Shown here: in pieces, positions 1 to 64,000 of the stretch
Layout of the letters: each line of letters starts with the position of its first letter
How positions within the stretch are numbered: position 1 is the stretch's first letter
DNA from: Acidobacteriota bacterium
GTDB lineage: Bacteria > Acidobacteriota > Thermoanaerobaculia > Multivoradales > JAGPDF01
Direction of reading: 5' to 3'
NCBI GenBank assembly: GCA_014584695.1
Contig: JACTMI010000014.1
Span: forward strand, 1-64,000
Length of the DNA: 64,000 nt
Translations under genes and position numbers: made by a program
Notes under the pieces: model-generated
What the model saw: the letters and a program-made list of their open reading frames with translations, nothing else
Told to the model about the DNA's origin: nothing
Databases searched by the model: none

Positions 1-625
1 CCGCCGCCGCCGCGGCCGCGAGCGCCGCCGCCGCCTCGGCCGGCTGCGCGCCGACCACCGCCGGCGCGCCGGGCCGGAAGACGCCGGCCTTCTCGCGCGC
101 GATCGCGCCCAGCGTCGGGCCGAGCTCGGCGACGTGGTCGAGCCCGATCCGGGTGACCACCGCCACGGTGGCGTCGGCGGCGTTGGTGGCGTCGAGCCGC
201 CCGCCGAGGCCGACCTCGAGGACCTGGGCGTCGACCGCCGCCTCGGCGCCGGCCAGGAAGGCCGCCGCGACGAGCGCCTCGAAATAGGTCGGCGGCGTCA
301 GCGCGGGCGCGGCGGCGAGCACCCGCGCCAGGAGCTGCGCGAGCCGCGGCTCATCGATCGGTGCGCCGCGCAGCCGGACTCGCTCGTGGGGCCGGGTGAG
401 GTGCGGCGAGGTGGCGCGCAGGGTCGAGTAGCCGCCGGCGGCGAGGGCGGCGTCGAGCAGCGCCGCTACCGAGCCCTTGCCGTTGGTGCCGGCGATCAGG
501 ACCGCGGGCGCGCAGCGCTCGGGGTGGCCGAGCGCGGCGAGCAGCTCGCGAAAGGGGCCGAGGCCGAGGCGGACGCCGTGGCCGGAGAGCTCGGCGAGAA
601 TCTCGGCGGAGCCGCGCTGGCTCAA
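1..625 (-). CDS. folC: Folylpolyglutamate/dihydrofolate synthase FolC, N-terminal part (cut by window edge)
   Basis: About 208 codons of the N-terminal half are present and the frame runs open to base 1. FolC adds glutamate to dihydropteroate or folates using ATP in the cytoplasm. Visible family signatures are the P-loop GTNGKGS near residue 45, a TSPHL motif, LEVGLGGRLDATN and IGLDH, followed by EKAGV. No ATG is available: the frame is closed by a TGA six bases upstream of a TTG at 625, so TTG is the likely start. It lies downstream of accD on the same strand, separated by 213 bp filled with hairpins. accD-folC adjacency is common in bacteria and supports the call. Confidence 0.9.
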   Translation of the reverse strand, partial: MSQRGSAEILAELSGHGVRLGLGPFRELLAALGHPERCAPAVLIAGTNGKGSVAALLDAALAAGGYSTLRATSPHLTRPHERVRLRGAPIDEPRLAQLLARVLAAAPALTPPTYFEALVAAAFLAGAEAAVDAQVLEVGLGGRLDATNAADATVAVVTRIGLDHVAELGPTLGAIAREKAGVFRPGAPAVVGAQPAEAAAALAAAAAA

Positions 626-636
626 GGTCGTTCAGC

Positions 637-778
637 GCGGGCTACTCGCCCGCAACCCAGGGCGAGAGCCGGGGGAGCCCGCGCCGATCGGAAGAGGGGA
701 GGGCACGCGCCCTCCCCTCGGCCAGCGGAGTGAATCCGCTGGCCTCACCCTTCCGCGCCCGCGAGCCTGCCGGCTCGC
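637..778 (-). other. Cluster of four tight inverted repeats between accD and folC
   Basis: Four separate perfect stems occur in 142 bp: 637-642/648-653 (6 bp), 694-704/709-719 (11 bp, loop ACGC), 721-729/735-743 (9 bp) and 761-767/772-778 (7 bp, loop TGCC). They lie in the accD-folC spacer and would form in the transcript. None is followed by a clear T-run on the minus strand, so they are not typical intrinsic terminators. They could be processing or stability elements, or a copy of an intergenic palindromic repeat family. No function can be assigned from this window. Confidence 0.6.
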
Positions 779-838
779 TGCTGAACCAAGACTCCGGACA
801 GCTCGTCCCATGGCGCGAGGATCTCGTGGAGTCGTCTC

Positions 839-1684
839 TCAGGCGAGGTGGGAGAGGCAGCGCGCGAGCGTCTCCTTGAGCTCGGTGCGCGGCACCACGA
901 GGTCGAGGAAGCCGTGCTCGAGCAGAAACTCGCTGCGCTGGAAGCCCTCGGGCAGGCTCTGGCGGATCGTCTGCTCGATGACGCGCGGCCCCGCGAAGCC
1001 GATCAGCGCCCCCGGCTCGGCGATGTTCAAGTCGCCGAGCATCGCGAACGAGGCGGTGACGCCGCCGGTGGTCGGGTCGGTCAGGATCGAGAGATAGGGC
1101 AGGCGGGCGGCGCGCAGGCGGCCGAGCGCGGCCGAGATCTTCGCCATCTGCATCAGCGACAGCACCCCCTCCTGCATGCGGGCGCCACCGGAGGCCGAGA
1201 CGATCAGCAACGGCCGCCGGCGCTCCAGCGCGTGCTCGGCGGCGCGCGTGATCTTCTCCCCCACCACCGAGCCCATGGAGCCGCCCATGAAGCGGTAGTC
1301 CATCACCGCCAGCACGACGGGCCGCCGCTCGAGCTCGCCCTCGACCACGATCACCGCGTCGCGGACGCCGAGCGCCTGCTGGTAGGCCCGCAGGCGGTCG
1401 GCGTAGCGCTTGGTGTCGACGAACTCCAGCGGATCGGCGGGGGCGACGCGGGCGAACAGCTCCTGCGGGCGGTCGGAGTCGAGCAGCAGGGCGATCCTGA
1501 GCGGCGCGTCGATGCGGAAGTGGTGGCCGCACTTCGGGCAGATGCGCAGGTTCTTTTCGAGCTCCTTCGAGTAGACGATCTCGCGGCAGCCGTCGCAGCG
1601 GATCCACAGACCCTCGGGGACGACGCTGCGCGCGCGCTCGTCGCGAACCGCCTTCGGCTTTTTGTCCTTCTTGAACCAGGCCAT
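839..1684 (-). CDS. accD: Acetyl-CoA carboxylase carboxyltransferase subunit beta
   Basis: The 281-residue protein matches AccD over its full length. It transfers the carboxyl group from carboxybiotin to acetyl-CoA to give malonyl-CoA, the first step of fatty acid synthesis, together with AccA in the cytoplasm. The N-terminal zinc ribbon is intact (C30, C33, C49, C52). The crotonase-fold core follows, with the GGSMGSVVGEK and SGGARMQEG segments that line the CoA site. The gene follows the small coiled-coil gene by 113 bp, and a GC hairpin (1728-1757) sits in that gap. It precedes folC. No accA is visible here. Confidence 0.97.
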   Translation of the reverse strand: MAWFKKDKKPKAVRDERARSVVPEGLWIRCDGCREIVYSKELEKNLRICPKCGHHFRIDAPLRIALLLDSDRPQELFARVAPADPLEFVDTKRYADRLRAYQQALGVRDAVIVVEGELERRPVVLAVMDYRFMGGSMGSVVGEKITRAAEHALERRRPLLIVSASGGARMQEGVLSLMQMAKISAALGRLRAARLPYLSILTDPTTGGVTASFAMLGDLNIAEPGALIGFAGPRVIEQTIRQSLPEGFQRSEFLLEHGFLDLVVPRTELKETLARCLSHLA

Positions 1685-1727
1685 GGCTGGAACCGCTCCG
1701 CGCGCCGCCGTTGCTCCGAAACGCGAC

Positions 1728-1757
1728 GGGCGCCGATCGAGGTCTCGAGCGGCGCCC
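1728..1757 (-). other. GC-rich hairpin in the accD leader
   Basis: GGGCGCCG (1728-1735) pairs with CGGCGCCC (1750-1757), and inside it TCGAG (1737-1741) pairs with CTCGA (1744-1748). This gives a nearly perfect stem of 13 pairs with a two-base loop. It lies about 45 bases upstream of the accD start within the same transcription unit. It is not followed by a T-run on the minus strand. It may be a weak terminator or an attenuating structure setting accD expression relative to the upstream kinase gene; that is inference. Confidence 0.4.
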
Positions 1758-1797
1758 GCGCGGGTGGGTCGGCTTCAGGGGAGAGCGGAGGGGGTGC

Positions 1798-2031
1798 TCA
1801 GATCTCCGCCGAGCCCTCTTCCTCGGCCTCGAGATCGTTGGGGATGCCGAGGCGCATGCAGGCCGCGTCGTACATCTGGCGGGCGGCCTTCTTGGCGTTC
1901 TGCAGCTGCGCGAGACGCTCCTTCACCTTCGCCAGCTCTTCTTCGATCTGACGGTCGAGGTCGGCGATCTCCTGCTTGGTGACGGTGAGGGTGTTCTCGT
2001 AGAACTTGCGCTGCTGATCGTTGAGGCTCAT
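1798..2031 (-). CDS. Small coiled-coil hypothetical protein
   Basis: The 77-residue acidic and lysine-rich protein has a long predicted helix with heptad-like spacing over residues 8-55 (repeated Leu/Ile at a/d positions) and a short acidic tail. It has no signal peptide or membrane segment, so it should be cytoplasmic. The start is secure: GGAGAG lies directly after the TAA of the upstream kinase gene and seven bases before the ATG, so translation is probably coupled. I do not recognise the family. Its place between the kinase-TonB gene and accD suggests co-expression but not a function. Confidence 0.75.
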   Translation of the reverse strand: MSLNDQQRKFYENTLTVTKQEIADLDRQIEEELAKVKERLAQLQNAKKAARQMYDAACMRLGIPNDLEAEEEGSAEI

Positions 2032-2040
2032 TCGCTCTCC

Positions 2041-4944
2041 TTACAGCTTGAACGGAATCGTCAGCTGGTACCACATCTTGACCCGCACCCCGCTCTTCGT
2101 CGCCGGTTCGAAGCGGGCCGACTTCGCCGCCGCCAGCGCGGCCTCGTTGATGCCGACGTTCTGCGCGACCGAGCGCTCGAGCTTGGTGTCGATCACGCGG
2201 CCGTTCTCGTCCACCAGGAGGGAGAGGACCACGGTCCCCTCGACTTTCATCCGCCGAGCGATCGGAGGATACTCCGGTTTGTTGAACGAGACAAGAACGG
2301 GCGGCTTGATTCCGGGCCCCGGCTGGACCAGATCGCCCTCGCGCACCGCGGGCGTCGGCGCGGCGGTCGGTGACGGCGTGGGGGTCGGCCGGACCGGCGC
2401 GGCGGTGGGCGCCGGCGTCGGCGCGGGCGTCGGTTCGGGCGTCGGTTCGGGCGTCGGCTCGATTGTCGGCGCGGCGGTGGCGGTCGGCGCTGGCGTCGGC
2501 GCGGGGGTCGGCGCCGCGGCCGTCGGTGTCGCGGTGGCGGCGACGGCGGCGAGCTCCTCCTGTTTCTTGCGCAGCTCCGCTTCGAACTGGAGGCGCGCCT
2601 CCTCCTCGCGCTTGCGCACCTCCGCGTCGACCAACTTGGCGACGTCGACCGCGGCGGGGGTGCCCTCGGCCGTTGCCGCCGCCTCGTCGGCTGGCGCCGC
2701 GCCGGTGTCGGCCGCGTCGGCGGGCGCGCTCGGCGCCGGCGCGGGGGCGCCACCGCGGCCGAGCCACAAGTAGCCCGCGACGGCGAGGACACCGGCGGCC
2801 GCCAGCCCGAGCCAGAGACCGGTCCGACCCTTGCCGCCCTCGCCCGCGAGCTGGGAAGGGGCCGCGCCGGCGGCCGGCGCGACCGCGGGGACCTCGCGGG
2901 CGCCTTTGGGCACCGCGCCGGCGGCTGGCGTCGCCACGGCCGCGGCCGCGGCCGGCGCGGCGGCCGCGCCGGCGGCCACCGCTTCGCCCCGCGTCTCGGC
3001 GCCGAACAGTTTCTGCATGTAGCCGGCGAGGTCGCGCGGCGTGGGCGCGGGCTTGAGCGAGGCGAGGATGGCGTCGATCTCGCGCTGCATGTCGCCCGCG
3101 GTCCGGAAGCGATCGTCGGGGTCGCGCGCGAGGGCCTTGAGCGTCAGCGCGTTGACTTCGAGCGGCAGCCGCGGATCGAGATCGCGCGGCGCCTGGATCC
3201 GTCCCTCGCGCACCGCGTCGAGCACCGACATCTCGCTCTCGCCGGAGAACAGCCGCCGGCCGGTCAGCATCTCGAACAGCAGCGAGCCGAGCGAGAAGAT
3301 GTCGGAGCGCGCGTCGACCGGTCGGCCCCAGGCCTGCTCCGGGCTCATGTACTGGAGCTTGCCCTTGAGCGCCCCCATCTGCGTCTTCGAAGCCTTGGTG
3401 ACCGCCTTGACGATGCCGAAGTCGCACAGCTTGATGTCGCCGTCGAAGCTGATCAGGACGTTCTGGGGCGAGACGTCGCGGTGGACGAGGCCGAGCGGAT
3501 GCCCCTCGAAGTCCTTGCGGCTGTGAGCGTGGTCGAGAGCGGAGGCGAGGCGGGACGAGACGAGCAGCGCGAGGCCCATCGGTATCGGCGCCTGGCGCTC
3601 GCGGGCCGCCGACAGGATCGAGCGCAGGTCCTTGCCCTCGACGTACTCCATGGCGATGAAGTAGTCGTCGCCGATCTTGCCGAGGTCGTAGATATGGATA
3701 ATGTTGTTGTGGTTGAGCTGCGCCGCCAGCTTCGCCTCGTCGATGAACATGGTGACGAAGTCGGAGCTGTCGGTCAGGTGCGACAGGATGCGCTTGATCG
3801 CCACCGTCTTCTGGAAGCCCTCGACCCCTTTCATGCGGGCCTTCCAGACCTCGGCCATGCCGCCCACCGCGATGCGGTCGAGCAGCGTGTACTGGCCGAA
3901 CTCGGCGGGCGGGCTCTTGGCGAGCAGCGCGGCCGGGATCGGCACGCGCTGGGTTGCGAACGCCCCACCGCCGCTCGGCGTCGGCGTCTCCCGCAGCCTC
4001 GGCTTGGCGAGCTCGTCGATCGACGACAGATCGATCTCGCGGGACGGTCGCCGCGCGGCGGTCGACTCCGGCGCCGGCGGTTGGGCGGCCTTGAGCAGCG
4101 CGTCGACGTCGGCGGCGGGGGGCACCTTGGCCGGCGGGGCGGCCGCCGGCTCCGCGGGCGGCGTCTCGGCGCTCGGGCGCGGCGCGGGCGGCGCGCTCGG
4201 CGCCGGCTTCGCGGCGGCCGGTTTGGCGGCGGGCGCCGGACGTTTGGGCGCCTCCAGCCCGCCGAGCGTGCGCGACAGCAGGGCGTCGACGTCGGAGGTC
4301 TCCTTGCGCGCGGCGGTCGCGGGCTTCGCCTTGTCCGCACCGCCGCGCAGGCCGGAGAGCGTCTGCTCGAGCGCGCGGTCGATCGCGCTGGAACGCGCGG
4401 CCGTTGGCGGCTTGGCCGTCGCGGCGCTCACCGGCGGTGGCGCGGCGGGCGGTGGTGCCGGCGGCATCGGCGCCACCGGCGCCGGCGGCGCGGCGGCCGC
4501 GCGCTCGGATTCCTCGACCTCCGCGAGCAGGTCGCCGAACAGCTCCTGCGAGGTCAGGACCTTGCCAGGGTCGCTCTCCACCGGCGCCCCGGGCGCCGCC
4601 CGCCCCGCGGTCGAAAGGCGGCGGGCGAGCAGGCGCACGTCCTGCTCGGTGAAAGGCTTGGCGAGCGTTTCGTCGGCGGCGATGAGAGCGAGCTCGGGGT
4701 CGCCCAGCTCGGGCAGTACGGCCACGGCGCCGGGCCCGCCGGCGGCGCGCGCGAGCTTGCCCACCAGCGCGCGGGCGCCCACCAGCTCGACGTTGACGAA
4801 GGCGAGCTGCGGGGCGCGTCCGAGGGTGCCTTCGGCGGCGGCGCAGCTCGGCACCACCTCGATCTGCCAGCCGTCGGCGGCGAGCCCGTCCCGCATCCGC
4901 TCTGCGTGTCGGCTCTCGGACTCGACCACCAGGATCCACGGCAT
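2041..4944 (-). CDS. Pseudoreceiver-Ser/Thr kinase-TonB fusion protein
   Basis: 967 residues. Residues 1-105 look like a response-regulator receiver, but the phosphoacceptor Asp is Asn (N51) and the acidic pair is degraded; the conserved Lys (K96) remains. A Pro/Ala-rich linker leads to a Hanks-type kinase domain (about 350-640) with catalytic Lys K384, HRDVSPQN (D490) and DFG (D508), all intact. A membrane segment lies at about 709-728. Beyond it come a short charged coiled coil, a run of PT/PTP repeats, and a TonB C-terminal domain (about 868-967, with YPPIARR and VSLLVDENG-like features). The predicted topology is kinase in the cytoplasm and TonB domain in the periplasm. GTG at 4950 is possible, but AGGGGA sits six bases before ATG 4944, favouring 4944. 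Substrates are unknown. Confidence 0.9.
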   Translation of the reverse strand: MPWILVVESESRHAERMRDGLAADGWQIEVVPSCAAAEGTLGRAPQLAFVNVELVGARALVGKLARAAGGPGAVAVLPELGDPELALIAADETLAKPFTEQDVRLLARRLSTAGRAAPGAPVESDPGKVLTSQELFGDLLAEVEESERAAAAPPAPVAPMPPAPPPAAPPPVSAATAKPPTAARSSAIDRALEQTLSGLRGGADKAKPATAARKETSDVDALLSRTLGGLEAPKRPAPAAKPAAAKPAPSAPPAPRPSAETPPAEPAAAPPAKVPPAADVDALLKAAQPPAPESTAARRPSREIDLSSIDELAKPRLRETPTPSGGGAFATQRVPIPAALLAKSPPAEFGQYTLLDRIAVGGMAEVWKARMKGVEGFQKTVAIKRILSHLTDSSDFVTMFIDEAKLAAQLNHNNIIHIYDLGKIGDDYFIAMEYVEGKDLRSILSAARERQAPIPMGLALLVSSRLASALDHAHSRKDFEGHPLGLVHRDVSPQNVLISFDGDIKLCDFGIVKAVTKASKTQMGALKGKLQYMSPEQAWGRPVDARSDIFSLGSLLFEMLTGRRLFSGESEMSVLDAVREGRIQAPRDLDPRLPLEVNALTLKALARDPDDRFRTAGDMQREIDAILASLKPAPTPRDLAGYMQKLFGAETRGEAVAAGAAAAPAAAAAVATPAAGAVPKGAREVPAVAPAAGAAPSQLAGEGGKGRTGLWLGLAAAGVLAVAGYLWLGRGGAPAPAPSAPADAADTGAAPADEAAATAEGTPAAVDVAKLVDAEVRKREEEARLQFEAELRKKQEELAAVAATATPTAAAPTPAPTPAPTATAAPTIEPTPEPTPEPTPAPTPAPTAAPVRPTPTPSPTAAPTPAVREGDLVQPGPGIKPPVLVSFNKPEYPPIARRMKVEGTVVLSLLVDENGRVIDTKLERSVAQNVGINEAALAAAKSARFEPATKSGVRVKMWYQLTIPFKL

Positions 4945-4971
4945 GGCCACTCCCCTCGGGTAGACCGTGGA

Positions 4972-5001
4972 TTTCTAGCACTCTGGTCCCGGTCTCGTCA
5001 A
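4972..5001 (-). promoter_or_regulatory. Sigma70-type promoter for the kinase-accD-folC operon
   Basis: On the minus strand TTGACG (5001-4996) and TAGAAA (4977-4972) are separated by 18 bases. Transcription would begin near 4965, leaving a leader of about 20 bases that contains the AGGGGA ribosome-binding site. The 18-base spacing matches other promoters in this window. Confidence 0.55.
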
Positions 5002-5043
5002 ACCTCCGCGCCGCGATCCGATTGATTTCGAGAGAGTTAGCTT

Positions 5044-5655
5044 ATGATGTCCATTCGGAGCCAGCCGCGGATGTCGATTCCAGCCCAGCCCCTCGCCACG
5101 GCTCGCCTCGGCGCGTCGGTACGAGGGGCGAGCCGGCCGGCGCCGTTGCGGGTGCTCGGGCTCGATCCCGGCAGTCGGCACACGGGCTTCGGGTTGGTCG
5201 AGCGTCACGGCTCGCAGCTGGTCGCGGGGACCTGCGGCCGCATCTCGCCCGATCCGCGACGGCCGCTGTCCGAACGGCTCGGCGAGATCGCCGCCGCGCT
5301 CGAGCGACTGCTCGCGGCCGAGCGGCCCGACCGGGTGGCGATCGAGCGCGTCTTCGCGGGCGCGTCGGCGCGCTCGGCCATCGTGCTCGCCGAAGCGCGG
5401 GGCGCGCTGCTCGCCGTGCTCGGCCGCGCCGGCATCGAGGTCGAGGAGGTGGCGCCCGCCCAGGTCAAGAGCGCGGTCGCGGGCAGCGGCCGCGCCGACA
5501 AGTCTCAGGTGGCGCGGATGGTGTGCCTGCAGCTCGGGCTGGCGCGCGAGCGCCTGGCCACCGACGCGACCGATGCGCTGGCGATCGCGATCTGCGTCGC
5601 CCTGCGCGCGACCTGGGCCGCCCGGCGGGGTGGTGAAACGGCATCAAGTTCATGA
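5044..5655 (+). CDS. ruvC: Holliday junction endonuclease RuvC
   Basis: The 203-residue protein carries the four RuvC catalytic acids: D41 in LGLDPGS, E101 in AIERVF, and D174/D177 in DATDAL. RuvC dimers cut Holliday junctions during recombination, normally with RuvAB, which are not in the window. E. coli RuvC starts only about seven residues before the first Asp, so this product has an extra Ala/Arg-rich N-terminus of about 34 residues, or the true start is later. ATG 5071, ten bases after a GGAG, is a good alternative. The gene is divergent from the kinase operon. Nothing indicates cotranscription with exbB, which has its own promoter. Confidence 0.93.
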   Translation: MMSIRSQPRMSIPAQPLATARLGASVRGASRPAPLRVLGLDPGSRHTGFGLVERHGSQLVAGTCGRISPDPRRPLSERLGEIAAALERLLAAERPDRVAIERVFAGASARSAIVLAEARGALLAVLGRAGIEVEEVAPAQVKSAVAGSGRADKSQVARMVCLQLGLARERLATDATDALAIAICVALRATWAARRGGETASSS

Positions 5656-5686
5656 TAGAAAAAGACTTAGGTGGGGTTCTGACGCC

Positions 5687-5716
5687 TTGACCCTCAAAAA
5701 TTCGCTGTGCTACTCT
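5687..5716 (+). promoter_or_regulatory. Promoter for the exbB-exbD-exbD-tonB operon
   Basis: TTGACC (5687-5692) and TACTCT (5711-5716) are separated by 18 bases. The leader to the exbB start is about 145 bases. This is the only recognisable feature in the 214-base gap between ruvC and exbB. Confidence 0.5.
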
Positions 5717-5869
5717 CGCGCCCTCTCACGGGCGAACACGGGCTCATTGAGCATCTGACAAAATCACGTTCGGGCGTCGCCGAGGGCGGCCCCCTTCGGA
5801 GACGCGTCCGCCGGGCGCAACGGGAACTCGATCCGCGCTTCGCGGGTCCAAGGACAACGGAGGTAGCGA

Positions 5870-6538
5870 GTGGGAACTTTCTGGGAGTACATGGAGAAGG
5901 GCGGGCCGGTCATGTGGCCGCTGCTGCTGTTCTCGATCATGGGCCTGGCATTCACGATCGAGCGTTTCTTCGCGCTGCGCAAGGCCCAGATCAACGTCAA
6001 CGAGTTCCTGGCCAAGATCCGCAAGGCTCTGATGGTCAACCGCTCGCTGCGTGACGCGGTGAAGATCTGCGAGCAGTACCAGGGTCCCGTCGCTTCGATC
6101 ATGAAGGCCGGCCTGCTCAAGTACGGCCAGCCCAAGGAGGACGTCGAGAAGACGATCGAGAACGCGGCGCTGTTCGAGATGGGCCGTCTCGAGCGTGGCC
6201 TGGCCGTGCTCGCCACCACCGCCAACGTCGCGCCGCTGCTCGGCTTCCTCGGCACCGTCGCCGGCATGATCAACTCCTTCGACGCGCTCGCCAAGCAGGG
6301 TCTGTCGAATCCCGGAGCGGTGGCCGCCGGCATTTCGGAAGCCCTGATCACGACCGCCAGCGGTTTGATCATCGCCATTCCGATCCAGCTCGCCTACAAC
6401 TACTTCTCCACCCGCATCAACAAGTTCGTGCGCGACATCGAGACCGCGACCAACATGCTGCTCGAGACCTTCAGCGAGATGGACCGCGGTGGCATCACCC
6501 CCGACCGGGCGGAGCCCGCGGCTCCCGCCAAGAGCTGA
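5870..6538 (+). CDS. exbB: MotA/TolQ/ExbB-family proton channel protein
   Basis: 222 residues with the family layout: a first membrane segment near residues 15-32, a cytoplasmic loop, and two further segments near 118-140 and 162-184. The conserved GLLGT-like region appears as LLGFLGTVAGMI, followed by ISEALITTASGL. ExbB forms a pentameric inner-membrane channel around ExbD and drives TonB with the proton gradient. The start is GTG, supported by GGAGGT five bases upstream. It is the first gene of exbB-exbD-exbD-tonB. TolQ is an alternative, but no tolB or pal is nearby and tonB follows, so ExbB is favoured. Confidence 0.93.
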   Translation: MGTFWEYMEKGGPVMWPLLLFSIMGLAFTIERFFALRKAQINVNEFLAKIRKALMVNRSLRDAVKICEQYQGPVASIMKAGLLKYGQPKEDVEKTIENAALFEMGRLERGLAVLATTANVAPLLGFLGTVAGMINSFDALAKQGLSNPGAVAAGISEALITTASGLIIAIPIQLAYNYFSTRINKFVRDIETATNMLLETFSEMDRGGITPDRAEPAAPAKS

Positions 6539-6544
6539 GGCGAC

Positions 6545-6973
6545 ATGAAGCTCAAGGCCCGCAAGCAGGCCGGCGCGGTCATTCCGACCGCCTCGATGGC
6601 GGACATCGTCTTCCTGCTCATCATCTTCTTCGTCCTGACCTTCAACATCGAGGTCGACAAGACGCAGGTGAGCTTGCCGAGGACCGTGCTCCGCTACGAA
6701 GTGCCGAAGAAAGCGGCGCTGGTCTCGATCACCGATTCGGGCCAGATCCGGGTGAGCGACGGCGAGAGCGCCTCGTTGCCGGTCACCGGCCCCGAGGACG
6801 TCGTCTCGTTCGCCGCCGAGATCATCGCGCGCCAGCCGGACAAGGAATTCGTGCTCAAGGCCGACAACGGCGTCGCCTACCGGTACGTCGATCGCGTGAT
6901 CGACGCGCTCAAGCAGGCGCGGGTCGAAGTCGTCTACCTCTTGTCCGACCAGGAAACGGTCGACGGCGGTTGA
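6545..6973 (+). CDS. exbD: Biopolymer transporter ExbD (first copy)
   Basis: 142 residues: a short cytoplasmic start, one membrane helix with the proton-carrying Asp (D20 in SMADIVFLL), and a periplasmic domain ending in VDRVIDALKQARVE. It partners ExbB as the proton-translocating stator of the TonB system. The second exbD follows 13 bases after its stop. The two copies differ mostly in the periplasmic part, which suggests they act together as a heteromer or with different partners, as in systems with exbD1/exbD2 pairs. Confidence 0.94.
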   Translation: MKLKARKQAGAVIPTASMADIVFLLIIFFVLTFNIEVDKTQVSLPRTVLRYEVPKKAALVSITDSGQIRVSDGESASLPVTGPEDVVSFAAEIIARQPDKEFVLKADNGVAYRYVDRVIDALKQARVEVVYLLSDQETVDGG

Positions 6974-6986
6974 GGGAGCCCAAGCG

Positions 6987-7421
6987 ATGAAGATCAGCAA
7001 GCGCAACATCGCCTCCGACATCCCGACCGCCTCGATGGCGGACATCGTTTTCCTGTTGATCATCTTCTTCATGGTGACGAACACCTTCGCCGCCACCCGC
7101 GGGCTCGACTTCGCGCTGCCCAAGGAGGAGAAGAACCCGCCGCTGATCGAGAAGGAGGAGTCGGTCCTGATCGAGATCCGGCCCGGCGGCGGAATCGTGG
7201 TCGACGGCAAGCCGATGCAAGCCTCGGCGATCCTCGACTACCTGAAGCCCATTCTCGCGGTCAACCAGCTGAAGCCCGTGATCATCCGTCCCGATCAGGA
7301 AGCCGCCTACGGGGACATGGTCAAGATCTACGACATCCTGCGCGCGGGCAAGGACCACGGCGTCGAGATCCGGAACATCTCGATTCCGACCCAGCGCGAG
7401 ATCGACCAGTTCTGGTACTGA
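6987..7421 (+). CDS. exbD: Biopolymer transporter ExbD (second copy)
   Basis: 144 residues. The N-terminal helix is almost identical to the first copy through PTASMADIVFLLIIFF, with the functional Asp at D19. The periplasmic domain is diverged but keeps the ExbD pattern, including VIIRPDQEAAYGDMVKIYDI. It lies between exbD and tonB with 13-base gaps on each side, clearly in one operon. The near-identity of the membrane helices against diverged periplasmic domains fits an ancient tandem duplication. Confidence 0.94.
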   Translation: MKISKRNIASDIPTASMADIVFLLIIFFMVTNTFAATRGLDFALPKEEKNPPLIEKEESVLIEIRPGGGIVVDGKPMQASAILDYLKPILAVNQLKPVIIRPDQEAAYGDMVKIYDILRAGKDHGVEIRNISIPTQREIDQFWY

Positions 7422-7434
7422 GGCGAGGTCGCGA

Positions 7435-8151
7435 ATGGCAGCGAACGAGAAACCCAAGGCCCCCAGGTCGGCCGAGCTCGCGACCGCCGACGGCTGGTCG
7501 GCGTTCGCGCGCGAGTACGACGAGGATCGGAAGAAGCTGCGCTGGGCGATCGCGATCGCGGTCATCCTGCACTTCATCCTCTTCCTGATCCACCTGCCGG
7601 AGATCGTGCGCGGCGACCTCAAGGCGGCCGACAAGCCGAAGGTCTACGTCGTCCAGCAGATCCGGTTCAAGCCGCCGCCGCCGCAGCAGCAGCAGCAGGA
7701 GCTGCTCAAGCCGCGCGCCAAGAAGGTGCCGATTCCCGACCCGACCCCGGACGAGCCGGAGCCGATCCGCATCGTCGAGGAGATCCGGCAGGACCTCGAC
7801 ATTCCGATCGACGACTCGGTGATCGGCATTCCGGAGGGACCGCCGCCGTCCGAGCCCGAGGGACCGATCCAGGTCGGCGGTGACGTCAAGCCGCCGGAGA
7901 AGATCACGGCGCCGCAGCCGCAGTACACCGAGATCGCGCGCAAGGCGCGCATCCAGGGCGTGGTGATCGTGCAGGCGATCATCGACAAGCAGGGCAACGT
8001 CACCAACGTCAAGGTCCTCAAGGGCCTGCCGATGGGATTGGAGGAGGCGGCGGTCGACGCGATCAAGCAATGGAAGTTCCGGCCGGCGACCCTCAACGGC
8101 AAGCCGGTCACCGTCTATTACAACCTGACGGTCAACTTCAAGTTGCAGTAG
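7435..8151 (+). CDS. tonB: Energy transducer TonB
   Basis: 238 residues: a cytoplasmic N-terminus of about 35, one membrane helix (36-54) containing a His (H46) as in TonB, a proline- and glutamine-rich spacer (PPPPQQQQQ), acidic/proline repeats, and a C-terminal TonB domain (about 155-238) with PQYTEIARKARIQG, DKQGNVT and WKFRPATLNGKPV. TonB carries energy from ExbB/ExbD to outer-membrane receptors. The window holds two such receptors (45394-47985 and BtuB), although neither is adjacent. The gene closes the exb operon. Confidence 0.96.
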   Translation: MAANEKPKAPRSAELATADGWSAFAREYDEDRKKLRWAIAIAVILHFILFLIHLPEIVRGDLKAADKPKVYVVQQIRFKPPPPQQQQQELLKPRAKKVPIPDPTPDEPEPIRIVEEIRQDLDIPIDDSVIGIPEGPPPSEPEGPIQVGGDVKPPEKITAPQPQYTEIARKARIQGVVIVQAIIDKQGNVTNVKVLKGLPMGLEEAAVDAIKQWKFRPATLNGKPVTVYYNLTVNFKLQ

Positions 8152-8277
8152 GGTTGGGAACCGAGATCGACCAGCTGGGGAGGGGGCGCGTGAGGGTCGG
8201 AGCGCCGCGGGTGGCCGCGGCCCGGTCCGCGCGCCCCCGTCCTCGTTGCCGCCGAGCGGAGAGCTGAGCCCGAGCGC

Positions 8278-9099
8278 ATGGCATTCCAAGGATCACTTCG
8301 CGAGCTGCCGCTGCCCGACATCATTCAGCTGGTGGCGGTGTCGGGCAAGACCGGCGTGTTCGTGCTGCGCAACGGAGCCGACACCGGTCGCATCTTCCTC
8401 GACCGCGGGCAGATCGTCCACGCCACCAGCGGCACGCTCGAGGGCGAGCAGGCCGTCTACGAGCTCGCCCGCTGGCTGACCGGGGACTTCGTCTTCACGC
8501 CGGGCACCGAGGCCGAGCTCCGGACGGTCGACAAGTCGAACACGAACCTGCTGATGGAAGCGGCGCGGCAGATCGACGAGTGGAAGATCCTGTCGAAGAA
8601 GATCGGCTCGACCCGCATGGTTCCGGTGTTCGCGCCCAGCTCGGGCGCGACGTCGGTGTCGTTCACCGCGGGCGAGTGGTCGGTGGTGTCGCGGGTCGAC
8701 GAACGGCGCAACATCGAGGAGATCGCCGCCGCGCTCGGGCAAGGGGCGTTCGACGTCTGCAAGGTGATCTACGGACTGCTGACTTCCGGCGTTCTGGCCC
8801 TCAAGGAGGACCTGCGCAAGCTGCCCCTCGATCGGGTGCAGCGGATGAGCGGCGAGGAACAGACACGCCTGGCCGATCAGGTGCACCGGCTCGCCCAGCA
8901 GATGCTGGCCGGGCAGGAGCGGATAGGTGACCTCGACTCCGCGCTGCGCCTCTGCCGGGCCGAGATGGAATCCGGTCGCGGCGTCGACGCGCTGATCGAC
9001 CTGGTGCGCTCCGAGGAGAAGCTGGTGTCGGCGGCCCTCGGGCCGAATCAGGCCAAGGCGTTCCTGGACAAGGTCACGCTGTTCTTCCAATCGAGCTAG
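8278..9099 (+). CDS. DUF4388 (PATAN-type) domain protein
   Basis: 273 residues. The N-terminal 100 or so residues match DUF4388: FQGSLRELPLPDIIQL, KTGVFVLRNG, GRIFLDRGQIVHA and then a WLTGDFVF segment. The central part (about 115-185) resembles a winged-helix-like DUF4388 companion, and the C-terminus is helical. Such proteins are frequent in Acidobacteria and Myxobacteria and are associated with gene regulation and MglA-type polarity or motility systems, but no biochemical role is established. It is cytoplasmic, with no signal peptide. The ATG lacks a close Shine-Dalgarno; GGAGAG is about 15 bases upstream. Confidence 0.8.
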   Translation: MAFQGSLRELPLPDIIQLVAVSGKTGVFVLRNGADTGRIFLDRGQIVHATSGTLEGEQAVYELARWLTGDFVFTPGTEAELRTVDKSNTNLLMEAARQIDEWKILSKKIGSTRMVPVFAPSSGATSVSFTAGEWSVVSRVDERRNIEEIAAALGQGAFDVCKVIYGLLTSGVLALKEDLRKLPLDRVQRMSGEEQTRLADQVHRLAQQMLAGQERIGDLDSALRLCRAEMESGRGVDALIDLVRSEEKLVSAALGPNQAKAFLDKVTLFFQSS

Positions 9100-9191
9100 C
9101 CACTTCCGAACGACCGGCACGCATCGTGCTTTATCGTGGAGCAGGGATCGGGTGGCGGGAGTCGCGTCCCTGGACGAAGAGGAGAACCCAC

Positions 9192-10346
9192 ATGAGAAGC
9201 CGACTTCTGATCCTGACCGTGGCCGCAACGCTCGCCGCCGCCGCGCCGGTCGTGGCCGGCTGGGACGAGGGCGTCGCCGCTTTCAAGGCGAAGAACTACG
9301 CTCAGGCCGCCAAGGAGTTCGAGGGCGTGGTGGCGGAGAAGCCGGACTGGGCCAACGGCCACATGATGCTCGGCCGCTCGCTGCTCAAGACGGGCAAGAA
9401 CCAGCAGGCGATCGCCGCGCTGCGCAAGGCCTACGACTTGAGCCCCGGCGACATCGGCATCCAGCTCGCGCTGGCGCAGGGCTACCTCGAAGCGAACATG
9501 GCCGGGGACGCCGCGCAGCTGCTGGGCCGGATGAGCTCGGCCTCGCTGTCGAAGGAGCAGCAGGGCGTCTACCAGAAGCTCTACGCCATGGCGCTCGACA
9601 AGAGCGGCCAGGGGGACCGCGCCGCGCAGGAGCTGGCCAAGGCCGCCGCGGCCCAGCCCAACGACGCGAACCTGCAGTTCCAGTATGGCGCGGCCGCGCT
9701 CAACGCCGGCAATCTCGCCGCCGCCCTGCCGGCGCTCGAGAAGGCGGCGCGGCTCGACGCGCGGGACGCCAACAAGCTCAAGGCCTACGTCCAGGCCCTG
9801 ATTCGCAGCGCGCGCGAGTCGAGCGGCGCCGCCAAGGACCAGGGCTACGCCAAGGCCGCGGAGGCGGCACGGCAGTTGGTCGGTCTCAACGCCTCCTACG
9901 ACCACCTGCTGCTGCTGGGTGAAACCCAGCTCGGGGCCAGCCAGTACGACGCCGCGATCGCGACCTTCGCGCAGGCGTCCGGCAAGAACGCCAACGACTG
10001 GCTGCCGTTCTTCTACACCGGCCAGGCCCAGACCGCCCGCCAGGCCTATCCCCAGGCGGTCGAGTCGCTCCAGAAGGCGCTGCCCAAGGCCGGCCGCACC
10101 GAGGACAAGAACAGGATCTACAAGCAGCTCGGGTTCGTCTACGAGAAGCAGACGAACTTCGAGCAGGCCAAGGCCGCCTACCGCAGCGCCGGCGACGCCG
10201 CGGGCGTCGAGCGGGTGCAAGCCAACCAGGACATCGCCAAGCACAACGCCGAAGCGGCCGAGGAAGAAAAGAAGCTGGCCGAGCTGAAGCGGGCCCAGGA
10301 GGAGGCGCGCAAGGCGCTCCAGCAGGCCGCGCCGCCGCCGTACTGA
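9192..10346 (+). CDS. Exported TPR-repeat protein
   Basis: 384 residues from the ATG at 9192, which has GAGGAGA eight bases upstream; reading further upstream only adds non-coding sequence before the signal peptide. An N-terminal signal peptide (about 1-22, ending AAPVVAG) is followed by about eight helix-turn-helix TPR-like repeats (ALRKAYDLSPGDIGIQLALAQGYL and similar) and a charged Glu/Lys-rich C-terminal helix. It is predicted to be periplasmic, probably a scaffold for protein contacts. A good terminator follows at 10380. Partners cannot be inferred from the neighbours. Confidence 0.85.
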   Translation: MRSRLLILTVAATLAAAAPVVAGWDEGVAAFKAKNYAQAAKEFEGVVAEKPDWANGHMMLGRSLLKTGKNQQAIAALRKAYDLSPGDIGIQLALAQGYLEANMAGDAAQLLGRMSSASLSKEQQGVYQKLYAMALDKSGQGDRAAQELAKAAAAQPNDANLQFQYGAAALNAGNLAAALPALEKAARLDARDANKLKAYVQALIRSARESSGAAKDQGYAKAAEAARQLVGLNASYDHLLLLGETQLGASQYDAAIATFAQASGKNANDWLPFFYTGQAQTARQAYPQAVESLQKALPKAGRTEDKNRIYKQLGFVYEKQTNFEQAKAAYRSAGDAAGVERVQANQDIAKHNAEAAEEEKKLAELKRAQEEARKALQQAAPPPY

Positions 10347-10379
10347 GCCGAGCCGGCCCGAGCCGGACCGCGGTCGTCG

Positions 10380-10403
10380 AGGGGAGCCCGAGGGCTCCCC
10401 TTT
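10380..10403 (+). terminator. Intrinsic terminator after the TPR gene
   Basis: AGGGGAGCC (10380-10388) pairs with GGCTCCCCT (10393-10401) around a CGAG loop, and a short T-run overlaps the end of the stem. It lies 34 bases after the TPR stop codon. Confidence 0.7.
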
Positions 10404-10531
10404 CGCCTCCTGCGCCCGCCGTGTCCGCTCCGGCGACGGCGCGCGAATCCCACCGGCTGACCCGCGGTGGCGAAGGGGAGGGCCCCCCCACCTGTGCTAC
10501 ATTCCGGACGGTGATGTCGATGGAGGTGCCC

Positions 10532-11848
10532 ATGCGAAATCGAATCGGAATCGGCCTGCTCACGCTCGCCCTGGCGGCGGCGCCGGCGGTCAGCCAGCAG
10601 GCATCGGCCCCGTCCGTGACCGGCGAGACGGGCCTGTTCACCTTGCTCGATGGACAGACGCTGCCCCAGGGCAAGTGGTCCTTCGGCATCTACTACAACA
10701 ACTGGGATCGCCTGGTGGCGCCGATTCCCGGCGGGGGGCTCCTGGCCCCGCTCTCCGACGACTGGGACTACGACTGGAACCGTCTCTCGGCGAGCTTCGG
10801 CTACGGGATCACGGACCGCTTCGAGCTCTCGGTGATGCTGCCCTGGGAGGATCTCTCGGCCTCGGACAACAACCGGCTCGGCTACGTCAACGGCCGGCTG
10901 TTCGAGAACCGCATCGACGGCTCGGGCATCGGCAACGTACGCCTGGGTGGCAAGTACCGCGTCTTCGGCGGGCCGGAAGCCGAACGCTCGATGGCGGTGA
11001 ACGCCTTCATCGAGCTGCCGACCGGCGACGAGGAGGAGGGGATCGTCACCGGGGACACCGGCTGGGGCCTGGGGGCCAACTGGAACCTCGGCACGCGCTG
11101 GGTCCTCGGCGTCGGCTATCGGGATCCAGGGGATGCCGACCGCTTCGACGTCGCCCAGGAGTTCACCGCCGGCGTCGGCTACGTGGCGACGCTCAACGAC
11201 CGCTTCGACTGGATCACCGAGCTCGCGGCGACGCTCTACCAAGGTGGTGACTCGCGGCCCGACGACGCCTTCGACCTGACCACGGGCGGCCGCTACTGGT
11301 TCGGAGACGGCAAGACCTGGGCGGTGAACTTCGGGCTCCGGCTCGAGCTCGCGCAGCTGTCCGACACCGACGAGCACTGCCCGATCGGCGGCCTGCTGGG
11401 CCTCACCTTCATCCCGCGCCTGGCCGGCGGACCGCAACCGCCGCCGCCCCCGCCGCCGCCGCCGCCGCCGCCGCCCCCGCCGCCGCCGCCGCCGCCGGCG
11501 CCGCGCCAGGAGGTGCGGGAGACGATCCACTTCACCCCGAGCAGCGCGCGCCTGTCGAACATCGCCAAGGCCAAGCTCGACGAGGTCGCGCTGCGGATGA
11601 AGCAGGACCCGGCGGCCACCGCCCTGATCGTCGGCTACACCGACAGCACCGGCTCGGCGGCAACCAACCAGCGGATGTCGCAGCAGCGCGCCGAGGCGGC
11701 GCGGCAGTACCTGGTCTCGCGGCACGGCATCGACGCCAGCCGCATCTCGGTCGAGGGCAAGGGCGCGGCCGACCCGGTGGCGCCCAACGACACGGCGGCC
11801 GGCCGCAAGGAGAACCGGCGGGCGGTGATCGTGGTCCAGCTCGGCTGA
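10532..11848 (+). CDS. OmpA-family outer membrane protein with poly-proline linker
   Basis: 438 residues. A signal peptide (1-22) is followed by a region of about 270 residues rich in alternating aromatic strands, typical of an outer-membrane barrel. Then come about 20 consecutive prolines (near residues 303-325) and a C-terminal OmpA/Pal domain (about 330-438) containing IHFTPSSARL, VGYTDSTGS and the NRRAVIVV end that binds peptidoglycan. It should anchor the outer membrane to the cell wall while forming a channel. GGAGGT five bases before ATG 10532 fixes the start. A TACATT at 10498 may be the -10 box. A strong terminator follows. Confidence 0.9.
   Translation: MRNRIGIGLLTLALAAAPAVSQQASAPSVTGETGLFTLLDGQTLPQGKWSFGIYYNNWDRLVAPIPGGGLLAPLSDDWDYDWNRLSASFGYGITDRFELSVMLPWEDLSASDNNRLGYVNGRLFENRIDGSGIGNVRLGGKYRVFGGPEAERSMAVNAFIELPTGDEEEGIVTGDTGWGLGANWNLGTRWVLGVGYRDPGDADRFDVAQEFTAGVGYVATLNDRFDWITELAATLYQGGDSRPDDAFDLTTGGRYWFGDGKTWAVNFGLRLELAQLSDTDEHCPIGGLLGLTFIPRLAGGPQPPPPPPPPPPPPPPPPPPPPAPRQEVRETIHFTPSSARLSNIAKAKLDEVALRMKQDPAATALIVGYTDSTGSAATNQRMSQQRAEAARQYLVSRHGIDASRISVEGKGAADPVAPNDTAAGRKENRRAVIVVQLG
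11437..11512 (+). repeat. CCG/CCC trinucleotide tract encoding poly-proline
   Basis: About 70 bases of almost uninterrupted CCG and CCC codons encode the proline hinge between the barrel and the OmpA domain. The tract could change length by slippage without breaking the frame, because the unit is three bases. Confidence 0.85.
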
Positions 11849-11875
11849 GGGGGCGCTCGAAGCCGCGCTGGTCCG

Positions 11876-11915
11876 ACGCCCCGCGCGCACCGTCGCGCGG
11901 GGCGTCGTCGTCTTT
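11876..11915 (+). terminator. Intrinsic terminator after the ompA-like gene
   Basis: A perfect 12-bp stem, 11876-11887 (ACGCCCCGCGCG) with 11894-11905, and a six-base loop are followed by CGTCGTCTTT. It separates the ompA-like gene from the convergent ftsX, whose stop codon begins at 11915-11917. The stem could serve both directions. Confidence 0.75.
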
Positions 11916-12822
11916 CAGCGCGGCCGGCCCTCGTCGGGCAGCCCTTCGCGGCCGAGCGAGACGACGCTACCGACCAGTCCAGCCAGCGCCCCGAACGCGA
12001 GCAGGAGCGCGATCTCCGCCGGCGAGAGAAACCTCGCGGCCACCGCTTCGGCGATCAGCGACTCGGCGATCCGGGGGCGCAACCCGCTGTAGGCGGCGAA
12101 CAGCGCCGCCACCGCGAGGGCGGCGCCGATCAGCCCCTGCAGCACGCCCTCGAGGTAGAAGGGCCCCCGGATGTAGAACTCGGTGGCGCCGACCAGCCGC
12201 ATGATGGCGATCTCTTCCCGGTAGAGCAGCGCGGTGAAGCGGACGACGCTCGCGATGGTGAAGATCGAGGCCCCCAGCAGGACCGCCGAGAGCGTCCAGC
12301 CGAGAGCGCGGACGAACGCCAGCGTCCGCTCGACCTGCTCGATCCAGTCCCGATCGTCGTCGACCGCCTCGACACCGGGGCGCTGGCGCAACTGCTCGAC
12401 CCAGGCCCGGAACTCGGCGCTGCGCGGCCCGGCGTCGGCCGCCGCGAGGCGGGCCTCGATCGAGGTCGGCAGCTGGCCCTCGCCGCCCTCGGCCACTAGC
12501 GCCGAGAGGCTGGGGAAGGAGCGCTCGAACCGCCGGCGCGCCTCGACCGGATCGATCACCTCGGCGCCCGTGACCCAGGGCGCCCGCACCAGCTCGGCCG
12601 CGAGCGCCGGCGCGTCCGCCGCGCGGTCGAGAAAGACCACGAAGCGCGCCTCCTCGCGCCACGCCGCCACCGACTCGGCGGCGTTGCGACTGACCAGCAG
12701 CAGGACGCCCGCGAGCAGCAGGCTGACCGCGATGGTCAGCACCGCGAGCGTGCTCACCCGGGCGCTGCGGCGAAGCGAGACGAGCGCCTCGCGGAGGAAA
12801 TAGCGCAGCGCCTGGAGAAAGG

Positions 12823-12826
<4 letters not shown>
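11915..12826 (-). CDS. ftsX: Cell division protein FtsX
   Basis: 303 residues with the FtsX plan: a membrane helix near 25-48, an extracytoplasmic loop of about 130 residues, and three C-terminal helices ending near 290, including the conserved LVGATEFYIRGPFYLEG region. With the ATPase FtsE it forms a type VII ABC complex that activates peptidoglycan hydrolases at the septum rather than transporting a substrate. Its ATG overlaps the ftsE stop by four bases, so translation is coupled. Confidence 0.95.
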
Positions 12827-13563
<737 letters not shown>

Positions 13564-13584
13564 CGCGCCACCGGATCGGAGGCC

Positions 13585-15054
13585 CTACGACGGCGGCGCC
13601 ACCGGCGCGCCGGCGAGCGCGCCGCGCAGCAGCTCCCGAACCTGTTGCGGCGCCGCCCGCCCGCCGGAGCGCTTCATCACCTGACCGACCAGAAAACCGA
13701 GCACCTTCTCCTTGCCGGCGCGCAGCTCGGCGACCTGCTCGGGGTGCGCGGCGAGCACCTCGTTCACCCAAGAGGCGAGCTGGCCGGCGTCCTGGATCTG
13801 AGCGAGTCCGAGCCTCCGGGTCGCCGCGCGGGGCGTCTCGTCGCCTTGCCAGAGTGCGGCGAAGACGCTCTTGGCGGCGCTCGCCGACAGCTCGCCCGAG
13901 TCGATCAGCGCCAGCAGCTCGGCGAGCCGCTCGGGCGCCAGCGCCGCCTCGATCGTCAGGCGGCGCTCCTTCACCTCGCGCGAGACCTCGTTGCGGATCC
14001 AGTTGCCGACCGTGCGCGGCGGCGTCGGTGCCGCCGCGGCGACGCAGCGCTCGAAGTAGTCCGCGAGCGCCGGCGTGGCGGTGAGCTCGCGCGCGTCGGC
14101 CTCGGGCAGCGCGTAGGCGGAGATGAAGCGCGCGCGACGCCGCCACGGCAGCTCCGGCAAGGCGGTGGCGAGGCCGGCGAGCCGCTCGGCGGTGAGCGCG
14201 AGCAGCGGCAGGTCCGGCTCCGGGAAGTAGCGGTAGTCGTGGGCGTCCTCTTTGCCCCGCAGCGGACGGGTCTCGCCGCGCTCGGCGTCGAAGCCGCGCG
14301 TCTCTTGCACGACCTCACCGCCGGCGTCGAGCAGCTCGGACTGGCGCGCGATCTCGGCCTCGAGCGCCCGCGCGACGTTCTTGAACGAGTTGACGTTCTT
14401 GATCTCGGTCTTGGTGCCGAGGCGAGCCTCGCCCCGGGGCCGCAGGCTGACGTTGGCGTCGCAGCGCAGGCTCCCCTCCTCCATGTTGCCGTCGGAAACA
14501 CCGGTGTAGAGGAGCACCTGGTGCAGCGTCCGCAGGTAGTCCTCGGCCTCGGCGGGCGAGGCGAGGTCGGGCTCGGAGACGATCTCGACCAGCGGCACGC
14601 CGCAGCGATTGAAATCGACGTAGGAGTGACCCTCGAGCGGCCCGCCGCCGGGGCGCTCGTGGAGGAGCTTGCCGGCGTCCTCCTCGAGGTGCAGGCGGTG
14701 GATGCGGACCCGCTTGTCGTGGAGCGACAGCGGCAGCGCGCCGCGCTCGGCGAGTGGCCGGTCGTGCTGGCTGATCTGATAGCCCTTGGGCAGGTCGGCG
14801 TAGAAGTAGTTCTTGCGCGCGAACTGCGACAGCGGCTGGACTTCGCAGCCGAGCGCGAGGGCGAGTCGGGCAGCGAGGTCGACCGCGGCGCGGTTGAGCA
14901 CCGGCAGCGTCCCCGGGTAACCCAGGCAGACCGGGCAGACGAGAGAGTTCGGCTCGGCGCCGAAGCGGTTGGGACAGCGACAGAAGATCTTGGTCCGCGT
15001 CGCCAGCTGGACGTGGACCTCGAGGCCGATCACGGCTTCCCAGGGGCTCCGCAC
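13585..15054 (-). CDS. gatB: Asp-tRNA(Asn)/Glu-tRNA(Gln) amidotransferase subunit B
   Basis: 489 residues, full length for GatB. It binds misacylated Glu-tRNA(Gln) or Asp-tRNA(Asn) and catalyses the kinase and transamidation steps with GatA and GatC, which are not in this window. Visible signatures are VIGLEVHVQL, CPVCLGYPG, DLPKGYQISQ and DYRYFPEPDLP, with the C-terminal YqeY-like helical tail. The start is GTG at 15054 with no Shine-Dalgarno; a TAGACT box lies eight bases upstream, so the mRNA is probably leaderless. It is divergent from yfiH. Confidence 0.96.
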   Translation of the reverse strand: MRSPWEAVIGLEVHVQLATRTKIFCRCPNRFGAEPNSLVCPVCLGYPGTLPVLNRAAVDLAARLALALGCEVQPLSQFARKNYFYADLPKGYQISQHDRPLAERGALPLSLHDKRVRIHRLHLEEDAGKLLHERPGGGPLEGHSYVDFNRCGVPLVEIVSEPDLASPAEAEDYLRTLHQVLLYTGVSDGNMEEGSLRCDANVSLRPRGEARLGTKTEIKNVNSFKNVARALEAEIARQSELLDAGGEVVQETRGFDAERGETRPLRGKEDAHDYRYFPEPDLPLLALTAERLAGLATALPELPWRRRARFISAYALPEADARELTATPALADYFERCVAAAAPTPPRTVGNWIRNEVSREVKERRLTIEAALAPERLAELLALIDSGELSASAAKSVFAALWQGDETPRAATRRLGLAQIQDAGQLASWVNEVLAAHPEQVAELRAGKEKVLGFLVGQVMKRSGGRAAPQQVRELLRGALAGAPVAPPS

Positions 15055-15062
15055 GGGGCGCG

Positions 15063-15112
15063 AGTCTACCGTAGCGCCCGATCGCGCCCGGGCGCTCCCG
15101 GGCCTCTAGAAT
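15063..15112. promoter_or_regulatory. Divergent -10 boxes for leaderless gatB and yfiH
   Basis: On the minus strand TAGACT (15068-15063) lies eight bases before the gatB GTG. On the plus strand TAGAAT (15107-15112) lies eight bases before the yfiH ATG at 15121. Neither gene has a Shine-Dalgarno and neither box has an obvious -35. The spacing puts the transcript start at or next to each start codon. Confidence 0.6.
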
Positions 15113-15120
15113 GACCTCGC

Positions 15121-15816
15121 ATGCGCGTCGAGTCGAGCGTCGAGGAGCTCGCGCCGCAACCCGAGCGGTGCGCGGGTGCCCTGCTCTGGCGGGCGCGTGA
15201 AGCGGGCGTCGCGCTCTGCTTCGTGGGCCGCGGCGCTCCGGCGCGAGACGCCGCGACGGCCCTCCTGCCCGCCGGGATCGCGCCAGCGTGGCTCCACCAG
15301 GTCCACGGTGCGCGCGTGGTCACGGCGCGGCCGGGGGCCTGCGGCGAAGGCGACGCGCTGGTCGTCGACCGGCCGGGTGTCGCCGCGACGGTGGCGGTGG
15401 CCGACTGCGTGCCGGTGCTCTTGGCCGGTGCCGGGCGAGCCGCCGCGGTCCACGCCGGGTGGCGGGGCATCGCCGGCGGCGTCGTCGCCGCCGCGCTGGC
15501 CGAGATCGGCGGCGCGGCGGTCGCCTGGGTCGGCCCGGCGATCGGCCCGTGCTGCTACGAAGTGGGCGAGGAGGTGGCGCGAGCGGTCGCGGCGGCGAGC
15601 CAGCCGTCGGTGCGCCGGCCCGGCCGGGGCGACCGGCCGCACCTCGATCTCGCCGCCGCCGTCGCCTGCCAGCTCGCCGCCGGCGGCGTCGGCCGAGTGA
15701 GAGTCCTCCGCCACTGCACGCGCTGCCGCTCGGAGTGGCTCGAGAGCCACCGCCGCGACGGTCTCCAGGCCGGGCGAAACCTCGCCTGGATCTGGCTGGA
15801 GGGCGAGGCGGGCTAG
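15121..15816 (+). CDS. yfiH: YfiH-family purine nucleoside phosphorylase / polyphenol oxidase-like protein
   Basis: 231 residues of the multicopper-oxidase-like laccase domain family (YfiH/YlmD/LACC1). The metal site is recognisable: H62 in HQVHG, C96 in ADCVPVLL and H111 in VHAGWRG, with GPCCYEVG further on. Members act on purine nucleosides (adenosine and inosine phosphorolysis or deamination), and some were first described as polyphenol oxidases. It is cytoplasmic with no signal peptide. The 3' end overlaps the convergent rlmN by four bases. It is probably leaderless. Confidence 0.88.
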   Translation: MRVESSVEELAPQPERCAGALLWRAREAGVALCFVGRGAPARDAATALLPAGIAPAWLHQVHGARVVTARPGACGEGDALVVDRPGVAATVAVADCVPVLLAGAGRAAAVHAGWRGIAGGVVAAALAEIGGAAVAWVGPAIGPCCYEVGEEVARAVAAASQPSVRRPGRGDRPHLDLAAAVACQLAAGGVGRVRVLRHCTRCRSEWLESHRRDGLQAGRNLAWIWLEGEAG

Positions 15817-16907
15817 CGGCTGCCCGCCGGTTTGCCGGTGGTTCCGGCGCGCCGGGCGATCGGGCCGCGCGGTGCGCGAGCGAAGGCGCGCAGCTGACCG
15901 CAGGCGGCGGCCACGTCGTGGCCGCGTCGGCGGCGGACCGTGGCGGTCAAGCCGTGGCGCGCGAGCCGATCGCGGAAGGCGTCGACGGCGGCATCGGCCG
16001 GCGGCTCCATCCACGCGGGCAGCACGGGGTCGGCGTTGAACGGGATCAGATTGACCTTGCTCGGCAGGCCGCGCAGCAGCCGCGCGAGCGCGTCGGCGTC
16101 CCGGGTGGCGTCATTGAAGCCGGCGAGCAGGAGATACTCGATCGTGATCCGGCGCCGCGGCTCGAGCGGGTAGGCGCGCAGCGCCGCCATCAGGTCGGTC
16201 AGCGGGTAGACGCGGTTGATCGGCATCAGCGCGGAGCGCCGCTCGTCGTCCGGGGCGTGCAGCGAGATCGCGAGGTTGGGCCGCTTCGGCCACTTTCCGA
16301 GCGCCGCGATCCCGGGCACGACGCCGGCGGTCGAGATCGTGACGCGGCGCGGCGAGATCCGCTCTCCCAGCACCGCGAGGGCATCGCCGACCGCGGCGAG
16401 GTTCATCAGCGGCTCGCCCATCCCCATGAAGACGAGGTTGAAGGTCTCCGGCAGCTGCTGGAGCCGCTGGATCAGGAGCACCTGCCCGACGATCTCGCCC
16501 GGGCGCAGGTTCCGTCCGGCGCCCCAGAAGCCGGTGACGCAAAACGCGCAAGCGAGCCCGCAGCCGGCCTGGCTCGAGATGCAGAGCGTGCGCCGACGCC
16601 GGTCGGGGATGTCGACCGCTTCGATCGAGGCGCCGTCGGCGAGCCGGAGCAGGAACTTGGTCGTGCCGTCGGCCGCGGCTTGGCGCTCGGCCACCTCGGG
16701 CAGCGCCAGCGAGAAATCGGCGGCGAGGCGCGCCCGCAGAGCCGCCGACAGGTCGGTCATGGCGGCGAAATCGATCTCGCCCCGCCGGTAGATCGCGTCG
16801 TAGACCTGCCGCGCCCGGAACGGCCGGTCGATCGCCGGCGCCAGCGCCGCGGCCAGCTGCTCGAGCGGCAGCCCGAGCAGCTCGGTCCTCGCCGGGGCCG
16901 CGGGCAT
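15813..16907 (-). CDS. rlmN: Dual-specificity 23S rRNA/tRNA adenine-C2 methyltransferase RlmN
   Basis: 364 residues of the radical SAM RlmN/Cfr family. The cluster cysteines are C116, C120 and C123 in CGLACAFC. The catalytic Cys near the C-terminus is in AAACGQL. FMGMGEPLMN and ISLHAP are family hallmarks. RlmN methylates C2 of A2503 in 23S rRNA and A37 of some tRNAs, using two SAM. It follows the small gene at 16914 by six bases, presumably in one transcript. The C-terminus has about 20 extra Arg/Pro-rich residues. Confidence 0.95.
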   Translation of the reverse strand: MPAAPARTELLGLPLEQLAAALAPAIDRPFRARQVYDAIYRRGEIDFAAMTDLSAALRARLAADFSLALPEVAERQAAADGTTKFLLRLADGASIEAVDIPDRRRRTLCISSQAGCGLACAFCVTGFWGAGRNLRPGEIVGQVLLIQRLQQLPETFNLVFMGMGEPLMNLAAVGDALAVLGERISPRRVTISTAGVVPGIAALGKWPKRPNLAISLHAPDDERRSALMPINRVYPLTDLMAALRAYPLEPRRRITIEYLLLAGFNDATRDADALARLLRGLPSKVNLIPFNADPVLPAWMEPPADAAVDAFRDRLARHGLTATVRRRRGHDVAAACGQLRAFARAPRGPIARRAGTTGKPAGSR

Positions 16908-16913
16908 CGCCTC

Positions 16914-17210
16914 TCAGCCGCGCGGGTGGGAGCGCCGCTTGCGCGTCGGATCGATGCCGACCGAGCGCAGGAAGGCGAGGTCGGCGGCGTCGATCCTGAA
17001 GGTCGGCGCCGGCTCCTCCCGGTGGACCGGCGTGGGCTCGCCCTGGCCGGTGCAATCGAGCGAGAGCTGCAGCGTGTAGCCGGCGCGCTGGAGGCGGTAG
17101 AGCGTGCGGTGCACCTCCGGCGACTCCGCGATGGCGTCGAGCAGCGCGCGCTCGAGATCGCGCAGCAGCGATTGCTTCTTGGCGTCGGGAGTCTGGGTGC
17201 GCCGCGTCAC
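16914..17210 (-). CDS. Small hypothetical protein, leaderless
   Basis: 98 residues from GTG 17210. The N-terminus is charged and helical, with ten-residue helices around LLRDLERALLDAIAESPEV. A short beta segment (YTLQLSLDC) follows, and the C-terminus is basic. No signal peptide or known motif is visible and I do not recognise the family. The frame continues upstream, but an excellent TTGACA-18-GATAAT promoter lies immediately before this GTG, placing the transcript start at the codon. It is the first gene of the rlmN unit. Confidence 0.7.
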   Translation of the reverse strand: MTRRTQTPDAKKQSLLRDLERALLDAIAESPEVHRTLYRLQRAGYTLQLSLDCTGQGEPTPVHREEPAPTFRIDAADLAFLRSVGIDPTRKRRSHPRG

Positions 17211-17216
17211 CCGGGG

Positions 17217-17246
17217 ATTATCGGGTCGCCCTCGAAGCGGTGTCAA
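17217..17246 (-). promoter_or_regulatory. Near-consensus promoter giving a leaderless transcript
   Basis: Minus-strand TTGACA (17246-17241) and GATAAT (17222-17217) are separated by 18 bases. The GTG of the small gene lies six bases after the -10 box, so the start codon is at or next to the predicted transcript start. Confidence 0.75.
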
Positions 17247-17309
17247 ACCGCGCGCTGCGATATCGTCGCCGATCGTGCCGCGCCGACCGCGCGGCGCCGC
17301 TGGCCGACG

Positions 17310-18302
17310 ATGTTGCAATCTCCCCCCGACGCCACCCTCGCCGACGAGCTGGCGCGCTGGCTAGCCGAGCGCGGCCTGCCGCCACAGTCGATCCGTGCCC
17401 TGGCCGGCGATCTGTCGCAGCGGCGCTACTTTCGCGTCGCCTGGCCGGACGGCCGCCACGCCGTGGCGGCGTTCTACCCGCGCGAGATCGGGGCGACGCA
17501 GGCGCGATTCGACGCCGCGGCCGAGCTGCTCGCGGCGGCGAACGTGCGCGTACCGGCGCGGCTCGGGATCGACCGCGAGCGCGGCTGGTCGCTGGTGGAG
17601 GACTTGGGCGAGGCGACTCTCTACGAGTGCCGGGCCGCGGGCTGGCCCTGGCTGCTGCCGCGGCTCGAGGACGCGGTCGCGACCCTCGGGCGCATCGCCC
17701 GGCTCGACGCCGCGGCGGTGGTCGCGCTCGGTTCGCCGCCGCTCGACGCCGAGCTGCTCCGGCGAGAGCTCGTCCAGACCGAGCGGCTCTTTCTGGCGCC
17801 CGCTGGGGTCCTCGACGACCCGGGCGTCGCCGCTCCTTTCGCGGCGGCCCTCGACGAGCTGTGCGAGCGGCTCGGGGCGGCACCGCTCGCGCCCTGTCAC
17901 CGCGACTTCATGGCCCGCAACTTGGTACCGGTCGAGGGCGAAGGCGTCGGCGTGCTCGACTTCCAGGATCTGAGGCTCGGCCCGGCGGCCTACGATCTGG
18001 CGTCGCTGCTCAACGACAGCCTGTTTCCGCCGCCCGAGCTCGAGACGGGGCTGGTCGCAGCCGCGGGGATCGCCGGACCCGACGACGAAGGCTACTTGCG
18101 GGCCGTCGCGCAGCGGGCGCTCAAGGCGGTGGGCACGTTCGCCGCCTTCGCCGCGCGCGGCGCGAATCGCCACTTGCCGCTGATCCCGCCGACGCTGCGC
18201 CGGGCGGCGCGGGCGCTCGAACGGCTGCCGGAGACGAGCGCGGCGTACGCGCGGATCGCGCCGCGGCTCGCCTCGAGGCTGGGCGCGGAGACGTTCTGCT
18301 AG
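17310..18302 (+). CDS. Aminoglycoside-phosphotransferase-family kinase (AmgK-like)
   Basis: 330 residues of the APH/choline kinase fold. Visible elements are the nucleotide loop GDLSQRRYFRV (about 30-40), VEDLGE near 95, the catalytic loop CHRDFMARN near 195, and the metal-binding LDFQD near 215. This layout matches the AmgK sugar kinases, which phosphorylate the anomeric carbon of MurNAc/GlcNAc in cell-wall recycling. The usual partner MurU, a nucleotidyltransferase, is not adjacent, so the substrate is uncertain. There is no clear Shine-Dalgarno. The gene is divergent from the small rlmN-operon gene and tatA follows 63 bases later. Confidence 0.8.
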   Translation: MLQSPPDATLADELARWLAERGLPPQSIRALAGDLSQRRYFRVAWPDGRHAVAAFYPREIGATQARFDAAAELLAAANVRVPARLGIDRERGWSLVEDLGEATLYECRAAGWPWLLPRLEDAVATLGRIARLDAAAVVALGSPPLDAELLRRELVQTERLFLAPAGVLDDPGVAAPFAAALDELCERLGAAPLAPCHRDFMARNLVPVEGEGVGVLDFQDLRLGPAAYDLASLLNDSLFPPPELETGLVAAAGIAGPDDEGYLRAVAQRALKAVGTFAAFAARGANRHLPLIPPTLRRAARALERLPETSAAYARIAPRLASRLGAETFC

Positions 18303-18365
18303 ACTGATCCCGGCGGCGCCGCGAGCCCGGCGAGGACGCGGAGCGGCCGCTGCTTGGAGGCTGTC

Positions 18366-18560
18366 ATGGGCCGTCTGGGACTCCCGGAGCTCCTGGTCAT
18401 TTTCGTCATCCTGGTGCTGCTGTTCGGCGCCGCCAAGATCCCGCAGCTGGGCCGGGGCCTGGGCGAGGGGATCCGGAACTTCCGCAAAGGCCTGCGCAAC
18501 GCCGGCGGCGACGGCGAGGACGACGACACGCCGCCCCCGCCGTCGGAGCCAAAGTCCTAG
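18366..18560 (+). CDS. tatA: Sec-independent translocase protein TatA/TatE
   Basis: 64 residues with the TatA arrangement: a short N-terminal membrane helix ([16 protein letters not shown], about 6-22), the hinge [22 protein letters not shown] with the FG motif, an amphipathic helix, and an acidic Pro-rich tail. TatA oligomers form the pore of the Tat pathway for folded proteins. GGAGG five bases before ATG 18366 sets the start. No tatB or tatC is nearby. The stop overlaps the convergent lytic transglycosylase by four bases. Confidence 0.93.
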
Positions 18561-19237
18561 AAGAGACGCTGGTCGGCGCCGACGTCGCCAGCGGGCAGCT
18601 CGCCGAGCACGCGCGCGGCGACGCTCGATTGATGTTCCCGGTACAGCTCGAGGACCCGCCCGACGTAGATCCGGGTCTCGCGATAGGGCGGTAGCCCGCC
18701 GAAGCGGTCGATGGTGCCGGGACCGGCGTGGTAGGCGGCGAGCGCCAGCTCCAGATCGCCGCCATAGCGCCGCTCGAGCTGGGCCAGGTACTCGGCCCCG
18801 ACCGCCAGGTTGACGGACGGGTCGAAGGGCTCCTGGCCGAGGTCGAAGTGGAAGGGCATCAGCTGCATCAGACCGAGGGCCCCCTTGGGCGAGACGGCGT
18901 CGGGCCGAAAGCTCGATTCCGCCTCGACGACCGAGGCGAGCAGCAGGCTGTCCAGTCGATGGCGGCGCGCCGCGCTGCGAATCTGGGGACCGAAGGGCAG
19001 GGCGTGGAGGTAGCGCTCCCGCTCCTGGCGGCGCAGCTCGGCGAGCCGCGCCGAGCCATCGGGCTCGAGCGTCGCGAGCTCGGGGAAATGGCGCTCCAAC
19101 GCGAGCGGCAGCGTGACCCGCGGCGCCGCGACGGAGGAGCGGGTCGAAGTCGAGCCGAGCAAGGCGAGCAGCAGGGCGCTCGCCGCGGCGCTGGCGAAGT
19201 ATCGGGACGGTACGGCGAAGAAACTGAATCTAGGCAT
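18557..19237 (-). CDS. Lytic transglycosylase (SLT domain)
   Basis: 226 residues from ATG 19237, which has GGAGG eight bases upstream. A signal peptide or membrane anchor lies in residues 12-30. The SLT domain spans about 88-205. The catalytic Glu is E107 in VEAESSFRP, followed by GLMQLMP and [14 protein letters not shown]. It should cleave the MurNAc-GlcNAc bond in the periplasm to give 1,6-anhydro ends. Such products feed muropeptide recycling, which fits the AmgK-like kinase two genes away. The C-terminal tail of about 20 residues has no recognised feature. Confidence 0.9.
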
Positions 19238-19374
19238 GGTTCGAGCCTCCGAAAGCACGCCCCAACCGCGGCGGTAGGCGCCGCGGGACTGCCGGGGGGC
19301 GAGCGGACCGGGGAATCCCCGGCCGTTCACGATCGATGCTGGGTGGGCTTCGAGTCGCTGGTTGAAAAGTCGCC

Positions 19375-19656
19375 TTAGACCTTCGGAATCGAGCGCCGGA
19401 GCAGCGGGCGGACACCGCCGCGGGACCGCCCCTCCGAGACGCCGATTCCGAGGTGGGAGACCTTGTTTCGCAGGGTGTTCCGATGGACGCCCAGACTGCG
19501 CGCGGAGCGGCAGAAGTTCCAGTCGTTCGACCGCAGCGAGGCCACGATGAACTGGCGCTCGAACTCCTGGCGCGCCTGTTCCAGGGTCAACCCCTGGTGG
19601 ACCAGCTCGTCGACGATCTGGTGCAGTCGTCCGTTCAGACTCTGTTTGTTCCCCAC
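19375..19656 (-). CDS. Fis-type helix-turn-helix regulator
   Basis: 93 residues from GTG 19656. The N-terminal half is a helical dimerisation-like region (LHQIVDELVHQGLTLEQARQ). The C-terminal half holds the Fis/HTH_8 domain with ARSLGVHRNTLRNKV as the recognition helix. Small stand-alone proteins of this type are common in delta-group and acidobacterial genomes. GTG 19725 would overlap the LysM stop (GTGA), but a TATAAT promoter lies between the two codons, so I prefer the downstream start. The targets are unknown. Confidence 0.78.
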   Translation of the reverse strand: MGNKQSLNGRLHQIVDELVHQGLTLEQARQEFERQFIVASLRSNDWNFCRSARSLGVHRNTLRNKVSHLGIGVSEGRSRGGVRPLLRRSIPKV

Positions 19657-19680
19657 GGGCGGATCACTCTCAGACGGAGC

Positions 19681-19710
19681 ATTATAGCTCGTCGGGGGCG
19701 ATCCGGCCAA
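19681..19710 (-). promoter_or_regulatory. Promoter for the Fis-type regulator
   Basis: Minus-strand TTGGCC (19710-19705) and TATAAT (19686-19681) are separated by 18 bases. The -10 is a perfect consensus. It sits just past the LysM stop codon and 24 bases before GTG 19656. Confidence 0.65.
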
Positions 19711-19721
19711 ATTCTTACGCC

Positions 19722-20951
19722 TCACTTCCGCTCGAGCCGATCGCCGACGAAGATCGGGTAGCGCGACTCGAGGATCTTCGCGACCGCGCTGTTGCGCTGG
19801 ACGGAGAGCACCGCCAGCTCGCCCAGCACCACGGGCGGCCGGGTCTCCCGGTTGGCCCGGTAGATGGTGAACAGATCGCCCGGCAGCACATCGTCGTCCT
19901 CGCCCTTGTCGATGAACACGACGTGGTCCTGGCCCAGGGTGACCAGCCGCGAGGGCGAGGAGAGGATGATCGGCGACCCGGCCAGGGCCTCCGGCGTCGT
20001 CGGGTCGTTGACCGCCCGCAGCGGCGTCCGCCGGGCCAGCGGCACCGGCTCGGGCACGAACGGCCGCAGCCGCGTCCCGACCTGCATGCCCAGGCAGCTC
20101 TGCACCACCTCGCCGATGCCGGCCTCGTTCGTGACCGAGACGACGCGGACCCGGCCGCGATAGTTGTACTGCCGCCCGAAGGTGTCGCCGGAGTGGGGGT
20201 GGACGATGCGCGCCCCCGGCTCGACCGCGGTCAGCACCATGCCCGGTGACAGCCCGCCCTGCCGGCCGCCGTCGAGGTAGACGATGTCGCCGGTGGTCAG
20301 CTGCACCTTGACCGTGTCGACGGTGCCGTAGATCCCTTCGATCTCCCCCGCGACGTTGACCAACTCCGGTGAGAGCACCTCGTACTCGGAGCCAGTAATC
20401 GAGTAGGCGAAGGCCTCATCGGCCGCGCCGATGAAACCGGAGCAGTAGATGTCGTCCTCGGCCGACAGCGGCACCGGCACGCTCTTGGCGCCGCCGGCCG
20501 GCAGGGTCCGCAGCCGGGCGCCGCTCGCCGCCGCGTCGGTCGCGGGTTCGGCGCTCACCACCGCGGTTTCGATCCCGGCGACCTCTTCGGTCTCCCCCTC
20601 CTCGCCGGTGCCCAGGCCCGCCGACTCCATCGGCGCGACCGGGGCGACGTCGACGCCGATCACCAGCGGATCGCCCGGGTAGATCCAGTGCGCGTCGAGC
20701 ACGTACTGGTTCTTTTCCCAGAGCTGCGGCCAGAGATAGGGGTTGCCGAGGTTCTTCGCCGCCAGCGCCCAGAAGGTGTCGCCGCGTTCGACGATGTGGA
20801 CGCGAGCGCCCTCCGGGAAGCTCGCCGGAGGATCCCAGGCGGTCCAGTGGCCGTTGACGAACTTGAGGTGGCGCGGCGGCTGGTCGGCGGCGACGAGGGC
20901 CGTGGCGACGAGGGCCACGGCAAGAAGGGCGCAACGGATTCGAAGGGCCAT
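19722..20951 (-). CDS. Secreted LysM-domain protein
   Basis: 409 residues. Signal peptide at about 1-20 (ALLAVALVATALVAA). A LysM-type domain follows at about 50-98 (VERGDTFWALAAKNLGNPYLW...YPGDPLVI), which usually binds peptidoglycan or chitin-like glycans. A linker rich in Ala/Glu leads to a beta-rich C-terminal region of about 250 residues with GDIVYLDGG, GMVLTAVEPG and PGDLFTIYR repeats, perhaps SH3-like or carbohydrate-binding folds. GGAGGT seven bases before ATG 20951 marks the start. Its own promoter is at 21012-21040. It may be a cell-envelope structural protein; the function is not known. Confidence 0.85.
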   Translation of the reverse strand: MALRIRCALLAVALVATALVAADQPPRHLKFVNGHWTAWDPPASFPEGARVHIVERGDTFWALAAKNLGNPYLWPQLWEKNQYVLDAHWIYPGDPLVIGVDVAPVAPMESAGLGTGEEGETEEVAGIETAVVSAEPATDAAASGARLRTLPAGGAKSVPVPLSAEDDIYCSGFIGAADEAFAYSITGSEYEVLSPELVNVAGEIEGIYGTVDTVKVQLTTGDIVYLDGGRQGGLSPGMVLTAVEPGARIVHPHSGDTFGRQYNYRGRVRVVSVTNEAGIGEVVQSCLGMQVGTRLRPFVPEPVPLARRTPLRAVNDPTTPEALAGSPIILSSPSRLVTLGQDHVVFIDKGEDDDVLPGDLFTIYRANRETRPPVVLGELAVLSVQRNSAVAKILESRYPIFVGDRLERK

Positions 20952-21011
20952 GACGTAGACCTCCGGAGGTCTCATGAGCTCGCGGTCGAAGTCGGTTCGA
21001 ATGTCGCCGCA

Positions 21012-21040
21012 AGGGTAACCGCGCGGGTGCACACTGTCAA
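21012..21040 (-). promoter_or_regulatory. Promoter for the LysM gene
   Basis: Minus-strand TTGACA (21040-21035) and TACCCT (21017-21012) are separated by 17 bases. The predicted leader is about 54 bases and contains the palindrome ACCTCCGGAGGT, which includes the ribosome-binding site GGAGGT. Confidence 0.6.
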
Positions 21041-21090
21041 GGGCACCCGCCACGAGAAATCATGGCAGCGCAGGGAGTTACAGGGGCGGC

Positions 21091-21822
21091 CTAGCGACGC
21101 CCGAGCCGGCCGCGCGCGCTCTCGGCGGCGGCGGTGGTCGGGAACCGCTGCACCAGCTCCTGCCAGACCGCCCGCGCGGCGCCGGCATCGCCGGCCAAAT
21201 CGAGCGCGTGGCCGAGCTTGAGCAGCGCGTCCGGGACCTTGTTGCCTTGCGGATAGCGCTCGATCGCCTGCCGATAGGCCTCCGCGGCGCCGAGAGGGTC
21301 CTGCCTCGACAGCCGCGACTCGCCGATCCAGAACCACGCGTTGTCGGCGAGATCGGAGCTCGGGTGCGCGGCGAGAAAGGCCCGGAAGGCGCTCTCGGCC
21401 TCGCCCGCGCGCCCGCCGTCGTGGAGCGCGAGCGCCGCCTCGTAGACCGCTTGGGGCGTGCCCGCCGGGGCCCCCGGGGGCGGATCGTCCGCCAGGTCGT
21501 CCTCTTCGACCCAGGCGGCGACCGAAAGCGGGGCGGCCACCGGCGCCTCGACGACCGGCGGTCGAGCGGCTGGCGCGGCGGCGGGTGGGGCGGCCGGCCG
21601 GCTCGGGCGGGAAAGCGCCTCCAGCTCGGCCACACGCCGCTCGAGCCGCTCCTGCTCGATGCGGGCCTTGACCGCCTGGCGCTCGAGCTCGATCAACCGG
21701 CGCTCCGTTTCGGTCCGGCGAGCCTCCGCGTCGCGCGGCAGCGCGAGCGGACCGCTCGCGCAGCCGGAGAGGCCGATGAGCGCGAGCACGCCAGCGACGG
21801 CCGGGAGGAGCCCGCGGATCAT
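21091..21822 (-). CDS. CpoB/YbgF-like TPR lipoprotein
   Basis: 243 residues. Lipobox LSGC at the end of the signal peptide (Cys about 20), then a coiled coil (RRLIELERQAVKARIEQERLE, about 35-70), an Ala/Pro linker, and three C-terminal TPR repeats (about 125-240) with AFLAAHPSSDLADNAWFWIGES. This layout matches CpoB/YbgF, which works with the Tol-Pal system and peptidoglycan synthesis in the periplasm. No tol or pal genes are nearby. The ATG overlaps the stop of the BamD-like gene by four bases. Confidence 0.85.
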   Translation of the reverse strand: MIRGLLPAVAGVLALIGLSGCASGPLALPRDAEARRTETERRLIELERQAVKARIEQERLERRVAELEALSRPSRPAAPPAAAPAARPPVVEAPVAAPLSVAAWVEEDDLADDPPPGAPAGTPQAVYEAALALHDGGRAGEAESAFRAFLAAHPSSDLADNAWFWIGESRLSRQDPLGAAEAYRQAIERYPQGNKVPDALLKLGHALDLAGDAGAARAVWQELVQRFPTTAAAESARGRLGRR

Positions 21823-22583
21823 GGCCGCGACCTCGGGATCTTGCGCCGGAAGGGGCTCTGCGGGAACTCGGTCTCGAGCTTCGAGAAGGTCTCGCGTGCC
21901 TCGTCCGCGCGCTGCAGGGCCTGATAGGCCAGGCCGAGATGGAGCAGGGCCTTGTCGCGCTCCGGGTACTCCGGATAGCGCGTGAGGAGTGTCTCCAACC
22001 GCCCGACCGCGGCGATCGGCAAGCCGTAGCGCAGGTAGAAGCGGCCGACCAGGAACTCGTGCTCGGCCAGGCCGCGGCGCACACGGCGGATCTCCTCGCT
22101 CGCCCGCTCCGCGTACTCGCTGGTTGGATAGAGCCGCAGCAGCTCCTCGAAGGCCAGCAGCGACTTCGCCGACGCGGCTTGGTCGCGGTCGGGACGATCG
22201 ATCCGGCGCGCGAGCGCGCTCGCGATCTGGAACTGAACGTAGGGCGCCCGGTCGCTGGTCGGGAAGCGGTTCTGGAAGTCGCGGTACTTCGCCTCGGCCT
22301 GGATCAGGTTGCTTTCGCCCCCCTCGAGGAAGAGCGAGTCGGCCACCAGCAGCAGCGCCTCGCGGCCGGCCGCGGAGTTCGGCTCGATCTCGAAGGCGTG
22401 CGCCAGATAGGGACGCGCCGCGGAATAGCGCTTGCGCTCGAGCAGCTGCTTGCCTTCGGCCAGCGATTCGGCGGCCGAGAGCCGGAGCAGCGGGTCCTCC
22501 TTGCCGCGCGAGCCGCAACCGGCGGCGAGCAGCGCGCTGGTGGCGACCAGCACGGCGAAGCGGCGACGCCAGGTCGGATTCAT
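21819..22583 (-). CDS. bamD: BamD-like outer-membrane assembly lipoprotein
   Basis: 254 residues. Signal peptide with lipobox LAAGC (Cys about 23). TPR-like repeats run through the rest, including YSAARPYLAHAFEIEPNS, QNRFPTSDRAPYVQFQIA and the duplicated FLVGRFYLRYG. BamD forms part of the BAM complex that inserts beta-barrel proteins into the outer membrane. The Fe-S/TPR pattern of other acidobacterial YfiO proteins is similar. It precedes the CpoB-like gene and follows rpe by four overlapping bases. Confidence 0.85.
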   Translation of the reverse strand: MNPTWRRRFAVLVATSALLAAGCGSRGKEDPLLRLSAAESLAEGKQLLERKRYSAARPYLAHAFEIEPNSAAGREALLLVADSLFLEGGESNLIQAEAKYRDFQNRFPTSDRAPYVQFQIASALARRIDRPDRDQAASAKSLLAFEELLRLYPTSEYAERASEEIRRVRRGLAEHEFLVGRFYLRYGLPIAAVGRLETLLTRYPEYPERDKALLHLGLAYQALQRADEARETFSKLETEFPQSPFRRKIPRSRP

Positions 22584-23245
22584 GCCAGGGCCTCCTCGGC
22601 GGTTCGGCGCAAAAGGCGGATGGCGGCGGCGGGATCGGCGGCGCCGTAGACCGAGGAGCCCGCGACGAAGGTGCGGGCGCCGGCGCGCGCGGCGGCGCCG
22701 ATGTTGCCCGCCCCGATGCCGCCGTCGAGCTCGATCGTCGCCGCGGCGCCGAGCTCCGTCAGCCAGCTCGCCAGGCGGCTCGTCTTGTCGAGCACGCGAG
22801 GCAGGAACGGCTGTCCGGCGAAGCCCGGATTGACAGACATCAGGAGCACGAAGTCGCAGGCATGCACGACGTCGGCCAAGATCTCGACCGGCGTCGCCGG
22901 GTTCACCGCGACACCGGCGCGCGCCCCTCCGGCGCGAATCGCCGACAGCGTCCGGTCGAGGTGGCGTGCGGCCTCCCAGTGGATGGCGACGCGGGTCGAG
23001 CCGGCGTCGAGGTAGGCGCCGAGCAGGTCGTCGGGCCGCTCGACCATGAGGTGGACGTCGAGGGGCAAGCGGGTGTGACGCGCCAAAGCGGCGACGACCG
23101 GCGGTCCGAGCGTCAAGTTGGGCACGAAGTGGCCGTCCATGACGTCGACGTGGAGAAGATCGGCGCCTCCCGCCTCCGCCGCGCGAGCCGCCCCCACGAG
23201 GTCGGCCAGGTCCGCGGCGATCACCGACGGGGCGATCTCGATCAC
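22580..23245 (-). CDS. rpe: Ribulose-phosphate 3-epimerase
   Basis: 221 residues, a complete TIM barrel. It interconverts ribulose 5-phosphate and xylulose 5-phosphate in the pentose phosphate pathway, with a divalent metal. Signatures are LLHVDVMDGHFVPNLT and VHLMVERPDD, VLLMSVNPGFAGQPF, and IELDGGIG near the end. It overlaps the BamD-like gene and the PASTA gene by four bases on each side, so the set is one translationally coupled operon. Confidence 0.96.
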   Translation of the reverse strand: MIEIAPSVIAADLADLVGAARAAEAGGADLLHVDVMDGHFVPNLTLGPPVVAALARHTRLPLDVHLMVERPDDLLGAYLDAGSTRVAIHWEAARHLDRTLSAIRAGGARAGVAVNPATPVEILADVVHACDFVLLMSVNPGFAGQPFLPRVLDKTSRLASWLTELGAAATIELDGGIGAGNIGAAARAGARTFVAGSSVYGAADPAAAIRLLRRTAEEALA

Positions 23246-23988
23246 GACGCTCTCCCGGCGCTCGGCGCGGCCACCACCAGGGTGATCGGGTCCCGTCGCC
23301 GCAGCGGGTGGCCGGGCAGCGGCAGCTGGCGCAAGATGGTCCCCTCGGCGATGCCCTCGTAAGGCTCGAACTTCACCGCGCCGAGCCGGAAGCCGCCGCG
23401 CTCGAAGTAGCTGCGCACCGGTTCGTAGCGGCGATAGACGAGGTCGGGCATGACATAGGTCTCGGGCGTCCGGTCGAGGGCGACCAGGAGGTCGACGCGG
23501 GTTCCCACCGGCACCTCGCTGCCGCCGGGGGGGTGCTGGCCGACGACCGCGCCGGCGGCCCCGGCCGCGGCCACGATCGACAGTGTGTCACCCAGCTCGA
23601 GGCCCTGCGCCCGCAGGGTCACCTGCGCCGCTTGGAGCGCCCGCCCGGTGAGGCTCGGGACCTCCAGCCGCTGCGCGCCGAGGGAGAAGACGACCGATAC
23701 CGGCGCGCCGCGCTTGACCAGGCTGCCCGCGCGCGGCCGCGATTCGAGCGCCCGGCCCGCGGCGACGGCGGGGCTGAAGCGGCCCGCTTCGGCCTCCGCG
23801 AGCTGGAGACCGAGATCGGCGAGCAGCGCGTTGGCTTGCTCCCGGGAGAGCCCGGCGAGCTCGGGCACGGTGGTCACGCCGCGCCGGACGAACTGGCTGA
23901 AGGCGGTGTAGGCGCAAAAGCCGAAGACCGCGACGAGCACGAGTCCGTACGCGAGCAGTGTGATCCCACGAAGCAGCCGGCGCAGCAC
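23242..23988 (-). CDS. PASTA-domain membrane protein
   Basis: 248 residues from GTG 23988. One membrane helix near 9-28 is followed by three PASTA repeats (about 36-102, 103-170 and 172-240), each with the VPxLxG-like start. PASTA domains bind muropeptides or beta-lactams and normally sit on a Ser/Thr kinase or PBP; here no kinase domain is attached. The gene leads the rpe-bamD-cpoB operon. ATG 24039 would be inside the divergent nfo gene, while a TAGACT eight bases before GTG 23988 fits leaderless initiation. Confidence 0.85.
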   Translation of the reverse strand: MLRRLLRGITLLAYGLVLVAVFGFCAYTAFSQFVRRGVTTVPELAGLSREQANALLADLGLQLAEAEAGRFSPAVAAGRALESRPRAGSLVKRGAPVSVVFSLGAQRLEVPSLTGRALQAAQVTLRAQGLELGDTLSIVAAAGAAGAVVGQHPPGGSEVPVGTRVDLLVALDRTPETYVMPDLVYRRYEPVRSYFERGGFRLGAVKFEPYEGIAEGTILRQLPLPGHPLRRRDPITLVVAAPSAGRAS

Positions 23989-23996
23989 GGCGGGGG

Positions 23997-24023
23997 AGTC
24001 TAGCAAAGCGCACCGGCTAGACT
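23997..24023. promoter_or_regulatory. Back-to-back TAGACT boxes for PASTA and nfo genes
   Basis: An inverted repeat GTCTAGC...GCTAGAC places TAGACT on both strands (minus 24002-23997, plus 24018-24023). The distances are eight bases to the PASTA GTG and nine to the nfo ATG. Both genes lack a Shine-Dalgarno, so both are likely leaderless from this shared 44-base region. Confidence 0.6.
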
Positions 24024-24032
24024 CGGCCCGCA

Positions 24033-24950
24033 ATGACAAGCCCCGACCTCCTGCTGGGCGCCCACGAATCGACCGCCGGCGGGCTCGCGACCGCCTTCGG
24101 TCGCGCCGAGGCGATCGGCTGCCGCGCGCTGCAGCTGTTCGTCAAGAACTCCAACCAGTGGCGGGCCAAGCCGCTCTCCGCAAGCGACGTCGCGGCTTTC
24201 CGCGCGGCCCACGGCGCCAGCCCGATCGGCCCGCTGGTGGCGCACGCGGCCTACTTGATCAACCTCGCCGCGCCCGACCCGGAGATCCTGGCCAAGTCGC
24301 GAGCGGCGCTCGCCGACGAGCTGGGCCGCTGTGCGCAGATCGGCGTTCCCGCCCTGGTCGTTCATCCCGGCGCCCATCTCGGTCGCGGCGAGGAGGCCGG
24401 GCTCGCCGCGGTCGCCGAATCGCTCGACGCGGTCTATGCGAGCCTGCCCGGCTGCCCGACGCTCACCCTGCTCGAGCTCACCGCCGGCCAGGGCACGGTG
24501 CTCGGTCGCCGTCTTGCCGACCTCGAGACGATCCGCGCGCGCGCGGCCCATCGCGCCCGCCTGGGCGTCTGCGTCGACACCTGCCACGCCTTCGCCGCCG
24601 GCTACGCGCTCGACGAGCCCCGGGGCTTCGACGATTTCCTCGACGAGATCGAGGCCACGGTCGGCTTCGCCGCCGTCCGCTGCCTCCACCTCAACGACTC
24701 GGTCGGCGCGCGCGGCTCGAGGAAGGACCGCCACGCCAATCTGGGCGAGGGCCGGATCGGGCTCGAGCTCTTCGCCCGCCTGCTCGCCGAGCGGCGTTTC
24801 GCCGCAGTGCCGATGATCCTGGAGACGCCGCTCGGTGACGACGAGCAGGGGCACGCCCGGGACCTCGAGCTGCTGCGCCGACTGGCGCCGGTCGCGAGCG
24901 CCCTCAGGAGCCCAGCAGGCGCTTCGAGACGTCGAAGTAGAGGACGGTGA
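24033..24950 (+). CDS. nfo: Deoxyribonuclease IV (AP endonuclease Nfo)
   Basis: 305 residues of the AP endonuclease family 2 (TIM barrel, three Zn). Metal ligands are recognisable in GAHESTAGG, VVHPGAHLG, LELTAGQG, VCVDTCHAFAAGY, LHLNDS, KDRHANLGEG and ILETPLG. It cleaves DNA at abasic sites in base excision repair. It is probably leaderless. The last 47 bases overlap the convergent rseP; the final 15 or so residues are basic and probably expendable. Confidence 0.95.
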   Translation: MTSPDLLLGAHESTAGGLATAFGRAEAIGCRALQLFVKNSNQWRAKPLSASDVAAFRAAHGASPIGPLVAHAAYLINLAAPDPEILAKSRAALADELGRCAQIGVPALVVHPGAHLGRGEEAGLAAVAESLDAVYASLPGCPTLTLLELTAGQGTVLGRRLADLETIRARAAHRARLGVCVDTCHAFAAGYALDEPRGFDDFLDEIEATVGFAAVRCLHLNDSVGARGSRKDRHANLGEGRIGLELFARLLAERRFAAVPMILETPLGDDEQGHARDLELLRRLAPVASALRSPAGASRRRSRGR

Positions 24951-26217
24951 CCATCAGCAGGACGATGAGCGCGAAGCCGACCTGGGCGATGCGCTCCTTG
25001 ACGGCCAGGGAGAGGTCGCGCCGCAGCACGCTCTCGACCAGCAGGATGACGATCTGGCCGCCGTCCAGGATCGGGATCGGGAACAGGTTCAAGAGCCCGA
25101 TCGAGATCGAAATCACGCCCATCAGGTAGAGCAGGCTCTTCCAACCGGTCCGCGCGGCTTGCCCCGACTGCGCGGCGATCTCGATCGGCCCGGCGAGAGC
25201 GCTCTTGGCGGCGACCTCGCGCTTGAAGATCTTGCCGATCACGGCCAGGCTCTGGCGGGCGACGCCGAGATTGAAGCGCAGGCTCTCGACGAAGGCCCGG
25301 CCGGGCGGAAAGCGCTGCGAGATGGTGAGCTGGACGCCGATGCGCCCCTTGCCCTCCTGGTCGGCGGGGACGACCGTGAGGGTGCGCCGCTCGGCGCCGC
25401 GGACGACCTCGAGCGCGACCGGCTGGCCGGCCCGGGTCTCGATGTGCGCGACGAAGTCCGCCGGTGAGGCGAGCGGCCGGCCGTCGACCGCGAACAGCTC
25501 GTCACCGATGGCGAGGCCCGCCGCCTCGGCCGGCGACCCGGCGACGATCCGGCCGACCTTGGGCAGGATCTTGGGATAGATGCCGGCGTCGCCGAACTCG
25601 AAATCGTCGGGCCGGACCGGCGTCACCGTCGCCACCACCCGCGCGCCCGCGCGGTCGAGCTCGAAGGCGAGCGGCTTGCCGATCGAAGTCATCACGGCGA
25701 AGGCCACGTCTTGCCAACGCTCGACCCGGCGGCCGTCGATCGACAGGATTTCGTCGCCGGGCTCGACGCCGGCGGCCTCGCCGGGCGAGCCCGCCTCGAC
25801 CGTGCCCACCACGGTCGGGATCGACTGCAGCGCGGGGATCTCGATGCCGACCATGAACAGGCCGGCGATCAGGAGCACCGAGAGGACGACGTTGGCGAAC
25901 GGCCCCGCCAGGTAGACCACGATCCGCTGCCAGCGCGGTCGGTTGAGGAAGTCCCGCGGATCGTCGGGGACCGAATCCCCGGGCTCCTCGCCGGACAGCT
26001 TGACGTAGCCGCCGAGCGGAATCCAGCCGACCTTGTACTCCGTCTCGCCGCGGGTGAAGCCCCAGAGCCGGCGGCCGAAGCCGAGCGAGAAGGCCAGGAC
26101 CTTCATGCCGAAAGCGCGCGCGGCGGCGAAGTGCCCCGCCTCGTGGACGAAGATGATGATGCCGAGCGCGAAGATGAACGCGAGCAGGGTGCGGGCGAGC
26201 TCGAAAGCGTGCGTCAC
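24904..26217 (-). CDS. rseP: Site-2 protease RseP
   Basis: 437 residues. The zinc site HEAGH lies in the first membrane helix (IIFVHEAGHFAAA, about 23-35). Two PDZ domains follow (about 115-290), then the third-helix motif NLFPIPILDGG near 395, with a final helix to the C-terminus. It performs intramembrane cleavage, as in the anti-sigma factor RseA pathway, or cleavage of remnant signal peptides. It closes the truA-uppS-cdsA-dxr-rseP cluster, nine bases after dxr. The GTG start has no strong ribosome site, suggesting coupling to dxr. Confidence 0.96.
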   Translation of the reverse strand: MTHAFELARTLLAFIFALGIIIFVHEAGHFAAARAFGMKVLAFSLGFGRRLWGFTRGETEYKVGWIPLGGYVKLSGEEPGDSVPDDPRDFLNRPRWQRIVVYLAGPFANVVLSVLLIAGLFMVGIEIPALQSIPTVVGTVEAGSPGEAAGVEPGDEILSIDGRRVERWQDVAFAVMTSIGKPLAFELDRAGARVVATVTPVRPDDFEFGDAGIYPKILPKVGRIVAGSPAEAAGLAIGDELFAVDGRPLASPADFVAHIETRAGQPVALEVVRGAERRTLTVVPADQEGKGRIGVQLTISQRFPPGRAFVESLRFNLGVARQSLAVIGKIFKREVAAKSALAGPIEIAAQSGQAARTGWKSLLYLMGVISISIGLLNLFPIPILDGGQIVILLVESVLRRDLSLAVKERIAQVGFALIVLLMVTVLYFDVSKRLLGS

Positions 26218-26226
26218 GGCGCGAGG

Positions 26227-27396
26227 TTACCCGAAGCCGGCGAGCGCCGGAAGGACCTCGGCCGCTCGCGCGCGACCCCAAGCGTCCCACGCCAGGGCGT
26301 CGTCGAGACTGCCCAGCCGCTCGGCGCGGTGGCGGTCGAGGACGCGGCCGAGCATCTCCGGAATCGCCGAGAAGGGGATCCGCCGATCGAGAAAGGCCTG
26401 CACCGCGATTTCGTTGGCGGCGTTGAACACCGCCGGCGCGCTCTCGCCCTCGGTGAGCGCGTGGCGCGCCAGCGCGAACGCCGGGTAGCGGCGCGGCTCG
26501 ACCGGCAGGAACTCGAGCTGGCCGAGCGCGGTGGGCTCGAGGCGCGCGAAGCCGTTGTCCCACCGCTCCGGAAAGGCGAGCGCGTACTGGATCGGCAGCG
26601 CCATGTCGTTGACCGACAGCTGGGCGATCCAGCTGCCGTCGCGCCACTCGACCAGGGAGTGGACGAGCGACTGCGGGTGAATCACGACAGCGAGCTGCTC
26701 GGGCGCGACGGCGAACAGATGGGCGGCCTCGATCAGCTCGAGTCCCTTGTTGACCAGGGTCGCCGAGTCGATCGAGATCTTGGCGCCCATCGACCAGGTC
26801 GGATGGCGCAGCGCCTCTTCCGGCGTGATCGCGCCGAAGGTGGCGAGGTCGCGGCGCAGGAAGGGGCCGCCGGAGGCGGTCAGCACCAGGCGTCGCACCT
26901 CCCGCGGGGCGCCGCAGCGCAGGGCCTGGTGGAGCGCCGAGTGCTCGCTGTCGACCGGCAGGATCACCGCCCCCGTCCGCGCGGCGAGCTCGAGCAGCAG
27001 CCGCCCGGCGACCACCAGCGCCTCCTTGTTGGCAAGCGCCACCGTCTTGCCGGCGGCGACCGCGGCATGGACGGCCGGCAGGCCAGCGGCGCCGACGATC
27101 GCGGCCACGACGCGCTCGACTTCGGGGTGGGTCGCGGCGTCGACGAGCGCGCCGGGCCCGGTGGCGAGCGCCGTGCCGGGCGGTAGCTCCCCGGCGAGCG
27201 CCGCGGCCGCCGCCGGCTCGAGCACCGCCACCAACCGAGGCGCCAGCTCGCGCGCGAGCGCCGCCAGCGCCTGGGGATCGCTGCCACGGGCGGCGAGCGT
27301 CGCGACCCGCAGCCGCTCCGGGTGATGGCGAACGACCTCGACCGCGCTGCGACCGATCGATCCGGTGGCGCCCAGCAGCGCGATCGCGAGGCTCAC
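26227..27396 (-). CDS. dxr: 1-deoxy-D-xylulose 5-phosphate reductoisomerase
   Basis: 389 residues. It converts DXP to MEP with NADPH, the committed step of the MEP isoprenoid pathway. The nucleotide motif GATGSIGRS is at residues 8-16. The metal and substrate region shows VDSEHSALHQ, TASGGPF, WSMGAKISIDSATLVNKGLE and NAANEIAV. The GTG start overlaps the cdsA stop (GTGA). It supplies precursors that UppS, in the same operon, elongates to undecaprenyl diphosphate. Confidence 0.97.
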   Translation of the reverse strand: MSLAIALLGATGSIGRSAVEVVRHHPERLRVATLAARGSDPQALAALARELAPRLVAVLEPAAAAALAGELPPGTALATGPGALVDAATHPEVERVVAAIVGAAGLPAVHAAVAAGKTVALANKEALVVAGRLLLELAARTGAVILPVDSEHSALHQALRCGAPREVRRLVLTASGGPFLRRDLATFGAITPEEALRHPTWSMGAKISIDSATLVNKGLELIEAAHLFAVAPEQLAVVIHPQSLVHSLVEWRDGSWIAQLSVNDMALPIQYALAFPERWDNGFARLEPTALGQLEFLPVEPRRYPAFALARHALTEGESAPAVFNAANEIAVQAFLDRRIPFSAIPEMLGRVLDRHRAERLGSLDDALAWDAWGRARAAEVLPALAGFG

Positions 27397-28214
27397 GGCA
27401 GGGCCTCGTAGCCGAAGACCCAGAGCAACAGGAGCAGGGTCGGAGCGGCGAACAGCATGGCGTCCATCCGGTCGAGCACGCCGCCGTGGCCGGGCAGCAC
27501 GCCGCCGGAGTCCTTGACCCCGACCCCCCGCTTCCAGAGCGACTCGACCAGGTCGCCGACCTGGCTCGCGAGCGCGGTCACCAGGGCGATGCCCAGCAGC
27601 ACGAAATCGAGCTCGCCCAGCCGCCAGAAGGACCAGACGACGGTTGCGGCGAGCGAGGTGGCGAGACCGGCGATCGCGCCCTCCCAGGACTTGCCGGGTG
27701 AGACCTCGGGCGCGAGCTTCGTCCGGCCCCAGGCGGTGCCGACGTAGTAGGCGGCGGTATCGCCCAGCCAGACGATGGCGAGCAGCAGGAAGAGGATCCA
27801 GGGGTCGTGCTGCTGCAGCCGGTAGAGGCTCGCGGTGGGCAGCGCGAAGTAGGCGCTGCCGAAGGCGAGCGCACCCGCGGCATAGAGTGCCTCCTCGACC
27901 GCGGTGCCGGCGAACAGCACGGCGGCCCCGACGGGCAGCACCAGTGCCGCGACCAGGGCGAGCGACCAGAAACCGTCGGGCGGCGGCGCGGCGTCCGAGA
28001 GGCCCCAGGCCAGCACGCCAGCGACCGCCGGGGCGGTCACCAGGAGCAGCGACCACGGCGCCCGGGGCGCCCGCGGCCGGGCGAGCTGGATGAACTCGAG
28101 CGCCGCCCACTCGAGCAGGACGGCACAGACCAGGAAGAAGGCCCAGCCGGGCAGCCGGAAGATCGCGGCCAGCGCCAGCGGCACGCCGACCGCCGCGGTC
28201 AAGAGACGCTTCAT
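27393..28214 (-). CDS. cdsA: Phosphatidate cytidylyltransferase
   Basis: 273 residues with about eight membrane helices. It makes CDP-diacylglycerol from phosphatidate and CTP for all phospholipids. The family signature is intact near residue 215: KRGVGVKDSGGVLPGHGGVLDR, including the KD and HGGxxDR residues. It lies between uppS (22 bases upstream) and dxr. Confidence 0.95.
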   Translation of the reverse strand: MKRLLTAAVGVPLALAAIFRLPGWAFFLVCAVLLEWAALEFIQLARPRAPRAPWSLLLVTAPAVAGVLAWGLSDAAPPPDGFWSLALVAALVLPVGAAVLFAGTAVEEALYAAGALAFGSAYFALPTASLYRLQQHDPWILFLLLAIVWLGDTAAYYVGTAWGRTKLAPEVSPGKSWEGAIAGLATSLAATVVWSFWRLGELDFVLLGIALVTALASQVGDLVESLWKRGVGVKDSGGVLPGHGGVLDRMDAMLFAAPTLLLLLWVFGYEALP

Positions 28215-28236
28215 CGCGGAGCCGCTGCGTCCGGTC

Positions 28237-29067
28237 TCAGGCGTCCGCCACGCCGCGCCGTCCGGCGCCGGCGTGGTCCGTCCCGGCGGTCTCGGCCTCG
28301 GCCGGCTCGATGCCGCCGAAGCGGCGAACGCGCCGCTGGAACTCGAGGATGGCTTCGAACAGGTGGCCCCGCCGGAAGTCGGGCCACAACGTCGGGGTCA
28401 CCCAGATCTCGGAGTAGGCGATCTGCCAGAGCAGGAAATTCGAGACGCGCAGCTCGCCCGAAGTCCGGATCAACAGGTCGGGGTCGGGCTGGCCGGCGGT
28501 GTAGAGCGCCTCGGAGAGCGCGGCCTCGTCGATGTCGACGCGTCGCCCGGCCGCCCAGTCGGCGACGATCCTGCGGCAGGCGTCGACGATCTCGCAGCGC
28601 CCCGAGTAGTTGAGCGCGATGTTGAAGCGCAGGCCGCCGCAGCCGGCCGTCGCATCCCGTGCCCGCTCGAGCGCCGTCACCACGGAGGGGTCGAGCTCGC
28701 GCCAGCGCCCGATCGGATCGAACCGGATGTCGTGCTCGATCAGGGTTTCGAGCTCGCGGCGCACGTACTCCTTGAGCAGGTTCATCAGCGTCCAGACCTC
28801 GGCGCGAGGGCGCTTCCAGTTCTCGACCGAGAAGGCGTAGAGGGTGAGGTGCCGCAGCCCCAGCCGGGCCGCCGTCTCGACCGTGTCGCGCACCGCGGTG
28901 ACCCCCGCGCGGTGCCCCTCGACGCGCGGCAGCCGGCGCGCCTGCGCCCAGCGGCCATTGCCGTCCATGATGATCGCGACGTGTCGGGGGAGGCGCGCCC
29001 GATCGATCCGGGCGAGGAGCTCGGCCTCGGCGGAGCCGGGCTCGGCGAGCGGTTCGCTCGGCGCCAT
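28237..29067 (-). CDS. uppS: Isoprenyl transferase (undecaprenyl diphosphate synthase)
   Basis: 276 residues of cis-prenyltransferase. The catalytic Asp is in IIMDGNGRWA (near 35). TLYAFSVENWKRP and LIRTSGELRVSNFLLWQ are the other hallmarks. It elongates farnesyl diphosphate with isopentenyl units to C55-PP, the lipid carrier for peptidoglycan and O-antigen. The reading frame stays open far upstream, but the family N-terminus begins at ATG 29067, just after truA. The C-terminal 20 residues are an added Ala/Gly-rich tail. Confidence 0.96.
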   Translation of the reverse strand: MAPSEPLAEPGSAEAELLARIDRARLPRHVAIIMDGNGRWAQARRLPRVEGHRAGVTAVRDTVETAARLGLRHLTLYAFSVENWKRPRAEVWTLMNLLKEYVRRELETLIEHDIRFDPIGRWRELDPSVVTALERARDATAGCGGLRFNIALNYSGRCEIVDACRRIVADWAAGRRVDIDEAALSEALYTAGQPDPDLLIRTSGELRVSNFLLWQIAYSEIWVTPTLWPDFRRGHLFEAILEFQRRVRRFGGIEPAEAETAGTDHAGAGRRGVADA

Positions 29068-29078
29068 GACACACCAAG

Positions 29079-29834
29079 TTACCACAGCGGCGCGAGGCCG
29101 GCCGGGTAGTCGACGCGCTCCAGGGTCAGCCCGTGGGCCGGCGCCGTCGGCCCCCCCGCGGCGCGCGGCCGGCCGTCGAGCAGGGCCCGGAATGCGCTGA
29201 TCGCAAGCCGTCCCGCGCCGACCTCGAGCAGCGTCCCGGCGAGCGCCCGCACCATGCCGCGCAGAAACCCCTCGCCGGTGATCCGCAGCCACCACTCGGT
29301 GCCGCGGCGCTCCCAAGCGGCGCCGAAGATCTCCCGATCGGTCGGACCCGCGACCCGCCCCGCCAGCGCGAAGGCCGCGAAGTCGTGCCGGCCCGGGAGC
29401 AGGGCGGTGGCGGCGGCGATGGCGGCGTGGTCGAGGTCCGAGCGGACCGGCAGCACCCAGGGCGCCCGCTCGGGGGGCGCGAAGCGGCCTGGCCGGCAGC
29501 GGTAGCAGTACGTCTTGGCGGCGGCCGAGCGGCGGGCGTGGAAGCCGTCCGGAGCCGGCCCGGCGGCGAGCACGCGGACGCTCGGCGGCAGCCGGGCGCC
29601 GACGCCGTGGACGAGGCCGCCGGGCTCGAGGTCGCCCGGCCAGCGAAACGACGCCACTTGGCCCCGGGCGTGCACCCCCGCGTCGGTCCGGCTGGCGCCG
29701 ACCGTCGACACCGGCGACCCGAGGTGGGCGGCGAGCGCCGCCTCGACCACCTCCTGCACGGCGAGCGCGTTCGCCTGCCGCTGCCAGCCGGCGAAGGGGG
29801 CACCCAGGTAGGCGAGGCGGAGGGCGTGGATCAC
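29079..29834 (-). CDS. truA: tRNA pseudouridine(38-40) synthase
   Basis: 251 residues from GTG 29834. The catalytic Asp lies in ASRTDAGVHARG, with YLGAPFAGWQRQ at the start and FLRGMVRALAGTLLEVG near the end. TruA isomerises U38-U40 in the anticodon stem of many tRNAs. A TATTCT box ends eight bases before the GTG and no Shine-Dalgarno is present, so the transcript is probably leaderless. It heads the uppS-cdsA-dxr-rseP cluster, and starts 74 bases from the divergent GNAT gene. Confidence 0.95.
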   Translation of the reverse strand: MIHALRLAYLGAPFAGWQRQANALAVQEVVEAALAAHLGSPVSTVGASRTDAGVHARGQVASFRWPGDLEPGGLVHGVGARLPPSVRVLAAGPAPDGFHARRSAAAKTYCYRCRPGRFAPPERAPWVLPVRSDLDHAAIAAATALLPGRHDFAAFALAGRVAGPTDREIFGAAWERRGTEWWLRITGEGFLRGMVRALAGTLLEVGAGRLAISAFRALLDGRPRAAGGPTAPAHGLTLERVDYPAGLAPLW

Positions 29835-29907
29835 GACCGCCAAGAATAGATCGAGGGACGCCGGCTCTCGCTCGCGCCCGGGCCGGGGCGTTAGACTGAC
29901 GAGGTCC

Positions 29908-30480
29908 GTGGTCACCGCACCCCTCCCCCGGCCGGCTCCTGCGCTCCACGCGCCCCGGGTTTCCTTGCGCCCCGCCCTGCCCGGGGACGCCCCGTTGCTC
30001 CATCGCTGGCGCGCCGAAGCCTCCGTTCGGCGGCACCAGCCGTTGCAGGAGGCGACGCTCGCCGATCTGCGCGCCGACCTCGCCCGCCAGCGCCACGACG
30101 AGCTCTATCGCGGCCGCGGCGAACGGTTCCAGTGGATCGTGCTCGAGCAGTCCGAGCCGGTCGGCTGGATCACGCTCGCGGTCACCAGCTGGGAGCACGG
30201 GCTGGCCGAGGTCGGCTACGCCCTGACCACCGCGGCGCAGGGGCGAGGGTTGCTGGCGGCGGCGATGCAGCTGCTGCTCGCCGACCTCTTTCTGGCGACC
30301 CCGCTCGAGCGGATCGAGGCCCGCTGCGCGGTCGGCAACGTGGCCTCGCAGCGGGTGCTCGACAAGCTGGGCTTCACGCGCGAGGGACGGCTGCGGCGCT
30401 ACTTCCAGCTCGACGGCGAACGGGTCGACAACTTTCTCTACGCGCTGCTGCGAGACGACTTCCTGCCGCGGCCGCGCTGA
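29908..30480 (+). CDS. GNAT N-acetyltransferase (RimJ/RimL type)
   Basis: 190 residues of the GNAT fold, close to the RimJ/RimL group. The acetyl-CoA loop is around GYALTTAAQGRGLLAAAM (about 112-128), followed by IEARCAVGNVASQRVLDKLGF, which is typical of this subfamily. It is cytoplasmic. Likely substrates are protein N-termini or small amines, but cannot be assigned. TAGACT lies ten bases before the GTG, and GAGG is also nearby. Confidence 0.88.
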   Translation: MVTAPLPRPAPALHAPRVSLRPALPGDAPLLHRWRAEASVRRHQPLQEATLADLRADLARQRHDELYRGRGERFQWIVLEQSEPVGWITLAVTSWEHGLAEVGYALTTAAQGRGLLAAAMQLLLADLFLATPLERIEARCAVGNVASQRVLDKLGFTREGRLRRYFQLDGERVDNFLYALLRDDFLPRPR

Positions 30481-30534
30481 ACGGCCACTCCGCGCAGTTC
30501 TCGCGCCACGAGACCATCTCGCGCGAGCCGGGGT

Positions 30535-32721
30535 TCAGGCCAGCTCGAGGCTGGCGTAGCGGGCGATCAGCTTGCGCTTGCCGGCGCGGTCGAAAAAGAC
30601 CGTGATCTTGGCGTCGTCGCCGTCGCCCTCGAGCTCCAGGATGACGCCATGGCCGAGCGTGGGGTGGCGCACCCGGCTGCCACGCCGGGGTCGGCGGCGG
30701 TCGCTCGCCTCGGCCGTCTCGGCGCCGGTCGGCGGGCGGCCGAAGAACTCGTCGATGCCCCGCGTGCGCGGGCTCGCGAACAGGGTCGGGCTGTCGGTCA
30801 CCGCCAGCAGCTCCGCGGGCACCTCGGCGAGCAGCGGCGACTCGAGCTGGTCCTGGTAGCGGCCGGCGACGCGCCGGCGACGGCAGGAGGAGAGCAGCAG
30901 GCGGCTCTTCGCGCGCGTCATGCCGACGTAGAAGAGCCGCCGCTCCTCCTCGACGTCCTCGGGCCGCCCCTGGGTATTGAAGTGCGGCAGCAGGCCATCC
31001 TCGAGGCCGGGCAGGAAAACCGCCGGGAACTCGAGCCCCTTCGCCGAGTGCAGCGTCATCAGCGAGACGCCGCGCTCGCCGTCCCAGGCGTCGAGATCGG
31101 TGACCAGCGCGACGTGATCGAGAAACGCCGTCAGCAGGTCGTCCTCGGCGCTCGCGTACGAGCGCTGCTCGGTGAATTCCTGGGCCGCGGAGAGGAACTC
31201 GCGGATGTTCTCCAGCCGCGCCTGGTCCTCGGGGTCGTCGCGGCGGTAGAGGTCGCCGTAGCCGCTCTTGCGCAGCAGCTCGTCGAGCAGCGCCGGCAGC
31301 GGCAGCTCGGCCGCCGCGGCGGCGAGCTCGCGCAGCAGCTCGCGAAAGGCGACCAGCGCCGTGCGCGCGCGGGCCGGAAAGCTTTCGAGCGAGTCGAGCG
31401 TCAGCGCGTCCCAGAGCACGCCGCCGCTCTGCGCCGCCCGCTCCTCGAGCAGCGCCAGCGTCCCCTTGCCGATGCCGCGGGGCGGTTGGTTGACGATGCG
31501 CGCGAGCGAGAAGTTGTCGCGCGGGTTGCGCAGCACGCGCAGGTACGCGATCAAGTCCTTGATCTCGGCGCGCTCGTAGAAGCGGGTGCCGCCGACCAGG
31601 GTGTAGGGGATGCCGCCGCGGAAGAACTCGTCCTCGAAGGCGCGCGTCTGGGCGTTGGTTCGCACCAGGACGGCGAAGTCGGCGAGCCCGTGCCGCCCGC
31701 GCAGGCGGCCGATCGTCTCGGCGACCCAGCGCGCCTCCTCCTGATCGTCGCTCGCCCGGTAGAGCACCAGCCACTCGCCACTGCCGGCGTCCGTCCACAG
31801 GCGCTTCCCCCGGCGCAGCCGGTTGTGCGCCACCACGGCGTTGGCGGCGTCGAGAATGTTCGAGCTGGAGCGGTAGTTGCGCTCGAGCTTGCGCACCGTG
31901 GCGCCGGGGAAGTGGCGCTCGAAGTCGAGGATGTTGGCGAGGTCGGCGCCGCGCCAGCGGTAGATGCCCTGGTCCTCGTCGCCGACCGCGGTGAGGTTGC
32001 CCTGCGGCGCCGCCAGCTCGGCGACCAGCCGGAGCTGCGCCAGGTTGGTGTCCTGGAACTCGTCGACCAGCAGGTGCTCGACCGAGCGGCGCAGACGGGC
32101 TGCCAGGTCGGGCTGCTCGTCGAACAGGCGCACCGCGAGCAGCAGCATGTCGTCGAAATCGACGCCGGCGGCCTGACGCAGCAGGCTCTGGTAGCGGCGA
32201 TAGACGCGCGCGACGCGCTCGCGGAAGAAGTCGTGCGCCTCGCGCGCGTAGCCGTCGGGGTCGAGCAGACGGTTCTTGGCCCCCGAGATCGCCGCCGCGA
32301 CGGAGCGGACGGGAAAGCTCGCTTCCGGCACTCCCTCGGCGGCCATCGCCTGCGCCACGATCGCGCGCTGGTCGTCGGCGTCGAGGATGGCGAAATCGCG
32401 CGGCAGCGCGAGGCGGTCGCCGAATCGGCGCAGCAGCCCCAGCGCGTAGCGGTGGAAGGTGCCGACGAAGGCCGGCAGCGGCCAGACGTCGAGCAGGCGC
32501 TCGGCGCGATCCCGCATCTCGCCGGCCGCCTTGTTGGTGAACGTGACCGCGACGATCGAGCGGGGATCGACGCCACGTTCGCGCGCCAGCCAGGCGATGC
32601 GGTAGGTGATGACACGGGTCTTGCCCGAGCCCGCCCCGGCCAGCACCAGCTGCGGCCCGTCGCCGTGCGTGACGGCGGCGAGCTGCTCGTCGTTGAGCTC
32701 GGCCAAGAGGTCGCGGCTCAA
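30535..32721 (-). CDS. uvrD: UvrD/PcrA-type DNA helicase
   Basis: 728 residues of superfamily 1A helicase. Walker A GAGSGKT is at 29-35. Further motifs are TFTNKAA, GTFHR, VDEFQDTN, GDEDQGIYRWRGA, ERNYRS, TLHSAKGLEF and VGMTRAK. A Tudor-like C-terminal domain (HPTLGHGVILELEG) as in PcrA is present. It unwinds DNA 3'-5' in nucleotide excision and mismatch repair and clears RecA or transcription blocks. The TTG start overlaps the stop of the methyltransferase gene (TTGA), so it is coupled. The frame upstream of it is non-coding. Confidence 0.95.
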   Translation of the reverse strand: MSRDLLAELNDEQLAAVTHGDGPQLVLAGAGSGKTRVITYRIAWLARERGVDPRSIVAVTFTNKAAGEMRDRAERLLDVWPLPAFVGTFHRYALGLLRRFGDRLALPRDFAILDADDQRAIVAQAMAAEGVPEASFPVRSVAAAISGAKNRLLDPDGYAREAHDFFRERVARVYRRYQSLLRQAAGVDFDDMLLLAVRLFDEQPDLAARLRRSVEHLLVDEFQDTNLAQLRLVAELAAPQGNLTAVGDEDQGIYRWRGADLANILDFERHFPGATVRKLERNYRSSSNILDAANAVVAHNRLRRGKRLWTDAGSGEWLVLYRASDDQEEARWVAETIGRLRGRHGLADFAVLVRTNAQTRAFEDEFFRGGIPYTLVGGTRFYERAEIKDLIAYLRVLRNPRDNFSLARIVNQPPRGIGKGTLALLEERAAQSGGVLWDALTLDSLESFPARARTALVAFRELLRELAAAAAELPLPALLDELLRKSGYGDLYRRDDPEDQARLENIREFLSAAQEFTEQRSYASAEDDLLTAFLDHVALVTDLDAWDGERGVSLMTLHSAKGLEFPAVFLPGLEDGLLPHFNTQGRPEDVEEERRLFYVGMTRAKSRLLLSSCRRRRVAGRYQDQLESPLLAEVPAELLAVTDSPTLFASPRTRGIDEFFGRPPTGAETAEASDRRRPRRGSRVRHPTLGHGVILELEGDGDDAKITVFFDRAGKRKLIARYASLELA

Positions 32722-33392
32722 GGGCCGATCTCGTCCCGGGAGAGCGCGGCCGACCGGTGGCGCAACAGGCGCAGGCCGCCCCAGGTGATCTCGCCTCCCC
32801 CGGCGGTGCGCTCGCGGGTGACCTCGCGGGTGACGATGCCGGCGTCGACCCAGCGCGTCGAGTGGCGGGCGAGCAGGTCGTCGATGGCGCGCGCGACCGC
32901 GGGCAGGTGGCAATCGTGAAAGAGCACGTAGGCGCCGTCCGCCAGGTACGGCAACAGCCCCTCGCCGTCGGCCAGGGCGCCGGCGAAGCCGTGGTCGCCG
33001 TCGACGAAGGCGAGCTCGACCGGGCCGCCCAGGCTGGCGACCGCCTCGGGAATCGCGGCCGGGGAGAACCCGCGCACCAGCGTCGTGCGCGGCGCCAGTC
33101 GGGTCCAGACCGCGGGCGCGATGCGCGGTGAAGGCTCGATCAGGGCCAGTCGTCCGGAGGCCCCCAGCGTGTCGAGCGCCGAAGCGACGATGAGCGCCGA
33201 GCCCCCCTCGAGACTGCCGATCTCGAGATAGCTCCGCGGGCGGGTGGAGTAAGCGAGACTCCAGAGCAAGAGCCGCTCGGCGGGCGCCATCTTGACCGGC
33301 GCGTAGCCGATCGTGGGCAGCGCATCGAAGAGGCGGTGACGCTCGAAGTAGTCGGCGTAGCCGCTGGTGATGTCGTAGGTCGGCAGGCTCAT
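32718..33392 (-). CDS. Class I SAM-dependent methyltransferase
   Basis: 224 residues of the Methyltransf_24-like type. The SAM-binding G-loop is LEIGSLEGGSALIVAS (about 55-70). The acidic residue ending strand 2 lies in ALIEPSPR and FVDGDHGFAGAL resembles sugar or O-methyltransferases of LPS or antibiotic clusters. The substrate is not known. ATGA overlaps the glmS stop, and its own stop overlaps uvrD. It may modify a cell-envelope sugar given the glmU-glmS context, but that is inference. Confidence 0.82.
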   Translation of the reverse strand: MSLPTYDITSGYADYFERHRLFDALPTIGYAPVKMAPAERLLLWSLAYSTRPRSYLEIGSLEGGSALIVASALDTLGASGRLALIEPSPRIAPAVWTRLAPRTTLVRGFSPAAIPEAVASLGGPVELAFVDGDHGFAGALADGEGLLPYLADGAYVLFHDCHLPAVARAIDDLLARHSTRWVDAGIVTREVTRERTAGGGEITWGGLRLLRHRSAALSRDEIGP

Positions 33393-35212
33393 TCGACGGT
33401 CACGCTCTTGGCCAGATTGCGCGGTTGGTCGACGTCGGCGCCGCGGCGGACGCCGATCTGGTAGGCGAGCAGCTGCAGCGGCACGACGTTGACGATCGGC
33501 TGCAGGTGCTCGGAGACCGCGGGGACGGTCAACACGTGGTCGGCGACACCGTCGAGGTCGGCCGCGTCGCGGTCGGTCACCACGATGACGATGCCGTCGC
33601 GCGCCTTGACCTCCTGCAGATTGCTCTTGACCTTCTCGAAGGTCCGGCGGCCGGAGGCGAGGGCCACCACCGGCAGCCGCTCGTCGATCAGGGCGATCGG
33701 CCCGTGCTTCATCTCCCCGGCCGGGTAGCCCTCGGCGTGGATGTAGGAGATCTCCTTCAACTTGAGCGCCCCTTCGAGCGCGATCGGGTACTGGATGCCG
33801 CGCCCGAGGTAGAGGAAATCGGTGGCGTTCTGGTATTGGCGCGCCAGCTCGTCGGTCGCCCGCTCGAGCTCGAGCGCCTCGGCGACCGCTTGCGGCAAGT
33901 GCGCGAGGGCGCCGAGCAGCTCGCCGGGGATGCCGCGCCCCTGCTGCTGACGCAGGTAGAGCGCCAGCAGGTAGAGGGCCACCAGCTGCGTGGTGAAGGC
34001 TTTGGTCGAGGCGACGCCGATCTCCGGACCGGCGTGGGTGTAGAGCACGCCGTCGGCGATCCGAGTCGCTTGCGAGCCGGGGACGTTCGAGAGCGCGGCG
34101 AGGCGCGCGCCGCGCGCGCGCGCCGCCTCCATCGCCCACACCGTGTCGATGGTCTCACCCGACTGCGAGACGCCGATCGCCAGCACCGAGGGATCGGCGA
34201 TCGGATCGCGATAGCGGTACTCCGAGCCGTAGTCGACCTCGACCGGCAGCCGGGTGAGCTCCTCGATCAGGAACTTGCCGACCAGCGCGGCGTGCCAGGA
34301 GGTGCCGCAGGCGAGCAACTGGACACGCGACAGGGCGGCGACGGTCGCGGGCTCGAGCACCAGGGAGTCGAAGGCGATCTCGCCGGTCTCGAAGTCCACG
34401 CGCCCGGCGAAGGTGTCGCGAAGCGCCTGGGGCTGCTCGTGGATCTCCTTGGCCATGAAGTGCTTGAAACCGCCCTTCTCGGTCTGGATGGGGTCCCAGT
34501 TGAGCCGCTGCGAAGGACGCGCGACTTCGGCGCCGCCGGCCTCCCAGATCGTGATGCGGTCGCGGGTCAGACGCGCCACGTCCCCGTTGTCCAGGAAGAC
34601 GACCTCCCGGGTGTGGGCGAGCAATGCCGCCGGGTCCGAGGCGAGGAACTGCTCGCCCTGGCCGAGGCCGAGCACCAGCGGCGTCCCCTGACGGACGGCG
34701 ACCACCTCGTCCTCGGCGCTGTCGGCGGCGACCAGCGCGCAGGCGTACATCCCTTCGAGCTCGGGCTGGGCACGCCGCACCGCGGCCGCGAGGTCACCGT
34801 CGAAATAGGACGAGACCAGGTTGGCGATCACCTCGGTGTCGGTGTCGGTCACGAAGCTCCAGCCCGCCGCCTGCAGCCGCCGCTTGATCGGCAGGAAGTT
34901 CTCGATGATGCCGTTGTGGATGACGGCGACGCGGTTGCGGGCATCGGTGACCGGGTGGGCGTTGCGCTCGATCGGCTTGCCGTGGGTCGCCCAACGGGTG
35001 TGCGCGACGCCGTAGCGGCCGCCGAGCGGCTCGCGATCGAGTTTCTCGACCAGCCGGTCGAGCTTGCCCTCGGCGCGCTGACGGAGGATCGTGCCGCCGT
35101 CGACCACCGCCACCCCGGCCGAGTCGTAGCCCCGGTACTCGAGCCGGCGCAACCCGGCGAGCAGCAGGGGGACGACCGCCTGGCCGCCGACGTATCCGAC
35201 GATGCCGCACAT
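33389..35212 (-). CDS. glmS: Glutamine-fructose-6-phosphate aminotransferase (isomerizing)
   Basis: 607 residues. The N-terminal glutaminase has nucleophile Cys2 (MCGIVGY) and TRWATHGKP and HNGIIEN motifs. Two SIS domains follow, with GVSQSGETIDT and ending PRNLAKSVTVE, which is the family C-terminus. It makes glucosamine-6-phosphate for peptidoglycan and LPS. The glmU stop is eight bases upstream, and the methyltransferase overlaps the 3' end. No glmS ribozyme is evident. Confidence 0.97.
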   Translation of the reverse strand: MCGIVGYVGGQAVVPLLLAGLRRLEYRGYDSAGVAVVDGGTILRQRAEGKLDRLVEKLDREPLGGRYGVAHTRWATHGKPIERNAHPVTDARNRVAVIHNGIIENFLPIKRRLQAAGWSFVTDTDTEVIANLVSSYFDGDLAAAVRRAQPELEGMYACALVAADSAEDEVVAVRQGTPLVLGLGQGEQFLASDPAALLAHTREVVFLDNGDVARLTRDRITIWEAGGAEVARPSQRLNWDPIQTEKGGFKHFMAKEIHEQPQALRDTFAGRVDFETGEIAFDSLVLEPATVAALSRVQLLACGTSWHAALVGKFLIEELTRLPVEVDYGSEYRYRDPIADPSVLAIGVSQSGETIDTVWAMEAARARGARLAALSNVPGSQATRIADGVLYTHAGPEIGVASTKAFTTQLVALYLLALYLRQQQGRGIPGELLGALAHLPQAVAEALELERATDELARQYQNATDFLYLGRGIQYPIALEGALKLKEISYIHAEGYPAGEMKHGPIALIDERLPVVALASGRRTFEKVKSNLQEVKARDGIVIVVTDRDAADLDGVADHVLTVPAVSEHLQPIVNVVPLQLLAYQIGVRRGADVDQPRNLAKSVTVE

Positions 35213-35220
35213 GGCTCGCG

Positions 35221-36618
35221 CTAGCCCTCCGTGCCCGGTTCGAGGCGCCGGCGCCGCCAGTCCGGCACGACGCGGGTCGGCGCCCGCTCCACCGCGAGCG
35301 CGCCGTCGGGAACGTCGCGGGTGATCACCGAGCCGGCGCCGGTGGTCGCCCCGGCGCCCACGCGCACCGGCGCCACCAGCATGGTGTCGCTGCCGACGAA
35401 GGCCCCGGCGCCGATCTCGGTGCGGTGCTTGGCGACGCCGTCGTAGTTGCAGGTCACGACACCGGCGCCGAGGTTGGCGTCCGGGCCCACTTCGGCGTCT
35501 CCGAGATAGGTGAGGTGGTTGGCCTTGGCGCCCGCCCCCAGCCGGGCGTTCTTGACCTCGACGAAGTTGCCCACCCGCGCGCCGGCCTCGAGCACCGTCC
35601 CCGGGCGCAGCCGGGCGAAGGGCCCCACCCGGCAGCCGGGGCCGATCCGGGCGCCGTCGAGCACCGAGTAGGGCTCGACGACGGCGCCGTCGGCGACCTC
35701 CGAATCGCGGATCCAAGCGCCCGCGTGGACGGTGACGCCGCGGCCGATCCGGGTGGCGCCGAGCAAAGTGACCGCGGCGTGAACGACGCTCTCCTCGCCG
35801 ATCTCGACCGTCTCCTCGACGCTCGTGCGCGCTGGCTCGAGCAGCGTGACCCCGGCGGCGGCGAGCGCCGCCGCGTGGCGGTCGAGCAGCAGCCGGTGGA
35901 CCCGGGCGAGGTCGGCGCGATCGTTGATGCCGAGGGCCTCGCTTGCGTCGGCGAGGCGGAGCAGCTCGATCGGGTGGCCGTCCGCGGCGGCCGCCGAGAG
36001 CGCGTCGGTCAGATAGAGCTCGCCCTGGGCGTTGTGCGGCGCCAGCCGCTCGAGGTATTCGAGGATTGCCGGCGCCGGCAGCGCGTAGATGCCGGCGTTG
36101 ACGGTGTGGACGGCGAGCGTCGCGGGGTCGGCGTCGCGCGCCTCGACGATCCGACGCAGGCGGCCCTGGGCCGTCGCGAGGACGCGACCGAGATGGCCCG
36201 GCGCCGCGAGGTCGGCGACCGCCAGGGCGCCGAACGCGCCGCCGGCGGCGTCGAGCAGCCGAGCGAGGGTCGCGGGCCGGACCAGCGGCACGTCGCCGGA
36301 AAGCACCAGGACGCGCGCTGGCCCGCCGAGCAGGGGCGCCGCCTGGGCGAGCGCGTGGCCGGTGCCGCGCTGCTCGCGCTGTTCGAGCCAGACGAGATCG
36401 GGCTCGGGGAACGCCGCGCGGACCTCGGCGGCCTGGTGCCCCACCACGACACCGATCTGCTCGCAGCCGGCCGCGCGGGCCGCCGCGAGCACGCGCGCCA
36501 GCATCGGACGGCCCGCCACCGGATGGAGCACTTTGGGCCGCGCCGAGCGCATCCGCGTCCCCTTGCCGGCGGCGAGGACGATGGCGACGGTTCGGCGCTC
36601 GGGATCGGAGGTGGACAT
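35221..36618 (-). CDS. glmU: Bifunctional GlmU (uridyltransferase/acetyltransferase)
   Basis: 465 residues. The N-terminal uridyltransferase has LAAGKGTRMRS near 15-25 and SGDVPLV, then a left-handed beta-helix acetyltransferase with hexapeptide repeats and VEVKNARLGAGAKANHLTYLGD. It turns glucosamine-1-P into UDP-GlcNAc. The start at 36618 is chosen because family proteins begin just before the loop; no Shine-Dalgarno is seen. A TAGACT box at 36661-36656 gives a leader of about 30 bases. Confidence 0.95.
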   Translation of the reverse strand: MSTSDPERRTVAIVLAAGKGTRMRSARPKVLHPVAGRPMLARVLAAARAAGCEQIGVVVGHQAAEVRAAFPEPDLVWLEQREQRGTGHALAQAAPLLGGPARVLVLSGDVPLVRPATLARLLDAAGGAFGALAVADLAAPGHLGRVLATAQGRLRRIVEARDADPATLAVHTVNAGIYALPAPAILEYLERLAPHNAQGELYLTDALSAAAADGHPIELLRLADASEALGINDRADLARVHRLLLDRHAAALAAAGVTLLEPARTSVEETVEIGEESVVHAAVTLLGATRIGRGVTVHAGAWIRDSEVADGAVVEPYSVLDGARIGPGCRVGPFARLRPGTVLEAGARVGNFVEVKNARLGAGAKANHLTYLGDAEVGPDANLGAGVVTCNYDGVAKHRTEIGAGAFVGSDTMLVAPVRVGAGATTGAGSVITRDVPDGALAVERAPTRVVPDWRRRRLEPGTEG

Positions 36619-36760
36619 CGACTTGGCCCCGGCGGCAGGGCCGGGGCGCCGCGAGAGTCTATCGAATGGGCCGATCGGAGGCCGGCGCGCGGGCAACGCG
36701 GCCGGACTTGCGCTAAGATCCGCCGACTCGTAACGAAGCAGGATTCGTCAGGAGACGCTC

Positions 36761-37840
36761 ATGCGCCGACCCGTCGCTCTGTTCGCAGCCACCGCCGTCG
36801 TCGTCCTCGGCTTCGCGCGGGAGGCGGCCGGCCAGGGCTGAGTCCTCATCCGCCAAACCGCGCCCGTGTTCGGCGCGGCCGTAGATCCGATTCCCGAGCG
36901 CGGGAGCTGGAGTCTCAGCCTCTCGTATCGAGGGCTCGAGTCCGACGTGCACTACAGCGGCAGCGAGCGGCAGGTACACCGCGAGCGGCTCGAGACGTAC
37001 GTGGTCAACACCCAGCAGGCGCTCGATCTCGGGCTCACCTACGCGCTGTCCGACCGCTTCAGCCTGACGCTCGGCATCCCGTACGTCGAGGCGACCTGGG
37101 CGGTGCCGACGCCCATCGCCACGACGCCGCCGGGACCGCGCGCGAAGCAGACCGGCCGGGGCCTGGGCGACATCAGCCTGACCGGGCGCTACTGGCTGCT
37201 CGACCGCGATCGTCCCTACAACGTGTCCGTGGGTCTCGGGGTCAAGGCGCCGACCGGCGAGTACGATCAGACCCAGAGCTATCCGAACATCACCGGCGGC
37301 AACGCGGTGCCGAAGGCGATCGACCAGTCGATCCAGCCGGGCGACGGCGGCTGGGGCATCCTGTTCGACCTCCAGGCGCACCGGCAGCTCGGGACCTTGA
37401 CGCTGTTCGGCTCCGGCAGCTATCTCGCCAATCCGCGGGACACCAACGGCACGCCCTCGATCCTGGTCGGCCTCGGCTTCGGCGGCAACGCGGCGTTCGC
37501 CGCCGAGGGGATCCTGGTCAACTCCGTCCCCGACCAGTACCTGGTGCGCTTGGGTGGCGCCGTGGCCCTCGGGGAGAGCGGCGTCGGCGTCAGCCTCGCG
37601 TACCGCCTCGAGGGGCTGCCGCGCTACGACCTGATCGGCGACAGCCACGGCTGGCGCCGGCCCGGCCGCGAGATGTTCATCGAGCCCGGGCTGGCCTACA
37701 ACCGGGGCGCGAGCACCTGGAGCCTGAACGTGCCGATCGGCTTCTACCGCAATCGGCGGCCCAACCCCTATTCGGGCCGCGAAGGCGACGCGACGTTCCC
37801 CGACTACATCGTCCTGGCCGGCTACGCCCACCGCTTCTGA
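36761..37840 (+). CDS. Outer-membrane beta-barrel protein interrupted by in-frame TGA at codon 27
   Basis: GGAGA before ATG 36761 starts a signal peptide of 26 codons (RRPVALFAATAVVVLGF, ending AAGQG). Codon 27 (36839-36841) is TGA, after which the same frame continues without a stop for 332 codons: VLIRQTAPVFGAAVDPIPERG and then a barrel with alternating hydrophobic strands ending YAHRF, a typical outer-membrane C-terminus. GTG 36866 could start an unexported product but has no ribosome site and would lose the signal. The interruption may be a TGG-to-TGA mutation (pseudogene) or recoding (see the hairpin at 36858). I do not recognise a specific family. Confidence 0.7.
36858..36878 (+). other. 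Hairpin with SECIS-like geometry 16 bases after the in-frame TGA
   Basis: CCGCGCC (36858-36864) pairs with GGCGCGG (36872-36878) around a seven-base loop CGTGTTC. The loop begins 23 bases after the TGA and has G at its second position. As I recall, the bacterial SECIS model allows a loop 16-37 bases from the UGA and a G in the first two loop positions. Short GC hairpins are frequent at this base composition, so chance is a serious alternative. Confidence 0.3.
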
Positions 37841-37842
37841 GT

Positions 37843-37858
37843 CGCGCCGGCCGGCGCG
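37843..37858. other. GC palindrome between convergent genes
   Basis: A perfect 16-bp palindrome (CGCGCCGGCCGGCGCG) lies just after the barrel gene stop codon and before the end of the mglA gene. It may act as a weak two-way terminator; there is no T-run. Confidence 0.35.
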
Positions 37859-37882
37859 GCTCGCGGCGGAAGGCCGCGCGGC

Positions 37883-38467
37883 TCAGCGCTTGCGCAGCTC
37901 GACGAGGATCTGCTTGGCGACCGCTTTCAGCGTGTCGAAGACCCCGACGCCGGTCGTCGCCACGGCCTCGAAGGTGGGCTCGCGCTTGAAGTTGAGCGTC
38001 CGGTAGAGCTCGGTGACCGCCACCGCGGTCGGCAGGTCGCGCTTGTTGAACTGCAGCGCGTACGGGATCGTCGCCAAATCGAAGCCGTGCTCGCGCAGGT
38101 TCTCCTCGAGGTTGCGGATCGACTCGATGTTGGCCTCCATCCGCTCCTCCTGCGAGTCGGCGACGAAGACCACGCCGTCGACCCCCTTGAGGATCAGCTT
38201 GCGGCTGGCGTCGTAGAAAACCTGGCCGGGGACGGTGTAGAGGTGGAAGCGGGTGGTGAAGCCGCGGATCGAGCCGAGGTCGAGCGGCAGGAAGTCGAAG
38301 AACAGCGTGCGGTCGGCTTCGGTGGCGAGGGAGATCATCTTGCCCTTCGCCTCCGGCGCCGTCTTGTTGTAGATGTACTGCAGGTTGGTCGTCTTGCCGC
38401 CGAGCCCGGGGCCGTAATAGACGATCTTGCAGTTGATCTCGCGGCTCGCGTAGTTGATGAACGTCAT
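37883..38467 (-). CDS. mglA: MglA-type Ras-like GTPase
   Basis: 194 residues of the MglA family. P-loop GPGLGGKTT (19-27), the MglA-type Walker B region [12 protein letters not shown] (with Thr-Val-Pro in place of the Ras DxxG), and NKRDLP for guanine binding. MglA-GTP marks the leading pole and drives gliding or type IV pilus polarity in myxobacteria. Its GAP partner MglB is directly upstream. No other motility genes are visible here, though a DUF4388 protein in this window belongs to a family linked to MglA systems. Confidence 0.93.
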
Positions 38468-38494
38468 CCGGCGGGTCCCTGAGCCCGGGTGCGG

Positions 38495-38989
38495 CTATTC
38501 GGAGAAGAGGGCGTCGATGTCCTCGTCCGTGATCTCCGAGAATGGGCTCGCCTGCGGCGCCGCCACGGCACCCTTCTCGCCCTTCTGCAGCATGTCTTCG
38601 AAGATGTGCTCCATCTCCTGGTTCGCCTTCTTGACGCGCAGGCGGACCAGGCCGAGCGAGGAGCGCTCGTCGAAGATCACCAGCAGGATGGCGCGCTTGC
38701 CGACGATCGAGATGTGGATGTGATCGCGCTTGCCCTCGTGGAAGAGCACCGAGAACTCCCGCTCGCCGATCAGCTTGGCGAGGCCGTCGGTCGCGGCCAC
38801 GTTGCCGGCGGTGAGCGAGGCGAGGCTGGTGGTGTCGAACTGGTCGAGCTCGCCGGCGGCGGCGATCTGCTGACCGGTCTTGTCGATCAGGAAGATCGCC
38901 CGGGCGTTGGCCTCCTGGCGGAGCTTCTTCAACGCCTGGTCGAGGCGCTGAAACTCCTCCTGGTACAACACCAGCTCGACGGATGGCAT
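38495..38989 (-). CDS. mglB: MglB-type Roadblock/LC7 protein
   Basis: 164 residues. Roadblock/LC7 domain at about 5-125 (AIFLIDKTGQQIAAAGE, SLASLTAGNVAAT, ILLVIFDERSSLGLVRLRV). The C-terminal tail of about 40 residues is acidic, with EDIDALFSE. MglB is the GAP for MglA and defines the rear pole in Myxococcus. mglA starts 27 bases downstream, the same order as in Myxococcus. TAGACT at 39058-39053 (minus) with TTGATG 16 bases further upstream is a possible promoter. Confidence 0.9.
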   Translation of the reverse strand: MPSVELVLYQEEFQRLDQALKKLRQEANARAIFLIDKTGQQIAAAGELDQFDTTSLASLTAGNVAATDGLAKLIGEREFSVLFHEGKRDHIHISIVGKRAILLVIFDERSSLGLVRLRVKKANQEMEHIFEDMLQKGEKGAVAAPQASPFSEITDEDIDALFSE

Positions 38990-39052
38990 CGGAACGCTTT
39001 CCCCCGCTTGGGCCGTGGGCGCCGGGCGCCCCCTGTTCCCCTCAAAGAGCGG

Positions 39053-39080
39053 AGTCTACGACACTTCCGGACCGCATCAA
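39053..39080 (-). promoter_or_regulatory. Probable mglBA promoter
   Basis: On the minus strand TTGATG (39080-39075) and TAGACT (39058-39053) are 16 bases apart. TAGACT is the recurrent -10 hexamer of this window. The leader to mglB is about 60 bases. Confidence 0.45.
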
Positions 39081-39091
39081 ACCGCTGGCCG

Positions 39092-39562
39092 TCAACGGAA
39101 GTAGCGCCAGCCCTCGAGCACGTCGTTCTCGGCGAGCAGCACCCGGGTGCCTTCGAGGCGGAACTTCATCGGCACCGGGGCGCAGCCGCCGCGGCCGCTG
39201 TTGACCTCGGCCAGGCGCACCGCGGTATCGCACTTCCGGTTGACCAGCCAGGCGCCGTGGGCGCGGAACCCCCGCTTCCGTTTGTAGTCGGTCTCCGCGG
39301 CGTCGAAGGCGACGTGGATGGTGCCGGCTTCGTCGCGACCGATCAGGAACTTGACCTCCTGGTTGCCGGTGTTGAGGAAACGGTAGAAGCGGACGTCGAG
39401 GGGCCCCAGATCCGCGACGTCGATCGCGACCTGACCGCGCGGATCGGGGGTGACGCGCTGGAAGTGCTGTCCGCCGCGGCCGAGCAGGGCCTCGAGGGCG
39501 AGGAAACCCGCCACTAGCGCGACGACGAGCACGATGCCGTGGATCGGACGGAACCTGGCCAT
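39092..39562 (-). CDS. DUF2318-like membrane-anchored protein
   Basis: 156 residues. One N-terminal membrane helix or uncleaved signal (IHGIVLVVALVAGFLAL, about 5-22), then a beta-rich domain. The end, GGCAPVPMKFRLEG...LEGWRYFR, resembles the DUF2318 domain near its C-terminus. DUF2318 proteins usually carry several Cys for metal binding; here only two remain in the corresponding part (one in NRKC, one in GGCAP), and the FDAA position lacks the usual DACE-type Cys. ATG 39562 has GGGGAG ten bases upstream; ATG 39571 is an alternative. Confidence 0.65.
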   Translation of the reverse strand: MARFRPIHGIVLVVALVAGFLALEALLGRGGQHFQRVTPDPRGQVAIDVADLGPLDVRFYRFLNTGNQEVKFLIGRDEAGTIHVAFDAAETDYKRKRGFRAHGAWLVNRKCDTAVRLAEVNSGRGGCAPVPMKFRLEGTRVLLAENDVLEGWRYFR

Positions 39563-39643
39563 CGCCGACATTCTCCCCGGCGGCGGCCGCGAGCGCAATC
39601 CGCCGGCCGGTCGCCAACGGAGAAAAGGCTAGAATCGCCGCAC

Positions 39644-41419
39644 TTGTCGCGCCCTCCAGACCCGCCCGCCGCCCGCTCGAGCCACCAGCTCGCAGGCCTC
39701 GCTTTCGACCGCGGTGCCGATGTCTGGGTCGGGTTGGGCCCGGCGCTCGCCGCGGTGGCCGCCATAGCGGCGGCCGCGCTGCTCCCCCGCTTCTCCCCCT
39801 TCGGCCTCGCCCCCGAGCCGGTGGCGCTCGTCTTCGCGCTCCTCGCCGCCGCCGCCGCCGCGCTCCACCGGCCGCTCGGCGGCGGCTCGCTCGGTCTCGG
39901 GGCGGCCGTGCTGCCGCTCGCCTGGGTGCGCTTCGGTGTCGTGCCGACCGCCTGGTTGCTGGCGCTCGCGGTCGCGGTCGCGACGCTCGGCCGGCGGGCG
40001 CTCGAGGGGCGGCAGCCGGTGGCGCCGCCCGAGCGGCGGGGGCCGCTGCGCTGGCTGGGCGAGGCCGGCACGACCGCGCTCGCCGGGCTCGCCGCCGGAG
40101 CGACCTGGATCGCCGCCGCCGCCGACCGCGCGCCGGAGCGACGGGGGCTCGGCCTCGCCCTGGCGGCGCTCGCGGCGGCGGTTGTCTTCGTCGCGCACGA
40201 GCTGCTGGTCCGGCGGCGAGTCCGCGACGTCGGCCGGCGCGAGCTCGCCGCCGCCCTGCCGCCGCTCGCCCTCGACCTGGTGGGTTTCGGGCTCGGCTGG
40301 CTGCTGCTCGCCGTCCAGGCGCGGGCGGGTTGGTGGCTCGCCGCCGGTTTGGGCGCGGCGCTCGCTCTGCTGGCAGCGGAGGCGGCGCGCAACGCCGCTC
40401 TCTCCGGCGAGCTCGCGCGGCGGCTGGAGGAGAGCGAGCGGCTGTCGCGGGCCGGCGCGGCCCTGGTGGCGGGGACCTCGGAGCTGGCACGCGTCGCCAG
40501 CCAGATCCTCGCCGAGTGCCGCGCCATCGTCCCCTTCTCCTGGTTCCAGCTCGAGCTCGAGGTGCCCGAGCTCGGCACCCAGAGCTGGCAGGCGAGCGCG
40601 GATTCGCCGCTCGCCGAGGGCGTGCCCGAACCGCCCCGCCAGCCGCCCGCCCTGCCCGGCATCCACCGCCGCAGCGCCTGGCAGCGGCTCGAGCGCGAGC
40701 TCACCGCCGACGGCGAGCGCTTGGGCCGGCTGCGCCTCTGGTGCGATCCGCGCCGGCTCGAGCCCCGCAGCGCGGAGCTGCTGGATTCCCTGCTGCCCCA
40801 GATGGCGGCCTCGGTGCGCGGCGCCTTCCTCGACCGCGCGGCCCGCACCGACCGGCTGACCGGCGTCGCCTCGCGCCGGGTGCTCGAGCAACGGCTGACC
40901 GAGGCCTTCGCGATCGCGCGCGAGGAGGGCCGCGCGATGGCGGTCGTGCTCTGCGATCTGGATCACTTCAAGCGGATCAACGACCGCTTCGGCCACGCCG
41001 TGGGCGACCGCGCCCTGGTGGCGACGGCCGGCGTGCTGCGTGCGGCCAATCGCGCCGGCGAGTTGTGCGCCCGTTTCGGCGGCGAGGAATTCGTGCTGCT
41101 GTTCGAGGGGGTCGACGGCGCCACCGCGCTCGAGATCGCCGAGCGGCTGCGCCACCGGATCGAGGCGCTCGAGCTCGATGCCGACGGCCGCGCCGTGCCC
41201 TTGACCATGAGCTTCGGCGTCGCGGCCTTTCCCGAGCTCCACGTGCGCAGCCCGGCCGAGCTGCTCGAGCTCGCCGACGCGGCGCTCTACACGGCCAAGC
41301 ACCTGGGTCGCAACCTCTGTCTGCTCGACGTCGGCGGCGGCCGGCTGCTGACCGCCGCCGGCGACGTCGTCGAGGTGGCGGCGCCCCCCGAGCCGCGCGC
41401 GCCGGTTTTCTTCGCCTGA
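39644..41419 (+). CDS. Membrane-bound diguanylate cyclase (GGDEF)
   Basis: 591 residues from TTG 39644, which follows a TAGAAT box by eight bases and suggests a leaderless start. About seven hydrophobic segments fill residues 25-250 and probably sense the membrane or envelope. A central segment (about 265-400) may be a GAF-like domain. The GGDEF domain covers about 420-575: DLDHFKRINDRFGH, then the signature GGEEF at FGGEEFVLLF, with all active residues, so c-di-GMP synthesis is expected. No RxxD inhibitory site is seen five residues before the signature. The gene has no obvious partners. Confidence 0.88.
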   Translation: MSRPPDPPAARSSHQLAGLAFDRGADVWVGLGPALAAVAAIAAAALLPRFSPFGLAPEPVALVFALLAAAAAALHRPLGGGSLGLGAAVLPLAWVRFGVVPTAWLLALAVAVATLGRRALEGRQPVAPPERRGPLRWLGEAGTTALAGLAAGATWIAAAADRAPERRGLGLALAALAAAVVFVAHELLVRRRVRDVGRRELAAALPPLALDLVGFGLGWLLLAVQARAGWWLAAGLGAALALLAAEAARNAALSGELARRLEESERLSRAGAALVAGTSELARVASQILAECRAIVPFSWFQLELEVPELGTQSWQASADSPLAEGVPEPPRQPPALPGIHRRSAWQRLERELTADGERLGRLRLWCDPRRLEPRSAELLDSLLPQMAASVRGAFLDRAARTDRLTGVASRRVLEQRLTEAFAIAREEGRAMAVVLCDLDHFKRINDRFGHAVGDRALVATAGVLRAANRAGELCARFGGEEFVLLFEGVDGATALEIAERLRHRIEALELDADGRAVPLTMSFGVAAFPELHVRSPAELLELADAALYTAKHLGRNLCLLDVGGGRLLTAAGDVVEVAAPPEPRAPVFFA

Positions 41420-41565
41420 GGTATGCCCTGGCGGGGTGGCGGCCGCGCGGTGCGGCCGGGCGGCGGTGCCGCTGCGGAACGGGCGCTCGGCAGCTTGCGG
41501 CTAGAATAGTGCGCACGGCGACAGCAGCTGGCGTTACGGGTCGCGCACGCGACCGGGAGGCGAGA

Positions 41566-42357
41566 GTGTCGGAATCGACGTCCCGCTGGGCACTCGTTCT
41601 GGGGGCCTCGAGCGGCTTCGGGGAGGCGGCCTGCCGCGCGTACGCGGCGGCCGGTTGGGACATCTTCGGGGTCCATCTGGACCGCAAGCAGGGGCTGGCG
41701 CACGTCGAGGAGATCGTCGCGGCGATCCGGCGCGCAGGCCGCGCGGCCCACTTCTTCAACATGAACGCGGCCGATCACGAGAAGCGGCCCGAGGCGGTCG
41801 CGCGCATGCGCGAGCTGGCCGGCGGCCGGCCGGTCGGCGCGCTGCTCCACTCCCTCGCCTTCGGCACCTTGAAGCCGTTCATCGCCGACGATCCGAAGGA
41901 GGCGATGTCGCCGCAGCAGATGGACATGACGCTCGACGTCATGGCCCACTCGCTGGTCTACTGGACGCAGGATCTGGTGCGTGCGGGCCTGTTCGCGCGC
42001 GGCTCGCGGATCTTCGCCATGACTTCGGCCGGCGACCACGTGGTGTGGAAGGCCTACGGCGCGGTCTCGGCCGCCAAGTGCGCCCTCGAATCGCACATCC
42101 GGCAGCTGGCGGTCGAGCTGGCGCCGCTCGGGGTGACCGCCAACGCGATCAAGGGCGGCGTCACCGACACGCCGGCGCTGCGCAAGATCCCGGGCAACGA
42201 AGGGCTGATCGAGAGCGCGCTGGCGCGCAATCCAGCGGGCCGCCTGACCACGCCGGACGACGTCGCCCGCTGCCTCGTGGCGCTCTCGGTCCCCGGCTGC
42301 GACTGGCTCTCCGGCTCGATCCTCCACGTCGACGGCGGCGAGGACGTCGCCGGCTAG
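41566..42357 (+). CDS. FabL-like enoyl-ACP reductase (short-chain dehydrogenase)
   Basis: 263 residues of the SDR family, closest in pattern to FabL (enoyl-ACP reductase III). The NADPH loop is GASSGFGEA (13-21), and the active site has Y-x6-K (Y164/K171, YGAVSAAKCAL) rather than the classical Y-x3-K. GGVTDTPALRKIPGNE and ILHVDGGED match the FabL C-terminal half. It would reduce trans-2-enoyl-ACP in fatty acid elongation. GTG 41566 has GGGAGG five bases upstream. The stop codon overlaps the convergent gene at a CTAG. Confidence 0.82.
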   Translation: MSESTSRWALVLGASSGFGEAACRAYAAAGWDIFGVHLDRKQGLAHVEEIVAAIRRAGRAAHFFNMNAADHEKRPEAVARMRELAGGRPVGALLHSLAFGTLKPFIADDPKEAMSPQQMDMTLDVMAHSLVYWTQDLVRAGLFARGSRIFAMTSAGDHVVWKAYGAVSAAKCALESHIRQLAVELAPLGVTANAIKGGVTDTPALRKIPGNEGLIESALARNPAGRLTTPDDVARCLVALSVPGCDWLSGSILHVDGGEDVAG

Positions 42358-43250
42358 AGCGACCGCGGCGGCGCGGGCTCGGGTGGGGCCGCGCGCGCCG
42401 CCAGCGCGACGAAGAGCGCGCCGGTCGCGATCCCGGCCAGGACGTCGATCGGGTAGTGGTAGCCGCAGAGCACGGTCGACGCCGCGATCGCCGCGAACCA
42501 GAGCGCATAGGGGACGGCGGCGCGCGGGAAGAAGCGGCGGCCGGCGAACCAGGCCGCGAGCATCGCCGCGACGACGTGGGTGCTCGGAAAAGCGAGCCCG
42601 CCGCGGTCGAAACCGGCGTAGAGCCAGTTCATCAGCGGCACGAACAGCACCCCGTCGGGCATCGTCGCGGCGCGCGCGGCGAGCGGGCCCGCGACGGGCA
42701 GCGCCAGGTTCAGCAGGTAGTGGCAGACCATCGCCACGGTCAGCCAGAAGAGGTAGCGCTCGACCTGGCGCCGCCGCTCGTGCCCGGCGGCGAGCGCCGG
42801 CACGAACAGCAGCAGGTAGTAGCTGAAGTAGGCGGCATGGGCGAGCTCGATCGCCGGCAGCGGCAGCTGCGCCCCCGCGAGATGCCAGTGCCCCGGCAGC
42901 AGCGCCTCGTCCCACCCTTCGATCCAGGGGTCGAGGTCGCGGCCGACCAGCAGGTGGCGCAGCTCCCCCGCCCAGCCGTAGAGCCACGCGAGCGCCACCA
43001 GCGGCCACCAGCGGTGAGCGAAGCGGAGGAAGCGGCGGCCTGGCGCCGACAGCGTTCCGTCGGCCGCGGCCGGACGCGCGGCGCGCGCGAGCGCGAGCGC
43101 GACCAGCGCGACCAGCGCCGGTCCCGCCGCGAGCGGCAGCTGGCGGGCTCCGAGCGCACCGCCACCGAGCGCCGCCAGCAGCGCCGTGGCGACGCAGTAG
43201 CCGGCCAGCACGAGATCGGTCGCGGAAGCTCCGGCGGGGCGGACGTTCAC
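42354..43250 (-). CDS. PAP2-superfamily membrane phosphatase/transferase
   Basis: 298 residues with about six or seven membrane helices. The PAP2 active site is split in two: PSTH in GGLAFPSTHVVAA (about 215) and YHYPIDVLAG (about 260), matching the signature of the PAP2_3 subgroup that includes inositol phosphorylceramide synthases (Aur1-like). It may dephosphorylate or transfer lipid phosphates. The GTG start overlaps the stop of the upstream GNAT protein (GTGA). Bacterial members with this layout are poorly characterised. Confidence 0.82.
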   Translation of the reverse strand: MNVRPAGASATDLVLAGYCVATALLAALGGGALGARQLPLAAGPALVALVALALARAARPAAADGTLSAPGRRFLRFAHRWWPLVALAWLYGWAGELRHLLVGRDLDPWIEGWDEALLPGHWHLAGAQLPLPAIELAHAAYFSYYLLLFVPALAAGHERRRQVERYLFWLTVAMVCHYLLNLALPVAGPLAARAATMPDGVLFVPLMNWLYAGFDRGGLAFPSTHVVAAMLAAWFAGRRFFPRAAVPYALWFAAIAASTVLCGYHYPIDVLAGIATGALFVALAARAAPPEPAPPRSL

Positions 43251-44374
43251 GGCTCGAGGTCGTAGATCCGGTAGGTCTTGTAGCGGACGGCCCCCAGCCG
43301 CTCGGCGGCGCGGTTCATCGCGCCGTTCGATTCGAGCACCCAGGAGAGCTCGCCCCAGCGATAGCCCTTGCGCGCCGCCGCCGCCATGGTGTGGGCGTAG
43401 AGGGCGGCATCGACGCCGCGCAGTCGCTTGCCCGGCAGCACGCCGAGAATCAGCACCCGCACGGCGTCGATGCGGCGCCGGGCGAGCAAGAGGCGGAGCC
43501 AGCCCACCGGCAGCAGTCGGCCGCGGGCCCGCGCCAGGGCCTGGTGGATGTCCGGGACGGTCACCGCCACCCCCACCGGTTCGCCGCCATCCTCGGCCAG
43601 GAAGACCAGGTCGCGATCCGCCAGCGGTTTGAGCTCGCGCGCGAGCGCCCGCATCTCCTCGACCGTGAGCGGCACGGCGCCCCAGTTCTCCGCCCACGCC
43701 CGGGAGTGGATCCGGTGGACCCGCTCGACCTCCTCCTCGAAGCGGCGAAAGTCGAGCGGGCGGATCGCGATGCCGCGCGCCGCCACCGCCGCGGCCACGT
43801 TCGCCACCCGCGCCGGGACCTCGGCCGGCACGTCCATCCGGTAGGCGTAGAGGTCCTGAACGCGGACGCAGCCACAGGCCTCGAGCAACCGCTGGTAGTA
43901 CGGCGGGTTGTAGGCCATCAGCAGCACCGGCGGCCGGTCGAAGCCCTCGACCAGCAGGCCGCACTCGTCGTTGATGGTGAAGCTCATCGGGCCGCGCAGG
44001 CGCCGGAGGCCGCGCTCGCGCACCCAGGCCAGGGCGCGCTCGAGCAGCGCGCGGGCGACCGCGACGTCGTCGATCGCCTCGAAACAGCCGAAGAAGCCGG
44101 TGGCGTCGCCGTAGGTCGCCAGGTGGCGCCGGTTCTCGATCGCCGCGATCCGCCCGACCCACTCACCGCCGCGCCGGGCGAGAAAGAGCTCGGCGTCGGA
44201 ATGGCGAAAGAAGGGGTTCTCGCGCCGATCGAAGAACGCCATCCGTTCGACCTCGAGCGGCGGCACCCAGAGGGGGTCCGCGCGATAGATCCGCCAGGGG
44301 AAGCGGACGAAGCGCCGGCGCTCGGCCCGCGTGCGGACCGGCAGCAGCTCGATGGGTGGGTCGCTACCGCTCAC
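43247..44374 (-). CDS. GNAT-like N-acetyltransferase (YghO-type)
   Basis: 375 residues. The N-terminal part begins with RRFVRFPWRIYRADPLWVPPL and the core resembles the long GNAT proteins found beside lipid genes (as YghO in E. coli). A CoA-binding turn is not obvious by eye. It has no signal peptide. The GTG start at 44374 follows TAGAGT by nine bases, so it may be leaderless. It overlaps the downstream PAP2 gene, so both may act on the same lipid or ceramide-like molecule, which is inference. Confidence 0.7.
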   Translation of the reverse strand: MSGSDPPIELLPVRTRAERRRFVRFPWRIYRADPLWVPPLEVERMAFFDRRENPFFRHSDAELFLARRGGEWVGRIAAIENRRHLATYGDATGFFGCFEAIDDVAVARALLERALAWVRERGLRRLRGPMSFTINDECGLLVEGFDRPPVLLMAYNPPYYQRLLEACGCVRVQDLYAYRMDVPAEVPARVANVAAAVAARGIAIRPLDFRRFEEEVERVHRIHSRAWAENWGAVPLTVEEMRALARELKPLADRDLVFLAEDGGEPVGVAVTVPDIHQALARARGRLLPVGWLRLLLARRRIDAVRVLILGVLPGKRLRGVDAALYAHTMAAAARKGYRWGELSWVLESNGAMNRAAERLGAVRYKTYRIYDLEP

Positions 44375-44427
44375 CGCGCGGGGACTCTAGCGCCCCGCGC
44401 CCGGCCGGCGACCGCCGCGGCGGCGGC

Positions 44428-45183
44428 TCATCGCGCCGGCGCGCCGAAGCGCCAGGCCAGGCCCAGCCAGTAGTTGGGGCCGGTCGAGTCGGTGTCGGCC
44501 GTCACCTCGGGCGCCGGCGCCAGCGAGCCACGGGCGGGCACCTGGTGCTCGAGACGGCCCCAGAAGTAGGCGAGGCCCGCCTCCAGTCGCCAGGCGCGGC
44601 GCGCCGACAGGGGGACCTGCACTCCCAGGCCCGCCGTCGCGACCGGGAACCAGCCGTCATTGTCGACGAACAGCCCCTCGTCGAGGTACTCCTTGCGCAG
44701 CGTGAGCGTCGTCCGGTCCTTCTCGTAGGCGACCCCGGCGCCGAGCAGCACGAAGGGCTCGATCCGCCGGCAGCCGGCACAAGGGAAGTAGTGCGCCGCC
44801 GCCATCAGGTCGGCGAACACCGAGTAGCGCTGCTCGAAGTCGAGCCGCGCCGGCCCCGCCTCGGTCGGGATGGTCGCCGTCCCGGAGATCTCGCCGGCGC
44901 TCCAGTCGGCCTCGATCCCGACTTGCCAGCGCGAGCTCACCTGGCGCAGCAACTTGATGCCGACGCTGAGGTTGTGGACGTCGTCCCAGGTGTCGAAGCG
45001 GGTACCGAACGCCGCGTTGATCTCCTCGATCTGAGCGTTGGTGCGCGTCTGCTTCGGAAAGGCCTCCTGGAGGTAGAGGCTCGCGGACCAACCTGGTTCC
45101 TGCGCCGGAGCGGGGCCGGTTGTCCAGGCAGCTGCGAGGACGAGGGCCACGGCAAGGGGGGTGGAATGGTTCGAAAGGCGCAT
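44428..45183 (-). CDS. Outer-membrane beta-barrel protein (OmpW/opacity type)
   Basis: 251 residues. Signal peptide at 1-27 (AVALVLAAAWTTGPAPAQ), then alternating strands of an eight- to ten-strand barrel: WQVGIEADWSAGEI, IEPFVLLGAGVAYE and a final aromatic strand LGLAWRFGAPAR. No catalytic motif. Two Cys in FPCAGCRR could form a surface disulfide. GGAGGAG six bases before ATG 45183 sets the start. It is divergent from the TonB-dependent receptor at 45394. Confidence 0.8.
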   Translation of the reverse strand: MRLSNHSTPLAVALVLAAAWTTGPAPAQEPGWSASLYLQEAFPKQTRTNAQIEEINAAFGTRFDTWDDVHNLSVGIKLLRQVSSRWQVGIEADWSAGEISGTATIPTEAGPARLDFEQRYSVFADLMAAAHYFPCAGCRRIEPFVLLGAGVAYEKDRTTLTLRKEYLDEGLFVDNDGWFPVATAGLGVQVPLSARRAWRLEAGLAYFWGRLEHQVPARGSLAPAPEVTADTDSTGPNYWLGLAWRFGAPAR

Positions 45184-45297
45184 GGCGTCTCCTCCAGGGG
45201 TCGACGGCAGCCCCACTGTCGCTCCCCACGAGGCCCCGCGGCGCCACCCGCCGGGGTGGCCCCGGGCGACCGCGGCCGACCCCGGGGGCGGCATGGC

Positions 45298-45327
45298 TTG
45301 ACTCCGCTCGGCGGGGGCTGCTGGAAT
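45298..45327 (+). promoter_or_regulatory. Promoter for the TonB-dependent receptor
   Basis: TTGACT (45298-45303) and TGGAAT (45322-45327) are separated by 18 bases. The predicted leader is about 60 bases. Confidence 0.5.
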
Positions 45328-45393
45328 GCCACCACGAAGCGACAGACGCGCAAGCAGGTCGAAGGGCGCCGGTAGGCGTCCGGGGAGGGGACG

Positions 45394-47985
45394 ATGAGGA
45401 CGATGCGAATCCCAGGGGTGCTGCTCTCGCTGTTCGGCCTGGCGCTCGGCGCCGCCCGCGCCGAGGCCGCGGGCAGCTTGGCAGGCCAGTTGACGCGACC
45501 CAACGGCGCGCCGCTCGCGGGAGTCGCGGTGGCGATCGCGGCGGTCGGCGCGAGCGCGCGGACCGACCTCGCCGGCCGCTTCGTGCTCGCCGACCTGCCG
45601 GCCGGCGAGCACGAGGTGGTGCTGAGCCTGGGCGACAACCAGGTGAGCGAGACGGTCTCGATCGCCGACGGCGTCGAGACGCACTTCGACCGCCAGTTCG
45701 ACTGGGAGCCCTCCTTCGCGGAGATGATCGTGGTCACCTCGGCGTCGCGACGGGTCGAGCGGATCACCGAGGCGCCGGCGGCGATCGACGTGCTGCCGGC
45801 GATCGAAATCGCCAAGCGGGCTTCGACTGGGCAGCTGCCCAAGCTGCTCGAGTTCTCGCCCGGTGTCGAAGTGACCCAGAGCGGCGTCTACGACTACAAC
45901 CTGAACACCCGCGGCTTCAACAGCTCGCTCAACCGCCGGGTGGCGACGGTGGTCGACGGTCGGGATCCGTCGGTTCCGTTCCTGGGGGCCCAGGAGTGGG
46001 CGGCGATCTCGTTCCCGCTCGACGATCTCGAGCGGTTGGAGTTCGTGCGCGGACCCTCGGCCGCGCTCTACGGGCCCAACGCCTCGAGCGGCGTGCTGAA
46101 CCTGATCACCAAGCGGCCGCGCGGCACCGAAGGGGGGCTCGTGCGGCTCGCCGCCGGCGAGCTCTCGACCTTCAACGCCGACTTCCGCTGGGCCGCGAAG
46201 CTGTCGGAGAACTGGTACGGCAAGGTGGTCGGCGGGCACCGGGCGAGCGGCGACTTCACGGTCTCGCGGGTGGGCGCCGCCGAGTACACGGTCCCGTGCA
46301 GCGCCACGATCACCACCGACTGTCTGCCGCAAGAGCGGGCGCGGCTGTCGCCGCTGGACGACAACGAGATCTCCTTCGCTTCGGCGCGCCTCGACCGTCA
46401 CATCGGCGACAGCCACCTGCTGACCATCGAAGGCGGCTGGGCCGACGTCTCGGGCCCGGTCTTCCAGACCGGCATCGGCCGCGTGCAACTGGTCGACATC
46501 GAGCGGCGTTGGTCGCGCATCAACTTCTCGACCCCGCACTTCAACCTGATGGCGGCCTCGAACAGCCGGGAAGCGCCGCGGCAGACGGCGCTGCAGACCG
46601 GCAACAACGTGGCGCTCGACGAGGAAGCCTGGCGCGGTGAGCTGCAGACGAACTGGAGCTTCGCGGAGGATCGGATCCGCCTGGTGGGTGGCATCACCTA
46701 CGAAGACAAGAGGATCGACAGCGCGAGCCAGGACTCGCGCATCCGGCCGCGGCTGTTCGGCCGCGACCGCGACAACCTGAAGCGGCTGCGCCAGACCCTG
46801 ATGTTCGAGCCGATTCAGTCGGACTCGACGGGGGCCTTCGCGCAGCTCGACTGGCAGGCGAACGATCGGCTGAAGCTGGTGCTCGCCGCGCGCTACGACG
46901 ACTCGACGCTGCACGATCCCCAGTATTCGCCCAAGGCCGCCCTGGTCTATTCGCTCACCCCGACGAGCTCCGTGCGGCTGACCTACAACAAGGCCTTCCA
47001 GGTCCCCAACTACTCGGAGTTCTTCCTGCAGGCGGAAGTGCTGCCGGCGATCAATCTCGGCCGCATTCCCTGCCCGCCTGGCGGCACGCTGTTCGGGGTG
47101 CCGTGCGGCTCGACCGGCTTCATCAATCTCGAAGAGGTCTGCGCCAACGACGGCGTCACCTGCGGCTTCGACACCGACTTCGAGTTCGGCGAGATCCCCG
47201 GCACCGACCCGACGCCCGACACGCTGATTCTGGCGCTCGGCAACGCCGACCTCCAAGTCGAGAAGGTCGAGACTTGGGAGATCGGCTACTCGGGCGTGCT
47301 CGGGCGCAAGCTCTACCTGACGCTCGATTACTACAACGCCAAGAACACGAACTTCATCACCGACCTGCTGCCGCAGCTCGGGACCCCGCTCGGCCGCATC
47401 AACCCGAACTTCGGTCCCTACACGCTGCCGCCCGGCCTGACGCCCGAGCACCAGCAGCAGATCCTCGCCATCCTGCAGGCGGTGCTGGGGCCGCTGCGGC
47501 CCTTCCTGACCAAGAACTTCGACGGCACGCCGATGGTCGGCGTGCGCTCCTACACCAACTTCGGCGCGGTCGACACGCAGGGGGTCGACCTCGGCGCCAC
47601 CTGGTACGTGACGCCGCGCTGGACGCTGGGCTTCAACTACTCCTGGTTCGACTTCGAGATCCAGGACAGCCGTCCGGGGCTCGACCAGCTGCTGCTGCCC
47701 AACTCGCCGGAGAACAAGCTCGCGGCCTCGGTCGGCTATGGCAGCGAGCGCTGGGACTTCTCCGTCGCCTACCGCTGGGTCGACGACTTCCGGTGGGTGG
47801 TGGGGCCATTCCAAGGCGACGTCCCCGCCTACGAGACGGTCGACGTGGCGGCCAACGTCCACCTGAACGACCGCGTCTCGCTCGGCCTCCATGTCGCCAA
47901 CGCCCTGGACGAGGAGCACTGGGAGTCCTTCGGCGGCGACCTGCTGCGCCGCCGGGCGATCGGCAGTGTGACCTTCCGCTGGTAG
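45394..47985 (+). CDS. TonB-dependent receptor with carboxypeptidase-regulatory-like domain
   Basis: 863 residues. Signal peptide (about 1-23). A Carboxypeptidase-regulatory-like domain at 24-105 (LAGQLTRPNGAPLAGV, DLPAGEHEVVLSL). A TonB-box-like EMIVVTSA (about 110-118), a plug domain to about 235 (with PAAIDVLPAIEI), and a 22-strand barrel ending with RRAIGSVTFRW, a typical aromatic C-terminus. Substrate unknown; the regulatory domain is common in receptors of complex carbohydrates or oligopeptides. A GGGGAGGGG site precedes ATG 45394; ATG 45403 is an alternative. Energised by the TonB system at 5.9-8.1 kb. Confidence 0.93.
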   Translation: MRTMRIPGVLLSLFGLALGAARAEAAGSLAGQLTRPNGAPLAGVAVAIAAVGASARTDLAGRFVLADLPAGEHEVVLSLGDNQVSETVSIADGVETHFDRQFDWEPSFAEMIVVTSASRRVERITEAPAAIDVLPAIEIAKRASTGQLPKLLEFSPGVEVTQSGVYDYNLNTRGFNSSLNRRVATVVDGRDPSVPFLGAQEWAAISFPLDDLERLEFVRGPSAALYGPNASSGVLNLITKRPRGTEGGLVRLAAGELSTFNADFRWAAKLSENWYGKVVGGHRASGDFTVSRVGAAEYTVPCSATITTDCLPQERARLSPLDDNEISFASARLDRHIGDSHLLTIEGGWADVSGPVFQTGIGRVQLVDIERRWSRINFSTPHFNLMAASNSREAPRQTALQTGNNVALDEEAWRGELQTNWSFAEDRIRLVGGITYEDKRIDSASQDSRIRPRLFGRDRDNLKRLRQTLMFEPIQSDSTGAFAQLDWQANDRLKLVLAARYDDSTLHDPQYSPKAALVYSLTPTSSVRLTYNKAFQVPNYSEFFLQAEVLPAINLGRIPCPPGGTLFGVPCGSTGFINLEEVCANDGVTCGFDTDFEFGEIPGTDPTPDTLILALGNADLQVEKVETWEIGYSGVLGRKLYLTLDYYNAKNTNFITDLLPQLGTPLGRINPNFGPYTLPPGLTPEHQQQILAILQAVLGPLRPFLTKNFDGTPMVGVRSYTNFGAVDTQGVDLGATWYVTPRWTLGFNYSWFDFEIQDSRPGLDQLLLPNSPENKLAASVGYGSERWDFSVAYRWVDDFRWVVGPFQGDVPAYETVDVAANVHLNDRVSLGLHVANALDEEHWESFGGDLLRRRAIGSVTFRW

Positions 47986-48013
47986 GCGGGAGGCGAGCGG
48001 CTGGGCAATTGAG

Positions 48014-48052
48014 TGGTTGAAATTTATCCATCAAATGGATAAATTTCAACCA
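48014..48052. repeat. AT-rich palindrome covering the DUF4143 start codon
   Basis: Left arm TGGTTGAAATTTATCCAT (48014-48031) and right arm (48035-48052) are perfect inverted copies separated by CAA. The right arm ends on the A of the ATG of the following gene. The 39 bases are strongly AT-rich inside a chromosome of about 70% GC. It could be an operator, an mRNA hairpin hiding the start, or the end of an inserted element. Confidence 0.85.
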
Positions 48053-49359
48053 TGTACGAGAGACACCTAGAGCGACGGCTCCGGGCCGCACTCTCCGACA
48101 CCCCCGCGGTCTTCCTCGGTGGTCCGCGTCAAGCGGGCAAGTCGACGCTCGCCGCCAGGCTCGACGAGGGCGAGGCTTCCCGCCGCCGCTACCTGACCTT
48201 TGACGACGCTGCCACGCTTGCCGCGGCGAGCGCCGACCCGCAGGGGTTCGTCGACCAGCTGGACGGCCCGGCTGTGCTCGACGAAGTCCAGCGCGTGCCG
48301 GCGATCTTCCTTGCCCTCAAGCGAGCGATCGACCGAGACCGGCGCCACGGCCGCTTCCTGCTCACCGGGTCGGCGAACCCGCTGGTGGCGCCGGCGCTCG
48401 CCGAGTCGCTCGCTGGCCGATTGGAGATCCTCACTCTCTGGCCGCTCTCGCAAGGGGAACTCCTCGGTGTCCACGAGGGCTTCATCGACGGGCTCCTCGG
48501 CGAGCTCTCGATGCGCCTCCCGGATGCGCGGCCGGAAGGACGGGTGCAGGTACTGGCGCGGGCACTGCGGGGTGGCTACCCCGAGGTCGTAGAGAGGAGC
48601 GATCCCGAGCGCCGGCGGGACTGGCTCGCAGCCTATGCCTCGGCTCTCCTGCTACGAGATGTTCGCGACCTTGCGCAGGTGGAGTCGTTGACGGCCTTTC
48701 CCCGGCTCCTCGCGCTGATTGCGACGCGCGCTGGCGGCGCGCTCAACGCGGCCGATCTGGGCCGCGCCGCCGCCGTCCCCTACGCGACGCTGCGCCGCTA
48801 CATGGCCCTGCTCGAAGCGCTCCACTTGATCTTGCCCGTGCCGGCCTGGTCGAGCAATGCCTCTTCGAGATTGGTCAAGGCGCCCCGTCTACTGGTGACC
48901 GATCCGGGCCTCCTGGCCCACCTCGCCGGCTGGAGCCTCGAACGTCTCGATCAGCAGCCGGGCTTCGCGGGGCCGCTGCTCGAGAGCTTCGTCGGCATGG
49001 AGCTCGTCAAGCAGCTCGGCTGGGCACGCACTCGCGCGACCCTCCACTGGTACCGGGCCCATGGCGGTCGCGAGGTGGACTATGTCCTGGAAGGAGATGA
49101 TGGACGCTTGGTAGGAATCGAGGTCAAGGCTTCCGTCGGGCTTTCCGACTCCGATTTCGCGGGGCTTCGCGAGCTTGCAGCACTCGCCGGGCGACGCTTC
49201 CATCGCGGCGTCGTCCTCTACACGGGGCAGGAGGTGCTGCCGTTTGGCGAGCGGCTGCTCGCGGCGCCGATTTCGACACTGTGGGGTCGTGGGGGCGCTG
49301 CGGAGAAGAGAGCCGCCGAGCCGCCGTTGCGCGTCGTGCGGAAGCCTCGCACCGGCTGA
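48052..49359 (+). CDS. DUF4143-family AAA ATPase
   Basis: 435 residues. Walker A GPRQAGKST (about 21-29), Walker B VLDEVQRVP, then LLTGSANPL (sensor). The C-terminal half is DUF4143 with VDYVLEGDDGRLVGIEVKAS, a PD-(D/E)xK-like nuclease core (Asp, Glu-x-Lys). Such ATPases are widespread, mobile and of uncertain function, sometimes discussed in antitoxin or defence contexts. Codon use looks a little more relaxed than that of neighbours, and the gene lies between a receptor gene and a tRNA cluster, so it may be acquired. The start codon sits in the palindrome at 48014. Confidence 0.9.
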   Translation: MYERHLERRLRAALSDTPAVFLGGPRQAGKSTLAARLDEGEASRRRYLTFDDAATLAAASADPQGFVDQLDGPAVLDEVQRVPAIFLALKRAIDRDRRHGRFLLTGSANPLVAPALAESLAGRLEILTLWPLSQGELLGVHEGFIDGLLGELSMRLPDARPEGRVQVLARALRGGYPEVVERSDPERRRDWLAAYASALLLRDVRDLAQVESLTAFPRLLALIATRAGGALNAADLGRAAAVPYATLRRYMALLEALHLILPVPAWSSNASSRLVKAPRLLVTDPGLLAHLAGWSLERLDQQPGFAGPLLESFVGMELVKQLGWARTRATLHWYRAHGGREVDYVLEGDDGRLVGIEVKASVGLSDSDFAGLRELAALAGRRFHRGVVLYTGQEVLPFGERLLAAPISTLWGRGGAAEKRAAEPPLRVVRKPRTG

Positions 49360-49411
49360 CGCCACGGGACCTGTAGCCTCCTGACCGTCGCGCGGGCCGA
49401 CGGGCCTTTCG

Positions 49412-49441
49412 TTGACAGGCCGGCGGCGGGGCCCTTAGACT
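49412..49441 (+). promoter_or_regulatory. Promoter of the tRNA operon
   Basis: TTGACA (49412-49417) and TAGACT (49436-49441) with an 18-base spacer. The predicted start is near 49448, five bases before tRNA-Pro. The -10 is the same TAGACT that recurs before leaderless protein genes. Confidence 0.75.
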
Positions 49442-49452
49442 GGCAGGCCGGT

Positions 49453-49526
49453 CGGGGCGTAGCGCAGCCTGGTAGCGCACCTGCCTTGGGCGCAGGGGGT
49501 CCCCAGTTCAAATCTGGGCGCCCCGA
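49453..49526 (+). tRNA. tRNA-Pro (TGG)
   Basis: Seven-pair acceptor stem (CGGGGCG/CGCCCCG), a D arm, anticodon loop with TGG, and T arm CCCAG-TTCAAAT-CTGGG. The discriminator is A. The 3' CCA is not encoded. It is the first of four tRNAs in a row. Confidence 0.95.
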
Positions 49527-49596
49527 ATTTCCCCCCGACGCCGAAGGTGGAACGCCCCGGGACTCTCTCGGAGAGGCCCGGTCCTTGGATTCGAGG

Positions 49597-49673
49597 CTGC
49601 CTGTAGCTCAGCTGGATAGAGCGGCGGCCTTCTAAGCCGCGGGTCGGGGGTTCGAGTCCCTCCAGGCAGGCCA
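49597..49673 (+). tRNA. tRNA-Arg (TCT)
   Basis: Acceptor CTGCCTG/CAGGCAG, D stem GCTC/GAGC, anticodon stem GCGGC/GCCGC with loop CTTCTAA (anticodon TCT, reading AGA/AGG), T loop TTCGAGT. The 3' CCA is encoded. Second in the cluster. Confidence 0.95.
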
Positions 49674-49743
49674 GTTCCACCTCGTGATGCGCCCGCGACA
49701 CCCGCCGTGGCGGTGCGGGCCGAAAGCTCGGCTGTTCTTTGAC

Positions 49744-49819
49744 GGTGAGTGTAGCTCAATGGTAGAGCACCGGACTGTGGCTCCGGTCGTTGTGGGTTCG
49801 AGTCCCATCACTCACCCCA
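49744..49819 (+). tRNA. tRNA-His (GTG)
   Basis: Acceptor GTGAGTG/CACTCAC with the extra G(-1) at 49744 facing C73, typical of histidine tRNA. Anticodon loop CTGTGGC gives GTG. CCA is encoded at 49817-49819. Confidence 0.95.
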
Positions 49820-49828
49820 GTCTCTCCC

Positions 49829-49905
49829 GCGCCCGTAGCTCAGCTGGATAGAGCGTGAGCCTCCGGAGCTCAAGGTCAGAGGTTCGAATCCTCTCGGGCG
49901 CACCA
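49829..49905 (+). tRNA. tRNA-Arg (CCG)
   Basis: Acceptor GCGCCCG/CGGGCGC, D stem GCTC/GAGC, anticodon stem TGAGC/GCTCA with loop CTCCGGA (anticodon CCG), T loop TTCGAAT. CCA is encoded. Last of the cluster. Confidence 0.95.
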
Positions 49906-50049
49906 TTCCCATTCTCCGCTTCGCGCCGCCGCTGGCGCGCGCTCTGCGACCGATCGCAGCGCGCGGGGCGGGCGGGTGTGTGACCTGCTCCGCTCCGGGA
50001 GCTGGCGAGCTGCGTGCTATACTCCCCGGGCTCTTCGAGGAGGATTTCC

Positions 50050-50571
50050 ATGCGCTCGTGGACCCGAGGACTGGCGTTGGCTCTCGTCGGCGTGCTGGTG
50101 GCGCTGCCGGCGGTCGCCGAGACGTACACGATCCTGCTCAAGAACGGCACCAGCTTCACGTCGCGCTATCAGCCGGAGGACGCGAGCTGGAATCCCGACA
50201 AGCTGATCTTCCTCAACGAGTGGGGCAACCTGCTGTCGATCGACAAGGCCGACGTCGAGTCGCTGACGACCGAAACCGAGAACAAGGGATTCGGCCACGT
50301 GCTCAACTCGACCACGATCGCGCTCGGCTGGGCCCCCAACGACCAACTCGATCTCGACTCGGACGAGGGCAAGGCGGCGCTCGCGGCCGACGCGGCCGCG
50401 GCGGCGAACGCGCCGCCGCCGGTCTACAACCAGGAGCAGTTCGTCGAGCCGTCGCAGGCGACCGGTCTGCCGCTGTCGATGGTCGGCGCCGGCGGCTTCA
50501 CCCCGCCGATGGGTGGCGGCTCGGCGCCGGAGCCGGTGCCGTCCGCGCCGCCTCCGCCGCCGGGGCAGTGA
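50050..50571 (+). CDS. Secreted hypothetical protein with proline-rich tail
   Basis: 173 residues. Signal peptide 1-23 (LALALVGVLVALPAVAE), then a beta-rich module TYTILLKNGTSFTSRYQPEDASW resembling small periplasmic domains. The last 60 or so residues are Ala/Pro/Gly-rich and probably disordered. GAGGAGG six bases before ATG 50050 fixes the start. A TATACT box lies at 50018-50023. A hairpin with a GAAA loop (50573-50592) and an intrinsic terminator follow. Function unknown. Confidence 0.8.
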   Translation: MRSWTRGLALALVGVLVALPAVAETYTILLKNGTSFTSRYQPEDASWNPDKLIFLNEWGNLLSIDKADVESLTTETENKGFGHVLNSTTIALGWAPNDQLDLDSDEGKAALAADAAAAANAPPPVYNQEQFVEPSQATGLPLSMVGAGGFTPPMGGGSAPEPVPSAPPPPPGQ

Positions 50572-50608
50572 CCGCGGCCTGAAAAGGCCGCGCAGGTTCT
50601 CGAGTTCC

Positions 50609-50636
50609 GGGCCCCGCGGCGTGCGGGGCCCTTTTT
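50609..50636 (+). terminator. Intrinsic terminator upstream of the cobalamin riboswitch
   Basis: GGGCCCCGC (50609-50617), loop GGCGT, GCGGGGCCC (50623-50631), then TTTTT: a classical Rho-independent terminator that isolates the btu unit from the gene before. Confidence 0.9.
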
Positions 50637-50648
50637 GACAGACCCGAC

Positions 50649-50852
50649 GGTGCGGTGACCCTCGCCAACGCGAGGGTCTTCGAAAGGGAAGCCGGTGAGA
50701 TACCGGCGCGGCCCCCGCCACTGTAACCGGGGACGAAACCGGAGACGCCACTGCGTCCGGGAGATCGTCCGATCCCGAGAGGATCGGAGGGTTCCGGCAG
50801 CGGGAAGGTCCGGGAGTAGGACGATCCGGGAGCCAGGAGACCTGCCGCCACC
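50649..50852 (+). promoter_or_regulatory. Cobalamin (AdoCbl) riboswitch
   Basis: Core consensus elements are present in order: AAAGGGAAGCC, GGTGAGATACCGGC, CCCCGCCACTGTAA, CGCCACTGCG, and near the 3' end GGGAGCCAGGAGACCTGCC. GGTGCGG at the 5' end and CCGCCACC at the 3' end (with one bulge) can close the first helix, P1. It precedes btuB by 116 bases. A hairpin at 50914-50941 downstream may form the expression platform. It should repress the btu genes when cobalamin is abundant. Confidence 0.93.
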
Positions 50853-50913
50853 GTCCGACGACCCTCCCCCGGGGTGTGGGGAGCGGGCCGCCGGGCCGCA
50901 TGCGCCCGCCCCG

Positions 50914-50941
50914 CCCCGCTCTCCCCCGCCGGGAGGCGGGG
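50914..50941 (+). other. Hairpin downstream of the riboswitch (possible expression platform)
   Basis: CCCCGC-T-CTCCC pairs with GGGAG-GCGGGG around CCGCC. It sits between the riboswitch and the btuB ribosome site (AAGGAG). Only a weak TTT follows, so both a weak terminator and a pairing competitor of the ribosome site are possible. Confidence 0.45.
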
Positions 50942-50967
50942 CGTCGCACTTTCCGGAAGGAGTGCGC

Positions 50968-52755
50968 ATGCGGCGCATCCTCGCTTTGACTGCCGGGCTC
51001 CTCGGGGGCGCGATCCCGGCGCTGACGCAGCCGAGCCCGATCCCGTTCCACGAGACGCTGACCGTCACCGCGACCGCCGAGGAGGAGCCGGCGAGCCAGG
51101 TGCCGGTCGCGGTCGACGTCGTCGCTGCCGAAGAGATCGAACGCCGGCAGAGCGGCTTCGCGCTCGACCTGCTGCGTACCCTGCCCGGGCTCGAGGTCGT
51201 GCGCGCGGGCTCGCCCGGCAAGGTCGCCTCGCTGTTTTCCCGCGGCACCAACTCGAGCCACACGCTGCTGCTCTGGAACGGCATCGCGTTGAACGACCCC
51301 TACCTCGGCGGGTTCGATCTCTCGACGCTCGCGACCGACGGCGTCGCTCGGCTCGAAGTCGTCCGCGGGCCCTACTCGGCGCTCTACGGCTCGAGCGCGC
51401 TGGGCGGCGTCGTCCAGGTCTTGACCGGCCACCCCGAGCGCGGCGTGCGAGCGCGGCTGGAGGGCGGCTCGAAGGAGCTGCGCCGCGCCGGAGCCGCCGC
51501 GGGCGGCACGCTCGGCGCGGTGAGACTCGGCGCCTCGGGCCACCTGCGCCGCGGCGAGGGGGAGCTCGTCAACGACTTCTACGACGCCGACGAACTCGCG
51601 CTGTCGCTCGCCGCCGACCTGAATCCCGGTCTCACGCTCGGCGCGCGTCTGCGCCGGCTCGAGAGCGAGCTCGGCGTCCCTCGCGGCTACTTCGGCCCGA
51701 CGCCGCGGCAGCTCCAGACGCTCGACGCGACCACGCTCGCACTGCCCGTCGGCTGGACCGATGGCGCGCTCGAGCTCGACGCGCAGCTCGGCGGCACCGC
51801 GACGAGGCTCGAAATCGAAGACGCGGACGATCCCTTCGCTGCGAGCCGGGCGGACGCCCGGCGCGAGCAGGCTCGGCTGGTGGCGCGGCGAGCGCTGCCG
51901 GGCGGACTGACGCTCAGCTTGGGCGGCGACTGGCAGCGCGACCGGGTCGAGTCGGGGAGCGCCTTCGGCGCCGCGCTCGCGGGCGAGCGGCAGCGGATCT
52001 GGGCGCTCTTCGCCCAGGGTTCGCTGGCGCGCGGACCGCTGCGGCTCGATCTCGGCGTCCGCCGCGACGAGAGCGACGCGTTCGGTGGCGAGACCAGCCT
52101 GCGGGTCGCGGCGGCGTGGCGGCTAGGGGAGCGCTTCCGGCTCCGCGCCGGCTACGGCGAGGCCTTTCGCGCGCCGTCGCTCGCCGATCTCTACTACCCC
52201 GGCTTCTCGAATCCCGAGCTCCTGCCCGAGCGCGGCGAGAGCCTCGAGCTGGCTGTCGAGGGCGAGCTCGGCCCGCTACGCCTGGCGCTGGCGGGGTTCG
52301 AGAACCGGATGGAGCAGCTGATCGAGTTCGATTTCGTCTCCCTGCGGCCGGTCAACCTGGGGCGCGCGCGGGCGCGCGGCCTCGAGGCCAGTCTGGCCTT
52401 GGCGACCGCGCGCGTCGACGCGCGGCTGGCGGCGACGCTCCAGGAGGCGCAGGAGCGTCCGAGTGGCCGGCGGCTGCTGCGCCGTCCCGAAGAGAGCGCC
52501 AGCCTGGTCGTCTCCTACCGACCCGGCGCCTGGACGGTCGGCGGCGTCGTCCGCTTCGTCGGCGAGCGCGTCGACTTCGGCGAGATCCCGCTCGCGAGCT
52601 ACACGACGCTCGACCTGACGGCGGCCTGGCGGCTCGCCGAGTGGATCGAACCGTTCGCCCGCGTCGAGAACGCCGCCGACGCGCGCTACGAGGAGCTCGC
52701 CGGCTACCCGGCGCCGCGCCGCGGCTTCGCCGCCGGCTGCGCGCTCCGATTCTGA
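50968..52755 (+). CDS. btuB: TonB-dependent cobalamin receptor BtuB
   Basis: 595 residues. Signal peptide (1-20), TonB box ETLTVTAT (about 29-36), plug domain to about 150 with VPVAVDVVAAEEI, and a barrel ending AAGCALRF. Under the riboswitch and followed by btuF, btuC and btuD, so cobalamin is the probable ligand. AAGGAG seven bases before ATG 50968 is the ribosome site. It binds B12 at the outer membrane and passes it to BtuF using TonB energy. Confidence 0.93.
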   Translation: MRRILALTAGLLGGAIPALTQPSPIPFHETLTVTATAEEEPASQVPVAVDVVAAEEIERRQSGFALDLLRTLPGLEVVRAGSPGKVASLFSRGTNSSHTLLLWNGIALNDPYLGGFDLSTLATDGVARLEVVRGPYSALYGSSALGGVVQVLTGHPERGVRARLEGGSKELRRAGAAAGGTLGAVRLGASGHLRRGEGELVNDFYDADELALSLAADLNPGLTLGARLRRLESELGVPRGYFGPTPRQLQTLDATTLALPVGWTDGALELDAQLGGTATRLEIEDADDPFAASRADARREQARLVARRALPGGLTLSLGGDWQRDRVESGSAFGAALAGERQRIWALFAQGSLARGPLRLDLGVRRDESDAFGGETSLRVAAAWRLGERFRLRAGYGEAFRAPSLADLYYPGFSNPELLPERGESLELAVEGELGPLRLALAGFENRMEQLIEFDFVSLRPVNLGRARARGLEASLALATARVDARLAATLQEAQERPSGRRLLRRPEESASLVVSYRPGAWTVGGVVRFVGERVDFGEIPLASYTTLDLTAAWRLAEWIEPFARVENAADARYEELAGYPAPRRGFAAGCALRF

Positions 52756-52766
52756 GCCCCGCGCGC

Positions 52767-53681
52767 GTGCGGTCGGGACGACTCTTCCTGCGGGTGCTGG
52801 TGGCTGCCGTCGTCGCCGCGGCGCTCGCCTGCGGCGGCGAGCCGCCGCGCCCGGGCGGCGCCTCGTCGCCGGTCGGACCCGGCGGGCCCGAGACCCTCCG
52901 GCTCGCGGTGCTCTCCCCGTCGGCCGCCGAGACGCTGGCGGCGCTCGGCCGGCTCGACCAGGTCGTCGCGGTCGGCGATTTCGTCGCCGCGCCGGCCGAG
53001 CTGCGGGATCGCCCGCGGCTCGGGGGCTACGACGCTCCGAACCCGGAGCGACTGCTGGCGCTGGGGGTCGACCTGCTGGTCACCACCGCGGGAGTGGCGG
53101 GGCGCGAGGCGCGCTCGCGGCTGGGCGCGCACGGCATCGAGGTGCTCGAGCTCGAGACCGCGAGCTACGAAGGGGCGCTCGCCTCGATGGTGGCGCTCGG
53201 AGCGCGGGTCGGCCGCGCCGAAGCGGCCGCGGAGCTGGCGGCCCACGCCGACGCGCGCGTGCGCGAGATCGAGCGCGCGACGCACGATCTGCCGCGCCGC
53301 ACCGTCCTCGTCGTGGTCGGGCGCGAGCCGCTCTTCGTCGCCGGACCGGGCTCCTACCTCGACCGACTCCTCACCGCGGCGGGGGGCAAGAACGTGGCCG
53401 CCGACTTGGGCTCGCCGTTCGTCCAGGCGAGCCTCGAGGCGATGCTCGAGCGGCGGCCGGAAGTGATCGTCGACAGCTCGGACAACACCGCGGACGGTGA
53501 TGACCTGATCCGCTTCTGGAGTCGCTACCCCTTCCTGCCGGCGGTCGCCGCGGGCAGGGTCTGGGCGGTCGCTCCCGCCGAGCTGGCGATTCCCGGCCCG
53601 CGGCTGGGGGAGATCGCGGCGCGGCTCGCGCGCTGCATCCATCCCGAGCGCTTCGAGCCGGCGGCGGGGGCGCGCGAATGA
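52767..53681 (+). CDS. btuF: Cobalamin ABC transporter substrate-binding lipoprotein BtuF
   Basis: 304 residues. Signal peptide with lipobox-like LAC (Cys about 22). Type III (TroA-like/BtuF) fold elements: LRLAVLSPSAAETLAALGRLDQVVAVG, PRLGGYDAPNPERLLALGVDLLVT, and DSSDNTADGDDLIRF. It takes cobalamin in the periplasm from BtuB. GTG 52767 is chosen because the signal peptide begins there; no clear ribosome site. It overlaps btuC by four bases. Confidence 0.9.
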   Translation: MRSGRLFLRVLVAAVVAAALACGGEPPRPGGASSPVGPGGPETLRLAVLSPSAAETLAALGRLDQVVAVGDFVAAPAELRDRPRLGGYDAPNPERLLALGVDLLVTTAGVAGREARSRLGAHGIEVLELETASYEGALASMVALGARVGRAEAAAELAAHADARVREIERATHDLPRRTVLVVVGREPLFVAGPGSYLDRLLTAAGGKNVAADLGSPFVQASLEAMLERRPEVIVDSSDNTADGDDLIRFWSRYPFLPAVAAGRVWAVAPAELAIPGPRLGEIAARLARCIHPERFEPAAGARE

Positions 53682-54682
53682 GAGCGCGCCCACCGCTGAC
53701 GCGGCGGCGCGCCGCCGCGGTGCTCGGCCTGCTCGCGCTCGCGACCGGGCTCGCGCTGCTCGCCGGGCTCGCGGGCGGCGCCGCGCGGCTGCCGGTCGCG
53801 CGCTGGCTCGCGGCGTGGTCGGGGGGCGATCCCTTCGCCCGCAGCGTGCTGCTCGAGATCCGCCTGCCGCGGGCGTTCGGCGCCGCCGTGCTCGGCGGCG
53901 CGCTGGCGCTCGCCGGGGGCGCCTTCCAGGCGCTGCTGCGCAACCCGCTGGCAGACCCTTACGTGCTGGGCGTCTCGGGCGGCGCGGCGCTGGGCGGAGT
54001 CCTGGCCCTGGTGGCTGGCGCGCCCGCGGGAGCCGTGCCGGTGGCCGCTTTCGCCGGCGCGCTCGCGACCCTGATTCTGGTCGAGCGGATCGCCACCACC
54101 GACGGCCGGCTGTCGGTCTACACGCTGCTGCTGACCGGTGCCATCTTCAATGCCTTCGCGGCGGCGGTGCTGTTCTTCCTGCAGAGCGTCGCCTCGCTCG
54201 AGCAGCTGCACTCCATCGTCTTCTTCCTCATGGGGCGCATTCCGACCCTCGGGGGGCCGCGCCTCGCCGGCCTCGCCGGGGTCGCGCTGGCGGTGGCGGC
54301 CGTGCTCGCCTTCCGCGCGCGCGCCTTCAACGCGCTCGGCCTCGGCGAGGAGGGAGCGCTGCAGCTCGGCGTCGACGTCGAGCGACTGAAGCGCGAGACC
54401 TACGTCCTCGGTTCACTGCTCACCGCGCTGGCGGTGGCGCACGCCGGGATGATCGGCTTCGTCGGGCTGGTGGTGCCGCATCTGCTCCGCCTGCTCTTCG
54501 GGCCCGACCACCGGCTGCTCCTGCCGGCGTCGCTGCTCGGCGGCGCCGCCTTCCTGGTGCTCTCGGACCTGGCGGCGCGGACGCTGGTGGCGCCGCGCGA
54601 GCTGCCGGTCGGCGTGGTCACCGCGCTCGTGGGCGGCCCGTTCTTCCTGCTGCTGCTGCGGCGCCGGGGGAGCCGTGTCTGA
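53678..54682 (+). CDS. btuC: Vitamin B12 ABC transporter permease BtuC
   Basis: 334 residues with about ten membrane helices of the FecCD type. Visible conserved areas are RLPRAFGAAVLGGALALAGGAFQALLRNPLADPYVLGVSGGAALG and GMIGFVGLVVPHLLRLLFGPDHR near the C-terminus. It forms the membrane channel for BtuF-bound cobalamin. It overlaps btuF and btuD on either side (ATGA and eight bases). Confidence 0.95.
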   Translation: MRARPPLTRRRAAAVLGLLALATGLALLAGLAGGAARLPVARWLAAWSGGDPFARSVLLEIRLPRAFGAAVLGGALALAGGAFQALLRNPLADPYVLGVSGGAALGGVLALVAGAPAGAVPVAAFAGALATLILVERIATTDGRLSVYTLLLTGAIFNAFAAAVLFFLQSVASLEQLHSIVFFLMGRIPTLGGPRLAGLAGVALAVAAVLAFRARAFNALGLGEEGALQLGVDVERLKRETYVLGSLLTALAVAHAGMIGFVGLVVPHLLRLLFGPDHRLLLPASLLGGAAFLVLSDLAARTLVAPRELPVGVVTALVGGPFFLLLLRRRGSRV

Positions 54683-55562
54683 TCTCGGCGAAGTCGCCGC
54701 GGCGCGACCGGCGCGCGGTGGGCCGGCCCCGATGACGCTGTCGGCGCGCGAGCTGGGCTTCCGCTACCCGAGCGGCGGCGGCGTCGAGGCACTCGACCTC
54801 GACGTCGCGCCGGGCGAGATCGTCGGCATCCTGGGCCCCAACGGCTCCGGCAAGTCGACGCTCGTCCGGCTCCTGTCGGGGGTGCTGCCGCCGGCGACCG
54901 GCGAGGTCCGCCTGGGCGGCGTGCCGCTCGGCGCGCTGTCGCGCCGCGAGATCGCGCGTCGAGTGGCGGTGGTCCCGCAGGAGCCGAGCTTCGAGCTGCC
55001 GTTCACGGCGCTCGAGATCGTGCTGCTCGGGCGCCACCCCCACTTGGCCGGGATCGCCTTCGAGGCCGCGAGCGATCTCGAGGCGGCGCGCGCGGCGCTC
55101 GCCCGGGTCGACGCCTCGGCGCTCGCCGAGCGGCCGGTCGGCAGCCTCTCGGCGGGCGAGCGGCAGCGGGTGATGGTCGCCCGCGCGCTCGCCCAGTCGA
55201 CGCCGGTCCTGTTGCTCGACGAGCCGTCGTCGTTTCTCGACCTGCGCCACCAGGTCGAGCTGTTCGACCTCGTGCGCGCGCTCGCGGCCGAAGGGCGGGC
55301 GGTGGCAGCCGTGCTGCACGATCTCAACCTCGCCGCCGAGTACTGTGACCGCGTCGTGCTGCTCGCCGACGGCCGGACCGCGGCCGCGGGCCCCACCGCC
55401 GCGACCCTGACCTACGCCCACCTGACGCGCGTCTACGGCACCGAGGTCTATGTCGACGTCAACGACCTGACCGGCACGCTGGTGGTGACGCCGCTGTCCG
55501 GCCGCGCCCGCGCCCGCCTCGCCGCCGACTCGCCCCGCCCCCCAGCGGCGCCGCGCGCGTAG
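54675..55562 (+). CDS. btuD: Vitamin B12 ABC transporter ATP-binding protein BtuD
   Basis: 295 residues. Walker A GPNGSGKST (about 55-63), Q-loop VVPQEP, signature LSAGERQR and Walker B VLLLDEPSSFLD, H-loop AVLHDLN. It powers the BtuCD importer. Starts at GTG 54675, overlapping btuC by eight bases; ATG 54732 would lose an unconserved N-terminus. Ends with the riboswitch operon. Confidence 0.95.
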   Translation: MSDLGEVAAARPARGGPAPMTLSARELGFRYPSGGGVEALDLDVAPGEIVGILGPNGSGKSTLVRLLSGVLPPATGEVRLGGVPLGALSRREIARRVAVVPQEPSFELPFTALEIVLLGRHPHLAGIAFEAASDLEAARAALARVDASALAERPVGSLSAGERQRVMVARALAQSTPVLLLDEPSSFLDLRHQVELFDLVRALAAEGRAVAAVLHDLNLAAEYCDRVVLLADGRTAAAGPTAATLTYAHLTRVYGTEVYVDVNDLTGTLVVTPLSGRARARLAADSPRPPAAPRA

Positions 55563-55572
55563 AATCTCAGCC

Positions 55573-56343
55573 GTGCTCCTCGTCCGCTTCGGGTCGGAGG
55601 GCTTTCTCGCCGCCGGCGAGTCGCTCGCCGAGCTCGCCGTCCTGCTGAGTGATCCGCTCGAGACGCCGGTCTCGCAGTGGCGCTTCGGCCGCCGGGTCGA
55701 TCTGGCGGCCGAGGCGCTGCGGCCCCCTTGGGAACCGGGCAAGATCGTCGGCGTCGGGCGCAACTACCGCGAGCACGCCGCCGAGCTCGGCAACCCGACG
55801 CCCGCGGAGCCGCTGCTCTTTCTCAAGGCGCCCTCCTCGATCGTCGGGCCGCGGACGCCGATCGTGCTGCCGCCCGAGAGCGAGCGGGTCGAGCACGAGG
55901 GCGAGATCGCCGTGCTCCTGCGTCGCCGGCTCCGGCGCGCGGGCGCCGAGGAGGCCGCGCGCGCGGTCCTGGGCGTCGCGCCCGCCAACGACGTCACCGC
56001 CCGCGACCTGCAGCGTCAGGACGCAACCTTCGCGCGCGCCAAGTCGTTCGACACCTTCTGCCCGTTCGGACCGGCGCTCCTGATCGAGCCCGACCTCGGC
56101 CAGCTCACGGTCGAGACGCGGGTCAACGGCGAGACCCGGCAGCGCGGCGCGGCCGCCGAGATGAGCTGGGGCATCGTCGAGCTGCTGGTCTACGCCTCCC
56201 GGATGATGACGCTCGAGCCGGGCGATCTGGTCTTGACCGGTACCCCCGCCGGCGTCGGCCCGCTCGCCGACGGCGACCTGGTCGAAGTCGAGGTGCCGGG
56301 GGCCGGCACGCTGGTCAACCCGGTCGAGGCATGGCGGGGCTGA
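55573..56343 (+). CDS. Fumarylacetoacetate hydrolase-family protein
   Basis: 256 residues. The FAH fold is seen in PGKIVGVGRNYREHAAELGN, EHEGEIAVLL with metal-binding Glu residues, NDVTARDLQR and KSFDTFCPFGPAL, PGDLVLTGTPAGVGPLADGD. Such enzymes hydrolyse acylpyruvates or decarboxylate/isomerise hydroxy-dienoates in aromatic acid catabolism, or act as oxaloacetate tautomerases/decarboxylases. No catabolic partner genes are nearby. A TAGAAT box lies seven bases before the GTG, so it is probably leaderless. Confidence 0.9.
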   Translation: MLLVRFGSEGFLAAGESLAELAVLLSDPLETPVSQWRFGRRVDLAAEALRPPWEPGKIVGVGRNYREHAAELGNPTPAEPLLFLKAPSSIVGPRTPIVLPPESERVEHEGEIAVLLRRRLRRAGAEEAARAVLGVAPANDVTARDLQRQDATFARAKSFDTFCPFGPALLIEPDLGQLTVETRVNGETRQRGAAAEMSWGIVELLVYASRMMTLEPGDLVLTGTPAGVGPLADGDLVEVEVPGAGTLVNPVEAWRG

Positions 56344-56516
56344 CCGTCGGCCGCCTCCTCGCCATCCTCGCCGCGGCGGTGGCGGCGACGCTCTTCCTGC
56401 GCCTCGGGCGCGCCTTCCCCTGGGCGCTGGCGGGCATCGTCGGCGTCGCGGTCGGCATCCTGGTGGCGACATCGCTGCGCACCGGCGACCGCATTCGCGG
56501 TTTCTGGCGGCGCTGA
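56331..56516 (+). CDS. Small membrane protein with two helices
   Basis: 61 residues with hydrophobic segments near 5-23 and 28-48 and a basic tail (RTGDRIRGFWRR), so an inner-membrane protein with the C-terminus in the cytoplasm is likely. The ATG overlaps the end of the FAH gene by 13 bases, so translation may be coupled. I do not recognise the family. Confidence 0.55.
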   Translation: MAGLTVGRLLAILAAAVAATLFLRLGRAFPWALAGIVGVAVGILVATSLRTGDRIRGFWRR

Positions 56517-56523
56517 ATTCGGG

Positions 56524-56664
56524 CTACCGGCGCCAGGGCCAGAGCACGAGGCCGGCCACGGCCAGCAGATGGACGGCGCCGCCGCCGGCGTGGCCGTGGA
56601 GCAGCAGGGCGAGCCAGCCGGCGAGCAGGGCGCTGCCGGCGAGCAGGCGGAGATCGGAACGCAC
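56524..56664 (-). CDS. Small DUF5670-like membrane protein, leaderless
   Basis: 46 residues from GTG 56664. Two hydrophobic segments separated by a short HGHAGGG turn, then HLLAVAGLVLW and a WPWRR end. This is the pattern of the small lmo0937/DUF5670 membrane proteins. A TATCCT box ends six bases before the GTG, matching the leaderless motif of other genes here. The gene lies between convergent and divergent neighbours in a 218-base space. The function of the family is not known. Confidence 0.6.
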   Translation of the reverse strand: MRSDLRLLAGSALLAGWLALLLHGHAGGGAVHLLAVAGLVLWPWRR

Positions 56665-56670
56665 GGGGCG

Positions 56671-56727
56671 AGGATAGCGCAGCGCGCGGGAAAGGCACCG
56701 CACCGGCCGGCGCAGCTCCGGTATTCT
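56671..56727. promoter_or_regulatory. Divergent -10 boxes for the small membrane gene and the Nudix gene
   Basis: Minus-strand TATCCT (56676-56671), six bases before GTG 56664. Plus-strand TATTCT (56722-56727), seven bases before GTG 56735. Neither start has a Shine-Dalgarno. Confidence 0.55.
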
Positions 56728-56734
56728 GCTCGCC

Positions 56735-57274
56735 GTGCGCCGCTACCTCCGGATCGGCTCCGAGACGATCTTCCGCCACAAGCTGTTCGAGCTGCGGCGC
56801 GAACGGCTGGCCAGCGACGAACGGCCCGACGAGGCCGGCCGCGAAGCCCTGGTGCTCGAGGCTCCGCACTGGGTCAACGTGGTGGCGATCGACACGGCCG
56901 GAGCGGTGCTCCTCGTCCACCAGTGGCGCTTCGGCATCGGCGCCCCGACGCTCGAGATCCCGGGCGGGATGGTGGACCCCGGAGAGTCGCCGCGTGCCGC
57001 GGCCGAGCGGGAGCTCTACGAGGAGACGGGGCACCGCGCCGCGCGCTGGTCGCTGCTCGGCGAGGTCGAGCCCAACCCGGCTTTCCTCAGCAACCGGTGC
57101 ACCACCTTTCTGGCCGAGGGGCTCGAGAGGGTCGGCGACCCTCCGGGCGACGGCGAGGAGGAGATCGCGGTGGTGCGGCGGCCGCTCGCCGACATCCCCG
57201 CGCTCGTCGCGGCGGGCGAGATCCGCCACGCGCTGGTGATCGCCGCCTTCTACTTGCACGACCGGCGACGGTGA
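56735..57274 (+). CDS. Nudix hydrolase (ADP-ribose pyrophosphatase-like)
   Basis: 179 residues. Complete Nudix box at 78-99: G-x5-E-x7-RELYEETG (GGMVDPGESP start). The segment VVAIDTAGAVLLVHQWRFGIG before it matches ADP-ribose pyrophosphatases. It would hydrolyse ADP-ribose or related nucleoside diphosphate sugars, perhaps as house-cleaning. GTG 56735 lies seven bases after TATTCT. The next gene overlaps by four bases. Confidence 0.93.
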   Translation: MRRYLRIGSETIFRHKLFELRRERLASDERPDEAGREALVLEAPHWVNVVAIDTAGAVLLVHQWRFGIGAPTLEIPGGMVDPGESPRAAAERELYEETGHRAARWSLLGEVEPNPAFLSNRCTTFLAEGLERVGDPPGDGEEEIAVVRRPLADIPALVAAGEIRHALVIAAFYLHDRRR

Positions 57275-57963
57275 TCGGCGTTCGCGCGGTCAGCTTCGAC
57301 GCCACCCGGACGCTGTTCGCGCCAGCCGATCCCGGCGCGCTCTACGCCAGCGTGCTCGCCCGCCACGGCATCGACGTTTCGGCCGCGGAGCTCGCCCGGC
57401 TGATCCCGCTGGTCTGGAGCGAGCTCGCGTGCGCGGCCCGCCCGGATCACGATCGCTTCGCCGCCCATCCCGGCGGCGCGCGCGGCTTCTGGCGCCACTT
57501 CGTCGAGCGCGTGGCGGAACTGGGGGAGGTGGGGCGGCCGTCGCCGTTCGCCGCCGCCGAGCTCTACGAGCGCTTCGGCACCGCCGGCGCCTGGCGGGTC
57601 TACCCCGACGTCGTGCCGGCGCTCGACCGGCTGGCGGCGCGCGGTCTGACGCTGGCGGTGATCTCGAACTGGGACGAGCGGCTGCCCCGCCTGCTGGGTG
57701 CGCTCGAGCTGGCGCCGCGCTTCGCGGCGGTGGTGGTGTCGGCCGAGGTGGGGGTCGAGAAACCGCACGGCGCGATCTTCCGGGCGGCGCTCGACGCGCT
57801 CGAGCTGCCGGCCGCCGCGGTCGTCCATATCGGCGACTCGCGGCGCGACGATGTCGAAGGGGCGCGCGCGGCCGGCATGTTCGCGCTCCACCTCGACCGC
57901 GCGGGCGACGGCGATCTCGAGAGCCTCGACGAGCTGCCCGAAGCGCTCGTGCGGGCGCGGTAG
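57271..57963 (+). CDS. HAD-superfamily hydrolase
   Basis: 230 residues. HAD motif I is SFDATRTLF, with a nucleophile Asp but with Thr where acid/base Asp of phosphatases sits, as in the HDHD3/dehalogenase-like group. Motif II is VISNWDERL, the Lys is in GVEKPHGAIF, and motif IV is IGDSRRDDVEGA. It probably acts on a small phosphorylated or halogenated metabolite. The GTG start overlaps the stop of the Nudix gene, suggesting coupling in metabolite repair. Confidence 0.88.
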   Translation: MIGVRAVSFDATRTLFAPADPGALYASVLARHGIDVSAAELARLIPLVWSELACAARPDHDRFAAHPGGARGFWRHFVERVAELGEVGRPSPFAAAELYERFGTAGAWRVYPDVVPALDRLAARGLTLAVISNWDERLPRLLGALELAPRFAAVVVSAEVGVEKPHGAIFRAALDALELPAAAVVHIGDSRRDDVEGARAAGMFALHLDRAGDGDLESLDELPEALVRAR

Positions 57964-57972
57964 ACTCGCGGC

Positions 57973-58467
57973 GTGAGATCCGCCGGCCGGAGCGCTCGCC
58001 GCCGCCGTTTCCCGCCCCGCTGGGGCGGGGGACTCCTCGCCCTCGCCGCCCTGCTCGCCGGCTGCGGCGGCGGCGAACGCCGCGCTCCGGGCGGGCGCGA
58101 CCTCGACACCGTGGACGTCACCGCCGCGCCGGACGCCACGGCTTCGACGGCCGGCGACACGGTCGAGGTGCGGCGCGCCGAGCCGGCGGTCGCGGGGCGC
58201 CTGCCGACCGGTTTCCCCCCCGACGTGCCGCTCCCCGAGGGTGGCGGCATCGTCGATTTCGGGCCCGCTCCGGCGGGCGCCTGGGTGGAGCTGATCGTGC
58301 CGCGTCCGGCCGCCGAGGCCGAGCGCCTCTACCGCGCCCAGCTCGCGCGGGCCGGTTTCCGCGCCGAACCGGACGGTGTCCACGCGCGCGGCACGCTCCG
58401 CCTCGCCGTGACGGTGACGGCGCGGGGCGCGGGCGCGAGCGTGCGCCTCGAGCCGCTCGCTCGCTGA
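57973..58467 (+). CDS. Lipoprotein of unknown function
   Basis: 164 residues. Basic N-terminus, hydrophobic stretch GLLALAALLAGC with the lipobox Cys near 31, then a Gly-rich linker and a domain of about 80 residues (FPPDVPLPEGGG, ERLYRAQLARAGFRAE). The last part resembles small beta-lactamase-inhibitor-like or periplasmic alpha/beta modules but I cannot name it. GTG 57973 is six bases after a TAGACT box, so it is probably leaderless. Confidence 0.75.
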   Translation: MRSAGRSARRRRFPPRWGGGLLALAALLAGCGGGERRAPGGRDLDTVDVTAAPDATASTAGDTVEVRRAEPAVAGRLPTGFPPDVPLPEGGGIVDFGPAPAGAWVELIVPRPAAEAERLYRAQLARAGFRAEPDGVHARGTLRLAVTVTARGAGASVRLEPLAR

Positions 58468-58507
58468 CGCCGGAGCCAGCGCACGCCGCGCGCCGACCCC
58501 CGCCCGG

Positions 58508-59857
58508 ATGCCGCCGCCCCTCAGCTCTCCGTCGCCGCCCCGCGGTCCGTTCGACGGCCTCGATGCCCCGGCGGTCGCGCGCGCTCTCGCCGCGGTCGCC
58601 GACCAGCCGGACGACGGCGCCGAGGTCTACTTCGAGCGCCGCCTCGAGCTCGAGCTGCCTCCCGGCGACAGCGGCCCCGGGCTGCGCGAGCGGCGCGAGG
58701 AGGGGCTCGCGGTGCGGCTGGTGCGCGGCGGACGGGCCTGGAGCGCCGGGCGCGACCGGATCGCGCCCGACGAGTTGGCGAGCGCGCTCCGGCAGGTGGC
58801 GCGCGCGCTGCCGGCGGCCGCGGCCGAGGCGCGCTTCGCGCTCGAGCCCTGGAGCGCGCCGCTGCCGCGCGCGGAGCTCGAAGCCTTCGCGGGCGAGCTC
58901 GACCGGGCGCTGCGCCGGCGCCACGCCGCTTTCCCGCTCCGGTTGACCGCGCGCTGGCAGCGCCGCGACCTGCTGGTGGTGGGGCCGCTCTGGAGCGTCG
59001 CGCCGGAGCGGGAAGCCTTCTTCTCGCTCGAGGTCGAGCTGCCGTGGGGCCGCTACGGGGCGCTGGCGCCGCGTCTCGATGGGGACGAGGCCGAGCGGGT
59101 CGCGCAGGCGCTGGTCGGGCGCTTCCGCGCCCGCGAGGCGCTCCCCCCCGCGGCCGGCAGGCCGCCGCTGCTGCTCGCGCCGGCCGCGACGGCGGTGCTG
59201 CTGCACGAGGCCGTCGCGCACGCGCTGGAGGCGGACCTGCTGGCGCTCTCGGGGCGGCCGGAGGCAGCGATCGGGACGGCGCTCGGTCCGGTCGGATTCT
59301 CGGTGCTCGAGGATCCGACGCGCGCGCCGGCCGGCGTCGAGCGGACGACCGACGACGAGGGGCAGCCGGTCGTGCGCCGCTGGCTGCTGCGCGACGGACG
59401 CGTCGAGCAGCCGCTTTCCGACCTGCGCTTCGCCCGGCGCTCGGCGGCGCTTTCGCCCGGGGCCGGCTTCCGCGCCGGCCGTCACTCGCCGGTGCGCCCG
59501 CGCAGCCATCATCTCGAGCTGCTGGCCGGCGAGACGGCGCCGGCGGCGCTCGCGGCGCTGGCGGCGGACGGTCTCGCGGTGGCCGAGCTCGACGCCGGCC
59601 GCCTCGATCCGCGCAGCGGCGAGGTCGTGCTCCACGCCCCTTGCGGGCGCCGCCTCGACGCCGGCGGTCGGGCCGGGGAGGCGGTCGGTTCGTTCACCAT
59701 CCGCTGCCGGCTGGCCGAGCTGCTCGCCGCGGTGGTCGCCGTCGGCGCGGCGGCCGAAGTCGCGGGGGCCGGCTGGTGCGCCAAGGCCGGCGAGCGGCGC
59801 GCCGTCTGGGCGACCGCGCCGGCGCTGGTGGTCGCCGGGCTCGAGGTGACGCCGTGA
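58508..59857 (+). CDS. tldD: TldD-like metalloprotease subunit
   Basis: 449 residues of the TldD/PmbA family. The zinc motif HExxxH is intact: H233, E234, H238 in LLHEAVAHALEAD. The C-terminal GWCAKAGERR fits the conserved GxCGKxG ending of TldD. TldD/TldE heterodimers unfold and cleave peptides such as microcins or CcdA. The next gene, overlapping by four bases, is the TldE-like partner. No ribosome site is evident before ATG 58508. Confidence 0.86.
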   Translation: MPPPLSSPSPPRGPFDGLDAPAVARALAAVADQPDDGAEVYFERRLELELPPGDSGPGLRERREEGLAVRLVRGGRAWSAGRDRIAPDELASALRQVARALPAAAAEARFALEPWSAPLPRAELEAFAGELDRALRRRHAAFPLRLTARWQRRDLLVVGPLWSVAPEREAFFSLEVELPWGRYGALAPRLDGDEAERVAQALVGRFRAREALPPAAGRPPLLLAPAATAVLLHEAVAHALEADLLALSGRPEAAIGTALGPVGFSVLEDPTRAPAGVERTTDDEGQPVVRRWLLRDGRVEQPLSDLRFARRSAALSPGAGFRAGRHSPVRPRSHHLELLAGETAPAALAALAADGLAVAELDAGRLDPRSGEVVLHAPCGRRLDAGGRAGEAVGSFTIRCRLAELLAAVVAVGAAAEVAGAGWCAKAGERRAVWATAPALVVAGLEVTP

Positions 59858-61152
59858 GCGGGAGCGGCGGCGGTTGCGGCCCGGCGGCGGGCGCGCTGCT
59901 CGAGACCTTGCGGCGCGGCGGCTGGGGCGAGGTCGAGGTGTTCGAGAAGCAGGGGCGCAGCCGGCGCTTCGAGCGCGGCCCCGAGGGTGAGAGCGCGACC
60001 TTCGCCGAAGAGAGCGGCTGGGCGGTGCGCGCCGGCGATCTGCGCCGTTCGCTCTTCGTCGCTGGATCCGGTGCGCCGCCGGCCGCGCCGCGCCTGCCCG
60101 AGCCGACGGCGCACCCGCTCCGGCTGCCGGACCCGCGCCCGATCCCGGCTTGGCCGCCGCCGCCGGGTCTCGATGCCCCCCTCATCGCCGAGAGCGAGGC
60201 CTGGGGCCTGTTCGCTGCGGTCGAGCGGGAGGTCCGCCGCGAGCTGCCGGCGGCGCGGCTCGTCGCCGCGCGGCTCGAAGACGGCGCGAGCGAAGCCGCG
60301 CTCCGTTCCAGCCGCGGCGTGGCGGCGGACCTGCGCTCCCGCGCCACGCAGCTGCGGCTGGAGGTCGAGGCCGAGGCCGAGACGATGACGCTCGAGATCG
60401 CCGCGCGCGAGCCGCGTGCGCTCGCGCCGCATGCGCTCGCCCGCCGGATCGTCGATCGCTGGCTGGCGCGCCGGCCGGGCGGGCCGCCGCCCGGAGCCGA
60501 CCTGGTGCTGGCGGCGCCGCTCGCCGCGCGCCTGATCCAGGCGCTGGCGCCGCTCTTTTCGGGACCGGAAGCGGGCGCCCGGCTGGCCGCCTCGGCTGGC
60601 GCCGCACGACAGCTGGCGGGCGAGAGCTGGACGCTGATCGACGACGGCCGGCTGGCGGCCGGAGCGCTCGCCGCGCCGGCGGACGGTGAGGGGCTGCCGA
60701 CCGGTCCGCGGGTGCTGCTCGAAGCCGGCCGTTTCGTGGCGCCGCTCGTCGCCTGGTGGGAGTGCGACGGCGAGCCGCCGCCCGGCTGCGCGCGCCGCGC
60801 GAGCTATCGGGACCTGCCCCGACGGGCCCCGACCCAGCTCTACCTGGCGCCCGCGCCGCAGGTGGCGCCGGCCGAGCTGGTCGCCTCGATCGCGGCCGGC
60901 GCCTATCTGATCGAGGCCGAGGGGGGCGTCGCGTGGGAGCCCGGGGGTCGATTCCGGTTGCCGGTTTCCGGTTTCGCGATCCAGCGCGGCCGAGCGAGCG
61001 GCCCGCTCGGCCGGGCGGTCCTCGGTGGCGACTTGCGCGGTCTGTTCGGTGGCCTCTGCGCGGTCGCCCGCGATCTCGCATTCGTCGCCGGCGACGGTCT
61101 CTATGGCGCGCCGAGCGTGGCCGTGCGCGGCCTGACGCTCACTCCCGCGTGA
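59854..61152 (+). CDS. tldE: TldE/PmbA-like partner protein
   Basis: 432 residues. It lacks the HExxxH motif, as expected for the non-metal subunit. Features include DLVLAAPLAARLIQALAPL, ESWTLIDDGRLA and a C-terminal half with GGFAIQRG and LGGDLRGLFGGL-type loops, similar in layout to PmbA. The GTG start overlaps the tldD stop (GTGA). It probably completes a TldD-TldE peptidase in the cytoplasm. Confidence 0.8.
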   Translation: MSGSGGGCGPAAGALLETLRRGGWGEVEVFEKQGRSRRFERGPEGESATFAEESGWAVRAGDLRRSLFVAGSGAPPAAPRLPEPTAHPLRLPDPRPIPAWPPPPGLDAPLIAESEAWGLFAAVEREVRRELPAARLVAARLEDGASEAALRSSRGVAADLRSRATQLRLEVEAEAETMTLEIAAREPRALAPHALARRIVDRWLARRPGGPPPGADLVLAAPLAARLIQALAPLFSGPEAGARLAASAGAARQLAGESWTLIDDGRLAAGALAAPADGEGLPTGPRVLLEAGRFVAPLVAWWECDGEPPPGCARRASYRDLPRRAPTQLYLAPAPQVAPAELVASIAAGAYLIEAEGGVAWEPGGRFRLPVSGFAIQRGRASGPLGRAVLGGDLRGLFGGLCAVARDLAFVAGDGLYGAPSVAVRGLTLTPA

Positions 61153-61176
61153 GCGCGCGCCGCGCCGCTCTCGGCG

Positions 61177-62199
61177 TCAGGCGCCGATGGCGCGAGCTCC
61201 GGCGGCCGGCAGCAGCTGGATCTCGAGCCGGCCGGTCGAGTCCACCTGGGGCACGAAGCCGCCCGGAGTCGGCGGTGAGCTCGAGCCGGGTTCGGTCGGC
61301 TTGACCGGTTCGCTCGCCGGCGCGGGGCGGCCGGAGAAGGCGGGGCGGACGCGTCGCCCGCCGGGCTCACCGCGCGCCGGCGTCCCGACCACGGCGGCGC
61401 CGCCGATCACCTGATTGACGCCCTTGCCCGGCTCGAGGTCGCTCGCGGTCAGGCGCTTCGACTCGACGGCCTCGGCGGTCTCCGCTGGCGTCTCGGTCGC
61501 CGCGGGAGCGGAACGCGGCCCCTCGCCCCCGGTCGAGGAGCGCGCGAAGCCACCTTGCCCGGCCGCCGCCGGCTCCGCGGCGAGCTGGTCGCCGCTCTTC
61601 GGCACCTCGATCATCAGGGCGGCGATGCGAGCCGGCTCTTCGTAGGTGCGGGGCGGCAGCAGGTCTTCGCCCTCCGGGCGATGGGCGCGCAGCAGCGCGC
61701 GGGTGGCCAGCGGATTGTCCAGGACGTGCGGGTTGACCCGGGCGTCGGAAAGCCGCGGTTCGAGCCGGAACGCCCGGGCATAGGCCCGCTCGGCGAGCGG
61801 CTTGGCCCGCCAGGCCTGGTAGATCTTGCCGATCTCGTAGTGGGCCCAGGCATGGTTCGGGTCGAGCTCGACCACCTGGCGCAGCTCGCGAAAAGCCGCG
61901 CGCCGCTCCCCCAGCTTTTGGAGCAGCAGGGCGTAGTTGAAGCGCATCGGCGCGCTCTCCGGGTCGAGCTCGAGCGCCCGGCGATAGGCCGCCGCGGCGC
62001 CCTGCCAATCCTGGTCGAGCACGAGCAGGTTGCCGAGGTCGTTGAACACCGCGGCATCGTCGGGCCGCTCTGCGGTGAGCGCCTGCTGGACCTCGATCGC
62101 GCGGTCGAGCCGGTAGGGCGGCGTGGTGGCGAGCGCCGCGAGGGTGGCCAGAGCGGCGGCGGCCGCGGCGACGGCGAGGACGAGAGTGGACTTGCGCAC
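61177..62199 (-). CDS. TPR-repeat protein with signal anchor
   Basis: 340 residues. An N-terminal hydrophobic helix (LVLAVAAAAAALATLAALA, about 5-23) anchors or exports the protein. Four TPR repeats follow (about 35-165, for instance AVFNDLGNLLVLDQDW and AHYEIGKIYQAW). The C-terminal half is low-complexity with Ala, Pro and Glu. GTG 62199 has AAGGAG seven bases upstream. Function is unknown; it may be a periplasmic scaffold. Confidence 0.82.
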   Translation of the reverse strand: MRKSTLVLAVAAAAAALATLAALATTPPYRLDRAIEVQQALTAERPDDAAVFNDLGNLLVLDQDWQGAAAAYRRALELDPESAPMRFNYALLLQKLGERRAAFRELRQVVELDPNHAWAHYEIGKIYQAWRAKPLAERAYARAFRLEPRLSDARVNPHVLDNPLATRALLRAHRPEGEDLLPPRTYEEPARIAALMIEVPKSGDQLAAEPAAAGQGGFARSSTGGEGPRSAPAATETPAETAEAVESKRLTASDLEPGKGVNQVIGGAAVVGTPARGEPGGRRVRPAFSGRPAPASEPVKPTEPGSSSPPTPGGFVPQVDSTGRLEIQLLPAAGARAIGA

Positions 62200-62227
62200 G
62201 GCGACTCCTTTGCGGCGGTGACCGGCG

Positions 62228-62863
62228 CTAGTCGAGCCCGCCGACCGGTTTGGCTTTCAGCTTCAGCTTGCCCTCCTCGAGGGCGAGACGGAACTGCGCC
62301 CGCTCGGCCCCGGTCCGCTCGCGGATGGTGTCGAGCTGCTTGCGCAGATGGGTGCGGAACGAGTCGAGCTCGAGGCGCGCGCCGCCGCCGCTGCGCACGA
62401 GCCCGGCGAAGAGGGCGTCGACCGCCTCCGGGTCGAGGCGCTGGTCGAGCACGATGCCGGCCTGCGGATCGAGCGGGCGCGGCGCGGCGGCGGCGGCGGC
62501 CGGATGGGTGGTGCCGCGCCCCTCCTCGCGCTCGCGCAAGCGGCGGCCGAACAGCTCGGAGATGCTGTTGAATCGGGCCTCGAGCGAGCCCAGGCGGAAC
62601 TGCTCGACCGCGCTCTTCAGGTTGACCTGCCGCAGCGCGCGCAGCTCGCGCTGCACCTGCGTCCGCAGCTCCTCGGGTGGCAGCTTGAGCGCGCCGTTGA
62701 AGAAACGCTCGGCGTCGAGCCGGAAGCGCTCGATGGTCTGCGCCAGGTGCTCGAGCTCGCGCTCGGCCGAGGGTGCCGCCGGCGTGGCCGAGGCTTCCCC
62801 CGGCCGGCCCGGGCTGGCGGCGGCTCGCCCCGAGGGCGGCGGCAGGGGGCGCTTGGGGATCAG
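62228..62863 (-). CDS. MXAN_5187-like hypothetical protein
   Basis: About 211 residues if it starts at CTG 62863. The sequence is charged and helical: ELEHLAQTIERFRLDAERFFNGALKLPPEELR then FRLGSLEARFNSISELFGRRLREREEGRG, a pattern I recall from the C-terminal domain of MXAN_5187-like myxobacterial proteins. There is no ATG; CTG has AGGAG ten bases upstream, while the internal GTG 62656 would delete the conserved helix. No signal peptide is seen. It is 32 bases from the divergent selA. Confidence 0.6.
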   Translation of the reverse strand: MIPKRPLPPPSGRAAASPGRPGEASATPAAPSAERELEHLAQTIERFRLDAERFFNGALKLPPEELRTQVQRELRALRQVNLKSAVEQFRLGSLEARFNSISELFGRRLREREEGRGTTHPAAAAAAPRPLDPQAGIVLDQRLDPEAVDALFAGLVRSGGGARLELDSFRTHLRKQLDTIRERTGAERAQFRLALEEGKLKLKAKPVGGLD

Positions 62864-62895
62864 TGGGGCGCTTCTCCTAGAATGCGATCGGAACC

Positions 62896-64000
62896 ATGAG
62901 CGTCGCTTCGCGCGAGGACCCGCGTCGCCGGCTGCCGGCGGTCGACCGCCTGCTCGCCGACCCCCGCCTCGCCGATCTCGAAGGATCTTACGGGCGGGAG
63001 CGGGTGCGCGTCCAGGCGCGGCGGGCGCTCGAGGCCCTGCGCCAGCGCCTGGCGGCCGACCCGGAGCTCGCGGCCGCGGCCGCGGCCGAGGCGCTCCCGC
63101 AGACCATCGCCCAGGAGCTCGAGCGACGCTTCGGCCGGCCGCTCCGCCGCGTGCTCAACGCCACCGGCGTCTTCCTGCACACCAACCTCGGTCGCGCGCC
63201 GCTGCCGGCCGGGGTCGCGGCGCGGCTGCCGGAGCTGGCCACCGCGGCCTGTGATCTCGAGATCGACCTGGCGACCGGCCGGCGCGGCGACCGCGCGGAG
63301 CGGACCTCGCGACTGCTCGCGGAGCTCTCGGGCGCCGAGGCGGGCGTCGCGGTCAACAACGCCGCCGGCGCGCTGGTGCTGGCGCTGGCGACCTTGGCGG
63401 ACGAGGGCGAAGTGATCGTCTCGCGCGGCGAGCTGGTGGAGATCGGCGGCTCGTTCCGCATCCCGGAGATTCTCGTCGCCGCCGGCGCGCGGCTGGTCGA
63501 GGTCGGCACCACGAACCGGACCCACCTCGCCGACTACGAGCGCGCGCTCGGTCCCGCCACCGCCCTGCTGCTCAAGGTCCACGCCAGCAACTACCGGCAG
63601 ACCGGTTTCGTCGCCGAGGTAGCGCCAGCCGAGCTCGCCCAGCTCGCGCACCGGCACGGTCTGCCGCTCCTGGTCGACGAAGGGGCGGGGCTGCTGGCGC
63701 CGCGGCCGGAGGCGCAGCTCGCCGGGCAGCCGAGCTTCCGGGGCCTGCTCGCGGCCGGGTGCGACCTGGTCTGCGGCAGCGGCGACAAGCTGCTGGGCGG
63801 GCCGCAGGCCGGTCTGCTTGCCGGCCGGGCCGACCTCGTCGAGCGCTGCCGGCGCCATCCCCTCTACCGGGCGCTGCGGCTGGACCGCTTGCGGGCGGTG
63901 GCGCTCGACGGCATCCTGCGCCTCCACCTCGGCGCCGCGCCGCTGCCGCTCGACCGCCTCTGGCCGGAGCCGGCCGCGCACCGCGCGCGACTCGAGCGGG
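62896..64000 (+). CDS. selA: L-seryl-tRNA(Sec) selenium transferase (3' end cut by window)
   Basis: 368 codons of about 460 are in the window. It converts Ser-tRNA(Sec) to Sec-tRNA(Sec) with selenophosphate. The N-terminal helical domain is RRRLPAVDRLLADP, then NATGVFLHTNLGRAPL, and the PLP lysine (K298) is in GSGDKLLGGPQAG. The presence of selA implies that this genome uses selenocysteine, with selB and tRNA-Sec expected nearby. The ATG at 62896 follows TAGAAT by 12 bases and has no Shine-Dalgarno, so a very short leader is likely. Confidence 0.95.
   Translation, partial: MSVASREDPRRRLPAVDRLLADPRLADLEGSYGRERVRVQARRALEALRQRLAADPELAAAAAAEALPQTIAQELERRFGRPLRRVLNATGVFLHTNLGRAPLPAGVAARLPELATAACDLEIDLATGRRGDRAERTSRLLAELSGAEAGVAVNNAAGALVLALATLADEGEVIVSRGELVEIGGSFRIPEILVAAGARLVEVGTTNRTHLADYERALGPATALLLKVHASNYRQTGFVAEVAPAELAQLAHRHGLPLLVDEGAGLLAPRPEAQLAGQPSFRGLLAAGCDLVCGSGDKLLGGPQAGLLAGRADLVERCRRHPLYRALRLDRLRAVALDGILRLHLGAAPLPLDRLWPEPAAHRARLER

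Follow-up and report, generated by a model that had tools for sequence, protein, structure and literature searches.

An exported outer-membrane barrel that is almost certainly a selenoprotein, with selenocysteine or cysteine in its N-terminal tail

Of the 119 families in a 2026 inventory of prokaryotic selenoproteins, two are outer-membrane proteins: the MtrB/PioB-type barrel of GSU2204 and a TonB receptor (PMC13188914). The former (NF041027) is an outer-membrane barrel with selenocysteine (Sec) (PMC13188914, PMC9312934), and the latter, a TonB-dependent receptor of the FCYXU type (NF049945), is an outer-membrane selenoprotein family (PMC13188914, PMC12013277). Thiol-oxidoreductase selenoproteins (Trx, Prx, TlpA UGC form) exchange Sec and Cys at one position and have thioredoxin-type neighbours. 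Two kinds of 12-stranded barrel, the COG4313/PF13557 channels (Pput2725, SphA; 4rl8) and the amyloid transporter FapF (5o65/5o67), have structures in which the segment before strand 1 plugs the lumen (PMC4493636, PMC5557850); FapF also carries a long coiled coil and has an amyloid secretion role (PMC5557850), and the Pput2725 paper mentions neither cysteine nor disulfide (PMC4493636).

Here we describe a gene in a 64,000-nt stretch of an Acidobacteriota genome (the window) that, judged from comparative sequence evidence, almost certainly encodes a real selenoprotein of an exported outer-membrane barrel family with Sec or Cys at one site. It shares its compartment with the two listed outer-membrane entries but belongs to a different barrel family from GSU2204 (PF11854), neither of whose models it matches, and it differs from the FCYXU receptor in fold size and motif, with no NCBIfam match between them. 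Unlike the Trx, Prx and TlpA selenoproteins, the barrel has neither a thioredoxin fold nor a UxxC/CxxU motif. The 119-family table contains neither a PF13557/COG4313/FapF-type barrel nor a QGU motif (PMC13188914), and NCBIfam 20.0, a collection that includes many models from that list, returned no selenoprotein match and only FapF, below cut-off. Because neither source gives a match, we call the family new, with the caution that an earlier report is possible: the literature covered, which excluded preprints and most subscription journals, holds no report of Sec in PF13557/COG4313 barrels. The first-pass annotation had thought an exported selenoprotein starting with Sec unusual; exported selenoproteins are already known, and the novelty lies in the family and in the placing of Sec in the tail of an outer-membrane barrel. 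With this family the prokaryotic selenoproteome gains a cross-phylum member in the outer membrane whose fold is not that of thioredoxin. Genes of this kind are easy to overlook, because ordinary gene finding would truncate them at the signal peptide or choose too late a start.

The gene lies on the forward strand and opens at ATG 36761, downstream of a Shine-Dalgarno-like AGGAG (36750-36754) read in the sequence. Its frame runs MRRPVALFAATAVVVLGFAREAAGQG to an in-frame TGA at codon 27 (36839-36841), followed by 332 sense codons that end ...AGYAHRF, a barrel-type C-terminus, and by the true stop TGA at 37838-37840. Direct reading of the sequence thus reproduces the frame as first annotated, with its Shine-Dalgarno, signal peptide, TGA at codon 27 and 332 further codons. 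Codons 1-24 (36761-36832) form a predicted signal peptide, seen in the translation as a hydrophobic N-terminus that ends A/G/S-Q-G/S-[U/C] across the family, and the A-x-A/G rule predicts cleavage after G24, between AAG and QG. The mature selenoprotein (QGU...HRF, 335 residues, 36833-37837) would then carry Sec at about residue 3 (Q-G-Sec), as judged from the sequence; the earlier statement that the TGA falls exactly where the mature protein begins needs this refinement, Sec being near the mature N-terminus and not at residue 1.

An AlphaFold2 model built from a 62-row alignment (pLDDT 92.9, pTM 0.89) shows a 12-stranded barrel from mature residue 26 to the end, preceded by a flexible N-terminal tail of about 22 residues that carries Sec and is modelled with low confidence (pLDDT 48 for residues 1-10, 66 for residues 11-20). 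The window protein scores 29 bits against PF13557 (Phenol_MetA_deg; gathering cut-off 22), and several relatives have no match. The best Foldseek match is FapF (5o67/5o65; 2.6e-16), which is also the only sequence-profile match in the PDB (E 3.4e-13 over 62-255), and the COG4313 channel Pput2725 (4rl8) aligns over 255 residues with Z 24.0 and rmsd 2.7. The new family resembles the COG4313 channels in its 12-stranded barrel, similar length and segment before strand 1, but is only 12% identical to them, and they lack the Sec/Cys tail motif. With FapF, whose barrel is plugged, it shares the 12 strands, and it differs in the coiled coil and amyloid role; against the FapF NCBIfam equivalog the family scores 18-38 of 700 bits (window protein, 18.3), far under the cut-off. 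Because the segment before strand 1 plugs the lumen in these relatives, Sec may sit on, or at the end of, the pore-plugging part, a placement made by homology while model confidence for the tail is low. A second outer-membrane barrel, with a long polyproline linker and an OmpA-like C-terminal domain, is encoded at 10421-11848 (+) of the window; it matches the family profile weakly (E 1e-4), and an in-frame TGA is absent.

We collected homologues from 197 relatives, 84,980 species genomes (80 more loci) and 396 genomes of the phylum. Across 103 distinct rows, the column of codon 27 holds 35 TGA and 68 Cys codons (36 TGT, 32 TGC) and nothing else, with no Trp in any of the 103; beside these rows stand L146, with Cys in a G-G-C context, and L107, a truncated locus left unscored. 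Checking homologues at position 27, as the first-pass annotation had proposed, therefore gave TGA or Cys only. Among the 197 relatives, TGA occupies the same place in both copies of G020 (67% and 44% identity), in G156 (56%), G027 (43%) and G166 (44%), and in G086, and Cys (TGC/TGT) does so in the second copy of G166 and in G008, G016 and G194. The phylum scan (396 genomes) gave 42 strong matches, of which 22 have a single in-frame stop; it is TGA every time, and TAA or TAG in frame occurs in none of the 42. The residues spanning the UGA, Q-G-U-V-x-x-R, are conserved, and the N-terminal part of an 11-row alignment is invariant at Q25, Sec/Cys27 and R31 alone. One planctomycetotal TGA member (L072:4016-4063, stem 6/7) is unique among Sec members in having a Cys directly after Sec (QG-U-C-L).

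TGA members occur in Acidobacteriota, Planctomycetota, Verrucomicrobiota and Gammaproteobacteria, and all Bacteroidota members have Cys; a search of viral contigs gave no relative. The two forms are interspersed, with 11 changes counted on a quick tree, at least 6 of which are forced by supported branches, and G166 and G308 each carry both in one genome. With so many natural Sec/Cys swaps in one simple barrel, the advantage of selenium over sulfur in the periplasm can be addressed directly, as can the question of whether thiols control outer-membrane channels.

These comparisons suggest how the protein could work. The chain would be exported by the Sec pathway, lose its signal peptide and be inserted by BAM as a 12-stranded barrel, steps suggested by the signal peptide and the fold, and Sec, at about residue 3 of the flexible tail before strand 1, would then face the periplasmic side or the barrel mouth, the model leaving its place unsure. 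There Sec, or Cys in relatives, could act as a redox group by pairing, through a mixed selenenyl-sulfide or disulfide, with a TlpA/thioredoxin-like partner in the periplasm or with a thiol or peroxide substrate. In this way it may govern the tail, which would shut the channel as the N-terminal segments of the COG4313 channel and of FapF shut theirs. That the tail is redox-active is, on the strength of Sec/Cys exchange and of neighbouring thioredoxin genes, slightly the better bet, the partner being borrowed from relatives. As a hypothesis we consider doubtful, a selenium redox switch would let a TlpA-like thioredoxin open or close the pore, or let electrons pass the outer membrane, with Sec and Cys swapped repeatedly.

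A TlpA/redoxin-type thioredoxin gene, encoding a hydrophobic N-terminus and CxxC, adjoins 12 of the 103 members. It lies directly downstream at eight loci (with Cys, L006, L007, L008, L048, L151 and L155; with Sec, L142 and L102), an arrangement with five changes on the tree, and divergently upstream of four Cys members (L149, L150, L152, L153); a thioredoxin motif scan found none in the other flank windows that it covered. In the window genome no thioredoxin adjoins the barrel gene, which stands alone between a divergent GlmU-like gene on one side and a convergent MglA-like GTPase gene on the other. The latter, a small GTPase with a weak Arf match (37886-38467, -), itself adjoins a Roadblock/LC7 protein (38498-38989, -).

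The spread of cysteines bears on the chemistry. In 21 of the 35 Sec members the mature protein has no other Cys and hence no internal resolving residue, which makes an internal Se-S bond impossible in them, and a second Cys is present in 43 of 68 Cys forms, mostly at mature position 11-12. As read from the sequences, this pattern would suit a redox group resolved by a partner where Sec or Cys stands alone, and a disulfide within the protein where there are two Cys. The main rival to a redox role is that Sec/Cys serves as a ligand for a metal or metalloid (Cu, Hg, As, Se) and that the barrel handles metal ions. In its favour, the second Cys is frequent among Cys forms, the tail of many Bacteroidota Cys forms combines it with His-Met (e.g., QGCVAVRHMSC), and some of the known selenoproteins have to do with metals (PMC13188914); against this, Sec forms mostly lack both the second Cys and His/Met, and no metal-resistance genes recur in the neighbour clusters scanned. 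We regard metal binding as unlikely.

None of the neighbour clusters examined travels with the Sec forms, and for that reason we claim no operon partner from them. Mainly in Bacteroidota, the recurrent neighbours are DoxX, a PAP2/haloperoxidase-like protein, another barrel-like protein and a 190-aa protein whose function is unknown; in some Acidobacteriota they are two-component regulators. At L060:5096-6121 and similar Cytophagales Cys loci the gene is followed by a barrel-like protein with NCGG near its N-terminus and by a PAP2/haloperoxidase-like protein, and a protein of about 190 aa of unknown function ending in PPPE lies upstream in 22 loci.

The position of the residue also raises the question of lipidation. 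A lipobox has Leu/Val/Ile at -3 and a small residue at -2. Every member has Cys or Sec at the end of the signal peptide, as would be expected were the conserved Cys a lipoprotein cysteine at a signal peptidase II site, with Sec merely substituting for it; the residues ahead of it, however, are [A/G/S]-Q-[G/S] and do not form a lipobox, the product is a barrel, and a need for lipidation alone would give little reason to maintain a SECIS. We consider this reading improbable and reject it.

Alternatively, the UGA could simply terminate a 26-codon leader or upstream ORF, with the barrel restarting at GTG 36866, from which an ORF does exist, or elsewhere. Such a restart would deprive an outer-membrane protein of its signal peptide, and it conflicts with the Cys relatives, which are one continuous chain, and with the conservation of Q-G-U-V-x-x-R across the UGA. 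It was rejected as very improbable.

A hairpin starts 16 nt 3' of the TGA (36858-36878, +), with a 5' arm at 36858-36864 (CCGCGCC), a 3' arm at 36872-36878 (GGCGCGG) and the loop CGTGTTC at 36865-36871 (CGUGUUC in RNA), which has G at position 2; its MFE is -14.4 kcal/mol. The sequence agrees with what had been noted of it, a 7-bp stem with a seven-base loop and G at position two, 16 nt after the TGA. Published limits for bacterial SECIS elements (bSECIS) are a loop of 3-9 nt, a stem of 4-16 bp, a UGA-loop distance of 16-37 nt and an MFE of at most -7.5, with a G at loop position 1 or 2 and G/U after it (PMC13188914), and the window hairpin falls within them (loop 7 nt, stem 7 bp, C-G-U, UGA-loop 23 nt, -14.4). 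No Rfam SECIS family matched at the site. Folding alone is unremarkable for the GC content (z -0.84 for a 45-nt stretch, -1.92 for 27 nt), and because single-sequence folding is this weak a guide in GC-rich DNA, the case for the hairpin rests on its conservation.

In a fixed register, at least 6 of the 7 stem pairs form in 24 of 26 TGA members (mean 6.46) vs none of 60 Cys members. Since the stem overlaps conserved APVxGA codons, we drew synonymous codons anew according to the usage of each gene while holding the protein constant, which gave an expectation of 5.25 pairs (sd 0.16) against the 6.46 observed (z 7.6). Changes on both sides were seen at 6 of 7 stem pairs, and covariation was 0.359 vs 0.171 in shuffled alignments, a level reached in 0 of 500 shuffles; sliding the partner column of the stem alignment by 1-3 destroyed the pairing. 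Once the stem was fixed, nine more TGA members came to light; they have 7, 7, 7, 6, 7, 7, 6, 7 and 5 pairs, and all nine were found by a covariance model (R1) at 39-54 bits. In the 64-kb window R1 scores 52.9 bits at the hairpin site and 15.7 at the next; R1 was trained with the window hairpin included, and all that matters is therefore how far the site stands out from the rest of the window. The divergent TGA members L009 and L098 form 4 of 7 pairs in the fixed register, and L098 folds in a shifted form with a 3-nt loop. The sole Cys member with a clear R1 match (L053:4064-4111, 32.9 bits) belongs to a gammaproteobacterium that has SelA, and it groups with two TGA members; judged by sequence, it is probably a recent Sec-to-Cys change.

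The Sec/Cys column and a hairpin that is conserved with covariation in TGA members bear out the export-linked selenoprotein that had been suggested at first, and overturn the recent nonsense mutation (TGG-to-TGA) then offered as simpler. The outcome named beforehand as refuting the selenoprotein, homologues that have Trp at the site and lack a conserved hairpin, did not occur. A recent TGG-to-TGA or TGC-to-TGA mutation, or a sequencing error, in a broken gene would take a single-base change at a residue that precedes the mature barrel. The homologues refute it: 34 more distinct relatives from four phyla share the TGA, the most distant at about 32-43% identity, no relative has Trp, the frame is otherwise open for 332 codons, and the hairpin covaries in TGA members. 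We give this reading practically no weight.

The genome also has what Sec decoding would need. It encodes a tRNA-Sec with a UCA anticodon, SelB (337.5 bits) and SelA (TIGR00474, 443 bits vs a cut-off of 267.9), and the presence of selABCD together with the covariation suggests that SelB with Sec-tRNA decodes UGA codon 27, helped by the hairpin at 36858-36878. The selenocysteine synthase gene selA had been reported in the window from its letters, which the TIGR00474 score and translation confirm: it occupies contig 62926-64236 (+), with its first ~1.1 kb (62926-64000) inside the window and the remainder past its end. We read it as machinery, not as an operon partner of the barrel gene. An altered code, with Trp inserted at UGA or the codon generally suppressed, has nothing but the open frame in its favour; we reject it as having next to no likelihood, since all non-TGA relatives have Cys, UGA serves as the normal stop of the same gene, tRNA-Sec and SelB are present and the hairpin is specific.

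SelA exceeds its cut-off in 16 of 19 genomes with a TGA member vs 4 of 24 with a Cys member (genomes reached via other loci), and with the relatives added in 23 of 26 TGA rows vs 7 of 28 Cys rows; reduced to independent tree pairs the association is not significant, with only 5 usable pairs and low power. The three TGA genomes with SelA below cut-off (L052, L086, L103) are likely incomplete MAGs. In G194, which has the Cys form only, none of selA, selB, selC and selD exceeds its cut-off.

Going by its sequence, the window genome reads UGA as Sec in at least three genes, the barrel gene among them. Its SelD gene (L160, contig C6) likewise contains an in-frame TGA, located at the classic SGGUAAK site, and its formate-dehydrogenase-like gene (L157, contig C18) reads CNRTUHAPS, each with a hairpin after the UGA. 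A cluster of four tRNA genes (Pro, Arg, His, Arg) lies at 49452-49905 (+) of the window.
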